DNA of 64,000 nt, from contig NZ_RSED01000013.1 in NCBI RefSeq assembly GCF_003933735.1, positions 62,001-126,000 of the forward strand. The letters are read 5' to 3'. Numbering within the stretch: the first letter of the stretch is position 1; each line of letters opens with the position of its first letter. This DNA comes from Aquabacterium soli. Its GTDB lineage: Bacteria; Pseudomonadota; Gammaproteobacteria; Burkholderiales; Burkholderiaceae_C. A model generated the notes under the pieces. It saw only the letters and a program-made list of their open reading frames with translations. It had not been told where the DNA came from and searched no databases. The position numbers and the translations under genes were made by a program. This document shows positions 1 to 64,000 of the stretch, in pieces.

Positions 1-1106
1 CGCCCCAGCAGGTCACCGACAACGAGAACAGCCTGACCGGCCGCTACCTGGCCCAGGCGCTGCGCATCGAGGTGCCGGGCAAGCGCCACCCGCTGACGGA
101 CGAGACCCCGCGCCTGCGCATCGTCAACGCACGTGGCCACAACCTCAAGGGCGTCACGGCCGAGATCCCCGTGGGCCTGCTGACCTGCGTCACCGGCGTG
201 TCCGGATCGGGCAAGTCCACCCTGGTCAACGACACGCTGTATGCCGCCGTGGCCCGCAAGCTCTACCAGAGCCACCTCGAGCCCGCACCGCACGACGAGA
301 TCGAAGGCCTGGAGCTGTTCGACAAGGTCATCAACGTCGACCAGTCTCCCATCGGCCGCACGCCGCGCAGCAACCCGGCCACCTACACGGGCCTGTTCAC
401 GCCCATCCGCGAGCTGTTCGCCGACGTGCCCACGGCCCGCGAGCGCGGCTACGGGGCAGGGCGCTTCTCCTTCAACGTGGCCGGTGGCCGCTGCGAGGCC
501 TGCCAGGGCGACGGCGTCATCAAGGTGGAGATGCACTTCCTGCCCGACGTGTACGTGCCTTGCGACACCTGCCACGGCAAGCGCTACAACCGCGAGACGC
601 TGGAGGTGCTCTACAAGGGCAAGAACATCCACGAGGTGCTCGACCTCACGGTGGAAGACGCCCTGGCCTTCTTCAGCGCCGTGCCTGCCATTGCCCGCAA
701 GCTGCAGACCCTGATGGACGTCGGCCTGGGCTACATCCGCCTGGGCCAGAGCGCCACCACCCTGTCGGGCGGCGAGGCGCAGCGCGTCAAGCTGGGCCTG
801 GAGTTGTCCAAGCGCGACACCGGCCGCACGCTGTACATCCTGGATGAGCCCACCACCGGGCTGCATTTTCACGACATCGCCTTGTTACTCAAGGTGTTAC
901 ACCAGCTGCGCGACGCCGGCAATACCATCGTGGTCATCGAACACAATCTGGACGTGATCAAGACGGCCGACTGGCTGATCGACATGGGCCCGGAGGGGGG
1001 TTCCGGCGGTGGCCAGCTGCTGCTGGCCGGCACGCCCGAGGCCCTGGTCGAGCACCCGGGCAGCCACACCGGCCGTTACCTCAAGCCCTTGCTGGCCGGT
1101 CGCTGA
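1..1106 (+). CDS. uvrA: Excinuclease ABC subunit A, C-terminal part (canonical UvrA)
   Basis: Partial gene: the reading frame is open from base 3 and its start lies outside the window. It encodes the last ~367 residues of the DNA-damage recognition ATPase of nucleotide excision repair, which loads UvrB at lesions. Visible are the Walker A motif of the second ATPase (GVSGSGKST), the zinc module (CEAC...CDTC) that touches damaged DNA, the ABC signature LSGGEAQR and the Walker B region [12 protein letters not shown], ending near [11 protein letters not shown]. The match to proteobacterial UvrA C-termini is close along the whole length, so this is the housekeeping copy, distinct from the double-length paralogue at 41.9-47.9 kb. 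Confidence 0.97.
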
Positions 1107-1210
1107 TCCATCCTCCGTGCTGACAGGTCTTTCCCCTGGCCTGTCCCCGCCGATTTGTGTCACAGTCAAGCGGGGGATGACAACAGCAGTAGCAGTATTG
1201 AGGAGAGCCC

Positions 1211-2875
1211 ATGCCTGACAGGCCGACAGCCGGGCCGGGGGACGATCCCCGGGCGCTGAAGGAAGAAGTGGCGGCGCTGCGCGCGCAGATCGCCAACATG
1301 CAGACCGAACTGGAGGTGCTGGCCAGCCTCAGCCGAAACGTGCCGGGCGTGCTCTACGTGCTCGAACCGGATCACCGCGGGCTGCCCAGCGTCGTCTACT
1401 GCAGCGATGGCGTGCGCGACATCCTGGGCATCGCGCCCGACGAATGGAAGTCGAGCTTCGAGTCCGCTTACGAACACGTCTACCCCGCAGACCGCTCCAT
1501 GGTCCGCGTGCTGTGTGAATCGGCCATGAAGGCATCCGACCCGGCCGAGTTCGAGTTCCGCGTGGTGCTGGGAGACAAGGGTGTGCGCACCGTGGCCGGC
1601 CGGGCCATGTCCGGCTGCCAGATCAACGGGCGCTTCGTGCGCGTGGGCTACATCCATGACGTCACCGAAGAAAAGCTCTACCGCAGCGCCACTGTGCAGG
1701 TGCAGGCGGCCGAGCAGGCCAGCGCCGCCAAATCAGAGTTCCTCTCGCGCATGAGCCATGAGCTGCGCACGCCGCTCAACGCCATCCTGGGCTTTGCCCA
1801 GTTGCTCAAGATGCCTGAAAGCGAGCCGCTCACCAGCGGCCAACGACAGAAGATCGAGGTGATGGAGCAGGCCGGACAGCATCTGCTGGCCGTGATCAAC
1901 GACGTGCTGGATCTCTCGCGCATCGAATCAGGACGGTTGCCGCTGTCGCTGGAACCGGTGTCCAGCCGCGCTGCCTTCGAGCATGCGCTGGACCTGGTCG
2001 GCAGCCTGGCCGCCGAGAGCGGCGTGCACCTGCAGCCTTGCGATGAATGCGATGACCTGACCGTGCTGGCCGACCGCCTGCGGCTGCAGCAGGTGCTGGT
2101 CAACCTGCTGTCCAACGGCGTCAAGTACAACCGCCGGGGCGGCCATGTGCGTGTGCAGGCACGCCGCGAGGGCGAGCGCGTGATGCTGGAGGTCAGCGAT
2201 ACCGGCCGCGGCATGACCGAAGACCAGCAGGCTCACCTGTTCGAGCCCTTCAACCGCCTGGGTGCCGAGCAGACCGGCGTCGAGGGCTCGGGCATCGGTC
2301 TGGTCATCGTCAAGCGCCTGCTGCAGGTGATGGATGGCGACCTGGAGGTGCACAGCACGCCCGACGAAGGCACGCGCATGCGCTGCTGGCTGCCCGTGGC
2401 CACGGCCCCCGTGCTGGCGCGTCAGCCTCTGGCGGCCGACGAGCCGTCCCTCCTGGATGAGGGCATCGACGACCCCGACGGCCACCCCCGCCTGGAGGTG
2501 CTCTATGCCGAGGACAACCAGATCAACATCGACCTGGTCACCGAGATCCTGTCGCTGCTGCCCTGGTGCCGCGTGACGGTGGCGCACAACGGCACCGAAG
2601 CCCTGGCCGCCGTTCGCCGCCGCCGTCCCGACCTGCTGCTGCTGGACATGCAGCTGGGCGACATGAGCGGGTTCGACGTGGTGCGCCTGCTAGACCAGGA
2701 TGTCGAGACCACGGGCATCCCCAGGGTGGCCCTGTCGGCCGACGCCATGCCCGACACCATCCGCCGTGCCCAGGCCTGGGGTTTCAAGGCCTACCTGACC
2801 AAGCCGCTGGACGTGACGCAGCTGATCTCGACGGTCGAACTGCTGTCGCAAGAGGTGGCGGCGGCACGAGCGTGA
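1211..2875 (+). CDS. Hybrid sensor histidine kinase with PAS and receiver domains
   Basis: A 554-residue cytoplasmic hybrid kinase. Domains in order: a short coiled coil (about 14-40), a PAS fold (about 45-155), HisKA with the phospho-acceptor in MSHELRTPLN (His183), HATPase with N-box N298/N302, DTGRGM and GSGIGL (about 290-395), then a C-terminal receiver with acidic EDN, phospho-acceptor Asp479 (LLLLDMQ) and Lys531. There is no transmembrane segment, so it probably senses an internal or PAS-bound signal, or partner proteins. The ATG follows GAGGAGA at good spacing. No dedicated response regulator is adjacent: the next gene converges on it from the other strand. The ligand is unknown. Confidence 0.93.
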   Translation: MPDRPTAGPGDDPRALKEEVAALRAQIANMQTELEVLASLSRNVPGVLYVLEPDHRGLPSVVYCSDGVRDILGIAPDEWKSSFESAYEHVYPADRSMVRVLCESAMKASDPAEFEFRVVLGDKGVRTVAGRAMSGCQINGRFVRVGYIHDVTEEKLYRSATVQVQAAEQASAAKSEFLSRMSHELRTPLNAILGFAQLLKMPESEPLTSGQRQKIEVMEQAGQHLLAVINDVLDLSRIESGRLPLSLEPVSSRAAFEHALDLVGSLAAESGVHLQPCDECDDLTVLADRLRLQQVLVNLLSNGVKYNRRGGHVRVQARREGERVMLEVSDTGRGMTEDQQAHLFEPFNRLGAEQTGVEGSGIGLVIVKRLLQVMDGDLEVHSTPDEGTRMRCWLPVATAPVLARQPLAADEPSLLDEGIDDPDGHPRLEVLYAEDNQINIDLVTEILSLLPWCRVTVAHNGTEALAAVRRRRPDLLLLDMQLGDMSGFDVVRLLDQDVETTGIPRVALSADAMPDTIRRAQAWGFKAYLTKPLDVTQLISTVELLSQEVAAARA

Positions 2876-2890
2876 AGCGTCACGGGGACG

Positions 2891-4498
2891 TCACGTGGCC
2901 ATGAAACCGAGATCGTGCGTGGATGAGTTGAAGTTGCCCAGGTTGGGCAGGATGCCACTGAGATCGCCGGCCGACAGGCCCATCCACTTACCGAGCGTGT
3001 AGGCGTACTGGTCCACCGAGGTCGATGGCAGCATGGCGCCGTTCTGCAGCAGGTCGGGACTGTCGTACTGGTTGTTGGTGTTGCCGGTGGCCAGTTGCGG
3101 GTAGGTGCCATACACCTCCCGGCCGTTCACCGCCCCACCCATGATGAGATGGTGGCTGCCCCAGCCATGGTCGGTGCCATCGCCGTTGTTGGCCAGGTTG
3201 CGGCCAAACTCTGACGCGGTGAAGGTGGTGACCTGATTGCGCATGTCGCCGCTGGGCATCTGGCCAAGCACGCGGTCGAAGTAGGCCAAGGCATGGTTCA
3301 GCTGTGCCATGCGCTCGCTGTGCTCCTGGTTCTGGATGGCGTGTGTGTCAAAGCCACCCAGTGTCACCATGAACACCTGGCGCCGCATGCCCAGGTTGCC
3401 TGTCCGGTTGGCATCGATCAGACGGGCCACCATCTGGAACTGCAATGCCAGGGAGTTGAAGCGCGCCGCGCCGGTGTTGGGGCTGAGGTAGCTCAGCATC
3501 GGGTCGATCCACGGATTGGCATTGCCAGGTGTGGCCCAGGGCGCGGAGCCGTTCGTGCTGCTCAGAGGCGGCAGGATGGGCCCGATCAGGGATTGAATGG
3601 CCATGCTGCGTTGCGCCACCGCTTGGTGGTCGGCCCAGAAGAGGTTGTCTGCCGTGCCGGTGCTCATCACCTCGGCCATGGCGCTGCGCAGCGAGGAACT
3701 GCCCAACACCGACCCCCAACCGCCCAGGTCGAGCAGCCCCATCGCGCCCACCTGCAAGGCCTGCACCTGTGCGCCCGACAACCAGATGCCATTGCTGCCA
3801 GGAGACAGGCAGGTGAAGGAGCGCTGTGCCAGCCCTGCCGCCGCGCCCAGCCCGGTGGCATTGCCCGACATCAGCAGGTCGCCCATGCGGCCGCCCCAAC
3901 CATTGTCGGCACCTTCAGGCGAGAACGATTGCCAGGTCGATTGCTGGTCGTTGTGCGAGAACAGCTTGGCCGGCCGCGGTGCCACTTCACCGAGATACTC
4001 CGCCTTGGTCAGACGGCGCTTGAGCGGGCCCACGTTGGCCAGCACGGCCACGCGGCCAGCCTGATGAAGGCCTTGAACATCCGTCAGCAGCGGATGCATC
4101 GCGAACTGGCGTGATGCATGCGCCGCACGGCCCGAATGGCCGATGGGCAGAACACCGCCCAGACGTGCCGGCGAGCCGGCCTCTGCCTGGGTGTTGGCGG
4201 CCGTGCCCGCAGGCAGCAGGGCGATCGATGTGCCTGATCCGGCGGAGCCACGCGCCATCGGGTCGCGTTGGTTCACATAGTGTGTCCATGAGTCGCTGTC
4301 GGTGGGTACCACGGTGTTGTAGGCATCGTTGCCTCCCGCCAGGAACACACAGACCAAGGCCTTGTAGTCGCCCTGGGCGGCCTGGGCCGACGCGTGGCCC
4401 AGCATGGACAGGCTCATGCCCAGCGGGGCTGCAGCGCCCAGAGAACCCAGTGCGGCGGCGTGCCGCAGAAAGGCGCGGCGGCTGGCTTGTTGGCTCAT
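2891..4498 (-). CDS. DUF1501 family Tat-exported protein
   Basis: A 535-residue protein with a twin-arginine signal at the N-terminus (ASRRAFLRH, then a hydrophobic alanine-rich stretch ending near AQAAQ). The body has DUF1501 features such as VCVFLAGGNDAYNTVVP near the start, the GGFDTHAIQNQEHSERMAQL segment and TEFGRN/DHGWGSHH-like motifs (here ASEFGRNLA and DHGWGSHHL). As I recall, DUF1501 belongs to the alkaline-phosphatase-like clan, but no substrate is established. Its start lies 10 nt after the stop of the DUF1800 gene, so the two are very likely co-transcribed. This pairing recurs in many bacteria and suggests a shared periplasmic role. Confidence 0.93.
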   Translation of the reverse strand: MSQQASRRAFLRHAAALGSLGAAAPLGMSLSMLGHASAQAAQGDYKALVCVFLAGGNDAYNTVVPTDSDSWTHYVNQRDPMARGSAGSGTSIALLPAGTAANTQAEAGSPARLGGVLPIGHSGRAAHASRQFAMHPLLTDVQGLHQAGRVAVLANVGPLKRRLTKAEYLGEVAPRPAKLFSHNDQQSTWQSFSPEGADNGWGGRMGDLLMSGNATGLGAAAGLAQRSFTCLSPGSNGIWLSGAQVQALQVGAMGLLDLGGWGSVLGSSSLRSAMAEVMSTGTADNLFWADHQAVAQRSMAIQSLIGPILPPLSSTNGSAPWATPGNANPWIDPMLSYLSPNTGAARFNSLALQFQMVARLIDANRTGNLGMRRQVFMVTLGGFDTHAIQNQEHSERMAQLNHALAYFDRVLGQMPSGDMRNQVTTFTASEFGRNLANNGDGTDHGWGSHHLIMGGAVNGREVYGTYPQLATGNTNNQYDSPDLLQNGAMLPSTSVDQYAYTLGKWMGLSAGDLSGILPNLGNFNSSTHDLGFMAT

Positions 4499-4508
4499 GT
4501 TGATGACC

Positions 4509-6338
4509 TTATTGCTGGACGATGTAGGAGGGGGACAGTGCGATCAGCGCCACGGCGGCGGCGGCCCGCCGGCGCTTTTGCTGGTCGGTGCCGCGCGGCA
4601 TCGCGCCCACGGCGGTGACCACGCGCTCGTTCAGGGCCCCGCTCAGCGTGCCTCCGACCAGGCGGCGCGCGGCTTCATCGACCAGCCGTTGCGGGCGGGC
4701 GCTGTCGCTGCCATCGTCCAGGGCTTGGAGCACACTGAGGTTGAACTGGATATCGGGCTTGCCGGTTTGTGGGTTGGTCTCGCCCCAACCTTGATCCAGG
4801 GCACTGGTGATGAAGTTGGCATAGCCGAGCACCGAGGTTTCATTGGTGATCTGCATTTCCGGGGCGACGAGTTGCAAGGTGCCCAACTGGCTGCGCGGAG
4901 GCTTGTAGCCAGGGCGGTAGAAGTTGAAGACCGAAGGCGAACGCATCGGTGTCTGACCCAGGGCGTAGGCGGGGTCGTCCGTGCTTGATGCGTAATAGAA
5001 GGGGGCTGCGTTCTGGGCAGATTGCAGCGTGCCGTACATCGTCGAGCTGTGTGGGATGGCGCGCAGCAGCTGGGTCATGCGAAGCACGGGCTCGCGCAGC
5101 TTGCCGTAGGTGGCCATGCTGACGGCCGTGGAGGGCGAGCGCGCCTCCGCATCCAGCAAGATGGCCTTGACCACGGAGCGCAGGTTGCCATTGCTGCCGC
5201 GGAACGCAGCGCTCACCCGCGCCACGTACGCGGGGCTCGGATTGCTGGTCACCAGGCGCTGGATCAGCTGTTTGCTGATGAAGGGCGCCGTGTTGGGGTG
5301 GGTGGCCAGGCGGTCCAGGGCCAGGCGCAGGCTGAGGGCCGGGTTGGCCGTCGTCTGCGCCGGGATGGTGATTCCCAGGAAGCGCTTCTCGCTGGTGGAG
5401 TGCGCCTCGGCGTAGCCGCTCATGGGCATCCTGCTCTGCAGGGAGAAGTCGTTGCACCCTGTCGAGGGCCAGAAGCAGCGCCACCATTCGGCGTTGTTGC
5501 CTGCCGGACGGTGCCAGCTCCAGCCTGTGAACACCTTGGCCAGACCGCGCACATCGTCAGAGGTGTAGGTTTCGACGGGCTGACCGTTGACCAGCTTGGG
5601 GCTGCCATCGTCGTTGAGTTCGTACAGGCCAATGGAGAACAGCTGCATCACTTCTCGCGCGAAGTTCTCGTCCGGGATACGGCCGCTGATCGGGTCTTCC
5701 TTGCGGTTCTGCAACGTCGAGAGGTACACGCCCATGGCTGGGTGCAGCGCCACGCCCTCCAGCAGCTCACGGTAGGAGCCGGTGCTGCGTTCGGTCAGCA
5801 TGTCCATGTAGCTGGCTACCAGGCGGGCGTTGTCTGCCAATGTCGAGTCCATCGTCGACACCACGAAAATCTGCGACAGGGCATAGGCCACACGCTGGCG
5901 CAATTGGGCCGGATCCTGCACGGCATGGGTCCACCAGGTGTACGGAATGTCTTGCGCGCGCGCCTTGTCGGCATTCATCCTGGCGACCGATGCATCCACC
6001 GTGGCCACGTGCGAGACCGAGATGCCGGCGTCGAGCTGGGCATCGATCCAGCCTGCATAACCCAGGGACTGCACATTGGCCACGGAGGCTTGCGTGGCCC
6101 CGAAGCTCGCCTGAACGAGAAAGCGATGTGCGTCCCGTGCGCTGATGGCCGTGGTCTGGCCAGTGACGTTCGAGCCACTGCCACCTGATTCAGAGGCGGC
6201 TTGACCTGAGGTACTTCCGCCCGTGCTGGCGCTGCTTCCGCCGCCGCCACCACCGCCACCACCGCAGGCGCTGAGAACGCTCGCGGCCACTGCCGCGATC
6301 ACCGCCATGCGCGCGGCAGCCCATCCCATCCACTTCAT
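4509..6338 (-). CDS. DUF1800 family lipoprotein
   Basis: About 609 residues from the ATG at 6338. That start gives a clean lipoprotein signal, MKWMGWAAA... ending in lipobox LSAC (Cys25), followed by a run of ten glycines. A longer frame reaches a TTG at 6392 but would put 18 hydrophilic residues before the signal, so I reject it. The DUF1800 region includes HRFLVQASFGATQASV near the beginning, the NFAREVMQLFSIGLYELND segment and the RSPSVFNFYRPGY stretch near the C-terminus. The function of the family is unknown. First gene of a two-gene unit with the DUF1501 gene; the exported pair probably acts together at the periplasmic face. Confidence 0.92.
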   Translation of the reverse strand: MKWMGWAAARMAVIAAVAASVLSACGGGGGGGGGSSASTGGSTSGQAASESGGSGSNVTGQTTAISARDAHRFLVQASFGATQASVANVQSLGYAGWIDAQLDAGISVSHVATVDASVARMNADKARAQDIPYTWWTHAVQDPAQLRQRVAYALSQIFVVSTMDSTLADNARLVASYMDMLTERSTGSYRELLEGVALHPAMGVYLSTLQNRKEDPISGRIPDENFAREVMQLFSIGLYELNDDGSPKLVNGQPVETYTSDDVRGLAKVFTGWSWHRPAGNNAEWWRCFWPSTGCNDFSLQSRMPMSGYAEAHSTSEKRFLGITIPAQTTANPALSLRLALDRLATHPNTAPFISKQLIQRLVTSNPSPAYVARVSAAFRGSNGNLRSVVKAILLDAEARSPSTAVSMATYGKLREPVLRMTQLLRAIPHSSTMYGTLQSAQNAAPFYYASSTDDPAYALGQTPMRSPSVFNFYRPGYKPPRSQLGTLQLVAPEMQITNETSVLGYANFITSALDQGWGETNPQTGKPDIQFNLSVLQALDDGSDSARPQRLVDEAARRLVGGTLSGALNERVVTAVGAMPRGTDQQKRRRAAAAVALIALSPSYIVQQ

Positions 6339-6530
6339 GCACGCCACCAATCCGAACAATCGACCCACTGAAACCCTGGGGCGTTCGTTCAAATTCTTGG
6401 GTACTGCCTAGTGAACGCCTCCGACCGGTATCGGCGCGATGCTCCGTGTTTTCAAGCAGTCCAGGGGTAACGTGCCGTGCGCTAAATCACGGCACACATC
6501 AAAGGTTTGGGTGACAAGTTGTAAGGCCCC

Positions 6531-6572
6531 GCGTGCTGTAGGAAGCACGCTGACAAAGCGGGCGAAAACGCC

Positions 6573-6573
<1 letters not shown>
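6531..6573 (-). terminator. Possible terminator region after metH
   Basis: Read leftward, the hairpin GGGCG-TTTT-CGCCC overlaps the metH stop codon and is followed by a second hairpin, GCGTGC/GCACGC (6531-6550). The T-run is poor, so termination here is only a suggestion. Confidence 0.25.
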
Positions 6574-9374
<2,801 letters not shown>

Positions 9375-9386
9375 CCGCCGATTTTA
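9375..9386 (-). promoter_or_regulatory. -10-like element abutting the metH start
   Basis: On the minus strand TAAAAT (9381-9386) lies 6 nt before the ATG, so transcription would begin at or next to the start codon. No Shine-Dalgarno is visible. One of several such sites in the window. Confidence 0.4.
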
Positions 9387-9432
9387 CCGGGGAGGCGCCG
9401 GCCTTGCCGATCTTCCTTGGGGCCGCGTCTTG

Positions 9433-10170
9433 TCACAGGCCGCCATCGCTGAGGACCAGGGCCACCGCCTCGGCGCGTGAGCCCACCTGCAACTTGTCAT
9501 ACAACTTGTCGAGCTGGTTGCGGATGGTGGCCGGGCTGCGGCCCCGCAACTGGGCGATCTCCTGGTTGCTCCGCCCCGCAGCCAGCCAGCCCAGCAGATC
9601 CCGCTCGATGGCTGTCAACCGGTAGGGCGCATAATCTTGGGCTTGCGAAGGCGCGTACAGCCTGCACAGGGCCCCATGCAGCAGGGGACACAACAGGCTC
9701 AGCATGACGATGATGTGCGGGCGTTCCAGATCGGTGGGCACCTGCGCGAAGCTGAAGTACGAGGCCATGGCGCCGGACAGATCAGGCACGCCGTGCACGG
9801 CCAATCGCCCCAGTCCCAGGGACTCGATCTCCTGAATTTCGCGAGGCGACAGGCGCTCACGGTCCGCCGGAAGGTCGATCACCTCGGCCTGCCGGCTGCC
9901 CAGCCAGCGCTCGATCACCGGCCGCTCGCGGATGTTGATGTCGTCCGGGATGCGCTGCAGCAGCCAGGGCGGGTAGCGCACGCCGATGCGGTGGCGGATG
10001 TGGAGGTGGTCAAAGCGACGCTGGCCGATCACCGCCAGCAGCATGCCATGGGGCAGCAGCGCCGCCACGTGCTGCTCGACCAGTTGCTCGAAGCCGTCGG
10101 CACCCTCGACTCGGGCCGCCGCCTGCGCGAACCGCGCGAACCTGATCGCTTGCTCATCGCTCAATTCCAT
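9433..10170 (-). CDS. LuxR-family transcriptional regulator
   Basis: 245 residues. The C-terminal ~60 residues form a LuxR/GerE helix-turn-helix: YRLTAIERDLLGWLAAGRSN, then QEIAQLRGRSPATIRNQLDK, then YDKLQVGSRAEAVAL. The N-terminal ~180 residues match no receiver domain (no acidic pocket or phospho-Asp), and I cannot identify the sensory fold. It lacks a strong match to the acyl-homoserine-lactone-binding domain, so calling it quorum-sensing would be unsupported. It ends about 60 nt upstream of metH on the same strand; a regulatory link to metH is possible but not shown. Confidence 0.85.
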   Translation of the reverse strand: MELSDEQAIRFARFAQAAARVEGADGFEQLVEQHVAALLPHGMLLAVIGQRRFDHLHIRHRIGVRYPPWLLQRIPDDINIRERPVIERWLGSRQAEVIDLPADRERLSPREIQEIESLGLGRLAVHGVPDLSGAMASYFSFAQVPTDLERPHIIVMLSLLCPLLHGALCRLYAPSQAQDYAPYRLTAIERDLLGWLAAGRSNQEIAQLRGRSPATIRNQLDKLYDKLQVGSRAEAVALVLSDGGL

Positions 10171-10234
10171 GCGGCGTCCCGTGTGCTTCCTGTCGTGCTT
10201 CTTCCGGACGCCACTGTATCGCCAGGCTGGAGCG

Positions 10235-10807
10235 CTAGGGAATCAGGTCGATCGAGGCCGTCAGGGCCACTTGGCGACGCGCGACCCGGTCTGTGATCAC
10301 GGCATGCACCTGGTACCGGCCGATGGCATCGGTGTGATCGAATGTCGTCGCGAGGCTGGCGTGACCCAGTTGCACCTGTCCATCGGGCGAGGGCCGATCG
10401 CCCAGCGGGCCGGTGCCTCCGGGCGTCACACGGCCTTCGGGCGTGACCATGTTGAAGCGCACGGTGAGGTCGCAGGCGCCCTGCGCATTGGCCTGGCAAC
10501 CATGGTAGAGAACGCTGGCGGTGAGCTTCTCGCCCCGGCGCACTTTGTCTGTGCTTTTCAACTGTGGGGGCGTCGGGCGCGCCCATGCGCGCCTGAACGC
10601 GTCGCCATCGTTGCTCAGGACCAGCATGGCACCCAGGTTGCCGTTCGAGCGCATCTCCGGCCTGTCGGGCAGTGGCTTGCCATCGAGGGTGACCCAGCCG
10701 GCATGGCTGATCAGCGGGGCAGCCAGTGCGCAGGTCAGCAGCCGCAGGGCTGTCTGTAGGCCACGGCGTGGTAGGGGTTGTCGATGCAGGGGGCGGGCTG
10801 ACCGCAT
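10235..10807 (-). CDS. Exported hypothetical protein
   Basis: 190 residues from the ATG at 10807, chosen because CAGGAGAGA sits at ideal spacing; an in-frame extension to 10861 has no signal-like start. The N-terminus is a basic region followed by a hydrophobic stretch ending ISHA-GWVTLDG, consistent with Sec export. The mature part looks beta-rich, with segments such as GNLGAMLVLSN, a region with two cysteines (YHGCQANAQGACDLTVRF) and a final part speaking of an extracytoplasmic Ig-like fold (GRYQVHAVITDRVARRQVAL). I do not recognise the family. Stands alone between the patatin gene upstream and the LuxR-type gene downstream, all on the minus strand. Confidence 0.8.
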   Translation of the reverse strand: MRSARPLHRQPLPRRGLQTALRLLTCALAAPLISHAGWVTLDGKPLPDRPEMRSNGNLGAMLVLSNDGDAFRRAWARPTPPQLKSTDKVRRGEKLTASVLYHGCQANAQGACDLTVRFNMVTPEGRVTPGGTGPLGDRPSPDGQVQLGHASLATTFDHTDAIGRYQVHAVITDRVARRQVALTASIDLIP

Positions 10808-10901
10808 GGCGTCTCTCCTGTTTGAATGAGGACACCAGCATGGCCGTGCTGCCGGGCGCAAGGATGGGACATTCGTCCTATCGGAACCCTGGCCGGATCT
10901 G

Positions 10902-12110
10902 TCAGGGGTGAGTGCTCAGGCCAGCGCTGCTCAGGAAGGTGTCTTCGATCTGCAGCGAACTGCGGTGGCCCACGTCTGCGCGGTGTGCCGCCAGCCATCC
11001 CTCGGCCGCCTGACGCCCCAGGGCATGCAACTGCTGCAGGAAAGCCCAGTCGGTGTTGAACTTGCTGGAGGCGTTGTAGGGCATCAATCCATCGTCGTCG
11101 GCCACCATGTGCAGTCGCAGGTCCTTGTAGCGGCCCGGGTCCAGCTTCTGTTCCTTCAGCAGGCGCGAGACGAAGGCAATGGCCCGCATCTCGCCGATCA
11201 GGCTGGTGTTGAAGGTGATTTCGCTGAGCCGGTCGATGATGTCCATGCTGCGCGTGGGCGTGTCGTGCCGCATCAACGCGTTGATCTTGACCAGCAGGAT
11301 GTCCATCGCCTGCGTGTTGTAGATCAGCGGGAAAAGAGCGGGGTTGCCGGTATAGCCACCATCCCAGTAAGGCTCGCCGTCGATCTCGACGGCCTGGAAC
11401 ACGAAGGGCAGGCAGGCTGAGGCCAGCAGGGCGTCCACGCTCAGCGCTTGGTCGGTGAAGACCCGGGCCTGGCCCGTGCGCACCGAAGTGGCGGTGATGA
11501 ACAGGTGCACGCCGCAATCCTGGCATCCCTGGTGCAGGGCCTCGACCTTCACGTGGCGCTGCAGCACGTCGCGCAGTGGGTTCAGGTTCAGGGGGTTGAA
11601 CTCATAGGGGCTGAAGGCCCGCGTGAACATGTTCAGCCATTGGTAGGCCGGGAACTGGTCGAAGTTGAACTCGGGCCGCAGCATGCCGTTCTGGATCGTG
11701 AGCGGCGAGAAGATGGGCCCGTGGCGGCTGACGTCCTGCCAGAAATCGCGCAGGCCTTGCTGCGCCCGGCGGCGGGCCTCGGCCTCACCGCCCTCGGCGT
11801 GGCCCTGCACATAGGCGCTGAGCATCACTGCGCCGTTCAAGGCACCCGCGCTGGTGCCTGAGATGCCCATGAAGTTCAGCCCGTCGTCGTCCAGCAGGCG
11901 GTCGAGCACACCCCATGTGAAGGCGCCGTGGGATCCGCCGCCCTGCAAGGCCAGGTCCACCGTGGGCCGGTCGCCGGGCGCTGGCTTCTTGCGCCGCGGA
12001 GTGATGGCCTTGCGGGCGGGCGCCTTGGACTGAGTGCTGGCCGCTGCGTTTTGACGCAAAGGGCTGCTGGTGGACGGGGCAGGCTTGGCGGGTGTACGGC
12101 GAGGGCTCAT
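10902..12110 (-). CDS. Patatin-like phospholipase family protein
   Basis: About 402 residues from the ATG at 12110 (a GTG two codons earlier is also possible). An N-terminal tail of ~50 residues is rich in Lys, Ala, Pro and Ser and looks disordered. The catalytic domain follows: oxyanion loop [12 protein letters not shown], nucleophile elbow GTSAG, and the catalytic Asp in DGGYTGNP, which together make the Ser-Asp dyad of bacterial patatins. The C-terminal region ([20 protein letters not shown]) resembles the DUF3734 type often found in PHA-making betaproteobacteria. Likely a cytoplasmic acyl hydrolase; the substrate is not known. It is transcribed away from recA, sharing a ~220-bp divergent promoter region. 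Confidence 0.9.
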
Positions 12111-12223
12111 GGGCACAGTCTATACACATTTGCTGCGGTGCAGCAAATGATGGGCTGGTGGCTGATTGATCCATTGCCCCCAACCGGGCCACCCTTCAGA
12201 GGGCGTGAAAATAAAGAGACGAG

Positions 12224-12243
12224 TACTGTACAAAGATCCAGTC
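12224..12243 (+). promoter_or_regulatory. LexA (SOS) box upstream of recA
   Basis: The 20-mer reads TACTGT-N8-CCAGTC: CTGT at 12226-12229, an 8-nt spacer and CCAG at 12238-12241, one mismatch from the CTGT-N8-ACAG consensus used by LexA in Beta- and Gammaproteobacteria. It lies just upstream of the likely -10 (CATAAT, 12249-12254), where bound LexA would block RNA polymerase. Confidence 0.8.
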
Positions 12244-12248
12244 TTTGC

Positions 12249-12254
12249 CATAAT
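12249..12254 (+). promoter_or_regulatory. recA -10 element
   Basis: CATAAT, one base from TATAAT, sits 6 nt after the SOS box and ~75 nt before the recA start. The -35 position falls inside the LexA box and is weak. Confidence 0.5.
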
Positions 12255-12329
12255 GGCGCCAACACGTCGGCCCGGCCGATACCCACCCAACCTCTCGCGG
12301 CCCCTGCTGCCGCCCCTCGGAGACCCCGC

Positions 12330-13379
12330 ATGGAAGCCACCGCCAAGTCCGCCCTGAGCACCGAAAAAGCCAAAGCCCTCCAGGTCGCGCTGGCCCAGAT
12401 CGAAAAGCAGTTTGGCAAGGGTTCCATCATGCGTCTGGGCGAGGGCGAAGTGATCGAAGACATCCAGGTTGTCTCCACCGGCTCTCTGGGCCTGGACATC
12501 GCCCTGGGCGTCGGCGGTCTGCCGCGTGGCCGCGTGGTCGAGATCTACGGCCCTGAATCCTCGGGCAAGACCACGCTCACCCTGCAGGTCGCGGCCGAAA
12601 TGCAGAAGCTGGGCGGTGTCTGCGCCTTCATCGATGCCGAGCATGCGCTCGATGCCCAGTACGCCCAGAAGCTCGGTGTCAACCTGCAGGATCTGTTGAT
12701 CTCCCAGCCCGACACCGGCGAGCAGGCGCTCGAGATCGTCGACGCCCTGGTGCGTTCGGGCTCGGTCGATCTGATCATCGTCGACTCGGTGGCTGCCCTC
12801 ACGCCCAAGGCTGAACTCGAAGGCGAAATGGGTGATTCGTTGCCCGGCCTGCAGGCCCGACTGATGAGCCAGGCCCTGCGCAAGCTCACCGCCACCATCA
12901 AGAAGACCAACTGCATGGTCATCTTCATCAACCAGATCCGCATGAAGATCGGCGTGATGTTCGGCAGCCCCGAAACCACCACGGGTGGCAATGCGCTCAA
13001 GTTCTACGCTTCGGTGCGCCTGGACATCCGCCGCATCGGCTCCATCAAGAAGGGCGAAGAGATCATCGGCAACGAGACCAAGGTCAAGGTTGTCAAGAAC
13101 AAGGTCTCGCCCCCCTTCAAGACGGCCGAGTTCGACATCCTCTACGGCGAAGGCATCTCCCGGGAGGGCGAGATCATCGACCTGGGCGTCACGGCCAAGA
13201 TCGTCGACAAGTCCGGCGCCTGGTATGCCTACGGTGGCGAGAAGATCGGCCAGGGCAAGGACAACTCCCGTGAGTTCCTGCGCGAGAACCCCGATCTGGC
13301 CCGCGAGATCGAAAACAAGATCCGCGAGTCGCTGGGTGTTGCCGCGATGCAGGCAGGTGTCGCTGCCAGCGCTGAATAA
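12330..13379 (+). CDS. recA: Recombinase RecA
   Basis: 349 residues from the ATG at 12330; longer in-frame extensions cover the promoter and are discarded. It forms ATP-dependent filaments on single-stranded DNA, drives strand exchange and stimulates LexA autocleavage. Visible are Walker A GPESSGKT (74-81), Walker [11 protein letters not shown], the L1/L2 DNA-binding loops ([39 protein letters not shown]) and a C-terminal domain ending AGVAASAE. Length and sequence are typical of Burkholderiales RecA. It is followed 42 nt later by recX, its usual partner, and is controlled by the SOS box at 12224. Confidence 0.99.
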
Positions 13380-13421
13380 GGCGGTGGTCGGGGCAGGCGC
13401 CTTGCTGCGCATGGGGCCTTC

Positions 13422-13886
13422 ATGAGGCCGCAGCTGTCCCTGAAAGGGCGGGCGCTCAAGTACCTGGCTGCCCGCGAGCACTCCCGCCTGGAACTCACCC
13501 GCAAGCTGGCGCCCCACGCCGAATCGGCCGACGAAGTGCAGCGTGTGCTCGATGAGCTCGAGCAACGCGGCCTCCTGTCGGCCGAACGTTTTGCCGAATC
13601 GGTGGTGCATCGCAAGGCCGCCCGTTACGGCGTGGCACGCGTCAAGGCCGAGCTGTCCCAGCACCGCCTGCCCGATGAGCTCACCCGCAGCGTCACCGAG
13701 CAACTCAAAGCCACCGAATTCGACCGGGCCCACACCCTGTGGGCGCGCCGGTTTGGCGAACCGCCCACCACCCCGGAAGACCGTGCCCGTCAGACCCGTT
13801 TCCTGGCCGGGCGTGGCTTTTCGGGTGACGTCATCCGGCGCGTTTTGCGTGGCGATGGGTTCCGTGATGCGGAACAAGCTGACTGA
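13422..13886 (+). CDS. recX: Regulatory protein RecX
   Basis: 154 residues. RecX binds RecA filaments and limits their extension and RecA ATPase and coprotease activity. The sequence is all-helical with the repeated three-helix pattern of the family: LKGRALKYLAAREHSRLELTR-type first repeat, then VLDELEQRGLLSAERFAES and RYGVARVKAELSQHRLPDEL, and a third repeat ending RGFSGDVIRRVLRG. Typical length and the standard position right after recA make the call secure; it is probably cotranscribed with recA and thus SOS-induced. Confidence 0.96.
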   Translation: MRPQLSLKGRALKYLAAREHSRLELTRKLAPHAESADEVQRVLDELEQRGLLSAERFAESVVHRKAARYGVARVKAELSQHRLPDELTRSVTEQLKATEFDRAHTLWARRFGEPPTTPEDRARQTRFLAGRGFSGDVIRRVLRGDGFRDAEQAD

Positions 13887-13965
13887 ATCCACCCTCGCAA
13901 AGCCCCGCTGAGCGGTTCGGCGCCCCTGCATTCGAGGGGGCAGCGGTGCTATGCTGAGAGGTGCT

Positions 13966-13992
13966 CCGCACGAATTACCCATTCGCGTGCGG
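13966..13992 (+). other. Leader hairpin upstream of sucC
   Basis: CCGCACG (13966-13972) pairs with CGTGCGG (13986-13992) around a 13-nt loop. A terminator-like hairpin follows 4 nt later. A weak promoter-like pair (TGCATT, 17 nt, TATGCT at 13950-13955) lies just upstream, so a transcript starting there would carry both hairpins ahead of sucC. Confidence 0.45.
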
Positions 13993-13996
13993 CGCG

Positions 13997-14027
13997 CCCC
14001 CGGCGTCCGATCGGCCCGGGGGTTTTG
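13997..14027 (+). terminator. Rho-independent terminator or attenuator between recX and sucC
   Basis: Stem CCCCCGG (13997-14003) with CCGGGGG (14016-14022), then TTTTG. It ends recA-recX transcripts, or acts as an attenuator if sucC transcription begins upstream near 13962. It lies ~50 nt before sucC. Confidence 0.65.
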
Positions 14028-14075
14028 TCATGTTCGACAAGAACGAACGCTACACAAAAGACTGCGAGTCTTCAC

Positions 14076-15236
<1,161 letters not shown>

Positions 15237-15258
15237 CGCCCAAGGAATCGAGACCATC

Positions 15259-16152
15259 ATGAGCATTCTCATCAACAAGGACACCAAGGTCATCACCCAG
15301 GGCATCACGGGTAAGACTGGTCAGTTCCACACCCTCGGTTGCCAGGCCTATGCCAACGGCAAGAACGCATTCGTCGCTGGCGTGAACCCCAAGAAGGCCG
15401 GCGAGAAGTTCTCCGACATCCCCATCTTCGCCTCCGTCAAGGAAGCGGCCTCGCAGACCGGCGCCACGGTGTCCGTGATCTACGTGCCGCCCGCTGGCGC
15501 CGCTGACGCCATCTGGGAAGCCGTCGAGGCTGATCTGGACCTGGTCATCGCCATCACCGAAGGCATTCCCGTGCGCGACATGCTGATGGTGCGCAACAAG
15601 ATGAAGGCCAAGGAAGCCGCCGGCGGCAAGAAGACGCTGCTGCTGGGTCCCAACTGCCCCGGCCTGATCACGCCCGACGAGATCAAGATCGGCATCATGC
15701 CCGGCCACATCCACCGCAAGGGCCGCATCGGCGTGGTCAGCCGCTCCGGCACGCTGACCTATGAAGCCGTGGCGCAATTGACCGAACTCGGCCTGGGCCA
15801 GTCCAGCGCCGTCGGCATCGGTGGCGACCCGATCAACGGCCTCAAGCACATCGACGTGATGAAGGCCTTCAACGACGATCCGGACACGGACGCCGTGATC
15901 ATGATCGGCGAGATCGGCGGCCCTGACGAAGCAGAAGCCGCCCAATGGTGCAAGACCAACATGAAGAAGCCCATCGTCGGCTTCATTGCGGGCGTCACCG
16001 CCCCTCCGGGCAAGCGCATGGGCCATGCCGGTGCGCTGATTTCCGGTGGTGCAGACACGGCCGATGCCAAGCTGGCGATCATGGAAGAGTGCGGCTTCAC
16101 CGTCACCCGCAACCCGTCGGAAATGGGCAAATTGCTCAAGGGCCTGCTGTAA
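15259..16152 (+). CDS. sucD: Succinyl-CoA synthetase subunit alpha
   Basis: 297 residues. Binds CoA through the N-terminal Rossmann domain (start [19 protein letters not shown]) and carries the phosphorylated catalytic histidine in [15 protein letters not shown] (about His256), which shuttles phosphate between succinyl-CoA and nucleotide. [12 protein letters not shown] and [12 protein letters not shown] are further hallmark segments. AAGGA precedes the ATG. A strong terminator at 16183 closes the sucCD unit. Confidence 0.98.
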
Positions 16153-16182
16153 GCCCCCGCAATTAATCTCATCGTTCCTCAC

Positions 16183-16215
16183 AAGCAGCCCCTACACTTC
16201 GGGGCTGCTTTTTTT
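16183..16215 (+). terminator. Rho-independent terminator after sucD
   Basis: A perfect 10-bp stem, AAGCAGCCCC (16183-16192) with GGGGCTGCTT (16201-16210), an 8-nt loop and a run of seven T. One of the clearest terminators in the window. Confidence 0.92.
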
Positions 16216-16232
16216 GTTTGTTGTTTTGAGAC

Positions 16233-16934
16233 ATGGACGCTTTACTGACCCCTGATTTCTGGCTTGCCGTAGGCCAGATCATCATGATCGACATCCTGCT
16301 GGGTGGCGACAACGCCGTGGTCATCGCGCTGGCCTGCCGCAACCTGCCGGCCGACCTGCGCCGCCGCGGCATCCTGTGGGGCACGCTGGGCGCCATCGGC
16401 CTGCGCATCGTCCTGATTTTCTTCGCCATGTCCCTGCTGGCCTTGCCCTACCTGAAGCTGGTGGGTGCGGCGCTGCTGCTGTGGATCGGCGTCAAGCTGC
16501 TGGTGCCCGAAGAAGACGGGCACGGCGACATCAAGGGCAGTGATCGCCTCTGGGGCGCCGTCAAGACCATCATCATTGCCGACTTCGTGATGAGCGTGGA
16601 CAACGTCATTGGCATCGCCGGTGCGGCCCAGGGGGCCGGCGGCCATGAAGGCCATCAAATGGCCCTCGTCATCTTCGGCCTGGTCGTCAGCATTCCCATC
16701 ATCGTGTGGGGCAGCAGCCTGGTGCTCAAGATGATGGACCGCTTCCCGGTGATCATCACCGCTGGCGCCATGTTGCTGGGGTGGATTGCTGGTACGCTGG
16801 CGGTTTCCGACCCGGCCGTCACGCCCTATCTGGCCACCTCCGACTCCATGCGGTATGTCTGGGGTGCCGCTGGCGCGATCCTGGTCTACATGGTGGGCAC
16901 TCTCCTGGCGCGTCGCCAGTCCACCCAGGCGTGA
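16233..16934 (+). CDS. TerC/YjbE-type integral membrane protein
   Basis: 233 residues with about seven hydrophobic segments. The two family signatures are present: IDILLGGDNAVVIALACR near residue 20-37 and DFVMSVDNVIGIAGAAQG near 115-132, whose acidic residues lie in the membrane. TerC-family members are linked to manganese export and metal homeostasis; a tellurite role is known only for some. A His/Asp/Glu-rich loop (EEDGHGDIKG) and GGHEGHQ are cytoplasmic or periplasmic loop candidates for metal contact. The gene begins right after the sucD terminator and is followed by the Ser/Thr kinase after 36 nt, so it may lead that operon. Confidence 0.9.
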   Translation: MDALLTPDFWLAVGQIIMIDILLGGDNAVVIALACRNLPADLRRRGILWGTLGAIGLRIVLIFFAMSLLALPYLKLVGAALLLWIGVKLLVPEEDGHGDIKGSDRLWGAVKTIIIADFVMSVDNVIGIAGAAQGAGGHEGHQMALVIFGLVVSIPIIVWGSSLVLKMMDRFPVIITAGAMLLGWIAGTLAVSDPAVTPYLATSDSMRYVWGAAGAILVYMVGTLLARRQSTQA

Positions 16935-16970
16935 CGACAACATGGTGATCCAAGGGCAAGGGGAGCGCTC

Positions 16971-18485
16971 ATGATCTGGTGGGTGGTGCTGTTGCTGGTC
17001 GGTGTCGCGGTGATGCTGGCGTGGTGGATGCTCAGGCAGAACCGTCGGCCAACGGTGCCGAGCCGTTCTTCGGGTTTTGCGGCGTCGACCCGCCCGGCAC
17101 CCACGCGCCCCATGGTGGGTCGTACCAGCGGGCAGTCCCTGCAGACAGGGGCTTCCAGCCCGCCTCGCGCGGCTGCCCGGCCCCGCACCGAGGACACCGG
17201 CCCTGAGACGGTGCTGTCCTACCTGCATTTCTCGAACAGCAACCCGCTGTCTGATTACCCTTCCGAGATCGCCAGTGATTTCGGTCCGTCTTCCCTGCCA
17301 CCGGATGAGTCTCCAGACCGCCAGCGCATCGAGCGCGCGCTGCGCGACCTGCAGGACGGCCCGGCCGACAAGGCCTGGGACTCCCTCAAGGGATTTCGCC
17401 CCGAGCCTGAGCACCAGGCGGCCTGCCTCGAAACGCTGGAGCGCATTGCGCTGGCCTTCGAGCGCGACCAGCGTTTCGATGCCGCCCGTGACGTCTACGA
17501 GCACATGGCCGACACCGATCCGCACTGGCGCGATGTCAAGGTGCGCCTGATGCGTGCCCGGGGCCTGGCCCAGAACGCGGCGGTCAACACCTGGGGCACG
17601 GTGCCTGCGCAGCCGATGCCGCAGATCACCAGGCCGCAACTCGGCAAGTACCTGGTCGACAAGGAAATCGGCCGTGGTGCCATGGGCGCCGTCTACCTGG
17701 GATACGACCCGGCCACCGACCACCGCGTGGCGCTCAAGACCATGGCGCTGGCGCAAGAGTTCAGCGGCAGCGACCTGGTCGATGCCCGGTCGCGCTTCCT
17801 GCGCGAGGCCGAGATGGCCGGCCGCCTGGAGTACCCCGACATCGTCAGCATCATCGATGCCGGTGAAGAAAACGGCGTGGCCTTCATCGCGATGGAACTG
17901 GTGGAAGGCACCGACCTGAGCGAATACACCGCGCCCGATCGCCTGTTGCCGCTGGAGCACCTGATCCCCATCATGGCCCGTGTCGCGGCGGCCCTGGCCT
18001 ACGCCCACACCCGTGGCGTGACGCACCGAGACATCAAGCCTGGCAACATCATGGTCGACCTGAACCGCGACGTGGTCAAGGTGATGGATTTCGGCGTGGC
18101 CCGCGTGGCCGATGCCGCCCGTACCCGCACCGGGGTGGTCCTGGGCACGCCCACCTTCATGTCGCCTGAGCAACTGGCTGGCCAGAACATCGATGGCCGC
18201 TCTGACCTGTACTCGCTCGGCGTCACCTTCTTCCAGTTGCTCACCGGGCAGTTGCCTTACCGCAACGACTCCATGGCCGTGCTGATGCGCGCCATCGCAC
18301 GTGATCCGGTGCCACACGTCACCGAGATCCGCCCCGATGTGCCCCAGGCACTGGGCGACATCGTGGCCCTGGCACTGCAGAAGCACCCCAACACCCGCTA
18401 CGCCGATGGGCAGCAGATGGCCGAGGACCTGAGGGCCGTGGCCCAGGCCATGCAGGCCCGCGCTGTCGATCTGGACCTGGGCTGA
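16971..18485 (+). CDS. Membrane-anchored Hanks-type serine/threonine protein kinase
   Basis: 504 residues. An N-terminal transmembrane helix (2-21) is followed by a Pro/Ser-rich linker, a short TPR-like helical region (about 115-200) and a kinase domain at 225-500. Catalytic features are intact: G-loop GRGAMGAV (234-241), Lys256, Glu279, HRDIKPGN with Asp354, DFG 373-375 and SPE 398-400. Most bacterial membrane kinases place the kinase domain before the membrane helix; here the helix is first and there is no extracellular domain, so the input is likely cytoplasmic or via the TPR-like part. AAGGGGAG precedes the ATG. A PP2C phosphatase follows after 25 nt and an FHA protein after that, giving a complete phospho-signalling set. 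Confidence 0.95.
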   Translation: MIWWVVLLLVGVAVMLAWWMLRQNRRPTVPSRSSGFAASTRPAPTRPMVGRTSGQSLQTGASSPPRAAARPRTEDTGPETVLSYLHFSNSNPLSDYPSEIASDFGPSSLPPDESPDRQRIERALRDLQDGPADKAWDSLKGFRPEPEHQAACLETLERIALAFERDQRFDAARDVYEHMADTDPHWRDVKVRLMRARGLAQNAAVNTWGTVPAQPMPQITRPQLGKYLVDKEIGRGAMGAVYLGYDPATDHRVALKTMALAQEFSGSDLVDARSRFLREAEMAGRLEYPDIVSIIDAGEENGVAFIAMELVEGTDLSEYTAPDRLLPLEHLIPIMARVAAALAYAHTRGVTHRDIKPGNIMVDLNRDVVKVMDFGVARVADAARTRTGVVLGTPTFMSPEQLAGQNIDGRSDLYSLGVTFFQLLTGQLPYRNDSMAVLMRAIARDPVPHVTEIRPDVPQALGDIVALALQKHPNTRYADGQQMAEDLRAVAQAMQARAVDLDLG

Positions 18486-18497
18486 ACGGAAACCGGG

Positions 18498-18510
18498 GAC
18501 AATCGCAGCC
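18498..18510 (+). promoter_or_regulatory. -10-like element abutting the PP2C gene start
   Basis: GACAAT (18498-18503) lies 7 nt before the ATG, preceded by GGG. Could give a leaderless transcript of the phosphatase gene inside the operon. Confidence 0.3.
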
Positions 18511-19314
18511 ATGGACTTCGAGTTCTTCAGTCAAACCGACACCGGGCGTGTCCGCACCAACAACGAGGATTCGGTGGCGATCGACGCCGCCGGGGGCGTG
18601 GTCGTGCTGGCCGACGGCATGGGCGGCTACAACGCCGGTGAGGTGGCCAGCCAGATGGCCTGCGAGTTCATCAGTGCCGAGCTGGTGCGCTGGCTGGCCC
18701 AGGCGTCGCAGTCGGCCACCGATGTCGACGTCAAACGCGCCATGGACATCTGCGTGGACAACGCCAACCGCGCCATCTTCAGCGCCGCGCATTCCAACCC
18801 GACGTACGCCGGCATGGGCACGACGCTGGTGCTGTCGGTGTTCCGGCCCGGCCGCGTGCTGGTGGGCCACATTGGCGATTCGCGGGCCTACCGCTGGCGC
18901 CAGGGTGAGCTGCAGCAGATCACCCGAGACCATTCGTTACTGCAGGAACAAATAGACGCAGGTATCCTGACTCCCGAACAAGCCGCGGTGTCCGCCAACA
19001 AGAACCTGGTCACGCGCGCCGTGGGGGTGGAGGACTACGTCTTGCTTGAAACCCGGGTGCATGAGTTGCAAAGCGGTGACATCATCCTGATGTGCTCTGA
19101 CGGCTTGTCGGACATGCTCGATGACCGCCAGATCGCCGAAGTGCTGACAACCAGCCACAGCAGCCTGCCAGAAGCCGGTGCCGCCTTGATTGCGGCCGCC
19201 AATGCAGCCGGCGGGCGGGATAATATCGCTGTGACGCTGACCCGTGCCCAGGGAGCGACCGAACAGCCGCCCAAGGCATGGTGGCCATTCCGTCGGTTGG
19301 GCAGTGGCGCCTAG
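18511..19314 (+). CDS. PP2C-family protein serine/threonine phosphatase
   Basis: 267 residues. Metal-dependent phosphatase expected to reverse the upstream kinase. The PP2C motifs are in order: NNED (17-20), DGMGG with Asp35, GMGTT (101-105), GDSR with Asp123, CSDGLSD with Asp197 and GRDN with Asp237, which are the metal ligands and core residues. There is no membrane segment; a short basic/tryptophan-rich tail (PPKAWWPFRRLG) follows the catalytic domain. It sits between kinase and FHA genes in the same orientation. Confidence 0.95.
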   Translation: MDFEFFSQTDTGRVRTNNEDSVAIDAAGGVVVLADGMGGYNAGEVASQMACEFISAELVRWLAQASQSATDVDVKRAMDICVDNANRAIFSAAHSNPTYAGMGTTLVLSVFRPGRVLVGHIGDSRAYRWRQGELQQITRDHSLLQEQIDAGILTPEQAAVSANKNLVTRAVGVEDYVLLETRVHELQSGDIILMCSDGLSDMLDDRQIAEVLTTSHSSLPEAGAALIAAANAAGGRDNIAVTLTRAQGATEQPPKAWWPFRRLGSGA

Positions 19315-19370
19315 CGTCTCGTTGCTCCCTTCAAAACCCGAATCAAAACCCAATACCCAAGAGGTTCCGC

Positions 19371-20201
19371 ATGGGAAAGCTGGTCGTCTCGCTCGACGGG
19401 GTCGTCATCAAGGAAGTCCAGATCACGAAGGACAAGACCTCCCTCGGCCGCCGTCCCTACAACGACATCGTCATCGACAACCTGGCGGTGAGCGGTGAAC
19501 ATGCCATCATGCAGTTGATCGGCCAGGATGTCTTCATCGAAGACCTGAACTCCACCAACGGCACGTACATCAACGGCAAGGCCGTCAAGAAGCAGCTGCT
19601 GGCACACAACGACACGGTCGAGATCGGCAAGTACAAGATCAAGTACTTGGTCGAAACGAGCGATGAGTTCGAGAAGACCATGGTCATGCGGCCGGGCGGT
19701 GGTGGGTTCGCCGGTGTGGGTGCCGGTGCTGCAGCCCAGCGCCCTGTGCCGACCGCCATGACCATGCCCGGCGGGTTGGGCGCGCCCATCGGTACGCCGC
19801 CCTCCATGCCGGCAGCCCCTGCACCTGCCGTGGCCAGTCCGGTCGCCGGCTACCAGGTGTCGGGTGGCGCTGCCGTGGCCACGCCACCGGTTGCCGCGCC
19901 CACCGGATTCGGCACGGGCTTCGGTGGCCTGGGCGCGCAAACACCGGCCTCCATCAAGGTGCTCAACGGCGCCGCGGCTGGCCGTGAAGTGCAGTTGACC
20001 AAGGTGGTCACCACCGTGGGCAAGCCAGGGGTGCAGGTCGCCTCCATCACCAAACGCCCGGGTGGCTATGTGTTCGCACACGTCGAGGGGGCCGCGCGCC
20101 CATCGGTGAACGGCTCGGCCGTGGCCGGGGATCCGGTACAGCTCAAGAACGGTGACGTGATCGAGCTGGCCGGCACGCAGATGCAGTTCGTGCAGGCCTG
20201 A
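19371..20201 (+). CDS. Tandem FHA-domain protein
   Basis: 276 residues from the ATG at 19371 (AAGAGG upstream); the in-frame extension overlaps the phosphatase gene and is rejected. The N-terminal FHA domain (about 1-95) has the phosphothreonine-binding residues: GRRPYND (Arg27/28), SGEH (41-44) and STNGTYING (61-69). A Gly/Ala/Pro-rich linker (about 110-195) leads to a second, degenerate FHA-like domain (about 200-276; SVNG, GDVIEL). It likely reads out phosphorylation by the upstream kinase. With kinase and phosphatase adjacent, this forms a classic write-erase-read trio. Confidence 0.93.
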   Translation: MGKLVVSLDGVVIKEVQITKDKTSLGRRPYNDIVIDNLAVSGEHAIMQLIGQDVFIEDLNSTNGTYINGKAVKKQLLAHNDTVEIGKYKIKYLVETSDEFEKTMVMRPGGGGFAGVGAGAAAQRPVPTAMTMPGGLGAPIGTPPSMPAAPAPAVASPVAGYQVSGGAAVATPPVAAPTGFGTGFGGLGAQTPASIKVLNGAAAGREVQLTKVVTTVGKPGVQVASITKRPGGYVFAHVEGAARPSVNGSAVAGDPVQLKNGDVIELAGTQMQFVQA

Positions 20202-20245
20202 ACCCAGACGCGACCGCCGCATCACGGCCGCAGGAGTCGTCGTCC

Positions 20246-21061
20246 ATGATCCGTGTTCTTGGTTGCCATGGGTCGATCGCGGCCCGCTGCCACACCACCT
20301 CCTTCCTGCTGGACGACGACATCCTGATCGACGCCGGCAGCGGAGTGGGTGAACTGCGGCTGGACGAACTGGCCCGCATCGACCACATCCTGCTCAGCCA
20401 CAGCCACCTGGACCACATCCTGAGCGTGCCCTTGCTGGCCGACAGCGTGATCAAGCTGCGCATGGGGCCGGGTGGTCTGCCAGACCTGCGGCCGATCCAG
20501 GTGCACGGGCTGCCGCAAACGCTGGAAGCCATCAAGGCGCACATCCTCAACGGAGTGATCTGGCCAGATTTTTCTCGCCTGCCCAGCGCGGCGCACCCGA
20601 TCCTGACACTGCATCCTTTCAACATCGGCGATGTGCTGACTTTCCCGTCGCACGGTGGAGGGGCCGATCGTGTAGTGCGTGTGCTGCCGGCCCGGCACAC
20701 GGTGCCTGGCGTGGGATTCGGTGTGGAAACGCCCCAGGGCTTGTGGATCTACACCGGCGACACCGGGCCCAACCCGGATCTCTGGAAGCTCCTGTCAGGC
20801 CAGCGCATCGCGCAACTGGTGATCGAGACAGCCTTTGGCAACGAAGAGGCTCACCTGGCAGAGATCAGCGGGCACCTGTCGCCGCAGTCGCTGGCGAAAG
20901 AGCTGGCGCAGCTTGATGGGCAGGTGAGCGTGTTCATCACGCACCCCAAGCCTGGCGAAGTGCCGGCCGTGTTGTCGCAGATCCGCGCGCTGGACAGCCA
21001 GCATCGGATCGAGCCCTTGCGTGAGGGGCAGCGGTTCGGGGTGCCGGTGTCGGACAGGTGA
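20246..21061 (+). CDS. Metallo-beta-lactamase-fold hydrolase, class II cyclic-nucleotide phosphodiesterase-like
   Basis: 271 residues. The metal site SHSHLDH (His52, His54, Asp56, His57) matches the HxHLDH signature of class II cyclic-nucleotide phosphodiesterases and the wider beta-lactamase fold; further ligands are in ARHTVPG, YTGDTG and ITHPKP. N-terminus MIRVLGCHGS resembles that family. CAGGAG precedes the ATG. Last gene of the TerC-kinase-phosphatase-FHA run (44 nt after the FHA gene). The true substrate (cyclic nucleotide, RNA or other phosphodiester) cannot be fixed from sequence. Confidence 0.85.
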   Translation: MIRVLGCHGSIAARCHTTSFLLDDDILIDAGSGVGELRLDELARIDHILLSHSHLDHILSVPLLADSVIKLRMGPGGLPDLRPIQVHGLPQTLEAIKAHILNGVIWPDFSRLPSAAHPILTLHPFNIGDVLTFPSHGGGADRVVRVLPARHTVPGVGFGVETPQGLWIYTGDTGPNPDLWKLLSGQRIAQLVIETAFGNEEAHLAEISGHLSPQSLAKELAQLDGQVSVFITHPKPGEVPAVLSQIRALDSQHRIEPLREGQRFGVPVSDR

Positions 21062-21070
21062 TCGCCCAAA

Positions 21071-21210
21071 GACAGTTTTTGTCGGCATAAGCCTGACAAA
21101 AAATGTCAGTGCGCCGGCACAGAGAGCGCAAGTGGTCACCTTGCAGTGGCAGTTGCGTAAACAGATGTCACAAATGCGGGCTGGGCTTGCGGGTAAACGT
21201 GTGAAATGTC
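21071..21210 (+). promoter_or_regulatory. Cluster of TGTC motifs upstream of the pilA sigma-54 promoter
   Basis: TGTC or its complement occurs at 21071-21075, 21080-21083, 21094-21098, 21104-21108, 21166-21170 and 21207-21210. PilR, the sigma-54 activator of pilin genes, is known in Pseudomonas to bind repeated TGTC-type sites upstream of pilA. The first sites also form an AT-rich inverted repeat (TTTTTGTC ... GACAAAAA, 21076-21101). Assignment to PilR is inference. Confidence 0.45.
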
Positions 21211-21233
21211 TCACCGTTCCCGCAGACGAGGGG

Positions 21234-21250
21234 TTGGCACGGGCAGTGCA
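21234..21250 (+). promoter_or_regulatory. Sigma-54 promoter of the pilin gene
   Basis: TTGGCACG-N4-GTGCA: the -24 GG (21236-21237) and -12 GC (21248-21249) are separated by exactly 10 nt, and the -24 half is a perfect TTGGCACG. The expected start near 21262 gives a ~70-nt leader before pilA. Confidence 0.82.
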
Positions 21251-21331
21251 AATAGAGAAGCACGGCGGTCGATCCGGCCCCGGGTCGAAAGCAACCTCAC
21301 AACCAGGGCTCAGCCCTCAACGGAGTTCAAC

Positions 21332-21796
21332 ATGAATATGCAACAAGCTCGTCGCACAGCTCAACAGGGTTTCACGCTGATCGAATTGATGATCGTCGTG
21401 GCCATCATCGGCATCCTGGCCGCAGTGGCTCTGCCTGCTTATCAAAGCTACATGGCCAAATCGCAAGTGACCACGGCGTTCGCTGAAATCACGGCGGCCA
21501 AGGTGAACATTGAAGAGAAGATTGGTGGTGGTTTGACTGACGCTGAAGCTACTGCCATTAGCGGGACTACTTTGGCGGCGCTGGGGCCTCTGGGCTTTAC
21601 CGCCAACACGTCGGAGCGCTGCTCTGCTTACGAGTCAACCGTTGGGACGGATGGCGTTGCTAAGATGGAATGCACCATGAAGGGCAGCTCTGATATTGCG
21701 GAAAAGAAGATCTCCTGGAACCGCGACGCGAACGGTGTGTGGAAGTGCGAGTCGGACGCTCCGCTGAAGTTGCTGCCTAAGGGCTGCACCAACTAA
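21332..21796 (+). CDS. pilA: Type IV pilin (PilA-like)
   Basis: 154 residues from the ATG at 21332, which has GGAG at good spacing. A 13-residue leader ending in Gly is cleaved before [20 protein letters not shown], the type III (PilD-processed) signal and N-terminal helix with Glu5 of the mature protein. The rest is a globular head with a C-terminal cysteine pair region (MECTMKG ... WKCESD ... LLPKGCTN). It is the major or a minor pilin subunit of type IV pili (twitching, adhesion, DNA uptake). Expression is probably RpoN/PilR dependent. Base composition within the head region is noticeably more AT-rich than neighbours, as is common for variable pilin heads. Confidence 0.95.
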
Positions 21797-21816
21797 TTAA
21801 TACGCAAAGCGCGTCC

Positions 21817-21848
21817 AAGGGCTCTGCCGTTAACGGCAGAGCCCTTTT
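21817..21848 (+). terminator. Rho-independent terminator after pilA
   Basis: A 13-bp stem: AAGGGCTCTGCCG and its complement CGGCAGAGCCCTT enclose TTAA (21817-21846), with TTTT at 21845-21848. Strong and well placed. Confidence 0.92.
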
Positions 21849-21989
21849 CATTTGGTGACTCTTACAAGACTTGCCCCGGAACTGCGTGATGCCCCGGATT
21901 GCTTCCTCACAGAGAGAGTGATGTCAGTATCGCCGTGGCATCAGGGCGCAGGCGACTCTCGCTCGCGAGCAGCCTCAGCTTTGACCCGC

Positions 21990-21995
21990 TAAAAT
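21990..21995 (+). promoter_or_regulatory. Possible -10 of tkt
   Basis: TAAAAT lies 30 nt before the transketolase ATG with a T-rich stretch after it. No good -35 at 17 nt, so the assignment is weak. Confidence 0.3.
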
Positions 21996-22025
21996 GCTAC
22001 TTTTCGCCTCTTCGCCCTGACCTCC

Positions 22026-24089
22026 ATGCCCGACACCACCAAGAACGCCTCCGCCATGGCCCACGCCATCCGCGCGCTGGCGATGGACGCCGTCCAGCAA
22101 GCCAACTCTGGTCACCCCGGCGCCCCAATGGGCATGGCCGACATCGCGGTGGCTCTTTGGGGCCGCCATCTCCGGCACCACCCCGCCCAGCCCCAGTGGG
22201 CTGACCGTGATCGCTTCGTGCTGTCCAACGGCCACGGCTCGATGCTGCTGTACGCGCTGCTGCACCTCACGGGTTATGACCTGTCGGTCGAAGAACTCAA
22301 GAACTTCCGCCAGCTACACAGCAAGACCCCGGGCCACCCCGAGGTCGGCTACACCCCTGGCGTCGAAACCACCACCGGCCCGCTGGGGCAAGGCGTCACC
22401 AACGCCGTCGGTTTTGCACTGGCTGAAAAACTGCTGGCTGCCGAGTTCAACCGCGATGGCCACGCCATCGTGAACCACCACACCTACGTCTTCCTGGGCG
22501 ACGGTTGCCTGATGGAAGGCATCAGCCACGAGGCCGCGGCCCTGGCCGGCGCCTGGAAGCTGAACAAGCTGATCGCGCTGTACGACGACAACGGCATCTC
22601 CATCGACGGCAAGGTCGCGCCCTGGTTCATCGACGACACGCCCAAGCGCTTCGAAGCCTATGGCTGGGACGTGATCGACCTGATCGACGGCCATGACGCC
22701 GACGAGGTCGACGCCGCCATCGCCCAGGCCAAGCTGAGCCAGACCAAGCCCACGCTGATCGTCTGCAAGACGGCCATCGGCAAGGGCTCGCCCAACCGCG
22801 CCAACACGGCCAAGGCCCACGGCGAGCCGCTGGGTGCCGAAGAAATCGCGCTCACGCGTGAAGCCATCGGCTGGGCGCACGAGCCCTTCGTGTTCCCCGA
22901 AGAGGTCTATGCCGATTGGGATGCCAAGGCCGAAGGCCAACTGCTGGTCGACGACTGGAACCAACGCTTCGCCGCCTATGAAGCCGCGCACCCCAGCCTG
23001 GCCGCCGAGTTCACGCGCCGCATGGCCGGCGAGCTGCCCGCCAACTTCGCCGAGATCGCCGTGAACGCCGTTGGCGCCGCGCACGACAAGGCCGAGACCG
23101 TGGCCAGCCGCAAGGCCAGCCAGATCGCGCTCGAGTTCTTCACCGCCGCACTGCCTGAATTGTTGGGCGGCAGCGCCGACCTGACCGGCTCGAACCTGAC
23201 CAACACCAAGAGCACGCCGCCCCTGCGCTTCGACGAAACCGGCGCCGTGGTGCTGACTGAAGACGGCAAGCCCGGCCGCCACATCAACTACGGTGTGCGC
23301 GAGTTCGGCATGGCCGCCATCATGAACGGCGTGGCCCTGCATGGTGGCTTCATCCCTTACGGCGGCACCTTCCTGACCTTCAGCGACTACAGCCGCAACG
23401 CCATCCGCATGGCCGCGCTGATGAAGCAGCGCGTGATCCACGTGTTCACGCATGATTCGATCGGCCTGGGCGAAGACGGCCCGACACACCAGTCGGTGGA
23501 GCATGCCGCCAGCCTGCGCCTGATCCCCGGCCTGGACGTCTGGCGTCCGGCCGACACGGCAGAGACCGCCGTGGCCTGGACCATGGCCCTGGCCAACAAG
23601 AACCGTCCCAGCGCGCTGCTGCTGTCGCGCCAGAACCTGCCCTACGCGCCCAAGACCGACGCCGATGTGATCACCCAGGGCGGCTACGTGCTGGCCGAGC
23701 CCGCCGAGGTGGGCCTGCGCAAGAAGGCCCAGGGCGTGATCATCGCCACCGGTTCTGAAGTGCAGTTGGCTCTGCATGCCCAGGCCGAACTGGCCAAGCA
23801 GGGCATCGCCGTGCGCGTGGTGTCCATGCCTTCGACCACCGTGTTCGACCGCCAGCCAGAGGCCTACAAGAAGTCCGTGCTGCCCGCCGGCCTGCCCCGC
23901 ATCGCCGTTGAGGCCGGAGTCACGGACGGTTGGTGGAAGTACGGCTGCGCCGCCGTGGTCGGTATCGACACCTACGGCGAATCGGCCCCGGCCAACGTGC
24001 TGTTCAAGCACTTCGGTTTCACCACCGAGAACGTGGTCGACACGGTCAAGGTGGCCCTGGGCCTGGCGCGCCGCAAGGTGGCTCGCTGA
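22026..24089 (+). CDS. tkt: Transketolase
   Basis: 687 residues, the usual length. A thiamine-diphosphate enzyme of the non-oxidative pentose phosphate pathway that moves two-carbon units between sugar phosphates. Visible: [14 protein letters not shown], the TPP/metal motif [16 protein letters not shown] ... [11 protein letters not shown] (GDG-N27-N type), the pyrimidine-domain segment [18 protein letters not shown] and the substrate-binding [18 protein letters not shown]. gap follows 54 nt downstream in the same direction, a common pairing (tkt-gap) in betaproteobacteria. Confidence 0.98.
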
Positions 24090-25142
<1,053 letters not shown>

Positions 25143-25162
25143 GTAGTTACCACCCTGAATAC

Positions 25163-25193
25163 AAACGGCCCTGCGGGGCCGTTTGTTGTTTTT
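25163..25193 (+). terminator. Rho-independent terminator after gap
   Basis: AAACGGCCC (25163-25171) pairs with GGGCCGTTT (25176-25184) around TGCG, then GTTGTTTTT. Confidence 0.9.
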
Positions 25194-25297
25194 AACGTTG
25201 AACTTTCCCGTCAAACGGCCGAACACCCTGTAACGCCTGCTTCATGGACATCGCTCGACGTCGATAATCTGGCGCGATTGAACGCAAGGAGATCCGA

Positions 25298-27070
25298 GTG
25301 ACGCGCAAGGCCCTGGCCCTGATGGTTTTATTGTTGGCGACCTCTTCGTGGAGTGTGGCGGCCGAGCGTATGGCTCTGGGTCTCATTGTCAAAATGAGGG
25401 ATGCAGTGCCCGAGTCTGTCGTGCGCTTGAAAGCAGCATCGATACCGAAGGAGCAACCGCAACGGCTGCGGGCCCGCCTGGCCTCGGCCGCGCACAAGGC
25501 CGGTATTTCGTATGTCGTGGAGCGTCCCACCGCTTTTGCGGCCAACGTGATCCACAACGGCCGGCCGATGCGCCTCAGGGATGCCCAGGCCCAAGCGGCA
25601 CGCCTTCGTCAGAACCCGGATGTGGAATGGGTGGTGGTCAATGAGCTGGAGCAGCGCCATGCCGTGGTGTCGCCCATTCCGCCCAATGACATCCACTATG
25701 GCCAGCAGGGCTGGTTGGCTGCCGCAGCCACTGGTGGTCTGCCCAATGTGCCGGCGGCGTGGAGTTTCCTCAATGCTCAGGCGCTGTCGCCTGTGGTGGT
25801 GGCCGTGCTGGACACCGGCGTTCTGCGGCACCCGGATCTGAACGGCCGAGTCTTGTTTGATGATGGCTACGATTTCGTGTCCGAAGCCGACTATTCGAAC
25901 GATGGCAATGGCCTTGACGACGACGCCACGGATCCGGGTGATTACGTGACCTCGGGCCAGATTGCCCAGAATCCGGTGCTGTATGAAGACTGCGATGGCG
26001 CAAGCCCCAGCTCATGGCATGGCACCGAAATCATCGGGCAACTGGCTGCTGCCACAAACAACAACACCGGGATTGCCGGGCTGCTGGCATCGCTGCCCGG
26101 GGCACCGGTGCTGCCTGTCCGCGTGGCCGGACAATGCGGCGCCGCTGTGATCGACATCATCGAAGGCATGCTGTGGGCGGCAGGCATCAACTACAACGGC
26201 CGTCCCAAGGTCAACGCCCATCCCGCCCGTGTGGTCAGCCTGAGCTTTGGCGGGAATGACGACTGCTCCTGCGACAGCAGCCGCGGCATGACAGGGGCCT
26301 GCCTGTATCGGGAGGCGATCGCTGCACTCAAGCAGAAGGGCGCCATCCTGGTGGCTTCTTCGGGCAATGCGGGCGCGTCCAATGTGAATGGCGACATCAA
26401 AACATCGCGGCCCGCCAACTGCCCTGGGGCGCTGGCAGTCACAGCGCTCAATGTGGATGGACGCAAGGCACAGTACGCCAATCTGGTGCCTGCAGAGGGC
26501 ATCGCCACCGTAGGTGGTGATCCCAGCCATGGCGACAACAGCATCTACACGACGTCGAACAACGGAACGCAAGGGCCCACACTCTCAGGTGGCGTTCCGA
26601 CCAATGACTACAAGTCGGTGCAGGGCACGAGTTTCTCTGCGCCCATCGTGGCTGGCACGGTGGCTTTGATGTGGTCTGTCAACCCCGGCCTGAGTGTGGA
26701 TGCGCTGCTGGCCGGCCTGCGATCAGCGGGGGTGCGGCCCCATGCCGCCGTGGGATCGCTGCCGGTTTGCTCCGCCTCTCCTTCCTCGCCAAGCAGTGGC
26801 TCATGCAACTGCACGACCGCCACGTGCGGTGCCGGCGTTCTGGATGTGAATGCTGCCGTGCAGTGGGCCGCGTCCCAGACGATCACGCCCTATGTGGATG
26901 TGCCGGTGACAGCGTCATTCTTCAATCCTTCCCTCATGAGGGCGGGAACGAGCAGCAACCCACCGACAGGTGGCGGCGGGGGCGGTGGCGGTGCGATGGA
27001 TGCCGGCACCCTGCTGGGGGGGCTTGCGCTGGCGGCCTTGTTCAGCGCAACACGTCGCAGGCGGCCGTGA
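25298..27070 (+). CDS. Secreted S8 family serine peptidase with GlyGly-CTERM tail
   Basis: 590 residues, starting at GTG 25298, selected by the strong AAGGAG 6 nt upstream. Signal peptide (about 1-22, ending SVAAE), a propeptide-like region (about 25-125), then the subtilisin domain: Asp172 in AVLDTGV, His241 in SSWHGTE and Ser445 in VQGTSFSAP. Several cysteines (CSCDSS, CNCTTATCG) may form disulfides outside the cell. The C-terminus has a run of eight glycines, a hydrophobic segment and RRRRP, the GlyGly-CTERM pattern recognised by rhombosortases and linked to type II secretion. No rhombosortase gene is in the window. Monocistronic. Confidence 0.93.
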   Translation: MTRKALALMVLLLATSSWSVAAERMALGLIVKMRDAVPESVVRLKAASIPKEQPQRLRARLASAAHKAGISYVVERPTAFAANVIHNGRPMRLRDAQAQAARLRQNPDVEWVVVNELEQRHAVVSPIPPNDIHYGQQGWLAAAATGGLPNVPAAWSFLNAQALSPVVVAVLDTGVLRHPDLNGRVLFDDGYDFVSEADYSNDGNGLDDDATDPGDYVTSGQIAQNPVLYEDCDGASPSSWHGTEIIGQLAAATNNNTGIAGLLASLPGAPVLPVRVAGQCGAAVIDIIEGMLWAAGINYNGRPKVNAHPARVVSLSFGGNDDCSCDSSRGMTGACLYREAIAALKQKGAILVASSGNAGASNVNGDIKTSRPANCPGALAVTALNVDGRKAQYANLVPAEGIATVGGDPSHGDNSIYTTSNNGTQGPTLSGGVPTNDYKSVQGTSFSAPIVAGTVALMWSVNPGLSVDALLAGLRSAGVRPHAAVGSLPVCSASPSSPSSGSCNCTTATCGAGVLDVNAAVQWAASQTITPYVDVPVTASFFNPSLMRAGTSSNPPTGGGGGGGGAMDAGTLLGGLALAALFSATRRRRP

Positions 27071-27076
27071 TGCGGC

Positions 27077-27850
27077 TCAGCCCTTGCAAGCCCCAAAGCC
27101 CTTGCCTGCGGGCAAGGTGAGCCCCGCCAATACCCGCTGAACGGCCAGCCCGGCCTGCGGCACGCGCACCACGGTCAGGTCCTGGGCGGCGCGCACGGTG
27201 ACCACCCGCGCCGTGCGGATTCCCCGTTGGCGCAGCGTTTCCAACGCGGCCTGGGCCTGGCTTTCCTGGTTGTAGCGCCCAAGGGAGAGCCCCATGGCCA
27301 GGTTGGCGGGTGAGCGCACTTCTTCGAAATTCAAACCGCGGATGCGGCGCAGCTCGACCTGTTTGCGCTCATAACTCTCCTGGTCACCGAAAGGGCCCAT
27401 GTAGACCAGCCACAGGCCCTGCACCGCCACGTTCTGGCTGCTCCAGCTGCCTCCGGGCAGTTGAGCAAGCTGCGGGGCCACCTGGCGTTGCTCGGTCTGG
27501 GTGAACGGGCCGGCCTCCATGCACACGGGCGACGCGTTGGCGCTCACCAAGCTGGGCGATGCAGGTATGGCGCTGGTGGGCACGGAAGCCCCAGACGCAA
27601 CGGAAGCGGGCGATGCTGCAGGGGCTGAACCCTCATCACCGCTCTGAGGGGCTGTCTCGGTCTCTGCGCCACTGGCCGCTGTGGCCGGTGGCGGCACGAT
27701 GAGCAGGCGATCCGGATGCACCTGTGCTTTCATCCGGTAGGGCTCTCGACCGGCCTGCGGGTTGCTCAGGCTGTCACCCAGCCAGCCCTCCCGCCACGCC
27801 AAAAAGCCCACATTGGCCAGGATCAACACCAGAACGAGCGCGCGCAGCAT
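27077..27850 (-). CDS. SPOR-domain membrane protein
   Basis: 257 residues: an N-terminal transmembrane helix (LRALVLVLILANVGFLAW), a Pro/Ala/Ser/Glu-rich linker (about 50-110) and a C-terminal SPOR-like domain (about 130-215, with GLWLVYMGPFGDQESYERKQ and LSLGRYNQESQAQAALE), the fold that binds denuded peptidoglycan glycans at division septa. It lies 39 nt downstream of birA on the same strand. It converges tightly with the subtilase gene (6-nt gap). Confidence 0.85.
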   Translation of the reverse strand: MLRALVLVLILANVGFLAWREGWLGDSLSNPQAGREPYRMKAQVHPDRLLIVPPPATAASGAETETAPQSGDEGSAPAASPASVASGASVPTSAIPASPSLVSANASPVCMEAGPFTQTEQRQVAPQLAQLPGGSWSSQNVAVQGLWLVYMGPFGDQESYERKQVELRRIRGLNFEEVRSPANLAMGLSLGRYNQESQAQAALETLRQRGIRTARVVTVRAAQDLTVVRVPQAGLAVQRVLAGLTLPAGKGFGACKG

Positions 27851-27889
27851 ACGGAAGACGTCACCTCGGTGGACACACGGGATGCCGGA

Positions 27890-28756
27890 TCATAGGGGAT
27901 GCGGACGTGGGCGCACGCTTACTTCGCCGATGCTCCAGGGGATGAGGGTGCCGCGCCCGTCGTCCACCAGCAACGCGCCGTGGTCATCGACACCGCGGGC
28001 AAGGCCTTCGGCATCGGACGCTGTTGCGCCCCCCAGGGGAGCCTGCATGTGCTTCCACAGCGCCACATGGCGTCCAAGCAGGGCATCGCGGGCTGCATAG
28101 GCCTGGCGCAAGGGGGAGAAGCCGGTGTGCTCGAACTGCTGCAGCCCCTGCAGCAAGGCCGGCACCACCGCCACCATGGCCTGACCAGGTGTGAGGGCCA
28201 GCCCCAGGCCCGTGGCCGCATCCGTGCGTTCGCGCTGCAAGGCTGCGGGCGTGCCTGCCAGGTTCAGCCCCAGCCCGATGACCACCCAGCGTTGCTCGGG
28301 CGCCAGGGCAGGGCCCTGGATGGCCTCGATCAGGATGCCAGCCAGCTTTCGGTCGTCCACCCACAGGTCGTTGGGCCATTTGAGTTGCAGCGCATGGGCG
28401 CCGGCACCACTGCGCAGCTTGTCGAGCGCCTGGGCCGTCCACAGGCCCACCGCCAGCGACAATGCGCTGCCACCGCCGGGTACCTCGGCCAGCCGAAGCG
28501 GCAGGGCCAGGCTCACGGTGAGTGTCTGGCCGGGCTGGGCATCCCACTGGCGGCCGGCGCGGCCCCGGCCGGCTGTCTGGCGCCAGGCGGTGACCACGAC
28601 CGGATCCCGGGCGCCATCGCGGCCCATGGCCAGCGCATGCGCGTTGGTCGATCCCACCTCGGGCAGCACCTCGACAGACAAGGTAGGCCAGTCGGGCTGC
28701 GCGGCCAGCCACAGTTGCTCGGCGGCGCGGTTCAGGTCGGCGAGGCCCTGGTCCAT
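27890..28756 (-). CDS. birA: Biotin--[acetyl-CoA-carboxylase] ligase
   Basis: 288 residues from the ATG at 28756; the long frame above it is antisense reading through the SET gene. It attaches biotin to the carboxyl carrier protein. Motifs: EVGSTNAHAL, the biotinyl-AMP loop GRGRAGRQW, LKWPNDLWVDDRKLAGILIE and GLGLNLAGT. There is no N-terminal winged helix, so this is the group I enzyme without a repressor function. In many betaproteobacteria a type III pantothenate kinase gene (coaX) lies between birA and the SPOR gene; only 39 nt separate them here. Confidence 0.93.
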   Translation of the reverse strand: MDQGLADLNRAAEQLWLAAQPDWPTLSVEVLPEVGSTNAHALAMGRDGARDPVVVTAWRQTAGRGRAGRQWDAQPGQTLTVSLALPLRLAEVPGGGSALSLAVGLWTAQALDKLRSGAGAHALQLKWPNDLWVDDRKLAGILIEAIQGPALAPEQRWVVIGLGLNLAGTPAALQRERTDAATGLGLALTPGQAMVAVVPALLQGLQQFEHTGFSPLRQAYAARDALLGRHVALWKHMQAPLGGATASDAEGLARGVDDHGALLVDDGRGTLIPWSIGEVSVRPRPHPL

Positions 28757-28764
28757 GGCGGGTC

Positions 28765-29313
28765 TCAGGCCTTCTTCTTGCGCTTGCGGATGGCGAGCAT
28801 GGTGCCGCGGCAATCGGGCGATCCGCACCAGCAGGCGTAGTCCTTCTTCAGGCTGGGCGTGATGCGCGAGTCGATCACCAGGCCGTAGTCGAAGAACAGC
28901 TCTTCGCCCGGGGCGATGTCGCGCAGGGCCTTGAGGAAGACGCGGTTGCCATCCTGCTCCGCCTCCAGGTTGGGCGAGCACGAGTGGTTGATCCACTTGG
29001 CCGAATTCCCCTGGTGCTTGCCGTCGATGACGTGGCCGTCGTCCAGGTGGAAGTAGAACGTGTGGTTGGGCTGGCTGGGATCGTGGGGATGGCGGTCCAA
29101 CGCCTCTTCCCACGTGATGATCTCGCCGCGGTACTCCAGAACCGTGTCGCCAGCGTGCAGCGGGCGGATGGCGTAGACGCCCTTGCCATGCACGCCGGAG
29201 TCACGCACCTGGGTGCGGCGACCGCTTTGCGGTGCGTCGGAACTGGCGGAGGCCGTCCGGGCGGCAGGCGGATTTTTCGGAGTGGCTTGCGGCATGGGCA
29301 AGATTGGGTACAT
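28765..29313 (-). CDS. SET-domain protein-lysine methyltransferase-like
   Basis: About 182 residues from ATG 29313; ATGs at 29358 and 29295 are alternatives and none has a clear Shine-Dalgarno. After ~40 low-complexity residues comes a full SET domain: GKGVYAIRPLHAGDTVLEYRGE-type start (shown here in two parts, GVHGKGVYA and GDTVLEYRGE), the knot motif NHSCSPN, GEELFFDYG, and a post-SET zinc-like CWCGSPDCRG. It transfers methyl from SAM to protein lysine in eukaryotes; bacterial targets are mostly unknown (ribosomal or nucleoid proteins have been suggested in some). First gene of a leftward SET-birA-SPOR run, divergent from topB. Confidence 0.88.
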   Translation of the reverse strand: MYPILPMPQATPKNPPAARTASASSDAPQSGRRTQVRDSGVHGKGVYAIRPLHAGDTVLEYRGEIITWEEALDRHPHDPSQPNHTFYFHLDDGHVIDGKHQGNSAKWINHSCSPNLEAEQDGNRVFLKALRDIAPGEELFFDYGLVIDSRITPSLKKDYACWCGSPDCRGTMLAIRKRKKKA

Positions 29314-29324
29314 TGAATTGGTGG

Positions 29325-29375
29325 GCGCGCGCGTGCGTGTGCGCATGTACGTATGCATGTGCGTGCGTGCGCGCG
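29325..29375. repeat. 51-bp perfect alternating purine-pyrimidine tract
   Basis: Every base from 29325 to 29375 alternates purine-pyrimidine, as GC, GT and AT dinucleotides. Such tracts readily adopt left-handed Z-DNA under negative supercoiling. It lies between the divergent SET and topB genes, partly inside the longest possible SET reading frame. Confidence 0.9.
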
Positions 29376-29431
29376 AGAGCCCTGATTGTAAGAACGTATT
29401 TGCCCGGCCGTGCGGAGGCCGGTACTGACGC

Positions 29432-29444
29432 TATAAAGACGCCC
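29432..29444 (+). promoter_or_regulatory. -10-like element abutting topB
   Basis: TATAAA (29432-29437) is 7 nt before the topB ATG, and no Shine-Dalgarno is visible. This would place the transcript start at the initiation codon. Confidence 0.4.
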
Positions 29445-32081
29445 ATGAGCAAAGCCCTGGTCATCGCTGAAAAGCCCTCTGTCGCGCAGGACATCGTCCG
29501 TGCGCTCACGCCGGTCGACGGCAAGTTCGAGAAACACGACGAATACTTCGAGAGCGAGCACTACGTGGTCAGCTCGGCCGTGGGCCACCTGGTGGAGATC
29601 AAGGCCCCGGAAGAGTTCGATGTCAAGCGAGGCAAGTGGAGCTTCAACAACCTCCCAGTGATCCCGCCGCACTTCGATCTCAACCCCATCGACAAGAGCA
29701 AGGGGCGCCTCAATGCCCTGGTCAAGCTGATCAAGCGCAAGGACGTCACCTCCCTGATCAACGCCTGTGACGCGGGGCGCGAGGGTGAGCTGATCTTCCG
29801 CCTGATCGCGCAGTACGCGCAGGACAGCACCGCCACCACGCGCGCCAAGGGTTTGGGCAAGGACGTGCGCCGACTGTGGCTGCAGAGCATGACGCCGCAG
29901 GCCATCCGCGACGGCTTCGACAAGCTGCGCTCTGATGAGCAGATGCTGCCGCTGGCCGATGCCGCGCGCTGCCGCTCCGAGGCCGACTGGCTGGTGGGCA
30001 TCAACGGCACGCGGGCCATGACGGCTTTCAACTCGCGCGATGGCGGTTTCTTCCTCACCACCGTGGGCCGCGTGCAGACACCCACCTTGTCCATCGTGGT
30101 CGAGCGCGAAGAGAAGATCCGCAAGCACGTCTTCCGTGATTACTGGGAGATCAAGGGCAGCTTCGGCGCCGAGGCCGGCAGCTACGATGGCAAGTGGTTC
30201 AATCCGGCCTTCAAGAAGGACAAGAACGCCGCCGAGGGCTCGGCCGAGGCCGAGTTCAAGGCCGACCGCGTCTGGAGCGCGGCCGAGGCCCAGGCCATCG
30301 CCGATGCCGTGCGCGGCAAGACCGGTACCGTCACCGAAGAAGCCAAGCCCAGCACGCAGGCCAGCCCGCTGCTGTATGACCTGACCACCTTGCAGCGCGA
30401 GGCCAACTCGCGCTTCGGCTTCAGCGCCAAGACCACGCTGGGCCTGGCCCAGGCCCTGTACGAAAAGCACAAGGCCCTGACCTACCCGCGTACCGATTCG
30501 CGCGCGCTGCCCGAGGACTACCTGGGCGTGGTGCAGCAGACCGTCGGCATGATCGCAGACGGCAACCTGCCAGGCCCGCTGCGCGAGCTGGCCCCGCACG
30601 CGGCCAAGGCCCTCAAAGAGGGCTACATCAAGCCCACCAAGCGCGTGTTCGACAACGCCAAGGTGTCGGATCACTTCGCCATCATTCCCACGCTGCAGGC
30701 GCCCACCAGCCTGACCGAGGCCGAGGCCAAGCTCTACGACATGGTCGTCAAGCGCTTCCTGGCGGTGTTCTACCCGTCGGCCGAGTTCATGGTCACCACG
30801 CGCATCACCAAGGTGCCGACCAACGGCACCGAGCATCACTTCCAGACCAACGGCAAGGTGCTGGTCAAGCCGGGCTGGATGGCCGTGTACGGCAAGGAAG
30901 CGCAGGGCGAAGACGGCGACACCAACCTGGTGGCCGTGAAGCCTGGCGAGCAGGTGGCCAATGAAGAGGTGACGGTCAGTGCGCTCAAGACCAAGCCGCC
31001 GGCCCGCTACTCCGAAGCCACGCTGCTGAGCGCCATGGAAGGCGCCGGCAAGCTGATCGACGACGAAGAGCTCAAGGCCGCCATGCAGGAAAAAGGCCTG
31101 GGCACGCCAGCCACGCGCGCGGCCATCATCGAAGGCCTGATCCTCGAGAAGTACATGTACCGCGAGGGCCGCGAGCTCATCCCCACGGCCAAGGCCTTCC
31201 AGCTGATGACCTTGCTGCGCGGCCTGGGCGTGGAAGACCTGACCAAGCCCGAACTCACCGGCAACTGGGAGCACAAGCTCTCGGAGATGGAAAAGGGCCA
31301 GCTCAGCCGCGAGGCTTTCATGGCCGAGATCGCCGCGATGACGCAGCGCGTGGTGCAGAAGGCCAAGGAATACGACCGCGACACCATCCCTGGTGATTAC
31401 GCGACGCTGAGCACGCCCTGCCCGAACTGCGGCGGCGTGGTCAAGGAGAACTACCGCCGCTTCACGTGCACCGGCAAGCACGGCGGTGGGGCGGACGAGG
31501 CCACGGGCTGCGGCTTCTCGATGACCAAGATCCCGGCCGGCCGCAGCTTCGAGCTGCCCGAGGTGGAACAGCTGCTGAGTGTGCACAAGGTGGGCCCGCT
31601 CGAAGGCTTCCGCTCCAAGGCGGGCTGGCCCTTCACGGCCGAGCTGCGCCTGGTGCGCGATGAAGAGGCCAACAACTGGAAGATGGAGTTCGACTTTGGC
31701 GAAGACGCCAAGAAGGACGAGGAAGGCGGCGAGGCCGTTGATTTCAGCGGGCAGACCTCGCTGGGCAATTGCCTGAAGTGCGGCGGCAAGGTCTTCGAGT
31801 ACGGCGCCAACTACGTGTGCGAGAACGCCGTGGGGCAGGGCAGCTGCAACTTCAAGAGCGGCAAGATCATCCTGCAGCAGCCCGTGGCTCCGGAGCAGAT
31901 GGAAAAGCTGCTGGCCACCGGCAAGACCGACCTGCTCGATGGCTTCGTGTCCAACAAGACGCGCCGCAAGTTCAAGGCTTTCCTGAGCTGGGATGCCAAG
32001 GCCGCCAAGGTGGGCTTCGAGTTCGAGCCGCGCGCCCCCAAGGCGCCGGCCAAGAAGGCGGCCAAGAAGACAGCGGCCTGA
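29445..32081 (+). CDS. topB: DNA topoisomerase III
   Basis: 878 residues from ATG 29445 (MSKALVIAEKPSVAQDIVRA); the extension to 29232 crosses the Z-DNA-like tract and is rejected. Type IA topoisomerase that decatenates and relaxes underwound DNA. TOPRIM domain with ACDAGREGELI, catalytic Tyr347 in LTYPRTDSRALP, and the toroid core with LSAMEGAGKLIDDEELK and GLGTPATRAAI. The C-terminus has cysteine clusters (CPNCGG...GCGF; CLKCGG...CNF), topo C-terminal repeats and a lysine/alanine tail ([10 protein letters not shown]). Longer than E. coli TopB (~650) because of these C-terminal modules, as is usual in betaproteobacteria. Confidence 0.96.
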   Translation: MSKALVIAEKPSVAQDIVRALTPVDGKFEKHDEYFESEHYVVSSAVGHLVEIKAPEEFDVKRGKWSFNNLPVIPPHFDLNPIDKSKGRLNALVKLIKRKDVTSLINACDAGREGELIFRLIAQYAQDSTATTRAKGLGKDVRRLWLQSMTPQAIRDGFDKLRSDEQMLPLADAARCRSEADWLVGINGTRAMTAFNSRDGGFFLTTVGRVQTPTLSIVVEREEKIRKHVFRDYWEIKGSFGAEAGSYDGKWFNPAFKKDKNAAEGSAEAEFKADRVWSAAEAQAIADAVRGKTGTVTEEAKPSTQASPLLYDLTTLQREANSRFGFSAKTTLGLAQALYEKHKALTYPRTDSRALPEDYLGVVQQTVGMIADGNLPGPLRELAPHAAKALKEGYIKPTKRVFDNAKVSDHFAIIPTLQAPTSLTEAEAKLYDMVVKRFLAVFYPSAEFMVTTRITKVPTNGTEHHFQTNGKVLVKPGWMAVYGKEAQGEDGDTNLVAVKPGEQVANEEVTVSALKTKPPARYSEATLLSAMEGAGKLIDDEELKAAMQEKGLGTPATRAAIIEGLILEKYMYREGRELIPTAKAFQLMTLLRGLGVEDLTKPELTGNWEHKLSEMEKGQLSREAFMAEIAAMTQRVVQKAKEYDRDTIPGDYATLSTPCPNCGGVVKENYRRFTCTGKHGGGADEATGCGFSMTKIPAGRSFELPEVEQLLSVHKVGPLEGFRSKAGWPFTAELRLVRDEEANNWKMEFDFGEDAKKDEEGGEAVDFSGQTSLGNCLKCGGKVFEYGANYVCENAVGQGSCNFKSGKIILQQPVAPEQMEKLLATGKTDLLDGFVSNKTRRKFKAFLSWDAKAAKVGFEFEPRAPKAPAKKAAKKTAA

Positions 32082-32223
32082 CCGGGGCGGGCGCGGGGTG
32101 CATCCGCCAGGGTGCGTTGCGCGTATCTCTTCTGTGATCGTCCCTGAACGGGCGGCGCCACGCACTTCGGTGTAATGTGGGCGCTGCCCGTTCGACCAAT
32201 GGGGACACAGCGGAGTTTTGACC

Positions 32224-33264
32224 ATGGCTTTCATCAGATCTTCTCGCAGCCCCTGGCACCCCGACAGCGGCATGCAGCACCCCACCGCCAGCGAGATCAC
32301 GCCGCAGGCGGTGTATGCCTCGCGGCGCACCTGGATGGCGCAGGCGGCGCTGGGCACGGCAGGTCTGGCCACCGGGGGCCTGGGTGCATGGCTCGATCCG
32401 GCCCATGCTCAGGGCCCCCAGGGCAGTCTTGTCAAGCGGCCTAACAAGCTGGCAGCCCTGCCTGGCGCACGCAGCGCGGTGCCTGGCGCCATCGCCATGG
32501 AAAAGTTGACGGCCTACCAGGACATCACCACCTACAATAACTTCTACGAGTTCGGCACCGGCAAGGACGACCCGGCCGAGAACGCGCACACGCTGCGCCC
32601 GCGCCCGTGGACGCTCAGCGTCGAGGGTGAGGTGGGCAAGCCCCTCACACTGGGCCTGGACGACCTGCTCAAGCTGGCGGCGATGGAAGAGCGCATCTAC
32701 CGCCTGCGCTGTGTCGAGGGCTGGTCCATGGTGATCCCCTGGGTGGGCTACTCGCTGTCCAACCTGATCAAGCGGGCCGAGCCCACCAGCCGGGCCAAGT
32801 ACGTGGAGTTCGTCACCCTGGCCGACCCGAAGCAGATGCCGGGGGTGCGCTCTGGCGTGCTGGACTGGCCCTACGTGGAAGGCCTGCGCATCGACGAGGC
32901 CATGCACCCCCTGACCCTGTTGGCCTTCGGCCTGTACGGCGAGGTGCTGCCCAACCAGAACGGCGCGCCGTTGCGCCTGGTGGTGCCCTGGAAGTACGGC
33001 TTCAAGAGCGCCAAGTCCATCGTCAAGATCCGGCTGGTCGAGAAAGAGCCGGTGTCTTCATGGACCAAGGCCAACCGCGGCGAATATGGCTTCTACTCCA
33101 ACGTGAACCCGAAGGTGGACCACCCGCGCTGGAGCCAGGCCAGCGAGCGCCGCATTGGCGAGGGCGGCCTGTTCTCGCCGCGCAAGGCCACCCTGATGTT
33201 CAATGGCTACGAGGCTCAGGTGGGCCAGCTGTACGCCGGCATGGACCTCAAGAAGTTCTACTGA
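32224..33264 (+). CDS. msrP: Protein-methionine-sulfoxide reductase catalytic subunit MsrP
   Basis: 346 residues from ATG 32224. Periplasmic molybdopterin enzyme that repairs oxidised methionine in envelope proteins. Twin-arginine signal ([12 protein letters not shown], Arg34-35) after an unusually long n-region, cleavage near AHAQ. The Mo-ligating cysteine is in [11 protein letters not shown] (Cys163), with further family segments [11 protein letters not shown] and ADPKQMPG. The msrQ start overlaps the stop codon, so translation is coupled. Confidence 0.97.
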
Positions 33265-33893
33265 TGGAGGGGCGTGCATCGGTGAACCGGGCGCTGCTCC
33301 AGCCCTGGGCCAAGCCCCTGGTGTGGCTGCTGTGCGCGCTGCCGCTGGCATGGCTGTTCGTGCGGGCGGCCGGCGATCAACTTGGCGCCAACCCGGCCGA
33401 GGCACTGATCCATGCCACGGGGATCTGGACGATCCGCTGGCTTTGGCTCACGCTGGCCATCTCACCCATGCGTGATGTGTTCGGCCTGCCTGCCTTGCTG
33501 CGTCATCGAAGGGCACTGGGTGTCACCGCCTTCATCTACGGCCTGCTGCATTTCCTGGCCTATGCCTGGCTGGACAAGGGCCTGGTGCTGGACGACATCG
33601 TGCGCGATGTGCTCAAGCGCAACTTCATCCTGGTGGGGCTGCTGGCCCTGATCCTGATGACGCCGCTGGCGCTGACCTCGTTCAACCGGGCGATCAAGGC
33701 GCTGGGGGGCAAGCGTTGGCAGGCACTGCACCGCCTGGTCTATGTCGTGGCCGTGCTGGGGCTGCTGCACTTCTACTGGAAGAAGTCGGCCAAGAACGAC
33801 GTGGCCGAGGTGCTGGTCTACGCGGTGATCCTGGCGGTGCTGCTGGGCTGGCGTGTCGCGCGCAGGCGTCAAAAGAAGGTGAATACGGACTGA
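33264..33893 (+). CDS. msrQ: Haem-binding membrane subunit MsrQ
   Basis: 209 residues. ATG 33264 shares its A with the TGA of msrP (TGATG), giving translational coupling; longer starts overlap msrP. About six membrane helices; histidines in LLHFLAYAWL, KRWQALHRLVYV and LLHFYWKK fit the b-type haem ligands of the YedZ/MsrQ family, which passes quinone-pool electrons to MsrP. A basic tail (RVARRRQKK) probably faces the cytoplasm. Confidence 0.96.
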   Translation: MEGRASVNRALLQPWAKPLVWLLCALPLAWLFVRAAGDQLGANPAEALIHATGIWTIRWLWLTLAISPMRDVFGLPALLRHRRALGVTAFIYGLLHFLAYAWLDKGLVLDDIVRDVLKRNFILVGLLALILMTPLALTSFNRAIKALGGKRWQALHRLVYVVAVLGLLHFYWKKSAKNDVAEVLVYAVILAVLLGWRVARRRQKKVNTD

Positions 33894-33973
33894 TTCCCGT
33901 ACTTTCAGCCGGATGACGCGCTGGTTTGGTGTGCGCACAATGGGGGCTGCCGTAACCAAAGGACACCGTTGTC

Positions 33974-34753
33974 ATGACCGCCCAACCCATCGAGTACCCC
34001 GTCACCCTGACCAACAAGGACTGGCAGAAGAAGAAGGGCCTGCTGGCCAAGGGAGCCGGCGAGACGGGGGTCGGCGAACACATGGACAAGCTGCAGGCCG
34101 AGTTCAAGAAGATCAACTGGGCGGCCTTCAACGCCAAGCTGCTCTGTGACCGCGCCAACGGCGTCTTCACCCCGGGCCAGGCCGCCGCCAAGCTGAAGGA
34201 GGCCGGCGCAGCCTTCGTCAAGGACGTGGCCCCGGCACGCGCTGCCGCACAAAAGCTGCGTGACGTGGCCCAGAAGACCGCCGACGAGTGGAAGAAGAAC
34301 AAGCTGATCCCGTCCTCGTCGCAGAAGCATGCGGCGCTGGTGGCGCAAGAAGCCGACATGCTCTTCATGGGCCTGAAGGACAACGGCGCCTTCATGACCG
34401 AGGTGATCAAGGACTTCACCGACGAAAAAACGCGCCTGCAGCGCAACGTGGACCTGGCCATCAAGGGCTTGACGGGCAATTTCGTCGACCTGCAGAAGTA
34501 TGCCAAGGAGGTGCTGGCCACCCCCACCGTGGCCAGCTACCGTGGCGACGCCACCAAGGGCTTCCACCAGAAGGTGCGCGGCACGGCTGCGGCCCTCAAG
34601 GCCCTGAGCGACCACGAGGCCTACAAGAAGGCCGAGCCCACCTGGAAGACCTACGCTTCCGATGGCTTCCCGCCCAAGGAAGACGGCCAGGTCAAGGCCA
34701 AGGTGATGACCGTGCTCAAGAGCCTGCAGGAGCTCATGGCCATCAAGGTCTGA
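33974..34753 (+). CDS. Unrecognised helical cytoplasmic protein
   Basis: 259 residues, no signal peptide or membrane segment, rich in Lys, Ala and Glu/Asp and predicted by eye to be almost entirely helical. Contains one cysteine (LLCDRANGV) and several amphipathic stretches (AARAAAQKLRDVAQKTADEW; EKTRLQRNVDLAIKGLTGNF; VKAKVMTVLKSLQELM). Coiled-coil or helical-bundle folding is likely. I do not recognise a family and suggest no function. First of four consecutive rightward genes of unknown function (33974-38713). Confidence 0.8.
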   Translation: MTAQPIEYPVTLTNKDWQKKKGLLAKGAGETGVGEHMDKLQAEFKKINWAAFNAKLLCDRANGVFTPGQAAAKLKEAGAAFVKDVAPARAAAQKLRDVAQKTADEWKKNKLIPSSSQKHAALVAQEADMLFMGLKDNGAFMTEVIKDFTDEKTRLQRNVDLAIKGLTGNFVDLQKYAKEVLATPTVASYRGDATKGFHQKVRGTAAALKALSDHEAYKKAEPTWKTYASDGFPPKEDGQVKAKVMTVLKSLQELMAIKV

Positions 34754-34866
34754 TCTTCCGGTGCGGCCTGGGGTTGTTCTGGTCAACCTCCGCGAGGCCG
34801 TGGGCGTTGTGACAGAGTAGGTTTCTGCTGCGGCATCCGCCGCGGCGTCAACTTTTTCTCGACACC

Positions 34867-35361
34867 ATGCGCTCATCCCGCTTCCTTGCCGCTGGCGTGC
34901 TGCTGTGTGCTGGCGCTGCGATGGCACAGGCCACGGCATCGACATCGACATCGACATCGACATCGACATCGACATCGGCTGAACCATCCGCCTTCTTCAC
35001 GGAGGCGGCCGACTGCTCCGCGGCCTACAAGGCCGGCGTCACAGCACGCCTCAAGCAGCCCAAGACCGAGGTGCGTGACAAGGCCATCCTGGAAGACACC
35101 GAACGCAGCTTCGTCTTCATCGGCGTGGCCTACAAGCAGGGGCTGCGCAAGCCCGAAGCCGACCGCCTGCTGGCGCAGTCGGAGCAGCGCTGGGCCAGGC
35201 TGCCCAAGGCAGAGCAGGCCCGGCGTGTGGATGCGTGTACCAAGCGGGCGGAAAAGCTGATGGACGAGGTCAGCTTCATCGAGCGCTATGCCGTGCAGAA
35301 CCGCGCCAAAGCCCGTGTTGAGCAGCAGTTCGAAAAAGAGAAGAAGCAGCAGGCCCAGTAG
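34867..35361 (+). CDS. Exported hypothetical protein with Ser-Thr repeat
   Basis: 164 residues. Signal peptide (RFLAAGVLLCAGAAMAQ) followed directly by alternating Ser-Thr (about residues 24-37) encoded by a hexanucleotide repeat at 34937-34978, then a helical charged domain with two cysteines (ADCSAAYKAG; VDACTKRAEKLM) and a Lys/Gln/Glu-rich C-terminal helix. Probably periplasmic, with the repeat as a flexible spacer next to the cleavage site. No family recognised. No clear Shine-Dalgarno. Confidence 0.78.
   Translation: MRSSRFLAAGVLLCAGAAMAQATASTSTSTSTSTSTSAEPSAFFTEAADCSAAYKAGVTARLKQPKTEVRDKAILEDTERSFVFIGVAYKQGLRKPEADRLLAQSEQRWARLPKAEQARRVDACTKRAEKLMDEVSFIERYAVQNRAKARVEQQFEKEKKQQAQ
34937..34978 (+). 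repeat. Hexanucleotide tandem repeat (CATCGA)
   Basis: Six perfect CATCGA units (34937-34972) plus one CATCGG, inside a coding sequence. The unit keeps the frame, so copy-number change would lengthen or shorten a Ser-Thr spacer rather than switch the gene off. Confidence 0.95.
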
Positions 35362-35462
35362 GTCAATCCCACAGCCTAGGTGCGTGTCTGTGGTCCGGTG
35401 GGATCGGGTGGGCTCTACCATCCGGACGGTGCATTGCCGCACGTTCACCCAACCACAAAGCC

Positions 35463-37127
35463 ATGGCGCCTGCTTCGCCCGACACGACCGGCGCCCCGCC
35501 GGCGGAGGTCAGTACCGGTCTGCTGACCGTGCCCATGCTGGAGGCCACACCGGCCTGCTTGCGCGTCACCCAGATCGGCTGGTTCAGCGGCCTGCGCGGC
35601 AGTGGCTTGCGTGTGGGCGACCGCATCGTGGCGGTCGATGGTGAGCCGGTCAACGCCCAGGCCACGCCTGCCGAGATGCAGCAGGCCATCGGCACCTACA
35701 GCGAAGCCCTGCGCTGGGCCAAGGCCGGTGCGCATGATGGCACCCCCGTCACGCTGACAGTGATGCGGCGGGCCACACCAGGCCAAGGCTGGCAGACGCT
35801 GGACGTGACCGGCGCATTGCGCCCCAGGCCCAACGTGCGCACCGCCGACAACCGCATCCTGCTGGGCCCGGGCGGCCCCCCGGAGATGTACGAGAACGAT
35901 GGCTTCGACCGCGGCTGGGGCCCCTGGGCCGAAGCCTTTGCCAAGTCGGCCAGCGCGGTGCTGGACGACCCGCTCTACGCGCTGTCGCTCACCTCATCTT
36001 ACGAGTTGGGCAACCTGTTGGCACAGGAACCTCGTGTGCGGCTGCTGGCGCAAAAGTACCCCAGCCCTTTTGCCGATGCGGTGCAGCAGGATTTCGAGGC
36101 CATGCGCGAGCGCCTTCAGGGCCCGGCCATCACGCTGCCCGAAGGCGCCATGGACTACCGTGCGCAAGGCGAGCAGCGTGCCGACGAGATCCGCCAGCAG
36201 GCCCAGGCCGCGTGGACGGCACTGCGGGCCGAACTGGCCGACCGCAGCATCACGCCCCTGTTCCCGGCGGAGCACCCCATCCACGGCCGGCGCGACGCCG
36301 TGGTGGGCCGCTACGCCACCTTGCCGCCGCTGCGCAACCGCGACTGGGTGGGGGAGGCCGGGCGCACCTGGTTCGTGGCCGGCAACCCGCGTGAAGGCTG
36401 GTATTTTGCCGATGCAGAAAGCGATCAGGCGGTGTGGATGATGGACGCCCTGGCCCGCTACCGCCGCCTGGTGGTGCCCAGCATCGACGAGCGCTACGAG
36501 CTGGTCGGCCAGGTTGATGCACAGCCCGGGCAGTTGGTGGTGGGCGAGCGCGCGCATTTCGGCCTGCGCCTGACACCCGTGGCCGCCTTGATCGGCGGTG
36601 CCATGTTCGTCGACCTGCGCAAGGCGGTGGACGGCGTGGCCCGCTTTGCCGGTGAAGACGCCTTGCGTGATCAGGGCGGGGCCGCGCCCCCCGACACCGC
36701 CAGCCCGACCGAGGTGCTGGAGGCCATGGTGCGCGCGCTCAAGGCCGCCGACCAGGACCTGTGGATCTCGCTGTTCGCCACCTGGGCGGTGGGCGCCTTG
36801 CCCGATGGCCGCCCGCAGTTCAAGGCCAACGCCGTGGAGCAGCCCGCACGCTATTTCGAAGAGGCGCGGCGCCGCATCATGGAGCGCGTGCATGACCTGA
36901 GGCCCGTGTGGGTGGACGATGTCCGCGTCATCTTTCCGGGCGATGCCTATCCGGGCCAGTTGCGGCTGGAGGAAGTCAAGGTGGAGATGCAGCACATCGG
37001 CCTGTTCGATGGTGTCTACCGGCCTTTCAGCGATGTCACCGTGAACCGCTGGTGGACGTTGCAGCGCATCGGCCTGCCGGGCCAGCCGCTTGGCCCCTGG
37101 CGCGTCACCAGCCTGCAAGCCATCTGA
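35463..37127 (+). CDS. Unrecognised protein with N-terminal PDZ-like domain
   Basis: 554 residues without an evident signal peptide. The first ~110 residues look PDZ-like: LRVTQIGWFSGLRGSGLRVG, DRIVAVDGEPVN, then a PVTLTVMRR beta strand. The remaining ~440 residues match nothing I know: a helical section (about 150-260), a Trp/Gly-rich part (WVGEAGRTWFVAGNPREGWY), a mixed region with ALIGGAMFVDLRKAV and a C-terminal segment rich in Trp/Val (VNRWWTLQRIGLPGQ). The following gene begins 17 nt after its stop behind a strong Shine-Dalgarno, so the two probably form an operon and act together. Confidence 0.82.
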   Translation: MAPASPDTTGAPPAEVSTGLLTVPMLEATPACLRVTQIGWFSGLRGSGLRVGDRIVAVDGEPVNAQATPAEMQQAIGTYSEALRWAKAGAHDGTPVTLTVMRRATPGQGWQTLDVTGALRPRPNVRTADNRILLGPGGPPEMYENDGFDRGWGPWAEAFAKSASAVLDDPLYALSLTSSYELGNLLAQEPRVRLLAQKYPSPFADAVQQDFEAMRERLQGPAITLPEGAMDYRAQGEQRADEIRQQAQAAWTALRAELADRSITPLFPAEHPIHGRRDAVVGRYATLPPLRNRDWVGEAGRTWFVAGNPREGWYFADAESDQAVWMMDALARYRRLVVPSIDERYELVGQVDAQPGQLVVGERAHFGLRLTPVAALIGGAMFVDLRKAVDGVARFAGEDALRDQGGAAPPDTASPTEVLEAMVRALKAADQDLWISLFATWAVGALPDGRPQFKANAVEQPARYFEEARRRIMERVHDLRPVWVDDVRVIFPGDAYPGQLRLEEVKVEMQHIGLFDGVYRPFSDVTVNRWWTLQRIGLPGQPLGPWRVTSLQAI

Positions 37128-37144
37128 CCTGCCAGGGAGACACC

Positions 37145-38713
37145 ATGCCATCCTTCGACGGCCGCCGACGCGAACTGCGCGAATCGCTCGCCGCCATCCA
37201 GTCGCAACTGGGTGCCAGCGAATCCATGCGCCTGGCAGGCGTGCTGGAGGACTACCTCACCGCCCGTGATGGTGCGCTCACGATGATGCAGACCTTCATC
37301 GCCGACGACAGCACCGAGTTCCTGGCCGATGAATACACCGGCAAGTTCCGCGACATGACACGCGCCGCCACCGACAAGCTCGACGCCATGCTCGACGGCC
37401 TGTCGGAACCCAGTGACCTGGCCGTGCACTGGAGCGAGCAGGCGAGCTTCGGCGAGTTCGTCTTCTGGGCCCACCTGGGCAGGCTCAACCTGGCCGAGGC
37501 GCGCGACAGGATGGTCAACGACGGCAAGCTCGTGCGCGAGCTCATCGGCGTGCTCGACAAGAAATGGCAGAACCTCAGCGAGGAAGACCAGAAGGTGGAG
37601 GATGCCGAGCAGCGCGCCGCGCAGGATCTGAAAGACCTGCTGGAGCGCTCGCTGGCCGAGGCCATGCCCTGCTGGCTGCAGGCCGGCACCGGCGTGGTGG
37701 CGCTGCGCGAAACCTGGAAAAGCTTCTTCGCCTCGATCACCGACCATGCCAAGGAAACACTGGTCGGCGCCGGCGTGCCGCGCAACGTGGTCGAAGGCCT
37801 GATGAAGATCGCCTCTTGGGCCAACAACGTGGCCGACATCACCCAGCTGGGCGTGGACCTGGGCCTGCCGTTCAGCGAGATCATGGACTGGATCAACCGC
37901 ATCCGTTCGATGAACCTGGGCGGGCTGATCCAGTACCGCGCCACCACGGTGCTGGACAAGGACACCAAACTGGTGACCGGCTATCTGGGAGATCTGTGCA
38001 AGGGCTTGAGCCCGCTCATCCAGGGCGCCTACGACTCGCGCATGGCCGCCTTCAAGGCCCAGCTCGACAACGAGGGCGTGATCATCGTGTCCTTCGGCGG
38101 CATCCGCGACCAGGTCGACAAGTTCCTCGATGTCTGCAACCTAGAGGGCATGCGCGCCGTGCACAGTGCCGCGCTGTCCGCGATGGACGGCATCGAGTCC
38201 TCGCTGGCCACCGATGGCATGAAGCGGGATTGGTCAGATTTGCGCCGCAGCCTGAAGGATGCCTTCGATGCCCGCCGCGCTGGCACTGAAAAGGCCTTCG
38301 ACGACTTCTACCGTGCCTACGACGGCCGCTTCCTGGGCGGCCTCAACAGCGAGACGGAGCAGGCCCTGCTGGAGCCCAACAAGTGGATCGTGACCACCGA
38401 GGGCATCATCCGCGTGGGCATGGACGTGAAGCTGCGCGAATGGCGCCAGGGCATCACCGTGATCAACGGCGGCCCCAAGGAGGCGTTCGACCAGGTCCAG
38501 AACGCCTTCCTGGGCCTGCCACTGGACATCCGAGATCAGTTCCAGAAGGGCTGCAACGAGCTGCTGCTCAAGCACGTGGGCGAGATCAACACCGAGGCCG
38601 ACAAGACCATCGCTGTGCTGGACAAGTGCGAGCTGATGGTCAACGCCCGCAAGATCAGCGACGACATGGACCGCGCCCGCCTGGCGCAGGCCTTGCGCGC
38701 CACCATACGCTGA
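37145..38713 (+). CDS. Unrecognised large helical protein
   Basis: 522 residues from ATG 37145, fixed by AGGGAGA; longer frames overlap the upstream gene. No signal peptide. Almost wholly helical by eye, with heptad-like charged stretches at both ends (EEDQKVEDAEQRAAQDLKDL; NTEADKTIAVLDKCELMV) and a less polar middle (about 175-290: ADITQLGVDLGLPFSEIMDW). Paired by position with the PDZ-like gene. The arrangement of long helices flanking a more hydrophobic centre is compatible with a membrane-interacting or scaffold protein, but that is only a guess from composition. Confidence 0.82.
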   Translation: MPSFDGRRRELRESLAAIQSQLGASESMRLAGVLEDYLTARDGALTMMQTFIADDSTEFLADEYTGKFRDMTRAATDKLDAMLDGLSEPSDLAVHWSEQASFGEFVFWAHLGRLNLAEARDRMVNDGKLVRELIGVLDKKWQNLSEEDQKVEDAEQRAAQDLKDLLERSLAEAMPCWLQAGTGVVALRETWKSFFASITDHAKETLVGAGVPRNVVEGLMKIASWANNVADITQLGVDLGLPFSEIMDWINRIRSMNLGGLIQYRATTVLDKDTKLVTGYLGDLCKGLSPLIQGAYDSRMAAFKAQLDNEGVIIVSFGGIRDQVDKFLDVCNLEGMRAVHSAALSAMDGIESSLATDGMKRDWSDLRRSLKDAFDARRAGTEKAFDDFYRAYDGRFLGGLNSETEQALLEPNKWIVTTEGIIRVGMDVKLREWRQGITVINGGPKEAFDQVQNAFLGLPLDIRDQFQKGCNELLLKHVGEINTEADKTIAVLDKCELMVNARKISDDMDRARLAQALRATIR

Positions 38714-38732
38714 CACCGCTCCGCTGAAGGGG

Positions 38733-38746
38733 GACAATGCGGCCCC
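38733..38746 (+). promoter_or_regulatory. -10-like element abutting the AEC transporter gene
   Basis: GGGG-GACAAT (hexamer 38733-38738) lies 8 nt before ATG, closely resembling the site before the PP2C gene. Confidence 0.35.
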
Positions 38747-39724
38747 ATGACGGATCTGCTGCTGTTGTTCGTGCCCTTTTTCGCGCTGGTGCTGATGGGC
38801 TGGGGCGCGGCCCGCCGCGGTGTGCTGCCGCTGGTGGGCATCGGGGCGTTGAACAGTTTCGTGCTGTATTTCGGACTATCGGCCATGGTGTTCCGCCTGG
38901 CGGCCAGCGGAGCCTTGCATCAGTCTGGCCTGTTCGGGCTGGTGCTGGCCTATGGCGTGGGCGGCTTCGTGATCGCCCTGCTGGCGCTGTACTGGGCTGC
39001 ACGCCGGGGCCTGTCCCGCCGCGACGGCGGGTTGGCGGCCTTGAGCACCGCTTTTCCCAACACGGGTTTCCTGGGCCTGCCTTTGCTCACAGGCCTGTTG
39101 GGCCCTCAGGCCGCCGGGCCGGTGGCGGCCACCCTGATCATCGACGTGCTGCTGCTGAGCTCACTGTGCCTGGCCTGGGCGCACTCTGATCGGCACCAGG
39201 CCAGTGAAGAAGGCCGGGCCGTGCTGACCTCGCTCAAGGGCGCTTTGCGCAACCCGCTGCTTTGGGCCATGGGCCTGGGCGTGGCGGCGGCTGAGCTGCA
39301 CCTGGTGATGCCGCATGCGCTCGACGAAGTGCTGCGGCTGCTGGCCCAGTCGGCCACACCGGTGGCTTTGTTCACGCTGGGTGCGATGCTGGCCCGGTCA
39401 CAGGTGCAACAAGACAAGGCCAAGGCCGAGCCACCTGTGGGCGTGTGGCTGCTTACCGTGCTCAAGCTAGGCTTGCACCCGGCCCTGGTGTGGGGTGCGG
39501 GCCACGTGTTTGAAGCCCAGGTGGGTCTGGCCGTGCCGGCCTCGGGCCTGTTGGTGCTGACGATGGCCGCAGCCTTGCCTTCTGCCAGCAACGTGTCGAT
39601 GCTGGCAGAACGCGAAGGGGCTGATACGGGCCTGGTGGCGCGCATCATCCTGTGGACCACGGCCGCCTCGCTGCTGACACTGGCCTTGTGGGCGCACGCC
39701 CTGGGCGTGCAGCCTCGAGCCTGA
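38747..39724 (+). CDS. AEC-family (auxin efflux carrier-like) transporter
   Basis: 325 residues with about ten hydrophobic segments arranged as two five-helix halves around a hydrophilic loop (SDRHQASEEGRAVL). Family features include the early ALNSFVLYFGLSAMVFRL, the conserved AFPNTGFLGLPLL in the first half and PVALFTLGAML in the second. AEC proteins move small organic acids or amino-acid-like solutes; the substrate cannot be predicted. It is 33 nt after the unknown helical gene but has its own promoter-like site. Confidence 0.9.
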   Translation: MTDLLLLFVPFFALVLMGWGAARRGVLPLVGIGALNSFVLYFGLSAMVFRLAASGALHQSGLFGLVLAYGVGGFVIALLALYWAARRGLSRRDGGLAALSTAFPNTGFLGLPLLTGLLGPQAAGPVAATLIIDVLLLSSLCLAWAHSDRHQASEEGRAVLTSLKGALRNPLLWAMGLGVAAAELHLVMPHALDEVLRLLAQSATPVALFTLGAMLARSQVQQDKAKAEPPVGVWLLTVLKLGLHPALVWGAGHVFEAQVGLAVPASGLLVLTMAAALPSASNVSMLAEREGADTGLVARIILWTTAASLLTLALWAHALGVQPRA

Positions 39725-39737
39725 ACGCCGTGAAACT

Positions 39738-40814
39738 TCAGGTGGGCGCGTCCTCGATCGCCACACGGTTGCGCCCTTTCGCCTTGCCCTGGTAGAGCGC
39801 CGCATCGGCACGCCGCACAGGGGCCTCGATGGCTTCCGAGGCGCGGTGCAGCGCCACGCCGAAGGTCATGCTGACGCTCAATGGGGCGTGGTCTTCGATC
39901 GGCACGTTCAGCGCCGATACCTTTTCGCGCAGACGTTCGGCCACCGTGCGTGCCGTGTCGAGCGTGGCTTGTGGCATGAGGATCATGAATTCTTCGCCGC
40001 CCCAGCGCGCCACGCTGTCCTGCTGGCGCACGGTGTTGCGCAACACCTCGCTCACGGCCTGCAGCAGGCGGTCACCGGCCTGGTGCCCATGTTGGTCGTT
40101 GATGGATTTGAAGTGGTCGATGTCGGCCAGCACCACTGCCAGGGGCTCTTGGTGCCGCTGGCGTTGCACCACCTCGTACTCCGCCACTTCCAGCCAGCTG
40201 CGGCGGTTGAGCAGGTGGGTGAGCGGGTCGGTGGTGGCCAGCGCGCGCAACTGCCTTTCAGCGTGCGTGACCAGACGGTAATACTGCCCGGAGAGGAAGG
40301 ACAGCACAAGAAAGGTGACCGTCACGTTCACGTAGCGAAGGGCGGACAATGTCTGCTCCTGCAGCGCATAAAGGGGCCCATGCGTTTTCATGAACCAGTC
40401 CATGGCCAGGTAGCAGGTCAGCATCAAGCTCACGATCACGAGCTTGGGGCCGCTGCGGCTTCTGCTGACGAACACGATGGGTGCGACGAGGATCAGGTAG
40501 TAGTGAAAGCCACTGTCCCACCCGATGAATCGCACCGCCAGGGCCGCATGCACGACGATCTCTGACAGGATGAGCCCGACCGCCAGGATGTTTCGCTTCA
40601 GGCGCAGGCACAGGTAGCTCAGCCCGAACAATGCAACGCTGCCCAGGTTTACCCAACCCAGCAGTGGCGCACCCAGCATGAAGAACAGCAGCATGAAGAA
40701 CGCATGCGACGCCCCGGCCACCACGGGCACCTGGTACATGAGGTGCCAGAAGGAGCGAGGCGCGCTGCGCGCCTTGGGGCTGCGGTGCGTGGTGGCGATT
40801 TTTTCACTTTTCAT
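39738..40814 (-). CDS. Membrane diguanylate cyclase (GGDEF)
   Basis: 358 residues. About six membrane helices (about 28-180) form an unclassified sensor, followed by a GGDEF domain (about 188-355) with DIDHFKSINDQHGHQAGD and the active-site GGEEF (272-276). The inhibitory I-site is present: RxxD (RQQD, 263-266) exactly five residues before GGEEF, so product inhibition by c-di-GMP is expected. Makes c-di-GMP from two GTP. Converges with the AEC gene (13-nt gap). Confidence 0.94.
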   Translation of the reverse strand: MKSEKIATTHRSPKARSAPRSFWHLMYQVPVVAGASHAFFMLLFFMLGAPLLGWVNLGSVALFGLSYLCLRLKRNILAVGLILSEIVVHAALAVRFIGWDSGFHYYLILVAPIVFVSRSRSGPKLVIVSLMLTCYLAMDWFMKTHGPLYALQEQTLSALRYVNVTVTFLVLSFLSGQYYRLVTHAERQLRALATTDPLTHLLNRRSWLEVAEYEVVQRQRHQEPLAVVLADIDHFKSINDQHGHQAGDRLLQAVSEVLRNTVRQQDSVARWGGEEFMILMPQATLDTARTVAERLREKVSALNVPIEDHAPLSVSMTFGVALHRASEAIEAPVRRADAALYQGKAKGRNRVAIEDAPT

Positions 40815-40891
40815 GGTCTACGTGCTTATCGACACCGACCATGGCTGCTTGAATCACCGCTGACCTTGCTTTGCCGGACGGTGGTGATTTG

Positions 40892-41830
40892 TCACACGGA
40901 AATCGACACCGTGATGCTGGCCTCGTAGCCATTGGTCACATCACCGCTGATGGTCACCAGCTGCTGGGTCACGCCGTCGCTGAACACGTTGTCGGTGTTG
41001 AAGCTGATGGCCGCCAGGTTGCTCACGCTGGCGCTGTAGCCGCTCGCGTTGTTGTAGACCGTCTGGCAGGTGGCCACCGGAAAGGCCAGCTGCGAGGTCT
41101 TGAGCTTGTTGGTGTAGCTGGTGGCCGTGTTGGCGTCGCGGTAGACCTCGAAGTGCATGTGCGGCATGCGGCCCGAATAGCAGCCTGGGAAGATGGTCTC
41201 GAAGGTGACCTGGCCGTTGCTGTCGGTTTGCTGCACGCCACGCAGGTAGTTCTCACCAGTCACGCCGCTGGAGTACATCGAGTACTTGCCGTCGCGCGTG
41301 CAGTGCCACAGGTAGATGGCGTAGCCATCGAGCGAGGCGCAGCTGTTGTTGGTGTTGGTCAGCGTGATCACGAGCTTGAGCGGCACGCCAGCGGCCGTGC
41401 CGGATGCGCTACCCACGCTGGTGGTGATGTCGCTGCGCACGATGCCGCTCAGCGCCAGGGCGTTGGCCACGCTGCCGTTGGCGGTGTTGGATCCATCACC
41501 AGGGTAGGGGCCTGCGGTCTCTTCGGGCACCACGGAGCAACTGCCTGAAGTAGTGGTCGTGGTGCCTCCGGTCGACGAGGTGTTGTCGTTGTAGAGGTTG
41601 GTGCCGCTGTCGCTGCCACCGCCGCCACAGCCCACCAGAGGCAGCGTGCCGGCCGCGCTCAGCGCCCCGAGCCAGCGCAGCATCTGGCGTCGGCCCCCGT
41701 GCCGGGTCAGGGTCTGAAGATCCTGCAGCAGCTGAGGCTGGCTGTGGTCGTGGTCGTGGTCGTGTTCTGGGTGGGCGTTCAAGGGGGCGTCCTTCAGGTG
41801 GGCTGTGACGGAGAGGTCACTGAACCGCAC
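40892..41830 (-). CDS. Intradiol ring-cleavage dioxygenase-like Tat lipoprotein
   Basis: 312 residues from a GTG at 41830, chosen because the uvrA-like gene ends at 41878 and a start is needed before the Arg-Arg; the longer frame is antisense-like overlap with that gene. N-terminus: a His-Asp repeat (HPEHDHDHDH, 20-29), twin Arg (47-48), hydrophobic stretch and lipobox LVGC (Cys68) followed by glycines and a Ser/Thr-rich linker. The dioxygenase domain keeps the non-haem Fe(III) ligands: Tyr183 (DGKYS), Tyr218 (PGCY), His224 and His226 (PHMHFE). Related exported proteins exist in many bacteria, but their aromatic substrates are unclear. Confidence 0.87.
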   Translation of the reverse strand: MRFSDLSVTAHLKDAPLNAHPEHDHDHDHSQPQLLQDLQTLTRHGGRRQMLRWLGALSAAGTLPLVGCGGGGSDSGTNLYNDNTSSTGGTTTTTSGSCSVVPEETAGPYPGDGSNTANGSVANALALSGIVRSDITTSVGSASGTAAGVPLKLVITLTNTNNSCASLDGYAIYLWHCTRDGKYSMYSSGVTGENYLRGVQQTDSNGQVTFETIFPGCYSGRMPHMHFEVYRDANTATSYTNKLKTSQLAFPVATCQTVYNNASGYSASVSNLAAISFNTDNVFSDGVTQQLVTISGDVTNGYEASITVSISV

Positions 41831-41877
41831 CTTAAGGACGCTCTGTTGCCGGTGTGTTTCCGGCGTGTACGCCTGCG

Positions 41878-44800
41878 TTAAGCGGGCACCCCTTGCGGCC
41901 GTACCGTGCGGTTGAGCACGCCCTTGAGTGCCACGCCGGTGTGCGTGCCGGCCTTGACCAGTGTTTCCGGTGTGCCTGCTGCGGCCACGCGGCCACCGCC
42001 TGTGCCACCCTCGGGCCCCATGTCGATCACCCAGTCTGCCTCGGCGATCACGTCCAGGTCGTGCTCGATCACGATCACGCTGTGGCCGCCGCCCACCAGC
42101 CGGTGCAGCACGTGGATCAGCTTCTCCACATCGGCCAGGTGCAGGCCCACCGTGGGTTCGTCCAGCACGTACAGCGTGTGCGGTGCCTTCTGGCCGCGGC
42201 GCGTGATGTCGTCGCGCACCTTGCTGAGCTCGGTTACCAGCTTGATGCGCTGCGCTTCGCCGCCCGACAGTGTGGGTGAGGGCTGGCCCAAGGTCAGGTA
42301 GCCCAGGCCCACGTCCTGCAGCAGCTTCAGCGGGTGCGCGATGGAGGGCATGGTCGCGAAGAACTCGACGGCCTCGTCCACCTCCATCTTGAGCACGTCG
42401 CCGATGTGCTTGCCGCGCCATGTGGCAGTGAGCGTCTCGGCGTTGAAGCGCATGCCGTTGCAGGTGTCGCAGTGCACCTTCACGTCGGGCAGGAAGGCCA
42501 TCTCGATGGTGCGCACGCCCTGGCCTTCGCACTCGGGGCAGCGGCCCTCGCCGGTGTTGAAGCTGAAGCGGCCCGGACCCCAGCCGCGTGCACGCGCTTC
42601 GAGCGTGTCGGCGAAGAGCTTGCGGATGGTGTCCCAGAAGCCGATGTAGGTGGCGGGGCAGGAGCGGGGCGTCTTGCCGATGGGCGTCTGGTCGACCTCG
42701 AGCACGCGGTCGACCGCGCCCCAGCCCTCGACGCCATCGCAGCCCACCCACAGCGGCGTGGTCTTGCCACGCTCCTTGGGCGGGATGGCAACGGCGCTTT
42801 GCACGTTGGCCAGCAACACGTCGCGGGCCAGGGTCGATTTGCCCGAGCCCGACACACCCGTCACCGCGACCAGGCGGTGCAGCGGCACCTGCACGGTCAC
42901 CTTGTCCAGGTTGTGCAGGCGCGCACCGTTGACCGTCAGGCGTGGGGTGTCGGCGGCCAGCGGGCGCCGCTCGGCCAGCGGGTGCGCGATGGGGTTGCGA
43001 AGGCAGCGCCCGGTGACGGAATCGGGCGCGGCCATGATGTCCTGCACCGTGCCCTGCGCCACGACGGTGCCGCCCCGTTGTCCGGCGCCCGGACCGATGT
43101 CGATGATGTGCTCGGCGCGGCGGATGGTGTCCTCATCGTGCTCGACCACCACCAGGGTGTTGCCCTCCTTGCCCAGCGTGTGCAGGGCATCGAGCAGCAG
43201 CTGGTTGTCGCGCGGGTGCAGGCCAATGGTGGGTTCATCCAGCACATAGCACACACCCTGCAGGTTCGAGCCCAGCTGCGCCGACAGGCGGATGCGCTGT
43301 GCCTCGCCGCCCGACAGGGTGGGCGCGGCGCGGTCCAGGCTGAGGTAGCCCAGGCCCACCTGCTCCATGAAGCTCAGCCGTGACTTGATCTCGCTGACGA
43401 TGTCGCGCGCGATGGTGGCTTCGCGGCCATCGAGCTTGAGCTGCTCACCCCAGCGGCGCGCATCTCGCACGGCCAGTGCCGACAGCTCGGCGATGTTCTG
43501 GCCACGGCCCGGGCCCAGCAGGCGCACGGCCAGGGCGGTGGGGTTCAGGCGGGCACCGTGGCAGGTGCTGCACGCGGTGTCTTCCAGATCCTCGACCTCG
43601 GCTTCGGCGAAGGTCTGCTCGCGGCCCTTGTTGGCGTCCTTCTCATCGGGCTGCGAATCGTCCAGCGTCTTGCGCTGGTCGCGTGTGAGCTCCAGGCCCG
43701 TGCCCACGCAATCGGGGCACCAGCCGTGCTTGCTGTTGTAGCTGAACAGGCGTGGGTCCAGCTCGGGGAAGCTGGTGCCGCAGCTGGGGCAGGAGCGCTC
43801 GGTGGAGAACACCTTCACGCGGCCGATGTGCAGCGTGGACAGGCCCTGCTCCAGCGCGTGGGCCAGGCCGTCCAGCGGCGTGAGGATGTGCACCACGCCC
43901 TTGCCGTGCTCCAGCGCGGTGGTCAGCAGTTCGCGCAGGCGGCCTTCGTTCTCGGGGCTGACCAGCACGTCGCCCACGGGCAGCTCGATGGTGTGCTCGC
44001 GGTAGCGGTCCAGCTTGGCGCCGCCGGCCTGGCCCCAGCCGGCCACGGGCAGGAACTCGCCATCCACGCGCAGGTGCGTGAAGCCGCGCTGGCCGGCCCA
44101 CTTGGCCAGCTCGGTGTAGATGCCCTTGCGGTTGACTACCAGCGGCGCCAGCAGGCCGATGTGCTGGTCGCGGAAGTCACGCATCCACTGTGCCACGATG
44201 GCCTCTGGCGTCTGTGGCAGCACGGGGATGTGGTGGCCTTCGCCATCGACGCAATGCGGGCAGTGCTGCACGCCCAGCTTCACGTACAGCAGCCGCAGGA
44301 AGTGGTGCACCTCGGTGGTGGTGCCCACCGTGCTCTTGCGTCCGCCACGCGACAGGCGCTGCTCGATGGCCACGGTCGGCGGGATGCCGTAGACGGCATC
44401 GACCTCAGGCCGGCCCGCGGGCTGCACCAGGCTGCGAGCGTAGGCGTTGAGCGATTCAAGATAACGGCGTTGGCCCTCGTTGAAGAGGATGTCGAAGGCC
44501 AGCGTCGATTTGCCCGAGCCCGACACGCCGGTGACCACGTTGAACTTGCCGCGCGGGATGTGCACGCTCAGGCCCTTGAGGTTGTTCTCATGGGCGTTGA
44601 CGACCTCGATGGCATCGTGGCCCGGGGCCTGGTTGGCCAGCTCACGGCGGCGCTCGCGGCGTGCCTTGATCAGCGACTGCAGGGACGAGCCCTGGTCTTG
44701 CGGATCGGTCGACGTGTCCTTCAAGGCGTAGCTGGCCGTGCGCTCGGCGGCCTTGAGCAAGGCACCTCCAGGTTCGTGCAGGCCCAGCGCATCTTCATAT

Positions 44801-47800
44801 TCGCGCAGCGCCACACCAGTGGCCGTTTGCCCCAAACGCACCTGCTCGGGCGCGCCGAAGGCCACCAGCTGGCCACCTTCGTCGCCCCCTTCGGGGCCCA
44901 GTTCGATCAGCCAGTCGCACGAGCGGATCACATCCAGGTTGTGCTCGATCAGCACGATGGAATGTCCGGCATCAAGCAGCCGTGCAAAGGCCCGCATCAG
45001 CTTGGCGATGTCGTCGAAGTGCAGGCCGGTGGTCGGCTCGTCGAACATGAAGAGCGTGCCCTTGCGCGCCACCTTCTGCCCGGTCTTGCTGGCCTGCTGA
45101 GCGGTTTCCACCAGATGGCCCGCCAGCTTCAGGCGTTGCGCCTCCCCGCCCGACAGCGTCGGCACGGGCTGGCCCAGCTTCACATAGTCCAGGCCCACGT
45201 CGGCCAGCGGTTGCAGCGCGCGCACCACGTCCACGTCCTGGCCGAACAGGCGCACGGCCTCGGCCACGGTCAGCTCCAGCACATCGGAAATGCTGAGCTT
45301 GCGGCTCAGGCGTTCGATGGTGACCTCGCGCACCTCGGCGCGGAAGCGTGTGCCGTCGCAATCCGGGCAGCGCAGGTACACGTCGGACAGGAACTGCATC
45401 TCCACGTGCTCGAAGCCCGAGCCGCCGCAGGTGGGGCAGCGCCCGTTGCCCGCGTTGAAGCTGAAGGTGCCGGCGGTGTACTTGCGCTCGCGCGCCAGCG
45501 GCGTCACCGCGAACAGCGTGCGCACTGCATCAAAAGCGCCCACGTAGCTGGCCGGGTTGGAGCGGGCGGTCTTGCCGATGGGTGATTGGTCGACGAAGTT
45601 GACGGCGCTCAGCCAGTCGGCGCCCAGCAGCTCGTCGTGCTCGCCGGGGCTGTCGGTGGCCTGGCCGAAGTGGCGCAGCAGGGCCGGGTGCAGGATGTCC
45701 TGCACCAGCGTAGATTTGCCCGAGCCGCTCACGCCGGTGATGCCTACCAGGCGCTGCAGCGGGATCTCGATGTCGAGGTCCTTGAGGTTGTGCTCGCGCG
45801 CGCCCTGCAGCAGCAGCTTGGGCGTGCCCTCTTCGACCTTGCGGCGCGTGCCCATGCTGATGGTGCGGCGCGCGCCCAGGTAGGCGCCGGTCAGTGTCTC
45901 GGCCTGTTTCAGGTCTTCAGGCGTGCCGTCGAACACGATGCGTCCACCCTGATGGCCGGGGCCCGGGCCCAGGTCGATCACGCGGTCGGCCGCCAGCATC
46001 ACCGCGGGGTCGTGCTCGACCACCACCAGCGTGTTGCCGGCATCGACCAGGCGCTGCATGGCCACGTTGATGCGGTCCATGTCGCGCGGGTGCAGGCCGA
46101 TGCTGGGCTCGTCCAGCACGAACAGGGTGTTGACAAGGGATGTGCCCAGGGCCGTGGTCAGGTTGATGCGCTGCACCTCGCCGCCCGAGAGGGTGCGGCT
46201 CTGCCGGTCCAGCGTCAGATAGCCCAGGCCCACATCGACCAGGTACTTCAGGCGCGTGCGGATTTCATCCAGCAGCAGTTGCAGGGCCTCGTCGTGCACC
46301 TGGCTGGGCAGGGTCACAAAGGCGAAGAAGCGCTGCAGCTGCTTGAGTGGCAGCAGCATCACATCGTGCAGGTTCAGGCCGGGCAAGGCTTCGAGCACCT
46401 CGCGGGGCAGGGCTGCGCCCTTGGGGGCCATGCGGCGCTGCGGCGCCAGCACGGCATCGGCGTCTTCGCGGCTGCCCAGGCGCCACAGCAGCGATTCGAT
46501 CTGCAGGCGCGCGCCATCACACACCGGGCAGGTCGTGTAGCTGCGGTACTTGGACAGCAGCACGCGGATGTGCATCTTGTAGGCCTTGCTCTCGAGGTAC
46601 TCGAAGAAGCGCTTGATGCCGTACCACTGCTTGTTCCAGTTGCCCTTCCAGGCCGGGTCGCCATCGATCACCCAGGCCTTGTGCTCGGGACTGAGCTGGT
46701 TCCAGGCCGTGTCGCGGGGCACGCCGGCATCGCCTGCGTACTTGAGCAGGTCGGCCTGGCTCTCGGCCCAGGCGGGTGTCTGCATGGGCTTGACCGCGCC
46801 CGAGCGCAGCGTCTTGCGCCCATCGGGGATCACCAGGCCCCAGTCGACGCCGATCACGCGGCCGAAGCCACGGCAGTGCGGGCATGCGCCTGCCGCCGAG
46901 TTAAACGAGAACAGGCCGGGCGTGGGCGTGCTGTAGCGGCGGTGGCTGTCGGGGCAATGCAGCCCGCTGGAGAAGCGCCACAGCTCGGGCGCCGGCTCGC
47001 CGCCATCGGGCAGGGTGTCGCCGGATTCAGGCAGCGCATACACAGTGATGTGGCCGCCGCCGCGCTTGAAGGCCACTTCCAGGGCCTCCATCACACGGGG
47101 GCGGTCCAGGTCGGCACCTGTGGGGTCGGCACCGATGCGGAAGCGGTCGGCCACCACGTCGAGCACCAGGCGCTCGTTGGCCAGCAGCTCATCTGCGCTG
47201 GCCTTGGTTTTCTTGGCCGCCTTCTTCGCGGCTGGTTGGGCCTTGCCCTCATCGGCCGAAGACAATGCTGGCGACACGGCGCTTGCCACCACCACGCGCT
47301 GCGCCTGGATGCGCGAGAACCCACTGGCCGACAGCCATTCCTGCATCTGTTCTGGCGTGGTGTTGGCCGGCAACTCGGCAGCAAAGGTGATCACGACGCG
47401 GCGTCCGCCTGGCGTGGCGGCCCCGCGCCGCACCAGCTCGTCGAACACAGATTGCGGCGTGTCCTCTCGCACTTCCAGGCCCGTGTCCTGGTCGAACAGC
47501 CTGGCGCCGCGTGCGAACAGCAGCTTCAGGTGGTCGTTCAGCTCGGTCATCGTGCCTACCGTGGAGCGCGAGGTGCGCACCGGGTTGCTCTGGTCGATGG
47601 CGATGGCCGGAGGCACGCCGTCCACGCGGTCCACGGCCGGGCGGTCCATGCGGTCCAGGAACTGGCGCGCGTAGGCGCTGAAGGTCTCCACGTAGCGGCG
47701 CTGGCCCTCAGCGTAGAGCGTGTCGAACACCAGGGACGACTTGCCCGAGCCGCTGGGCCCGGTCACCACGGTGAGTTCACCCGTGCGGATGTCGAGGTCG

Positions 47801-47850
47801 AGGTTCTTGAGGTTGTGCTGACGGGCACCGCGGATGCGGATATCGGACAT
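41878..47850 (-). CDS. Double-length UvrA paralogue with four ATPase domains
   Basis: 1,990 residues, twice the length of normal UvrA (~940). Two complete UvrA units in tandem: Walker A motifs at about 31 (GPSGSGKSS), 703, 1104 and 1661 (GVSGSGKST), four LSGGE signatures and zinc modules of both units (CPHC/CPVC, CPTC/CPDC, CPSC-CPDC/CSTC, CPEC/CDTC). The join is near residue 1050-1080. Unit 1 has an insertion with a Lys/Ala-rich stretch ([11 protein letters not shown], about 210) near the UvrB-binding region. AAGG precedes the ATG. This fused form is known in Burkholderiales alongside ordinary UvrA; its repair role is undefined. It probably is not needed for UvrBC repair because the canonical gene is also present. 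Confidence 0.93.
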
Positions 47851-48240
47851 GGATCACCTTGCGCCGGCGGAACGCGGCGGATGCTCGCCCAGGCGGGGTT
47901 GCCAGGCAGGAGCGCAAACATTCTAGGGAGGGATTGGTTGATCAGGTGGGGGCGAGCGCGGGCAACCTCAAGAGATGCTGGTGCATGGGGGGCATGCGCG
48001 TGCCAGTGAAGGGTAATTTGACGGGCGATGGCATCGACTTGGCGTGTTTTGTCAGGTGGTTAACCGGTATTCGTTTGATCAATGGAGTGGTTGTTTTGAT
48101 CGTTCGTGACTAATTCACGCAAACCCACCCCCCTGTCCAGGCGGTCAAATGGGGGTTCCCCCCTTTTAGATGGTTGTGGCCTAAATCACGTATCCCTACA
48201 GTTTGTGACACCCGTTTACCAACTCTAGGGAGATCTGCTC
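47851..48240. other. 390-bp intergenic region, uvrA paralogue / PEP-CTERM gene
   Basis: Divergent control region with no gene that I can support. Contains the leader of the leftward UvrA paralogue, two direct TTTGATC repeats (48074-48080 and 48095-48101, 21 bp apart, about two helical turns) that also form a GATCAA/TTGATC inverted pair, a GGGGG-TT-CCCCC element followed by TTTT (48151-48167), and a plausible promoter for the rightward gene at 48174-48202. Confidence 0.6.
48174..48202 (+). promoter_or_regulatory. Putative promoter of the PEP-CTERM gene
   Basis: TTGTGG (48174-48179), a 17-nt spacer and TACAGT (48197-48202), ~39 nt before ATG. Moderate match to the sigma-70 consensus. An AGGGAG Shine-Dalgarno follows. 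Confidence 0.4.
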
Positions 48241-48798
48241 ATGACACTGTCCATCCGCGCTCTTGCTGCTGCCGTGGCCATCGCCGCCGCTTCTGCTTCG
48301 GCCCAAGCCGCCACCACCACGCTGACCTTCTCCGAGATCGTCGGCGTCCACAACACTCTGAGCTACAGCGGCACGGCCGGTGGCAACCTCACGGTTTCCT
48401 CCAACAAGGGCAGCCTGACCATCGTGCTGGGCGAACTCGGTGTGGCCAGCTGGAGCAACTGGGATCCTCGCCTCGGGTCTGGCGAAACCATCACCTTCAG
48501 CTTCACGCAAGACGTCAAGCTGACCTACTGGGATCTGGATGACCTGCCCTTCGGCTCCAACCAGTTCGGCCTGAAGGTCGATGGCGGCGCCAACAAGTCG
48601 TACTCGCTGGACAGCCATGGTTCGAGCACCCCACTGATCGGCAAGACCTTCACCTTTGCATACAAGGGCGATTCGTACTTCATCGACACGCTGAAGTTCA
48701 GCTCGGTGACGCCAGTGCCTGAGGCCTCCACAGCAGCCATGGCTCTGGCTGGCCTGGGCATGGTGGGCTTCATGGCCGCCCGTCGCCGTCGCGCCTGA
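48241..48798 (+). CDS. PEP-CTERM sorting domain protein
   Basis: 185 residues. Signal peptide (LAAAVAIAAASASAQA), a beta-rich secreted domain with a single tryptophan-rich patch (ASWSNWDPRLGSG; LTYWDLDDLPFG), and the C-terminal sorting signal: VPEAS, a hydrophobic helix and RRRRA. Exosortase EpsH/XrtA cuts at PEP-type motifs and such proteins are tied to exopolysaccharide and floc formation. No exosortase gene lies in the window. Monocistronic with its own terminator. Confidence 0.95.
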   Translation: MTLSIRALAAAVAIAAASASAQAATTTLTFSEIVGVHNTLSYSGTAGGNLTVSSNKGSLTIVLGELGVASWSNWDPRLGSGETITFSFTQDVKLTYWDLDDLPFGSNQFGLKVDGGANKSYSLDSHGSSTPLIGKTFTFAYKGDSYFIDTLKFSSVTPVPEASTAAMALAGLGMVGFMAARRRRA

Positions 48799-48842
48799 TT
48801 GCTGCTCGGCCTGGCCCTGCGGGCTGGGCTGTCCAGATGAAC

Positions 48843-48883
48843 AACGGCCTCCCCGTCGAAAGACGGGGAGGCCGTTTTGTTTG
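48843..48883. terminator. Bidirectional Rho-independent terminator
   Basis: A perfect 15-bp stem, AACGGCCTCCCCGTC (48843-48857) and its complement (48862-48876), with a GAAA tetraloop, then TTGTTTG. Lies between converging genes and can serve both. Confidence 0.93.
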
Positions 48884-48901
48884 TCCGATACGTTTTGGGC
48901 T

Positions 48902-49324
48902 TCAGCGCACCAGCAGCACCGGCACCTTGCTGTTGGCCAGCACCTTCGTGGCCACCGAGCCGGTGACCAGGTTCATCAGGCTGCTCTGCCCGTGCGAGCC
49001 CATGATCACCAGGTCGAACTTGTCCTTGTCGGCCACCTTGGCGATCACTTCGCCGGCATTGCCTGTCTTGCCCACGTATTGCGTGGCCAGGTTGTGCCGC
49101 GCCGTGAACTTGCGGATGGGCTTGAACACCGCTTCGGCCGTGTCGTCGTAATAGGCCTTGAGCTCCGAGGCCTGGAACAGGCGCGCGGCATGCGGCGGAA
49201 TCACGGGTGTGACGGTCAGCACGGTGTACTGGTGGGCGCCAGCCAGGAAATCGTCATTGGCCGACAGCCAGGCCAGCATCTTGCGGGTGTAGGGACTGCC
49301 GTCCACGGCGAGCAGGATCTTCAT
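48902..49324 (-). CDS. Universal stress protein (UspA family)
   Basis: 140 residues: one Usp domain. Start MKILLAVDGSPYTRKML, and the ATP-binding motif G-2x-G-9x-G-S (GSHGQSSLMNLVTGSVA) near the C-terminus, so this is an ATP-binding type. Usually induced by starvation or low oxygen; the target is unknown. Single gene, convergent with the PEP-CTERM gene. Confidence 0.94.
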   Translation of the reverse strand: MKILLAVDGSPYTRKMLAWLSANDDFLAGAHQYTVLTVTPVIPPHAARLFQASELKAYYDDTAEAVFKPIRKFTARHNLATQYVGKTGNAGEVIAKVADKDKFDLVIMGSHGQSSLMNLVTGSVATKVLANSKVPVLLVR

Positions 49325-49401
49325 GTGACAAACACTCCTTGAGGGATGCTTGCAGTCTACCGTGCTTCAGCTTGGGTTCATCAGGGCTGACTTGATGCGG
49401 A

Positions 49402-50181
49402 TCAAACAGTGATGGTGCGCAGCCCGTCGTGTCCCAGCGATTCGCCCTTGTAGCCATGCCCGCGGGCATTGCTCACCACGCGTGTCTGGCCTTGAGCATG
49501 CGGCACGGTGTAGTCGTGCCTGCAATGCAGATGACCATGGATCCATGCATCCGCCAGCGGCAACAGGTCGTCATCCGCATTGCAGAAGCTGGCCGTGCCT
49601 GGCTGTGCGCCATAGCGCATGTCGGCGCTGCGAAGGCTGGGGCCGTAGTGCGTGATGGCCACGGTCGCATCCCAGGGGACATCCGGCGTGGGTTGCTGTG
49701 CCAGCGTGTCGGCCAACCACGCACGGCAGATCAGGGCCTCTTCGCGCACGGCTTCGGGGTCGAAGGGCTGGCCCTGGCGCGTAGCGCGCATCACTTTCAC
49801 GAAGTAGCTGGCGGCGCGCTGCGACTTGAGGCGCTTGTCCGCACCGAACAGATCGAAATCACACCAGCGCACGGTGCCCGCGAAGCGGATGCGCCGGCCA
49901 TCGGACCCCTGCACGATGCAGGTGTCGCGCTCCAGCATGCGCAGGCCCAGCTGTGCACAGCGCTCGCGCAGACCGGCCAACGCTTCGGCGATGTCGCGCT
50001 GGTCGAACTCGTGGTTGCCCGGCACGAAGATCACGGGCACCGGCCAGTCCTTGAACAGCGACAGCCCGGCCCAGGTGCTGTCCACATCCCCGGCCAGCAC
50101 CAGCAGTTCGGCACCGGGGGCTGGCTCAGGCGTGAAACGCTCGGTTTCCAGGTGCAGGTCGGACAGGATCTGGAGTTTCAA
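49402..50181 (-). CDS. Calcineurin-like metallophosphoesterase
   Basis: 259 residues. The five metal-binding blocks are seen in order: SDLHLE (residue ~7), VLAGDVD, VPGNHEFD, AITHYGPS and GHLHCRHDY, the layout of binuclear calcineurin-like phosphoesterases. No signal peptide; cytoplasmic. The substrate is not predictable. Its ATG at 50181 overlaps or abuts the end of the SEC-C gene upstream (1-nt gap), indicating co-transcription. Confidence 0.93.
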   Translation of the reverse strand: MKLQILSDLHLETERFTPEPAPGAELLVLAGDVDSTWAGLSLFKDWPVPVIFVPGNHEFDQRDIAEALAGLRERCAQLGLRMLERDTCIVQGSDGRRIRFAGTVRWCDFDLFGADKRLKSQRAASYFVKVMRATRQGQPFDPEAVREEALICRAWLADTLAQQPTPDVPWDATVAITHYGPSLRSADMRYGAQPGTASFCNADDDLLPLADAWIHGHLHCRHDYTVPHAQGQTRVVSNARGHGYKGESLGHDGLRTITV

Positions 50182-50182
50182 C

Positions 50183-50902
50183 TCAGTTGGCGCCGTGGCA
50201 GTTCTTGTACTTCTTGCCGCTGCCGCAGGTGCAAGGGTCGTTGCGGCCCACCTTGGGTTCGGCGCGCACCACGGTCTGCACCTTGTGGCGCTCGGCGATG
50301 CCGATCTCGGCCAGGTCCACCACGTCGAACACCAGGGCTTCGATGGCGGCGTCCAGGTTCTTGAGCGGGTGCTCCTGGTCCAGGGCCTTGGTCATCTGCT
50401 GCTGCACCTCGTCCTGCTCGGGCAGGTGGCGCCACAGCGAATCGAGCAGGTCGGGCACGCCTGAGAGCCCGGCTTCTTCCAACTGAGGGAAGTTGGCCAG
50501 GGCCCATTCGAAGCCGGCCACCCAGTAGCCCAGGCCTTCCAGGGCGTCCTTGCCTTCGAGCGGCTTGCCGTCGTCGTCTTCGACCAGCGGCACCAGCGGA
50601 TCGAACCAGCCGTCTTCGAGCACGCCGCGCAGCAGCTCGTCGTAGCGGCGCTGGATCAGCGTCATCAGGCGGTTGTGGCGGGCTTCCGTCCACTCGCCCT
50701 TGCCGGGCTCAGGCAGGCCTTCGGTGCCGAAGATCGGGCCCAGCCATTCTTCGGTGGTGATCAGCACCGGCTGCACCAACACGCCGCACAGGTAGCCGTC
50801 CAGGATCACCGCGTCCAGCGTCTCATGGGGTTCAGGCACGAGGGCCAGCAGCTCGTCGAGCTCGTGGATCTCGTTGTCGGTCAGGGTGGCAGAGGCGCTC
50901 AT
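50183..50902 (-). CDS. UPF0149/YecA-like protein with C-terminal SEC-C motif
   Basis: 239 residues from ATG 50902; a longer frame is possible but not supported by a Shine-Dalgarno. The N-terminal part is the YecA/UPF0149-type helical domain ([32 protein letters not shown]) and the C-terminus is the zinc-binding SEC-C motif ([19 protein letters not shown]) also seen at the end of SecA. Such proteins may bind ribosomes or proteins; the function is unsettled. Upstream of the phosphoesterase in the same operon. Confidence 0.9.
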
Positions 50903-51072
50903 GGTGGTGCGTGCGCCCAGGGCGGCGCATCGGTGTGGTGTGCAAAGCATGATTGTGCCTGCCCTTGAGGGCCGTGGATGCACCGCGCGGGTGACAGCCC
51001 TGAACCGTGCTGGGGCGGCATGGTTGATGCGTTCTCCGCCGGGCGTGGCCATGACGCTTGAAAGGACGCACC

Positions 51073-51501
51073 ATGCTGGACACCACCTCCACCAAGTTTT
51101 CCCACATCCGCGAGCAGGACACGCAGTTCGAGGGCGGCGGCTTGCGGGATTTCTTCCTGTACCGCGACCTGGGTGTGCGCGATGCCACCAACGGCAAGGT
51201 GGTGGCCCATCTGGTCAAGGCCAACCCCGATCTGCCGCCTGAAAAGGGCACAGGCTGGCACCGCCACGTGGCGGATTTCCAGATCGTCATCATGACCAAG
51301 GGCTGGGCCAAGTTCATGTACGAAGACCAGGTCACGCTGGTCAAGGCGGGTGATTGCGTGCACCAGCGCCCGGGCGTGCGCCACTACCTGTTCGACTACT
51401 CGCCGGACATGGAGTACCTGGAGATCGTCGGCCCGGCGGATTTCGGCACGGTGGATGTCGAGCCGGTGTGCGACGTGCCCGACCCGACCCCCTGGAACTG
51501 A
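51073..51501 (+). CDS. Cupin-domain protein
   Basis: 142 residues from ATG 51073 with AAAGGA upstream. A small single-domain cupin: metal-binding motif 1 resembles [19 protein letters not shown] (His pair, with Gln/Asp where Glu is common), and motif 2 is [16 protein letters not shown]. Probably a metal-binding beta-barrel enzyme or sensor; no substrate evident. Divergent from the SEC-C gene, convergent (3 nt) with the GST-like gene. Confidence 0.88.
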
Positions 51502-51504
51502 AGC

Positions 51505-52269
51505 TCAGAACTCGACGTCGAGCTCATCGATCTCGATGGGCTCGGTCTTGGCCGCGGCCAGCCACTCCTGCATCTCGGGCTGGCTGAGCATCAGGTCGCG
51601 GTAGGCGGCGCTGACAGCATCGAGCTTCACATCGTAGGTGGCGAAGCGCGTGCACACCGGGGCGTACATCGCGTCGGCCACGGTGCGCTGAGCACCGAAC
51701 AGGAAAGGCCCGCCGTAGGTTTCCAGGCACTCTTGCCAGATGGCGGTGATGCGCTGCAAGTCGGCCTGGGCGCGCGACCATACCTTGAACTTCGGGAAGT
51801 GGGCGCGCAGGTTCATGGGCAGGGCCGAGCGCAGGGCGGTGAAGCCCGAGTGCATCTCGCCGCTGATGGCGCGGCAATGGGCGCGGGCGCGGGCGTCCTT
51901 GGGCAGCAGGCCGGCCTCGGGGGCCACCTCGTTGAGGTACTCGGCGATGGCCAGCGTGTCCCACACCAGCACGCCAGCGTGCTCCAGGCTGGGCACGCGG
52001 ATCGAGGACGACAGCAGCAGGATCTCGGCACGGGTTGCGGGGTCGTCCGGCGGCAGCACGTGTTCGCTGAACGGCAGGCCTGAGAAGCGCGCCAGCAGCC
52101 AGCCGCGCAAGGACCATGACGAGTAGTTCTTGCTGGTGATCGTGAGCACCGCGGCGGCCACCTCCGGCTTGGCCACCTTGGCAGGCGGCGTGGCTTTCGG
52201 GGCGGCTGCCTTGGAGACAGCCTTCTTGGTGGCGACAGTCTTGCGCGGGGCGAGGGTGGTGGTGGCCAT
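51505..52269 (-). CDS. Glutathione S-transferase family protein with Lys/Ala-rich extension
   Basis: 254 residues from ATG 52269. The first ~40 residues are Lys/Ala/Pro-rich and disordered-looking; the thioredoxin-like GST N-domain follows (LTITSKNYSSWSLRGWLLAR, then RVPSLEHAGVLVWDTLAIAEYL), and the helical C-domain (SGEMHSGFTALRSALPMNLR ... RTVADAMYAPVCTRF). The YSSWSLR segment occupies the catalytic Ser/Tyr position. Substrate unknown. Shares a divergent region with phaZ. Confidence 0.92.
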   Translation of the reverse strand: MATTTLAPRKTVATKKAVSKAAAPKATPPAKVAKPEVAAAVLTITSKNYSSWSLRGWLLARFSGLPFSEHVLPPDDPATRAEILLLSSSIRVPSLEHAGVLVWDTLAIAEYLNEVAPEAGLLPKDARARAHCRAISGEMHSGFTALRSALPMNLRAHFPKFKVWSRAQADLQRITAIWQECLETYGGPFLFGAQRTVADAMYAPVCTRFATYDVKLDAVSAAYRDLMLSQPEMQEWLAAAKTEPIEIDELDVEF

Positions 52270-52420
52270 GCTGCGTGGTGGGTGGGTTCGTTGAAGCCGC
52301 TCACACGCAGCTAGCAGGGGCCGTGCCAAGCCTCGCCTCCTGGCACGCCTTGCGCAGGGTGCACGCCGGTCATGGCTCGCAACTTGCAGGTTGTCTGCCA
52401 ACACCGCTCCTGGGGACACG

Positions 52421-53671
52421 ATGCTATACGCCACCTTTGACAGCCATCAGCGCCTGATGGCCCCCTTCCATGTGATGGCACAGAGCATCTCCGACTGGGC
52501 GCAGCATGTGCTGCCCCCCGGGGAGCCCACCGCCACATGGCGCGATCTGGCCGCAGGCGGCATGCTCACCCGCAGCGCCATGGCCGCCAGCGAGGTGTTC
52601 AACCGCTGGCGCATCACCCATGCGCGGCCGGCGTTCAACATCGAATCGGTCGAGAGTAATGGCGTCACCTGCGGCATCATCGAAGAGGCGGTGATGAGCA
52701 CGCCTTTCGGCACGCTGCTGCATTTCCGCAAGGACCGGGATCTGGAGCAGCCACCCGTGCTGCTGGTGGCGCCCATGTCGGGCCACTTCGCCACCTTGCT
52801 GCGCGACACCGTGCGCACGCTGCTGCAGGACCATGATGTCTTCATCACCGATTGGCACAACGCCCGCGACGTGCCTTTGCGCCACGGCGTGTTCGGCCTG
52901 GACGACTACACCGACCACCTGATCCGTTTCCTGGACAAGATGGGGCCGGGTGCCCACCTGATGGCGATCTGCCAGCCCTGCGTGGCCTCGTTGGCCGCCA
53001 CCGCGCTGATGGCGCAGGACAACCACCCTGCCCAGCCGCGCAGCCTGACCTTGATGGCCGGCCCTATCGACTGCCGTGTCAACCCGACCTCGGTGAACGA
53101 CCTGGCCGTCAGCAAGCCCATGAGCTGGTTCGAGAAGAACATGATCCACACGGTGCCGTGGACGCAGCGCGGCGCGGGCCGCAAGGTGTACCCCGGCTTC
53201 GTGCAGCTCACGGCCTTCATGAGCATGAACATGGAGCGCCACCTGGGCGCCTTCCAGAGCATGCGCGATCAGATCGCCAATGGCGAGGGCGACAAGGCAG
53301 CGCACGTGAAAGCCTTCTACGAGGAGTACTTCGCCGTGGCCGACCTGCCGGCCGAGTTCTACCTGGAAACGGTGGGCAAGGTCTTCCAGACCTACGATTT
53401 GCCGCGCGGCGAACTGAGCTTCCGGGGCGGGCTGGTCGAGCCGCGTGCCATCCGCAAGACGGCGCTGTTCACCGTGGAAGGTGAACGCGATGACATCTGC
53501 TCAGTGGGGCAGACCGTGGCCGCCCAGGACCTGTGCCCCAGCGTGCGGCCCTACCTTCGCAACCACCACGTGCAGACCGGGGTGGGGCACTATGGGGTGT
53601 TCAGCGGCCGCCGCTGGCAGAACGAGATCTACCCGCGGGTGCGGGAGGCGATCCACCAGGTGGCGGCCTGA
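52421..53671 (+). CDS. phaZ: Intracellular polyhydroxyalkanoate depolymerase
   Basis: 416 residues from ATG 52421 (GGGGA upstream). Mobilises stored PHB/PHA granules. Belongs to the intracellular PhaZ group whose lipase-box serine is replaced by cysteine: AICQPCVAS with Cys184 as likely nucleophile; catalytic Asp in VEGERDDI and His in GVGHYGVF. Length and N-terminus (MLYATFDSHQRLMAPFHVMA) match the Ralstonia-type PhaZ1. No signal peptide, in line with a granule-associated enzyme. The organism therefore stores PHA. Confidence 0.96.
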   Translation: MLYATFDSHQRLMAPFHVMAQSISDWAQHVLPPGEPTATWRDLAAGGMLTRSAMAASEVFNRWRITHARPAFNIESVESNGVTCGIIEEAVMSTPFGTLLHFRKDRDLEQPPVLLVAPMSGHFATLLRDTVRTLLQDHDVFITDWHNARDVPLRHGVFGLDDYTDHLIRFLDKMGPGAHLMAICQPCVASLAATALMAQDNHPAQPRSLTLMAGPIDCRVNPTSVNDLAVSKPMSWFEKNMIHTVPWTQRGAGRKVYPGFVQLTAFMSMNMERHLGAFQSMRDQIANGEGDKAAHVKAFYEEYFAVADLPAEFYLETVGKVFQTYDLPRGELSFRGGLVEPRAIRKTALFTVEGERDDICSVGQTVAAQDLCPSVRPYLRNHHVQTGVGHYGVFSGRRWQNEIYPRVREAIHQVAA

Positions 53672-53676
53672 CAAAG

Positions 53677-53700
53677 GCACCCCTGCTTTGACAGGGGTGC
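53677..53700. terminator. Hairpin between converging phaZ and lipoprotein genes
   Basis: GCACCCCTG (53677-53685) pairs with CAGGGGTGC (53692-53700). The short T-run is on the leftward side, so it better fits the lipoprotein transcript, but it may serve both. Confidence 0.6.
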
Positions 53701-53718
53701 GCTCGATCGTGGTGCTCG

Positions 53719-54255
53719 TCAGATCGTCCAGGCGAAATTGACGCTGATGACGACCTTGTCGGAGGGAGTGTCGGGGTTGCCGATCGTGACCTTCGAGGCA
53801 CGCAGGTTATGAGCGCCAGCATCGATCTTCACGGTGCCGCTGCACACAGGCAGGTTGTTGGCAGGGCCGCCTGCCAGCGCCTCCAGTTCAGCGTTGCTCA
53901 CGTTGCTGCTGCGGCACGCGTAGTCAGCGTTGGCGTCATCGAAATACAGGATGTACTTGCTGGTGTCGTTCTGAAGGAATCCGATCACGAGCTGGAACTT
54001 GCCGGCCGTGTCTTCCGCAACAGCGAATTCGAGGGTGCGGCCGTCTCCGGTGGGATCGAGCTCGCTGTCAATGGAGGACGGATCAAGGGCGTAGCTGCCC
54101 GCTGCTGTGGAGGCATTGCCGGTGTCAACCGTGACTGTGTTGCTTGCTGGATAAGTGACCACTGGCTCATCGCCGCCGCCACCGCCGCCGCAAGCGGCGA
54201 GAACCGACATGAGGCACGCTGACGCGATGCCACGCACTGCATGGACAAACTGCAT
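53719..54255 (-). CDS. Glycine-rich-linker lipoprotein of unknown function
   Basis: 178 residues with AGGGAGAG before the ATG. Lipoprotein signal with lipobox LAAC followed by six glycines. Mature part ~155 residues, acidic and beta-rich (TLEFAVAEDTAGKFQLVIGF; KYILYFDDANADYACRS), with two cysteines that could pair (YACRSS; LPVCSG). No family recognised. Probably outer-membrane attached. Single gene. Confidence 0.82.
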   Translation of the reverse strand: MQFVHAVRGIASACLMSVLAACGGGGGGDEPVVTYPASNTVTVDTGNASTAAGSYALDPSSIDSELDPTGDGRTLEFAVAEDTAGKFQLVIGFLQNDTSKYILYFDDANADYACRSSNVSNAELEALAGGPANNLPVCSGTVKIDAGAHNLRASKVTIGNPDTPSDKVVISVNFAWTI

Positions 54256-54356
54256 GATCTCTCCCTGGAGACGTATGGTTGGAAACGCCTGAGAGTGTAA
54301 TGTTGTATGAAGTTCGGCGTTGCGTGAGACCGGCCTAAACCACGTGAACGCGGGGT

Positions 54357-56261
54357 TCAGGGCGTATTCAGTTGCTGCTCTAGTTGCGCCAATGCGACTG
54401 GGTCTTCAATGGTGGTCAGATCCCCCGCGTCACGCCCCTCGCATACAGCCTGGATGGCCCGCCTCAGCAGCTTGCCCGAGCGCGTCTTGGGCAGCGCGTT
54501 CACGAACACCACGCGTGATGGGCGGCCCACCGCACCCAGGTGCTGATCCACCTTGCGCATCACGTCGGCCTCAAGCGCCTGTGCGGCCTCTGGTGTGTCA
54601 GCGGCTGCGGCGTTCTTCAGCACTGCGAACGCCATCGGCACCTGGCCCTTGAGCGCATCGTGCACGCCCACCACCGCTACCTCGGCCACGGCCGCATGGC
54701 TGCTGATGGCTTCTTCGATCTCGCGCGTGCCCAGGCGGTGGCCGGCCACGTTGATCACATCGTCGGTGCGGCCCAGGATGAAGTGGTAGCCGTCCGCATC
54801 TCGGATGCCCCAGTCGAAGGTGTTGTAGAACTCAGGCGTGGCGCCAAAGCTGCGCCAGTAGGTCTTCACATAGCGCTCGTCATCGCCCCACACCGTCTGC
54901 AGGCAACCGGGGGGCAACGGATAGCGGATCGCGACCACGCCTTTTTGATCGACAGCCGTGAGCTCTTCGCCGGTGGCCTCGTTCAGCAGGCGCACGTCGT
55001 AGCCTGGCATGGCCACGCCTGGCGATCCGAACTTGGCAGGCAGATCGGCCTGCACGCCGCGCGGCACGCTCAGGATGGGCCAGCCCGTCTCGGTCTGCCA
55101 GTAGTTGTCGACCACGGGCTTGCCCAAGGCATCGGTGATCCAGCGCGCCGTGGGCTCGTCCAGCGGCTCACCGGCCAGGAACAGCTGCTTCAGGCTGGAC
55201 AGGTCATGCTTTGACAGGCAGGCCGGGTCCTGCTTCTTGAGCACTCGGATGGCCGTGGGTGCCGAGAACATCACGCTGACCTTGTACTTCTCGACCAGTG
55301 ACCACCAGATGGCCGCATCCGGCCGTATCGGCAAGCCTTCGTAGACGATGGTGGCCATGCCCGTGATCAAGGGGCCATAGACGATGTAGCTGTGCCCCAC
55401 CACCCAGCCGATGTCGCTGGCGCAGAAGAAGGTCTCGCCCGGACGGCCCTGGTAGAGCTGCTCCATCGACGCGGCCAGGGCCACGGCATACCCACCGGTG
55501 TCGCGCTGCACGCCCTTGGGCTTGCCGGTGGTGCCGCTGGTGTAGAGGATGTAGCTGGGGTGCGTGGCATCCACCCAGGCGCAGGGGATGTCGGGCTTGT
55601 TCAGGTGCTGTTCGCGCAGGCGTGTGAAGTCCACATCGCGTGGCGGCAGCCGGTCGGCCGGGGCCAGGCCGCGGTCGACCAGCAGCACGTGGTCCACGGC
55701 GTGCGTGGCCTGGCGCAGGGCTTCATCGAGCAGGGGCTTGTAGGCCACCACCTTGCCGCCGCGCGAGCCGCCATCGGCCGTGACGATCACCTTGGGCCGC
55801 GCATCGTCGATGCGGCTGGCCAGAGAGTTGCTGGCAAAGCCGCCAAACACCACCGAATGGATGGCGCCCAGGCGCACCGTGGCCAGCATGGCGATCACGG
55901 CCTGCGGGATCATGGGCATGTACAGCAGCACGCGGTCGCCCTGGCGCACGCCCAGGCTCTGCAGCATCGACGCCATGGCCTGCACCTCGCGGTGCAGTTG
56001 CGCATAGGTCAGCACCTGCTCGGTGCCGGTCTCGGTGGAGACGTGGATCAGTGCGGGCTGGTCGGCGCGGTGGGGCAGGTGGCGGTCCACCGCGTTGTGG
56101 CACAGGTTGGTCTGGCCGCCCACGAACCAGCGTGCAAAGGGTGGGTTGCTGGTGTCGCAGACCTGGTCCGGGCGGCGGCGCCAGTCGATGCGGGCCGATT
56201 GCTCACGCCAGTAGGCGTCGCGGTCTTGAAGGGAGCGTTGATGCAGGGCGGCGTAATCCAT
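54357..56261 (-). CDS. prpE: Propionate--CoA ligase
   Basis: 634 residues. Activates propionate to propionyl-CoA via an adenylate. Closely follows E. coli PrpE from the start (DYAALHQRSLQDRDAYW; PPFARWFVGGQTNLCHNAVD) through SGTTGKPKGVQRDTGGYAVA, FFCASDIGWVVGHSYIVY, DNYWQTETGWPI and the C-terminal hinge and Lys (RTDDVINVAGHRLGTREIEE; PKTRSGKLLRR), where acetylation-controlled Lys lies. The 2-methylcitrate genes (prpBC) are not in the window. Product can feed odd-chain PHA synthesis or the methylcitrate cycle. Confidence 0.96.
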   Translation of the reverse strand: MDYAALHQRSLQDRDAYWREQSARIDWRRRPDQVCDTSNPPFARWFVGGQTNLCHNAVDRHLPHRADQPALIHVSTETGTEQVLTYAQLHREVQAMASMLQSLGVRQGDRVLLYMPMIPQAVIAMLATVRLGAIHSVVFGGFASNSLASRIDDARPKVIVTADGGSRGGKVVAYKPLLDEALRQATHAVDHVLLVDRGLAPADRLPPRDVDFTRLREQHLNKPDIPCAWVDATHPSYILYTSGTTGKPKGVQRDTGGYAVALAASMEQLYQGRPGETFFCASDIGWVVGHSYIVYGPLITGMATIVYEGLPIRPDAAIWWSLVEKYKVSVMFSAPTAIRVLKKQDPACLSKHDLSSLKQLFLAGEPLDEPTARWITDALGKPVVDNYWQTETGWPILSVPRGVQADLPAKFGSPGVAMPGYDVRLLNEATGEELTAVDQKGVVAIRYPLPPGCLQTVWGDDERYVKTYWRSFGATPEFYNTFDWGIRDADGYHFILGRTDDVINVAGHRLGTREIEEAISSHAAVAEVAVVGVHDALKGQVPMAFAVLKNAAAADTPEAAQALEADVMRKVDQHLGAVGRPSRVVFVNALPKTRSGKLLRRAIQAVCEGRDAGDLTTIEDPVALAQLEQQLNTP

Positions 56262-56322
56262 GCCCCATGCTAGCCAGTGCCACCCCCGCGAACAAGGGGG
56301 CTGGGCCCACCTCTCACCTGTG

Positions 56323-56508
56323 TCAGATGAAGACAGCCGCGCGGCGCAGGATCAGCAGTCCGAAAAACCCGAGGCCCAGCACCACCATCCATCGCAGCGT
56401 GGTCATGCCACGTGCGCGCCACACGGGCTGGCGCGTGACCGTGTAGGCGGCCATGCACAGCACGAAGGCCAGGGCCATCAGCAGCACCATCCAGCGGAAC
56501 AGCACCAT
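56323..56508 (-). CDS. Small two-helix membrane protein
   Basis: 61 residues, two hydrophobic helices separated by a basic loop (VTRQPVWRARG). AAGGA lies ~10 nt before the ATG. It sits 25 nt downstream of lpxC on the same strand, so it is probably cotranscribed. Easily missed because of its size; family not recognised. Confidence 0.68.
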   Translation of the reverse strand: MVLFRWMVLLMALAFVLCMAAYTVTRQPVWRARGMTTLRWMVVLGLGFFGLLILRRAAVFI

Positions 56509-56533
56509 GGTGCAGCAGTCCTTATCGGTTCGG

Positions 56534-57469
56534 TTACCAGGCCGGGGTCAGCTCGGCCATGCCCTTGGGGGCCTGGGCCTTGTCCTCGAAGGTGGCGATC
56601 TCCCAGGCGGAGGCATCGGCCTTCAGGGCGCGCAGCAGCTTGTTGTTGAGCGCATGGCCCGACTTGTAGGCGCTGTAGGCCGCCAGCAGCGGGTGGCCCA
56701 CCACGTACAGGTCGCCGATGGCATCGAGGATTTTGTGCTTGACGAACTCGTCGTCGTAGCGCAGACCGTCGCCATTGAGCACGCGGTAATCGTCGACCAC
56801 GATGGCGTTGTCCATGCTGCCACCCAGCCCCAGGCCGCGCGAACGCATCATTTCCACATCCTTCGTGAAGCCGAAGGTGCGGGCGCGCGAGATGTCGCGC
56901 TTGTACTGCCCGGTAGAGAAATCGAACTCCACGCGCTGGCCGGTCTGGTCCACCGCAGGGTGGTGGAAATCGATCTCGAAGGCCAGCTTGTAGCCGTGGA
57001 AGGGCTCCAGCCGTGCCCACTTGAGCGACGGGCCTTCGCCTTCGCGCACCTCAATGGGCTTGAGCACGCGCATGAAGCGCTTGGGGGCCTTCTGCAGTTC
57101 GACACCGGCACTTTGCAGCAGGTAGACAAACGCGGCGGCGGACCCATCCAGGATGGGCACTTCCTCGGCCGTGATGTCGATGTAGAGGTTGTCCAGGCCC
57201 AGCCCGGCGCAGGCCGACATCAGGTGCTCGACGGTGTGCACCTTGGGTGCGCCAGGATCGCCCCCGGGTGACAGGGTGGAGGCCAGGCGCGTGTCGCACA
57301 CGGCCTCGGCGTTGACGGGGATGTCCACCGGCTGAGGCAGGTCCACGCGACGGAACACGATGCCCGTGTCCGGCGGGGCCGGGCGCAGGGTCAGTTCGAC
57401 ACGTTGGCCGCTGTGCAGGCCCACGCCCACGGCGCGGGTCAGCGATTTGATGGTGCGTTGTTGCAGCAT
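56534..57469 (-). CDS. lpxC: UDP-3-O-acyl-N-acetylglucosamine deacetylase
   Basis: 311 residues. Zinc enzyme of the committed step of lipid A synthesis. Metal ligands His82 (VEHLMSA), His247 and Asp251 ([11 protein letters not shown]) and catalytic His274 ([11 protein letters not shown]) are all present; start [20 protein letters not shown] is typical. A -10-like GATAAT is 6 nt before the ATG and no Shine-Dalgarno is evident. In many genomes lpxC ends the dcw/ftsZ cluster; here an unrelated methyltransferase gene lies upstream. Confidence 0.98.
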
Positions 57470-57481
57470 GCCCCGATTATC
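57470..57481 (-). promoter_or_regulatory. -10-like element abutting lpxC
   Basis: GATAAT (57476-57481, minus strand) lies 6 nt before ATG; only GC-rich sequence between. One of the best examples of this arrangement here. Confidence 0.45.
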
Positions 57482-57521
57482 GCGCCAAGCGGCGTTTCAC
57501 GCAGGCGCGCGCCTTGCGCGC

Positions 57522-58712
57522 TCAGAGCGTGTGGGTGCGGTCGCCCTGGCTGAAGCCCAGGGCATCGAACCACTCGCCCTTCACGAAACCGATCACCTTG
57601 AACAGTTCGCCCATCTCGTGCTCGGCCAGCAGCATCTGCAGGGCTGCCCGGGTCTTGACCTCGGCCGCGTCCCGGGGCGGGCTGGCCGCCAGCGGGCGCA
57701 ACAGCCCGCAATTGGTCAGGAAGCGCGCCTGGCTGGTGTAGCCCAGCACCTCCCAGCCGGCTTCCTGGCCGGCCAACGCGATGCCCGTGAAGTTCACGTG
57801 GGTGGTGATGTCCTTGTGGCCCACGGCCACCAGCGGATCCGGGTCACTGCGGTGGCCCTGGTGGCACATCAAGGTGCCGCCGCTGCGCTGGGGCAGGTAG
57901 TACTCGCTTTCCGGAAAACCGTAGTCCAGGAAGAAGGCGGCGCCGCGGCTCATGCGCTCGGCCAGCGTGGCCACGAAGGCCTCGGCCTGGCCATGGGTTT
58001 CGGTGACGGTGCCGGGCACGAAATCGGCATCGGGCCGATCGGTGGGCGGGCGCACGCCCTCGGGTACGGGGCGATCGGCCCAGGTGAAGGCGGGCTCGCC
58101 CTCTGTTCCGGCCGGCGCATCGGCCAGCGCCACGCCGCGCTCCTGCCAGGCCTGACCGTCCCAGCTCAGAAGGTGCACGGGCATGGCGTCCAGCACCTCG
58201 TTGCCCACGATCACGCCATGCAGTTCGTCGGGCAGGCTGTCTGCCCAGACCACCTTGCGCACCTGCTCGGGGTGCGAGGCGGCCAGGCGCGCATGCTGGC
58301 GCTCGCGCAAGGTGCCCGACAGATCGACGATGGTGTAGCGCTGGATGCGGTCACCCAGCTCGCCCAGCAACTGCTCGGCCAGCGCACCGGTGCCGGCGCC
58401 GAACTCCCACACCTGGTCGGTGCCAGTGGCGTCAAGGGCCTGCTCGATCTGGCGGGCCAGGGCGTGGCCGAACATGGGGGTGAGTTCGGGCGCGGTGACG
58501 AAATCGCTGCCGTCGGCAGGGTCTTTGCCGATCACACGGTGGCCACCGCTGTAGTACCCCAGTCCCGGGGCGTAGAGGGCCAGTTCCATGTAGCGCTCGA
58601 AGCGCATCCAGCCCCCGCGCTGGCGGATCTCGTCGGCGATCAGCCGGGCCAGCGGGTGGTGGGGGAAAGGTGCGGCCACTACACTGTGGCTCGAAGCATC
58701 GGGGCGGTCCAT
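57522..58712 (-). CDS. Class I SAM-dependent methyltransferase, MidA/NDUFAF7 family
   Basis: 396 residues from ATG 58712 (a GTG 27 nt upstream would intrude into the SDR gene region). MidA-type features: HPLARLIADEIRQRGGWMRF, YMELALYAPGLGYYSGG, the SAM motif VWEFGAGTGALAEQLL and GNEVLDAMPVHLL. NDUFAF7 methylates an arginine of a complex I subunit in eukaryotes; the bacterial target is likely similar but unproven. Divergent from the SDR-folB pair, with 39 bp between starts. TACAAT lies 5 nt before its ATG. Confidence 0.92.
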   Translation of the reverse strand: MDRPDASSHSVVAAPFPHHPLARLIADEIRQRGGWMRFERYMELALYAPGLGYYSGGHRVIGKDPADGSDFVTAPELTPMFGHALARQIEQALDATGTDQVWEFGAGTGALAEQLLGELGDRIQRYTIVDLSGTLRERQHARLAASHPEQVRKVVWADSLPDELHGVIVGNEVLDAMPVHLLSWDGQAWQERGVALADAPAGTEGEPAFTWADRPVPEGVRPPTDRPDADFVPGTVTETHGQAEAFVATLAERMSRGAAFFLDYGFPESEYYLPQRSGGTLMCHQGHRSDPDPLVAVGHKDITTHVNFTGIALAGQEAGWEVLGYTSQARFLTNCGLLRPLAASPPRDAAEVKTRAALQMLLAEHEMGELFKVIGFVKGEWFDALGFSQGDRTHTL

Positions 58713-58723
58713 GCCGTATTGTA
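58713..58723 (-). promoter_or_regulatory. -10-like element abutting the MidA-like gene
   Basis: TACAAT (58718-58723, minus strand) is 5 nt before ATG, in the 39-bp gap between divergent genes. Confidence 0.4.
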
Positions 58724-58751
58724 GGAACGCACCCACCACCCGTGTGCCACC

Positions 58752-59696
58752 ATGTCTGACATCGACCAGCCCAAGCCCTCCGTTCCCAACCCCATCGACG
58801 AGCTACCCGACGACACCGACACTGCCGTGCGAGGCCAACTGGTGCAGCCGGTGTTGCCCGCGGCCACGGGCCGGGCGCGCACCGCGCTGGTCACGGGGGC
58901 CGGGCGCCGCCTGGGCCGCGAGATCGCGCTGGCCCTGGCCGTGCAGGGCTGGGATGTGGCCGTGCACTGCCGCGCCTCGCGCGAAGAGGCCGAAGCCACC
59001 GCCGATGACATCCGCGCCATCGGCCGCCACGCCTGTGTGATCCAGGCCGATCTGGCCGATGAGGCCGCCTGCCACGCCGTGGTGCCGCAGGTGGTGCAGG
59101 CCCTGGGGCGGCTCGATGCCGTGGTGAACAACGCCTCGGCCTTTGAATACGACACCGCCGCCACCTTCACCTACGCCATGCTGGAGCACCACCTGCGCGC
59201 CAACACCGCGCCGGCCATCGTGTTGGCGCAGGCCTTGGCAGAACATGTGGCTGCCCGCGAAGGCTTGTCCCCGCCCACCGCCGCAGGGGCAGAGCAGGGC
59301 AGTGGCGCCCAGGTCACCGACCTGCCCGATGACGTGGATGCCGCTGTGGTGAACCTGCTGGACCAGAAGCTGTGGAACCCCAACCCGGATTTCATCAGCT
59401 ACACCCTGTCCAAGGCCGCCCTGGAATCGGCCACCACCTTGCTGGCGCTGGCGCTGGCGCCGCGCGTGCGTGTGGTGGGCGTGGCCCCGGGCCTGACCCT
59501 CACCAGCGAATGGCTGCAGGGTGACCGTTTTGATCAACTGCACCGCGCCTCGCCCCTGGGCCGCTCGTCCACCCCGGGTGATGTGGCCGCCACCGTGGCG
59601 TTCGCGCTGGCCAACCGCTCGATCACCGGCACCACCCTGCTGGTCGATGGCGGCCAGCACCTGCAACGATTTCCCCGCGACTTTTCCATGATGTGA
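58752..59696 (+). CDS. SDR-family pteridine reductase-like protein
   Basis: 314 residues. Short-chain dehydrogenase with TGAGRRLG (the TGxxxRxG cofactor motif typical of PTR1/FolM pteridine reductases), NNAS, active-site YTLSK and a Gly-rich C-terminal part (GTTLLVDGGQHL). An N-terminal extension of ~42 residues precedes the Rossmann fold, and an insertion (about 170-205, DDVDAAVVNLLDQ) lies before the active site. The next gene, folB, overlaps its end, so it probably acts in pterin/folate metabolism, e.g. dihydromonapterin or dihydrofolate reduction. Confidence 0.87.
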   Translation: MSDIDQPKPSVPNPIDELPDDTDTAVRGQLVQPVLPAATGRARTALVTGAGRRLGREIALALAVQGWDVAVHCRASREEAEATADDIRAIGRHACVIQADLADEAACHAVVPQVVQALGRLDAVVNNASAFEYDTAATFTYAMLEHHLRANTAPAIVLAQALAEHVAAREGLSPPTAAGAEQGSGAQVTDLPDDVDAAVVNLLDQKLWNPNPDFISYTLSKAALESATTLLALALAPRVRVVGVAPGLTLTSEWLQGDRFDQLHRASPLGRSSTPGDVAATVAFALANRSITGTTLLVDGGQHLQRFPRDFSMM

Positions 59697-59725
59697 CGCG
59701 CCCTCGCGTCACCGGAGCCCCGGCC

Positions 59726-60097
59726 ATGTCCCTGACCAAAGGCAACCAGACCCTCACCCTCACCGGCCTGCGCTTCGATGCCAGCCTGGGCCTGCTGGCC
59801 CATGAGTTCGACGCCCCGCAGCCCATCCAGGTCGATGCCGAGCTGAACATGGGCAGCCAGCCCCTGCTGCCCCACGACGACGAGATCATGAACGTGCTCG
59901 ATTACCGCAAGGTGCGCGCGATCATCATCGAAGAGTGCCGGGCGCAGCACGTCAACTTGCTCGAAACGCTGATCGGCAAGGTTAGCAACCGCCTGCTGGG
60001 GCTGCCTGGTGTGCAGGGTGTGCGCGTCAAGATCGCCAAGCTGGAGATCTTCGATGACTGCGAAGTCGCGATCCGGATGGAAACGGGGCAATGGTGA
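59726..60097 (+). CDS. folB: Dihydroneopterin aldolase
   Basis: 123 residues from ATG 59726 (GGAG upstream); a GTG at 59693 overlaps the SDR stop and is less likely. Produces 6-hydroxymethyl-dihydropterin for folate. FolB fold: LTLTGLRFDASLGLLAHEFD, VLDYRKVRAIIIEE, catalytic Glu in NLLETLIGKV and Lys in VRVKIAKLEIF. Overlaps/abuts the SDR gene as a two-gene pterin unit. Confidence 0.93.
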   Translation: MSLTKGNQTLTLTGLRFDASLGLLAHEFDAPQPIQVDAELNMGSQPLLPHDDEIMNVLDYRKVRAIIIEECRAQHVNLLETLIGKVSNRLLGLPGVQGVRVKIAKLEIFDDCEVAIRMETGQW

Positions 60098-60171
60098 GCT
60101 GACCTGATGGATTTGGGTGTGGCCGCCGCTTGAGCAGGCCGCTTGGCGTGGGTGGCCGGCGCTCTGGCAGT

Positions 60172-60190
60172 GCCTTCGCTACGCGAAGGC
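60172..60190. repeat. 8-bp inverted repeat
   Basis: GCCTTCGC (60172-60179) and GCGAAGGC (60183-60190) with a TAC loop. Confidence 0.8.
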
Positions 60191-60192
60191 CA

Positions 60193-60228
60193 GGAGATGA
60201 GAGGCGGCCAACGCCGCCTCTCATCTCC
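60193..60228. repeat. Perfect 16-bp inverted repeat
   Basis: GGAGATGAGAGGCGGC (60193-60208) and its exact complement (60213-60228) with CAAC loop. No T-run follows on the + strand. Confidence 0.9.
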
Positions 60229-60251
60229 ATTCTCCAGCCGCCGCGGTGAAA

Positions 60252-60355
60252 GAAGCAGGCTCTCGGGGTGCACGGCGTAGCGAAGTAAAGGGGGAGGGCG
60301 GGCGAAGCCCGGCCGGAGGACATGAGCGGAGCCGTGTACCCCGAGAGCCTGCTTC
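60252..60355. repeat. Long 25-bp inverted repeat with internal hairpin
   Basis: Left arm 60252-60276 and right arm 60331-60355 pair over 25 bp with one G-U. The 54-nt interior contains CGGGC-GAA-GCCCG (60299-60311). Could be a structured RNA, a palindromic dispersed element or a transcript-stabilising stem. Confidence 0.88.
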
Positions 60356-60511
60356 GGTTCGCCGCAAAGGCCCCCAAACAGCAATCGTCAACCAGCGCCA
60401 CGGCTTCCTAAAGCGGCACGCAACAGTCGTTTTTGGGGTTTGTGAACAGCCCGAACCCCGGCTTCGGGGCCCCTCCGCCCGTTTTGCCGGCAGATCGGCG
60501 AAAATCACGGG

Positions 60512-61507
60512 ATGAACGACGCCGTCTCCCCCCAGCTCCTGTCCACCCCCGAAGACGATGCCCTGGCCGCCGCCCAGGCCAAGAAGCACGCCTTCGAGAT
60601 GAACAAGCTCAGCAAGCGCCTGCACCGCGAGGTCGGCCAGGCCATTGCCGACTTCAACATGATCGAAGACGGCGACAAGGTCATGGTCTGCATGTCCGGC
60701 GGCAAGGACAGCTACGGCATGCTCGACATCCTGATGAACCTGCAGAAGCGGGCGCCCATCAAGTTCGAGATCGTGGCCGTCAACCTCGACCAGAAGCAGC
60801 CCGGCTTTCCCGAGCACGTGCTGCCCGAATACCTCACCAAGGTGGGCGTGCCCTTCCGCATCGAAGAGCAGGACACCTACAGCGTCGTCAAGAAGGTCAT
60901 CCCCGAAGGCAAGACCACCTGCAGCCTGTGCTCGCGCCTGCGCCGCGGCATCCTGTACCGCGTGGCCAATGAGCTGGGCTGCACCAAGATCGCGCTGGGC
61001 CACCACCGCGACGACATCCTGCAGACCCTGTTCATGAACATGTTCTTCGGCTCCAAGCTCAAGGGCATGCCCCCGAAGCTGGTGACCGACAATGGCGAAC
61101 ATGTGGTGATCCGCCCCATGGCCTACTGCGCCGAGAAGGACCTGGCCACCTACGCGGAATACCGTGAGTTCCCCATCATCCCGTGCAACCTGTGCGGCAG
61201 CCAGGACGGCCTGCAGCGCCAGCAGATGCGCGAAATGATCAACGACTGGGACCGTCGCTTCCCCGGCCGCGTCGACAACCTGTTCACGGCCCTGTCCAGC
61301 ATCGTGCCCTCGCACCTGATGGACCGGAACCTCTACCCCTTCCAGACCATCAAAGCCTCTGGGCGCCCCGAAGCCGGCGGCGACATCGCCTTCGATGAAG
61401 ACGAAGGCTGCGGCACGCCGGCTGATGGCGCCTCGCCGCCTGCGCTGGCCGGCATCCCCGTGTCGGTGATCAAGCTGAGTGCAAACGGCGCCAAGCAGAA
61501 CGACTGA
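60512..61507 (+). CDS. ttcA: tRNA 2-thiocytidine(32) synthetase TtcA
   Basis: 331 residues. Iron-sulfur enzyme that thiolates C32 of certain tRNAs. PP-loop SGGKDS (residue ~69), then the cysteine pairs that hold the [4Fe-4S] cluster: CSLC and CNLCG. A GAAAAT hexamer lies 6 nt before the ATG. C-terminal ~45 residues are low complexity and vary between species. Confidence 0.96.
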
Positions 61508-61527
61508 GTCCATAACAGGAGACGGCG

Positions 61528-62190
61528 ATGAAATTCGGATCCTTGTGCCTGGCTGTGGCGGCCACACTTGTCCTGGCCGGTTGCGGCACCATGAACTCGA
61601 TCACGGCCGATGTGTCCAGCTTCGGCCAGTGGCCGCCCACCCGCCCGCTGCCGCGCTACGCCTTCGAGCGTCTGCCTTCTCAGCAGGCCCAGGCTGATTT
61701 CCAGAGCCGTGTCGAGGCCGCAGCCCGCCCCGCGCTCACGCGCAAGGGCTTCGTCGAGGCCGATTCGCCCCAGAAGGCCGATGTGCTGGTGCAGGTGGCC
61801 GCCCAGGCACGCACCCTGTATTCGGGCTACGACCCGTTCGACCGCTGGGATGGCCGCTTCTTCGGGGGCTTCGGCGGCTTCTGGGGCGGCCGTGGCGGCC
61901 TGGGCTTCGGCATGAGCTTCGATCCGCCCGTCACGCAGATGCAGGTGGATGTGCTGATGCGCGACAAGGCCACCAGCCAGACCCTGTACGAAACCCACGC
62001 CACGCACCGCCGCGCCGGCGGCATCGTCGAAAGCCTGATGCAGCCCATGTTCGATGCGGCGCTGCAGGATTTCCCGGCCCAGGCCATCAGCCCCCGCGTG
62101 GTCACGGTTCCCATCCCTCAGCCGGCCAAGCCCGTGTCGGCCGCAGCGCCTGCGCCCGCACCCGCAGCCGTCACCGCGCCTGCCAAGTAA
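61528..62190 (+). CDS. DUF4136 lipoprotein
   Basis: 220 residues. Lipobox LAGC (Cys19) after a short signal, a DUF4136 domain with [26 protein letters not shown], and [12 protein letters not shown], plus a glycine/phenylalanine-rich insertion ([20 protein letters not shown]) and an Ala/Pro-rich tail. Outer-membrane or periplasmic lipoprotein of unknown role. Only 20 nt after ttcA. Confidence 0.9.
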
Positions 62191-62221
62191 AACGTTCCCT
62201 CACGCTCGCATCGATCGCACC

Positions 62222-63628
62222 ATGTCCCTGTCCATCGTCATCATGGCCGCCGGCAAAGGCACTCGCATGAAGTCTTCGCGGCCCAAGGTGCTGCACAAGC
62301 TGGCGGGGCGGCCCATGCTGTCGCACGTGATCGGCACCACGCAGGGCCTGGGTGCGCAAAAGCTGATCGTGATCACCGGCCATGGCGCCGACGCGGTGGA
62401 ACAGGCCATGCGCGTCGCGTTTGCGCAAGCCCCGCTGGCCTTCGCACGGCAAGAGCCGCAACTGGGCACCGGCCACGCCGTGCAGCAGGCCGTGCCGCAA
62501 CTGCCCGACGAAGGCACCACGCTGATCCTCAATGGCGATGTGCCCCTGATCGAGGCCGCCACCGCGCGTGCCCTGGTCGAGGCCTGCGGCGGCGAACGCC
62601 TGGCCCTGCTCACCGTGGTACTCGATGACCCCACCGGCTATGGCCGCATCGTGCGGGATCAGGCGACCGAAGATTCACAGCCCACCGTCAAGGCCATCGT
62701 CGAACACAAGGATGCGAGCGAGGCGCAGCGCGCCATCCGTGAGGTCTACACCGGCATGATGGCTGCGCCCACGCGCTGGCTCAAGCAGGCCCTGGCCGGT
62801 CTGCGCAACGACAACGCCCAAGGCGAGTACTACCTCACCGACGTGGTGGCCAGCGCCGTGGCCGATGGCGTGCCCGTGGTGGCTGCCCACCCGGGCGATG
62901 AGACCGAGGTGCTGGGCGTGAACAGCCCGGCCCAGCTGGCTGATCTGGAGCGCCGCCATCAGCGCGCCCAGGCCGAACGCCTGATGGAGCAGGGCGTGCG
63001 CCTGGCCGATCCGGCCCGCTTCGATCTGCGCGGCACGCTGGCCTGCGGCCGCGATGTGGACATCGACGTCAACTGCATCTTCGAAGGCGATGTGAGCCTG
63101 GGCGACGAGGTGCGCATCGGCGCCCACTGCGTGGTCCGCAACGCCCGCATCGAAGCTGGCGCCGTGATCCACCCCTTCACCCACATCGATGGCGACAAGG
63201 AGGGCGTGACCGTGGGCGAGGGCTCGCTGATTGGCCCCTTCGCCCGCCTGCGCCCCGGTGCGCAACTGGGCGCCGAGGTGCACATCGGCAACTTTGTCGA
63301 GGTCAAGAACTCCACCCTCGCGCGTGGGGCCAAGGCCAATCACCTGGCCTACCTGGGCGATGCCACCGTGGGCGAGCGCGTGAACTACGGCGCCGGCAGC
63401 ATCACCGCCAACTACGACGGCGCCAACAAGCACCGCACCGTCATCGGCAACGACGTGCACGTGGGCTCCAACTGCGTGCTGATCGCGCCCATCACCCTGG
63501 GCGATGGCGCCACCATCGGCGGCGGCTCCACCCTGTCCAAGAACGCCCCGGCCGGCCAGCTCACCGTGGCCCGCACCAAGGCCGTGAGCCTGGCGGGCTG
63601 GACGCGGCCCGTCAAACAACCCAAGTGA
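62222..63628 (+). CDS. glmU: Bifunctional UDP-N-acetylglucosamine pyrophosphorylase / GlcN-1-P N-acetyltransferase
   Basis: 468 residues from ATG 62222. Makes UDP-GlcNAc for peptidoglycan and LPS. N-terminal uridyltransferase with [20 protein letters not shown] and [11 protein letters not shown]-terminal left-handed beta-helix acetyltransferase with hexapeptide repeats and [38 protein letters not shown]. Longer frames overlap the DUF4136 gene. With lpxC 5 kb away it serves the same envelope pathway. Confidence 0.98.
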
Positions 63629-63711
63629 TCATGCCCAATGTAGGGGGATGAACACGTGACGTCAGGCGGTAAGATCAATGCACCCGCATCAGCCCCTGGA
63701 ACCGTGCAGTT

Positions 63712-64000
63712 GTGAATCACTATGAGCGATTGAAGGTCAACCCGGACGCCCCGATCGAGGTGATCCGTGCGGCCTACCGCGCGCTGGCGGCGAAGCACCA
63801 CCCTGATAGGCACATGCAACCTGGCACCTCGCACGGGGACATGGTGGCCTTGAATGCCGCTTACGAGGTACTGGCCGATCCAACGTCGCGGGCCGCCTAT
63901 GACGCTGAACTGGCTGATGCGCAGGCCCCTGCTGTGGTCTCTGAGGCGGGGCCGGCTTCTCGCCTGCAGAACCTGTGGCGTACCACCATGGGTTTCGGTG
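63712..64000 (+). CDS. J-domain protein, N-terminal part
   Basis: Partial: the frame runs off the right edge. Starts at GTG 63712; ATG at 63722 is out of frame. It reads a J domain: YERLKVNPDAPIEVIRAAYR, the HPD motif (AAKHHPD) and ALNAAYEVLADPTSRAAYD, followed by SRLQNLWRTTMGFG. J domains stimulate DnaK ATPase. The rest of the protein, and so its class, cannot be seen. Confidence 0.85.
   Translation, partial: MNHYERLKVNPDAPIEVIRAAYRALAAKHHPDRHMQPGTSHGDMVALNAAYEVLADPTSRAAYDAELADAQAPAVVSEAGPASRLQNLWRTTMGFG

What the first reader, a model, noticed from the sequence alone, without database searches (positions are those of the whole stretch)
33974..38713. Four consecutive unrecognised genes, one with a PDZ-like domain
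Between msrPQ and an AEC transporter lie four rightward genes with no recognised family: a helical cytoplasmic protein (259 aa), an exported protein with a Ser-Thr repeat (164 aa), a 554-aa protein with a PDZ-like N-terminus and an otherwise unknown body, and a 522-aa helical protein. The last two are separated by 17 nt behind a strong Shine-Dalgarno. Codon use looks like the host, so this is not obviously foreign. This is the most probable undescribed system in the window.
Basis: partly seen in the sequence, partly recalled or inferred. Interest (0 to 1): 0.68.

Follow-up and report, generated by a model that had tools for sequence, protein, structure and literature searches.

The report
Rare paired genes, PDZ and helical
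Two neighbouring genes of unknown family, one with a PDZ domain and one for a long helical protein, are found together in a few Aquabacterium-type bacteria and probably form one small accessory unit, perhaps tied to a bacterial injection machine, but what they do is unproven.

Summary
The four genes are real, have host-like codon use and match no Pfam or NCBIfam family above its cut-off (no convincing PADLOC or PHROGs match either). They are not one four-gene system. orf2 (exported) occurs on its own in the genus (19 of 42 genomes). orf1 (259 aa) is absent from the locus of the nearest relative and belongs to a small scattered helical family (two own-genome paralogues, Azospirillum megaplasmids). 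orf3+orf4 (554 and 522 aa) are a module: intact copies were found only together (the same 3 of 42 genomes), same order, 13-19 nt apart, in two different gene neighbourhoods; under purifying selection; decayed to a remnant in a fourth genome. No other relative of the pair was found in the genome, phage, plasmid and viral sets searched. orf3 begins with a PDZ domain, may end in an NTF2/SnoaL-like domain, and shows no signal peptide. Best reading: a cytosolic adaptor (orf3) plus a faster-diverging helical partner (orf4), carried as cargo between msrPQ and an AEC transporter. A type VI secretion link is suggested (the same 4 of 42 genomes share one T6SS variant) but not shown. Structure prediction failed (pLDDT 35-38).

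The parts
33974..34753 (+). orf1, 259 aa, predicted helical protein of a small family with N-terminal motif DWxKKKGxxAK; neighbour, not part of the core module
   Evidence: family: own-genome paralogues, Azospirillum megaplasmids 32% over 97% of the query, G211 N-terminal 34-35%; absent from the L002 locus
34826..34847 (+). terminator-like hairpin between orf1 and orf2
   Evidence: consensus match only; 8 sites found against a shuffle mean of 3.2
34867..35361 (+). orf2, 164 aa, N-terminal hydrophobic (signal-like) segment; independent accessory gene
   Evidence: hydropathy peak 1.69 at residue 6; 19 of 42 genus genomes
34937..34977 (+). hexamer repeat (6.8 copies) coding the Ser-Thr run in orf2
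35463..37127 (+). orf3, 554 aa: PDZ-type domain (about residues 41-103), unknown middle (about 126-404), possible NTF2/SnoaL-like C-terminus (about 405-554)
   Evidence: PDZ; DUF4440 E=0.018, SnoaL_2 E=0.11, below cut-off; dN/dS 0.062/0.467 against L002
37133..37139 (+). Shine-Dalgarno-like purine run (CAGGGAG) in the 17-nt orf3-orf4 spacer; purine-rich SD also in the 19-nt and 13-nt spacers of G201 and G211
37145..38713 (+). orf4, 522 aa, predicted helical protein, no clear transmembrane segment, partner gene of orf3
   Evidence: (low-confidence model); dN/dS 0.058/0.422 against L002; adjacency in G201 and G211

Best explanation
orf3 and orf4 form a two-gene operonic module. Both products are most likely cytosolic. 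orf3 would be an adaptor or chaperone: its PDZ domain and its NTF2-like end bind partners, one of them the orf4 protein. orf4 would be a long helical cargo or effector that diverges faster than orf3. The module is carried as cargo (here inserted at the msrPQ/AEC junction) in genomes that also have a particular type VI secretion (T6SS) variant, and may work with it. Shown: pairing, order, tight spacing, purifying selection, PDZ domain, two different gene neighbourhoods, decay in one genome. Inferred: physical complex, cytosolic location, NTF2 fold. Speculative: T6SS role.
For: Intact orf3 and orf4 in the same 3 of 42 genus genomes and adjacent in each. G211 carries the pair (45% and 23% identity) in another neighbourhood: downstream are a phosphatidylethanolamine-binding protein gene and an RHS-repeat gene with a DUF6531 domain, not AEC. 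dN/dS about 0.13 (orf3) and 0.14 (orf4). In 17 of 30 msrQ loci examined AEC follows msrQ within 30-115 nt, so the genes sit in an insertion spot. PDZ. orf4 diverged more (23%) than orf3 (45%), MsrQ (58%), TssM and TssL (about 71-72%) between the same lineages. A fused VipA/VipB sheath-like gene is shared by exactly the 4 genomes with orf4 or its remnant: G000, G201, G236 (92-96%), G211 (62%); chance 1 in 111,930 if genomes were independent, which they are not. An orf1-family paralogue in the same genome lies next to a Tlde1-domain gene.
Against: No test of physical interaction. Both AlphaFold models are worthless (pLDDT 38.1 and 35.5). G000, G201 and G236 are close relatives, so the T6SS association rests on two lineages. 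39 of 42 genomes have a T6SS gene, so T6SS as such does not discriminate. In the window and its near relatives the pair is not beside T6SS genes; the T6SS is on another contig of the own genome. No known T6SS adaptor or effector domain in orf3 or orf4. The orf4 C-terminus differs between lineages (TIR and AGA ends), so it is not an obvious conserved PDZ ligand. orf1 and orf4 profiles show no relation, so the orf1 clue does not transfer to orf4.
Confidence: 0.35

Rival explanations
1. A lineage-specific cytoplasmic two-protein complex for stress or housekeeping work, unrelated to secretion or conflict; co-occurrence with the T6SS variant is shared ancestry.
For: No signal peptide evident and no transmembrane peaks; strong purifying selection; host-like codon use; no toxin, immunity or defence family; three of the four T6SS-sharing genomes are close relatives.
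Against: Narrow and patchy distribution (3 of 42), decay in G236, a different neighbourhood in G211 and the very high divergence of orf4 fit dispensable cargo better.
Confidence: 0.35
2. A toxin-immunity or defence pair: orf4 toxic, orf3 neutralising it or sensing a trigger.
For: Two-gene operon, narrow distribution, fast divergence of orf4, loss in a relative, insertion spot.
Against: orf3 is 554 aa with a PDZ domain, large for an immunity protein; no PADLOC match to orf3 and only a weak partial one to orf4 (PtuB1, E 0.048); no catalytic family seen; no phage, plasmid or viral relative. The G236 remnant keeps pieces of both genes, so it does not tell which went first.
Confidence: 0.15
3. orf4 is an alpha-helical pore-forming protein (long tail helices, hydrophobic middle).
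For: Predicted layout of long helices at both ends and shorter ones in the middle, from a low-confidence model.
Against: Highest 19-residue hydropathy is 1.03 (window) and 1.26 (G211), low for membrane insertion; no related sequence among solved structures (6 weak hits, E 0.42-0.49, to TRAP solute-binding proteins).
Confidence: 0.05
4. All four genes form one operon and system.
For: Same strand and consecutive; G211 has relatives of orf1, orf3 and orf4.
Against: orf1 missing from L002; orf2 distributed independently; gaps of 113 and 101 nt and a hairpin between orf1 and orf2; G211's orf1 relative is the N-terminus of a protein of more than 1000 aa on another contig and G211 has no orf2 match.
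Confidence: 0.05

Closest known systems
PDZ domains of S41 (Ctp), M50 (RseP) and trypsin-like (HtrA) proteases
   Same: The N-terminal domain of orf3 matches their PDZ domains
   Different: No protease domain in orf3; no signal peptide or membrane anchor evident, so probably cytosolic, unlike these mostly envelope proteins (general knowledge)
NTF2/SnoaL-like domains (Pfam DUF4440, SnoaL_2)
   Same: The C-terminal 150 aa resemble them weakly (E 0.018 and 0.11)
   Different: Below the gathering scores; no match in the G211 copy at E 5; no related solved structure found
T6SS effector-adaptor cassettes (DUF4123, Eag/DUF1795, DUF2169; recalled)
   Same: Two-gene cargo with a presumed adaptor and a variable partner; co-occurrence with one T6SS variant
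   Different: No adaptor or effector domain detected; not encoded beside VgrG, Hcp or PAAR genes in the loci seen
Tlde1 effector locus in the own genome (PF10908)
   Same: Lies beside an orf1-family paralogue
   Different: Concerns the orf1 family, not orf3/orf4

Membership tests
PDZ domain superfamily (orf3 N-terminus) | Significant profile match to PDZ | tested here: met
   Single sequence: PDZ_6 E=1e-4, below the cut-off. Profile: all 6 non-self hits of 399 genomes are PDZ-bearing proteases; weak matches to solved PDZ domains of Scribble (E 0.006) and RseP (0.055)
PDZ domain superfamily (orf3 N-terminus) | Complete fold with carboxylate-binding groove | tested here: inconclusive
   AlphaFold model of pLDDT 35.5 is unusable
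NTF2/SnoaL-like | Profile match above cut-off | tested here: not met
   DUF4440 15.9 bits against a cut-off of 25.2; SnoaL_2 13.5 against 27
Known T6SS effector or adaptor families | Recognised adaptor, effector or toxin domain in orf3 or orf4 | tested here: not met
Known T6SS effector or adaptor families | Encoded next to VgrG, Hcp or PAAR genes | tested here: not met
   Neighbours are msrPQ/AEC (window, L002) or PBP and RHS genes (L006); PAAR was not searched for specifically
Known T6SS effector or adaptor families | T6SS-dependent export | not testable with these tools
   needs a secretion assay
Known anti-phage defence systems | PADLOC model match | tested here: not met
   none for orf3; orf4 only PtuB1 at E 0.048, partial; orf2 only RT_UG4 at E 0.003, partial

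The most novel reading that the evidence does not exclude
orf3/orf4 are the first example of a T6SS cargo module in which a cytosolic PDZ plus NTF2-like adaptor presents a long helical effector, specific to a T6SS variant with a fused VipA/VipB sheath-like subunit.
Probability: 0.12. Interest if true: 0.65.

Novelty: new variant of a known kind. Interest (0 to 1): 0.35.

Why it matters
If the adaptor-cargo reading holds, it would add a PDZ-based recognition step to bacterial cargo loading. As it stands it is a clean, testable orphan pair: conserved operon, no family, two lineages. It also shows that the msrPQ/AEC junction of this genus is a variable insertion spot.

Tried and rejected
Four-gene system: rejected. 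orf4 as a pore-former: no hydrophobic hairpin. A class-level orf4 profile hit (G1312, E 0.0018) is glutamyl-tRNA reductase, a false hit. orf1 and orf4 as relatives: profile comparison negative (probability 0.15%). AlphaFold models of orf3 and orf4 (two jobs, window plus one close homologue each) were too poor to use, so no fold search was run. Solved-structure searches with profiles of orf3, its middle, its C-terminus, orf4 and orf1 gave only PDZ matches and noise. Phages, plasmids and viral contigs: no relative of orf3 or orf4 (searches used the G211 copies against plasmids). The scan of genome contigs with orf4 found only L002; it uses exact peptide patterns and reaches close relatives only, so it says little about distant ones. 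Eleftheria: its sheath has the same fused VipA/VipB layout, but the own-genome 607-aa protein gave no tblastn hit in that locus at E 1e-4, so they are not close relatives. Literature: four word searches. 'Aquabacterium' with 'type VI secretion' gave 6 listings, none relevant by title; PDZ, T6SS, effector and immunity terms gave 2 listings; PDZ, NTF2-like and T6SS gave 0; Tlde1 with DUF2778 gave 1. Listings and abstract starts only were seen; no paper was opened.

Full report
What is there. The window lies in an assembly of 5.4 Mb in 117 contigs. The genus holds 42 genomes in the searched set. The four ORFs are as described, and no family reaches a curated cut-off; PADLOC and PHROGs gave only weak partial matches.

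Distribution. orf4 matches 4 of 42 genus genomes: own, G201 (90%), G211 (21-23%) and a C-terminal piece in G236 (76%). orf3 matches 3 of 42: own, G201 (89%), G211 (45%). orf2 matches 19 of 42. orf1 as a single sequence matches 2 of 42. Outside the genus: orf4 in 200 family genomes, own only (the sample includes three genomes of the genus itself); orf4 profile in 369 class genomes, own plus one false hit; orf3 profile in 399 order genomes, own plus 6 PDZ-only proteases. These are samples drawn from larger groups, not all genomes. Phages, plasmids and viral contigs gave none for orf3 or orf4.

The pair. In the window, G201 and G211 orf3 is followed by orf4 after 17, 19 and 13 nt with a purine-rich Shine-Dalgarno in each. 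In G211 the pair starts 261 nt from a contig end; downstream are a phosphatidylethanolamine-binding protein gene on the other strand and an RHS-repeat/DUF6531 gene of more than 2500 aa running off the contig. Purifying selection against L002: dN/dS about 0.13 for orf3, 0.14 for orf4, 0.23 for orf2 (NG86). In G236 (53% complete) the place between orf2 and AEC holds only a 38-bp stretch of the PDZ region and the last part of orf4. Two separate losses make decay likelier than an assembly error, but the draft quality leaves doubt.

The place. In 30 msrQ loci examined (of 40 genomes with an msrQ match), the AEC gene follows within 30-115 nt in 17; at 654, 934 (G236), 1144 and 1160 nt in four; and was not seen within the available flank in nine, among them the own genome, G201 and one whose contig ends after 457 nt. 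One of the 1.1-kb inserts examined by family search is a nitronate monooxygenase gene. The junction is therefore variable, and orf1-orf4 are insertions there.

Domains. The N-terminal domain of orf3 is PDZ. Its last 150 aa resemble the SnoaL/NTF2 group weakly. The middle is unknown. orf4 is predicted helical with no hydropathy peak above 1.03. The conserved LQ[AS]I end of orf3 more likely belongs to a terminal strand than to a PDZ ligand (inference).

orf1. A profile finds two paralogues in the own genome. One lies convergent with a small gene and a Tlde1-domain gene, a known T6SS effector type (role of Tlde1 recalled). Azospirillum megaplasmids carry full-length relatives (7 records). The long G211 version shares a middle domain with an Eleftheria terrae plasmid protein encoded downstream of T6SS genes and upstream of R-body genes. 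This hints that the orf1 family is linked to T6SS cargo; it is not proof, and the Azospirillum neighbourhoods read show no T6SS genes by inspection.

T6SS co-occurrence. PF05591 hits 39 of 42 genomes. A second, weaker hit in long frames (318-679 aa) occurs only in G000, G201, G211 and G236. In the own genome it is a 607-aa protein with both VipA and VipB matches, near IcmF and DotU genes. Its relatives are 92-96% (G236, G201) and 62% (G211) identical. Five other genomes have a second hit in 465-481-aa frames; the three of these examined are about 29-31% identical, a different gene; two (G214, G230) were not examined. The four carriers are exactly the four with orf4 or its remnant. Three are close relatives, so this counts as two lineages, and a G211-like divergence could hide the gene from PF05591 in other genomes.

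Verdict. A real, rare, conserved two-gene module of unknown family, most likely adaptor plus helical partner; T6SS involvement is plausible but unproven. The other two genes are neighbours, not members.

Noticed in passing
window 41878-47850 (-): A single ORF of 1990 aa that reads as a tandem-duplicated UvrA-like protein (by sight).
   Followed up: no
window 34937-34977: Hexamer repeat array (6.8 copies) in orf2; the Ser-Thr run it codes is not seen in the G236 copy.
   Followed up: partly
L079:8405-10064: Own-genome orf1 paralogue convergent with an 82-aa hydrophobic protein and a Tlde1-domain (PF10908) gene: looks like a T6SS effector with a possible immunity gene, plus an unknown helical neighbour.
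   Followed up: partly
L091:17060-18883 (-): 607-aa protein with VipA and VipB matches in one chain, beside IcmF and DotU genes; shared by 4 of 42 genus genomes at 62% identity or more. Eleftheria terrae has a 592-aa protein of the same layout.
   Followed up: partly
L073:14683-28412: Eleftheria terrae plasmid: T6SS genes, unknown helical proteins and six RebB R-body genes in a row.
   Followed up: no
L007:992-1354: Remnant reading frame joining a PDZ scrap of orf3 to the end of orf4 in G236.
   Followed up: yes
L097:5573-6580 and L099:4380-7882: Lys-rich, apparently helical proteins of unknown family encoded beside T6SS genes in two other genus members; no profile match to orf1, orf3 or orf4.
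   Followed up: partly
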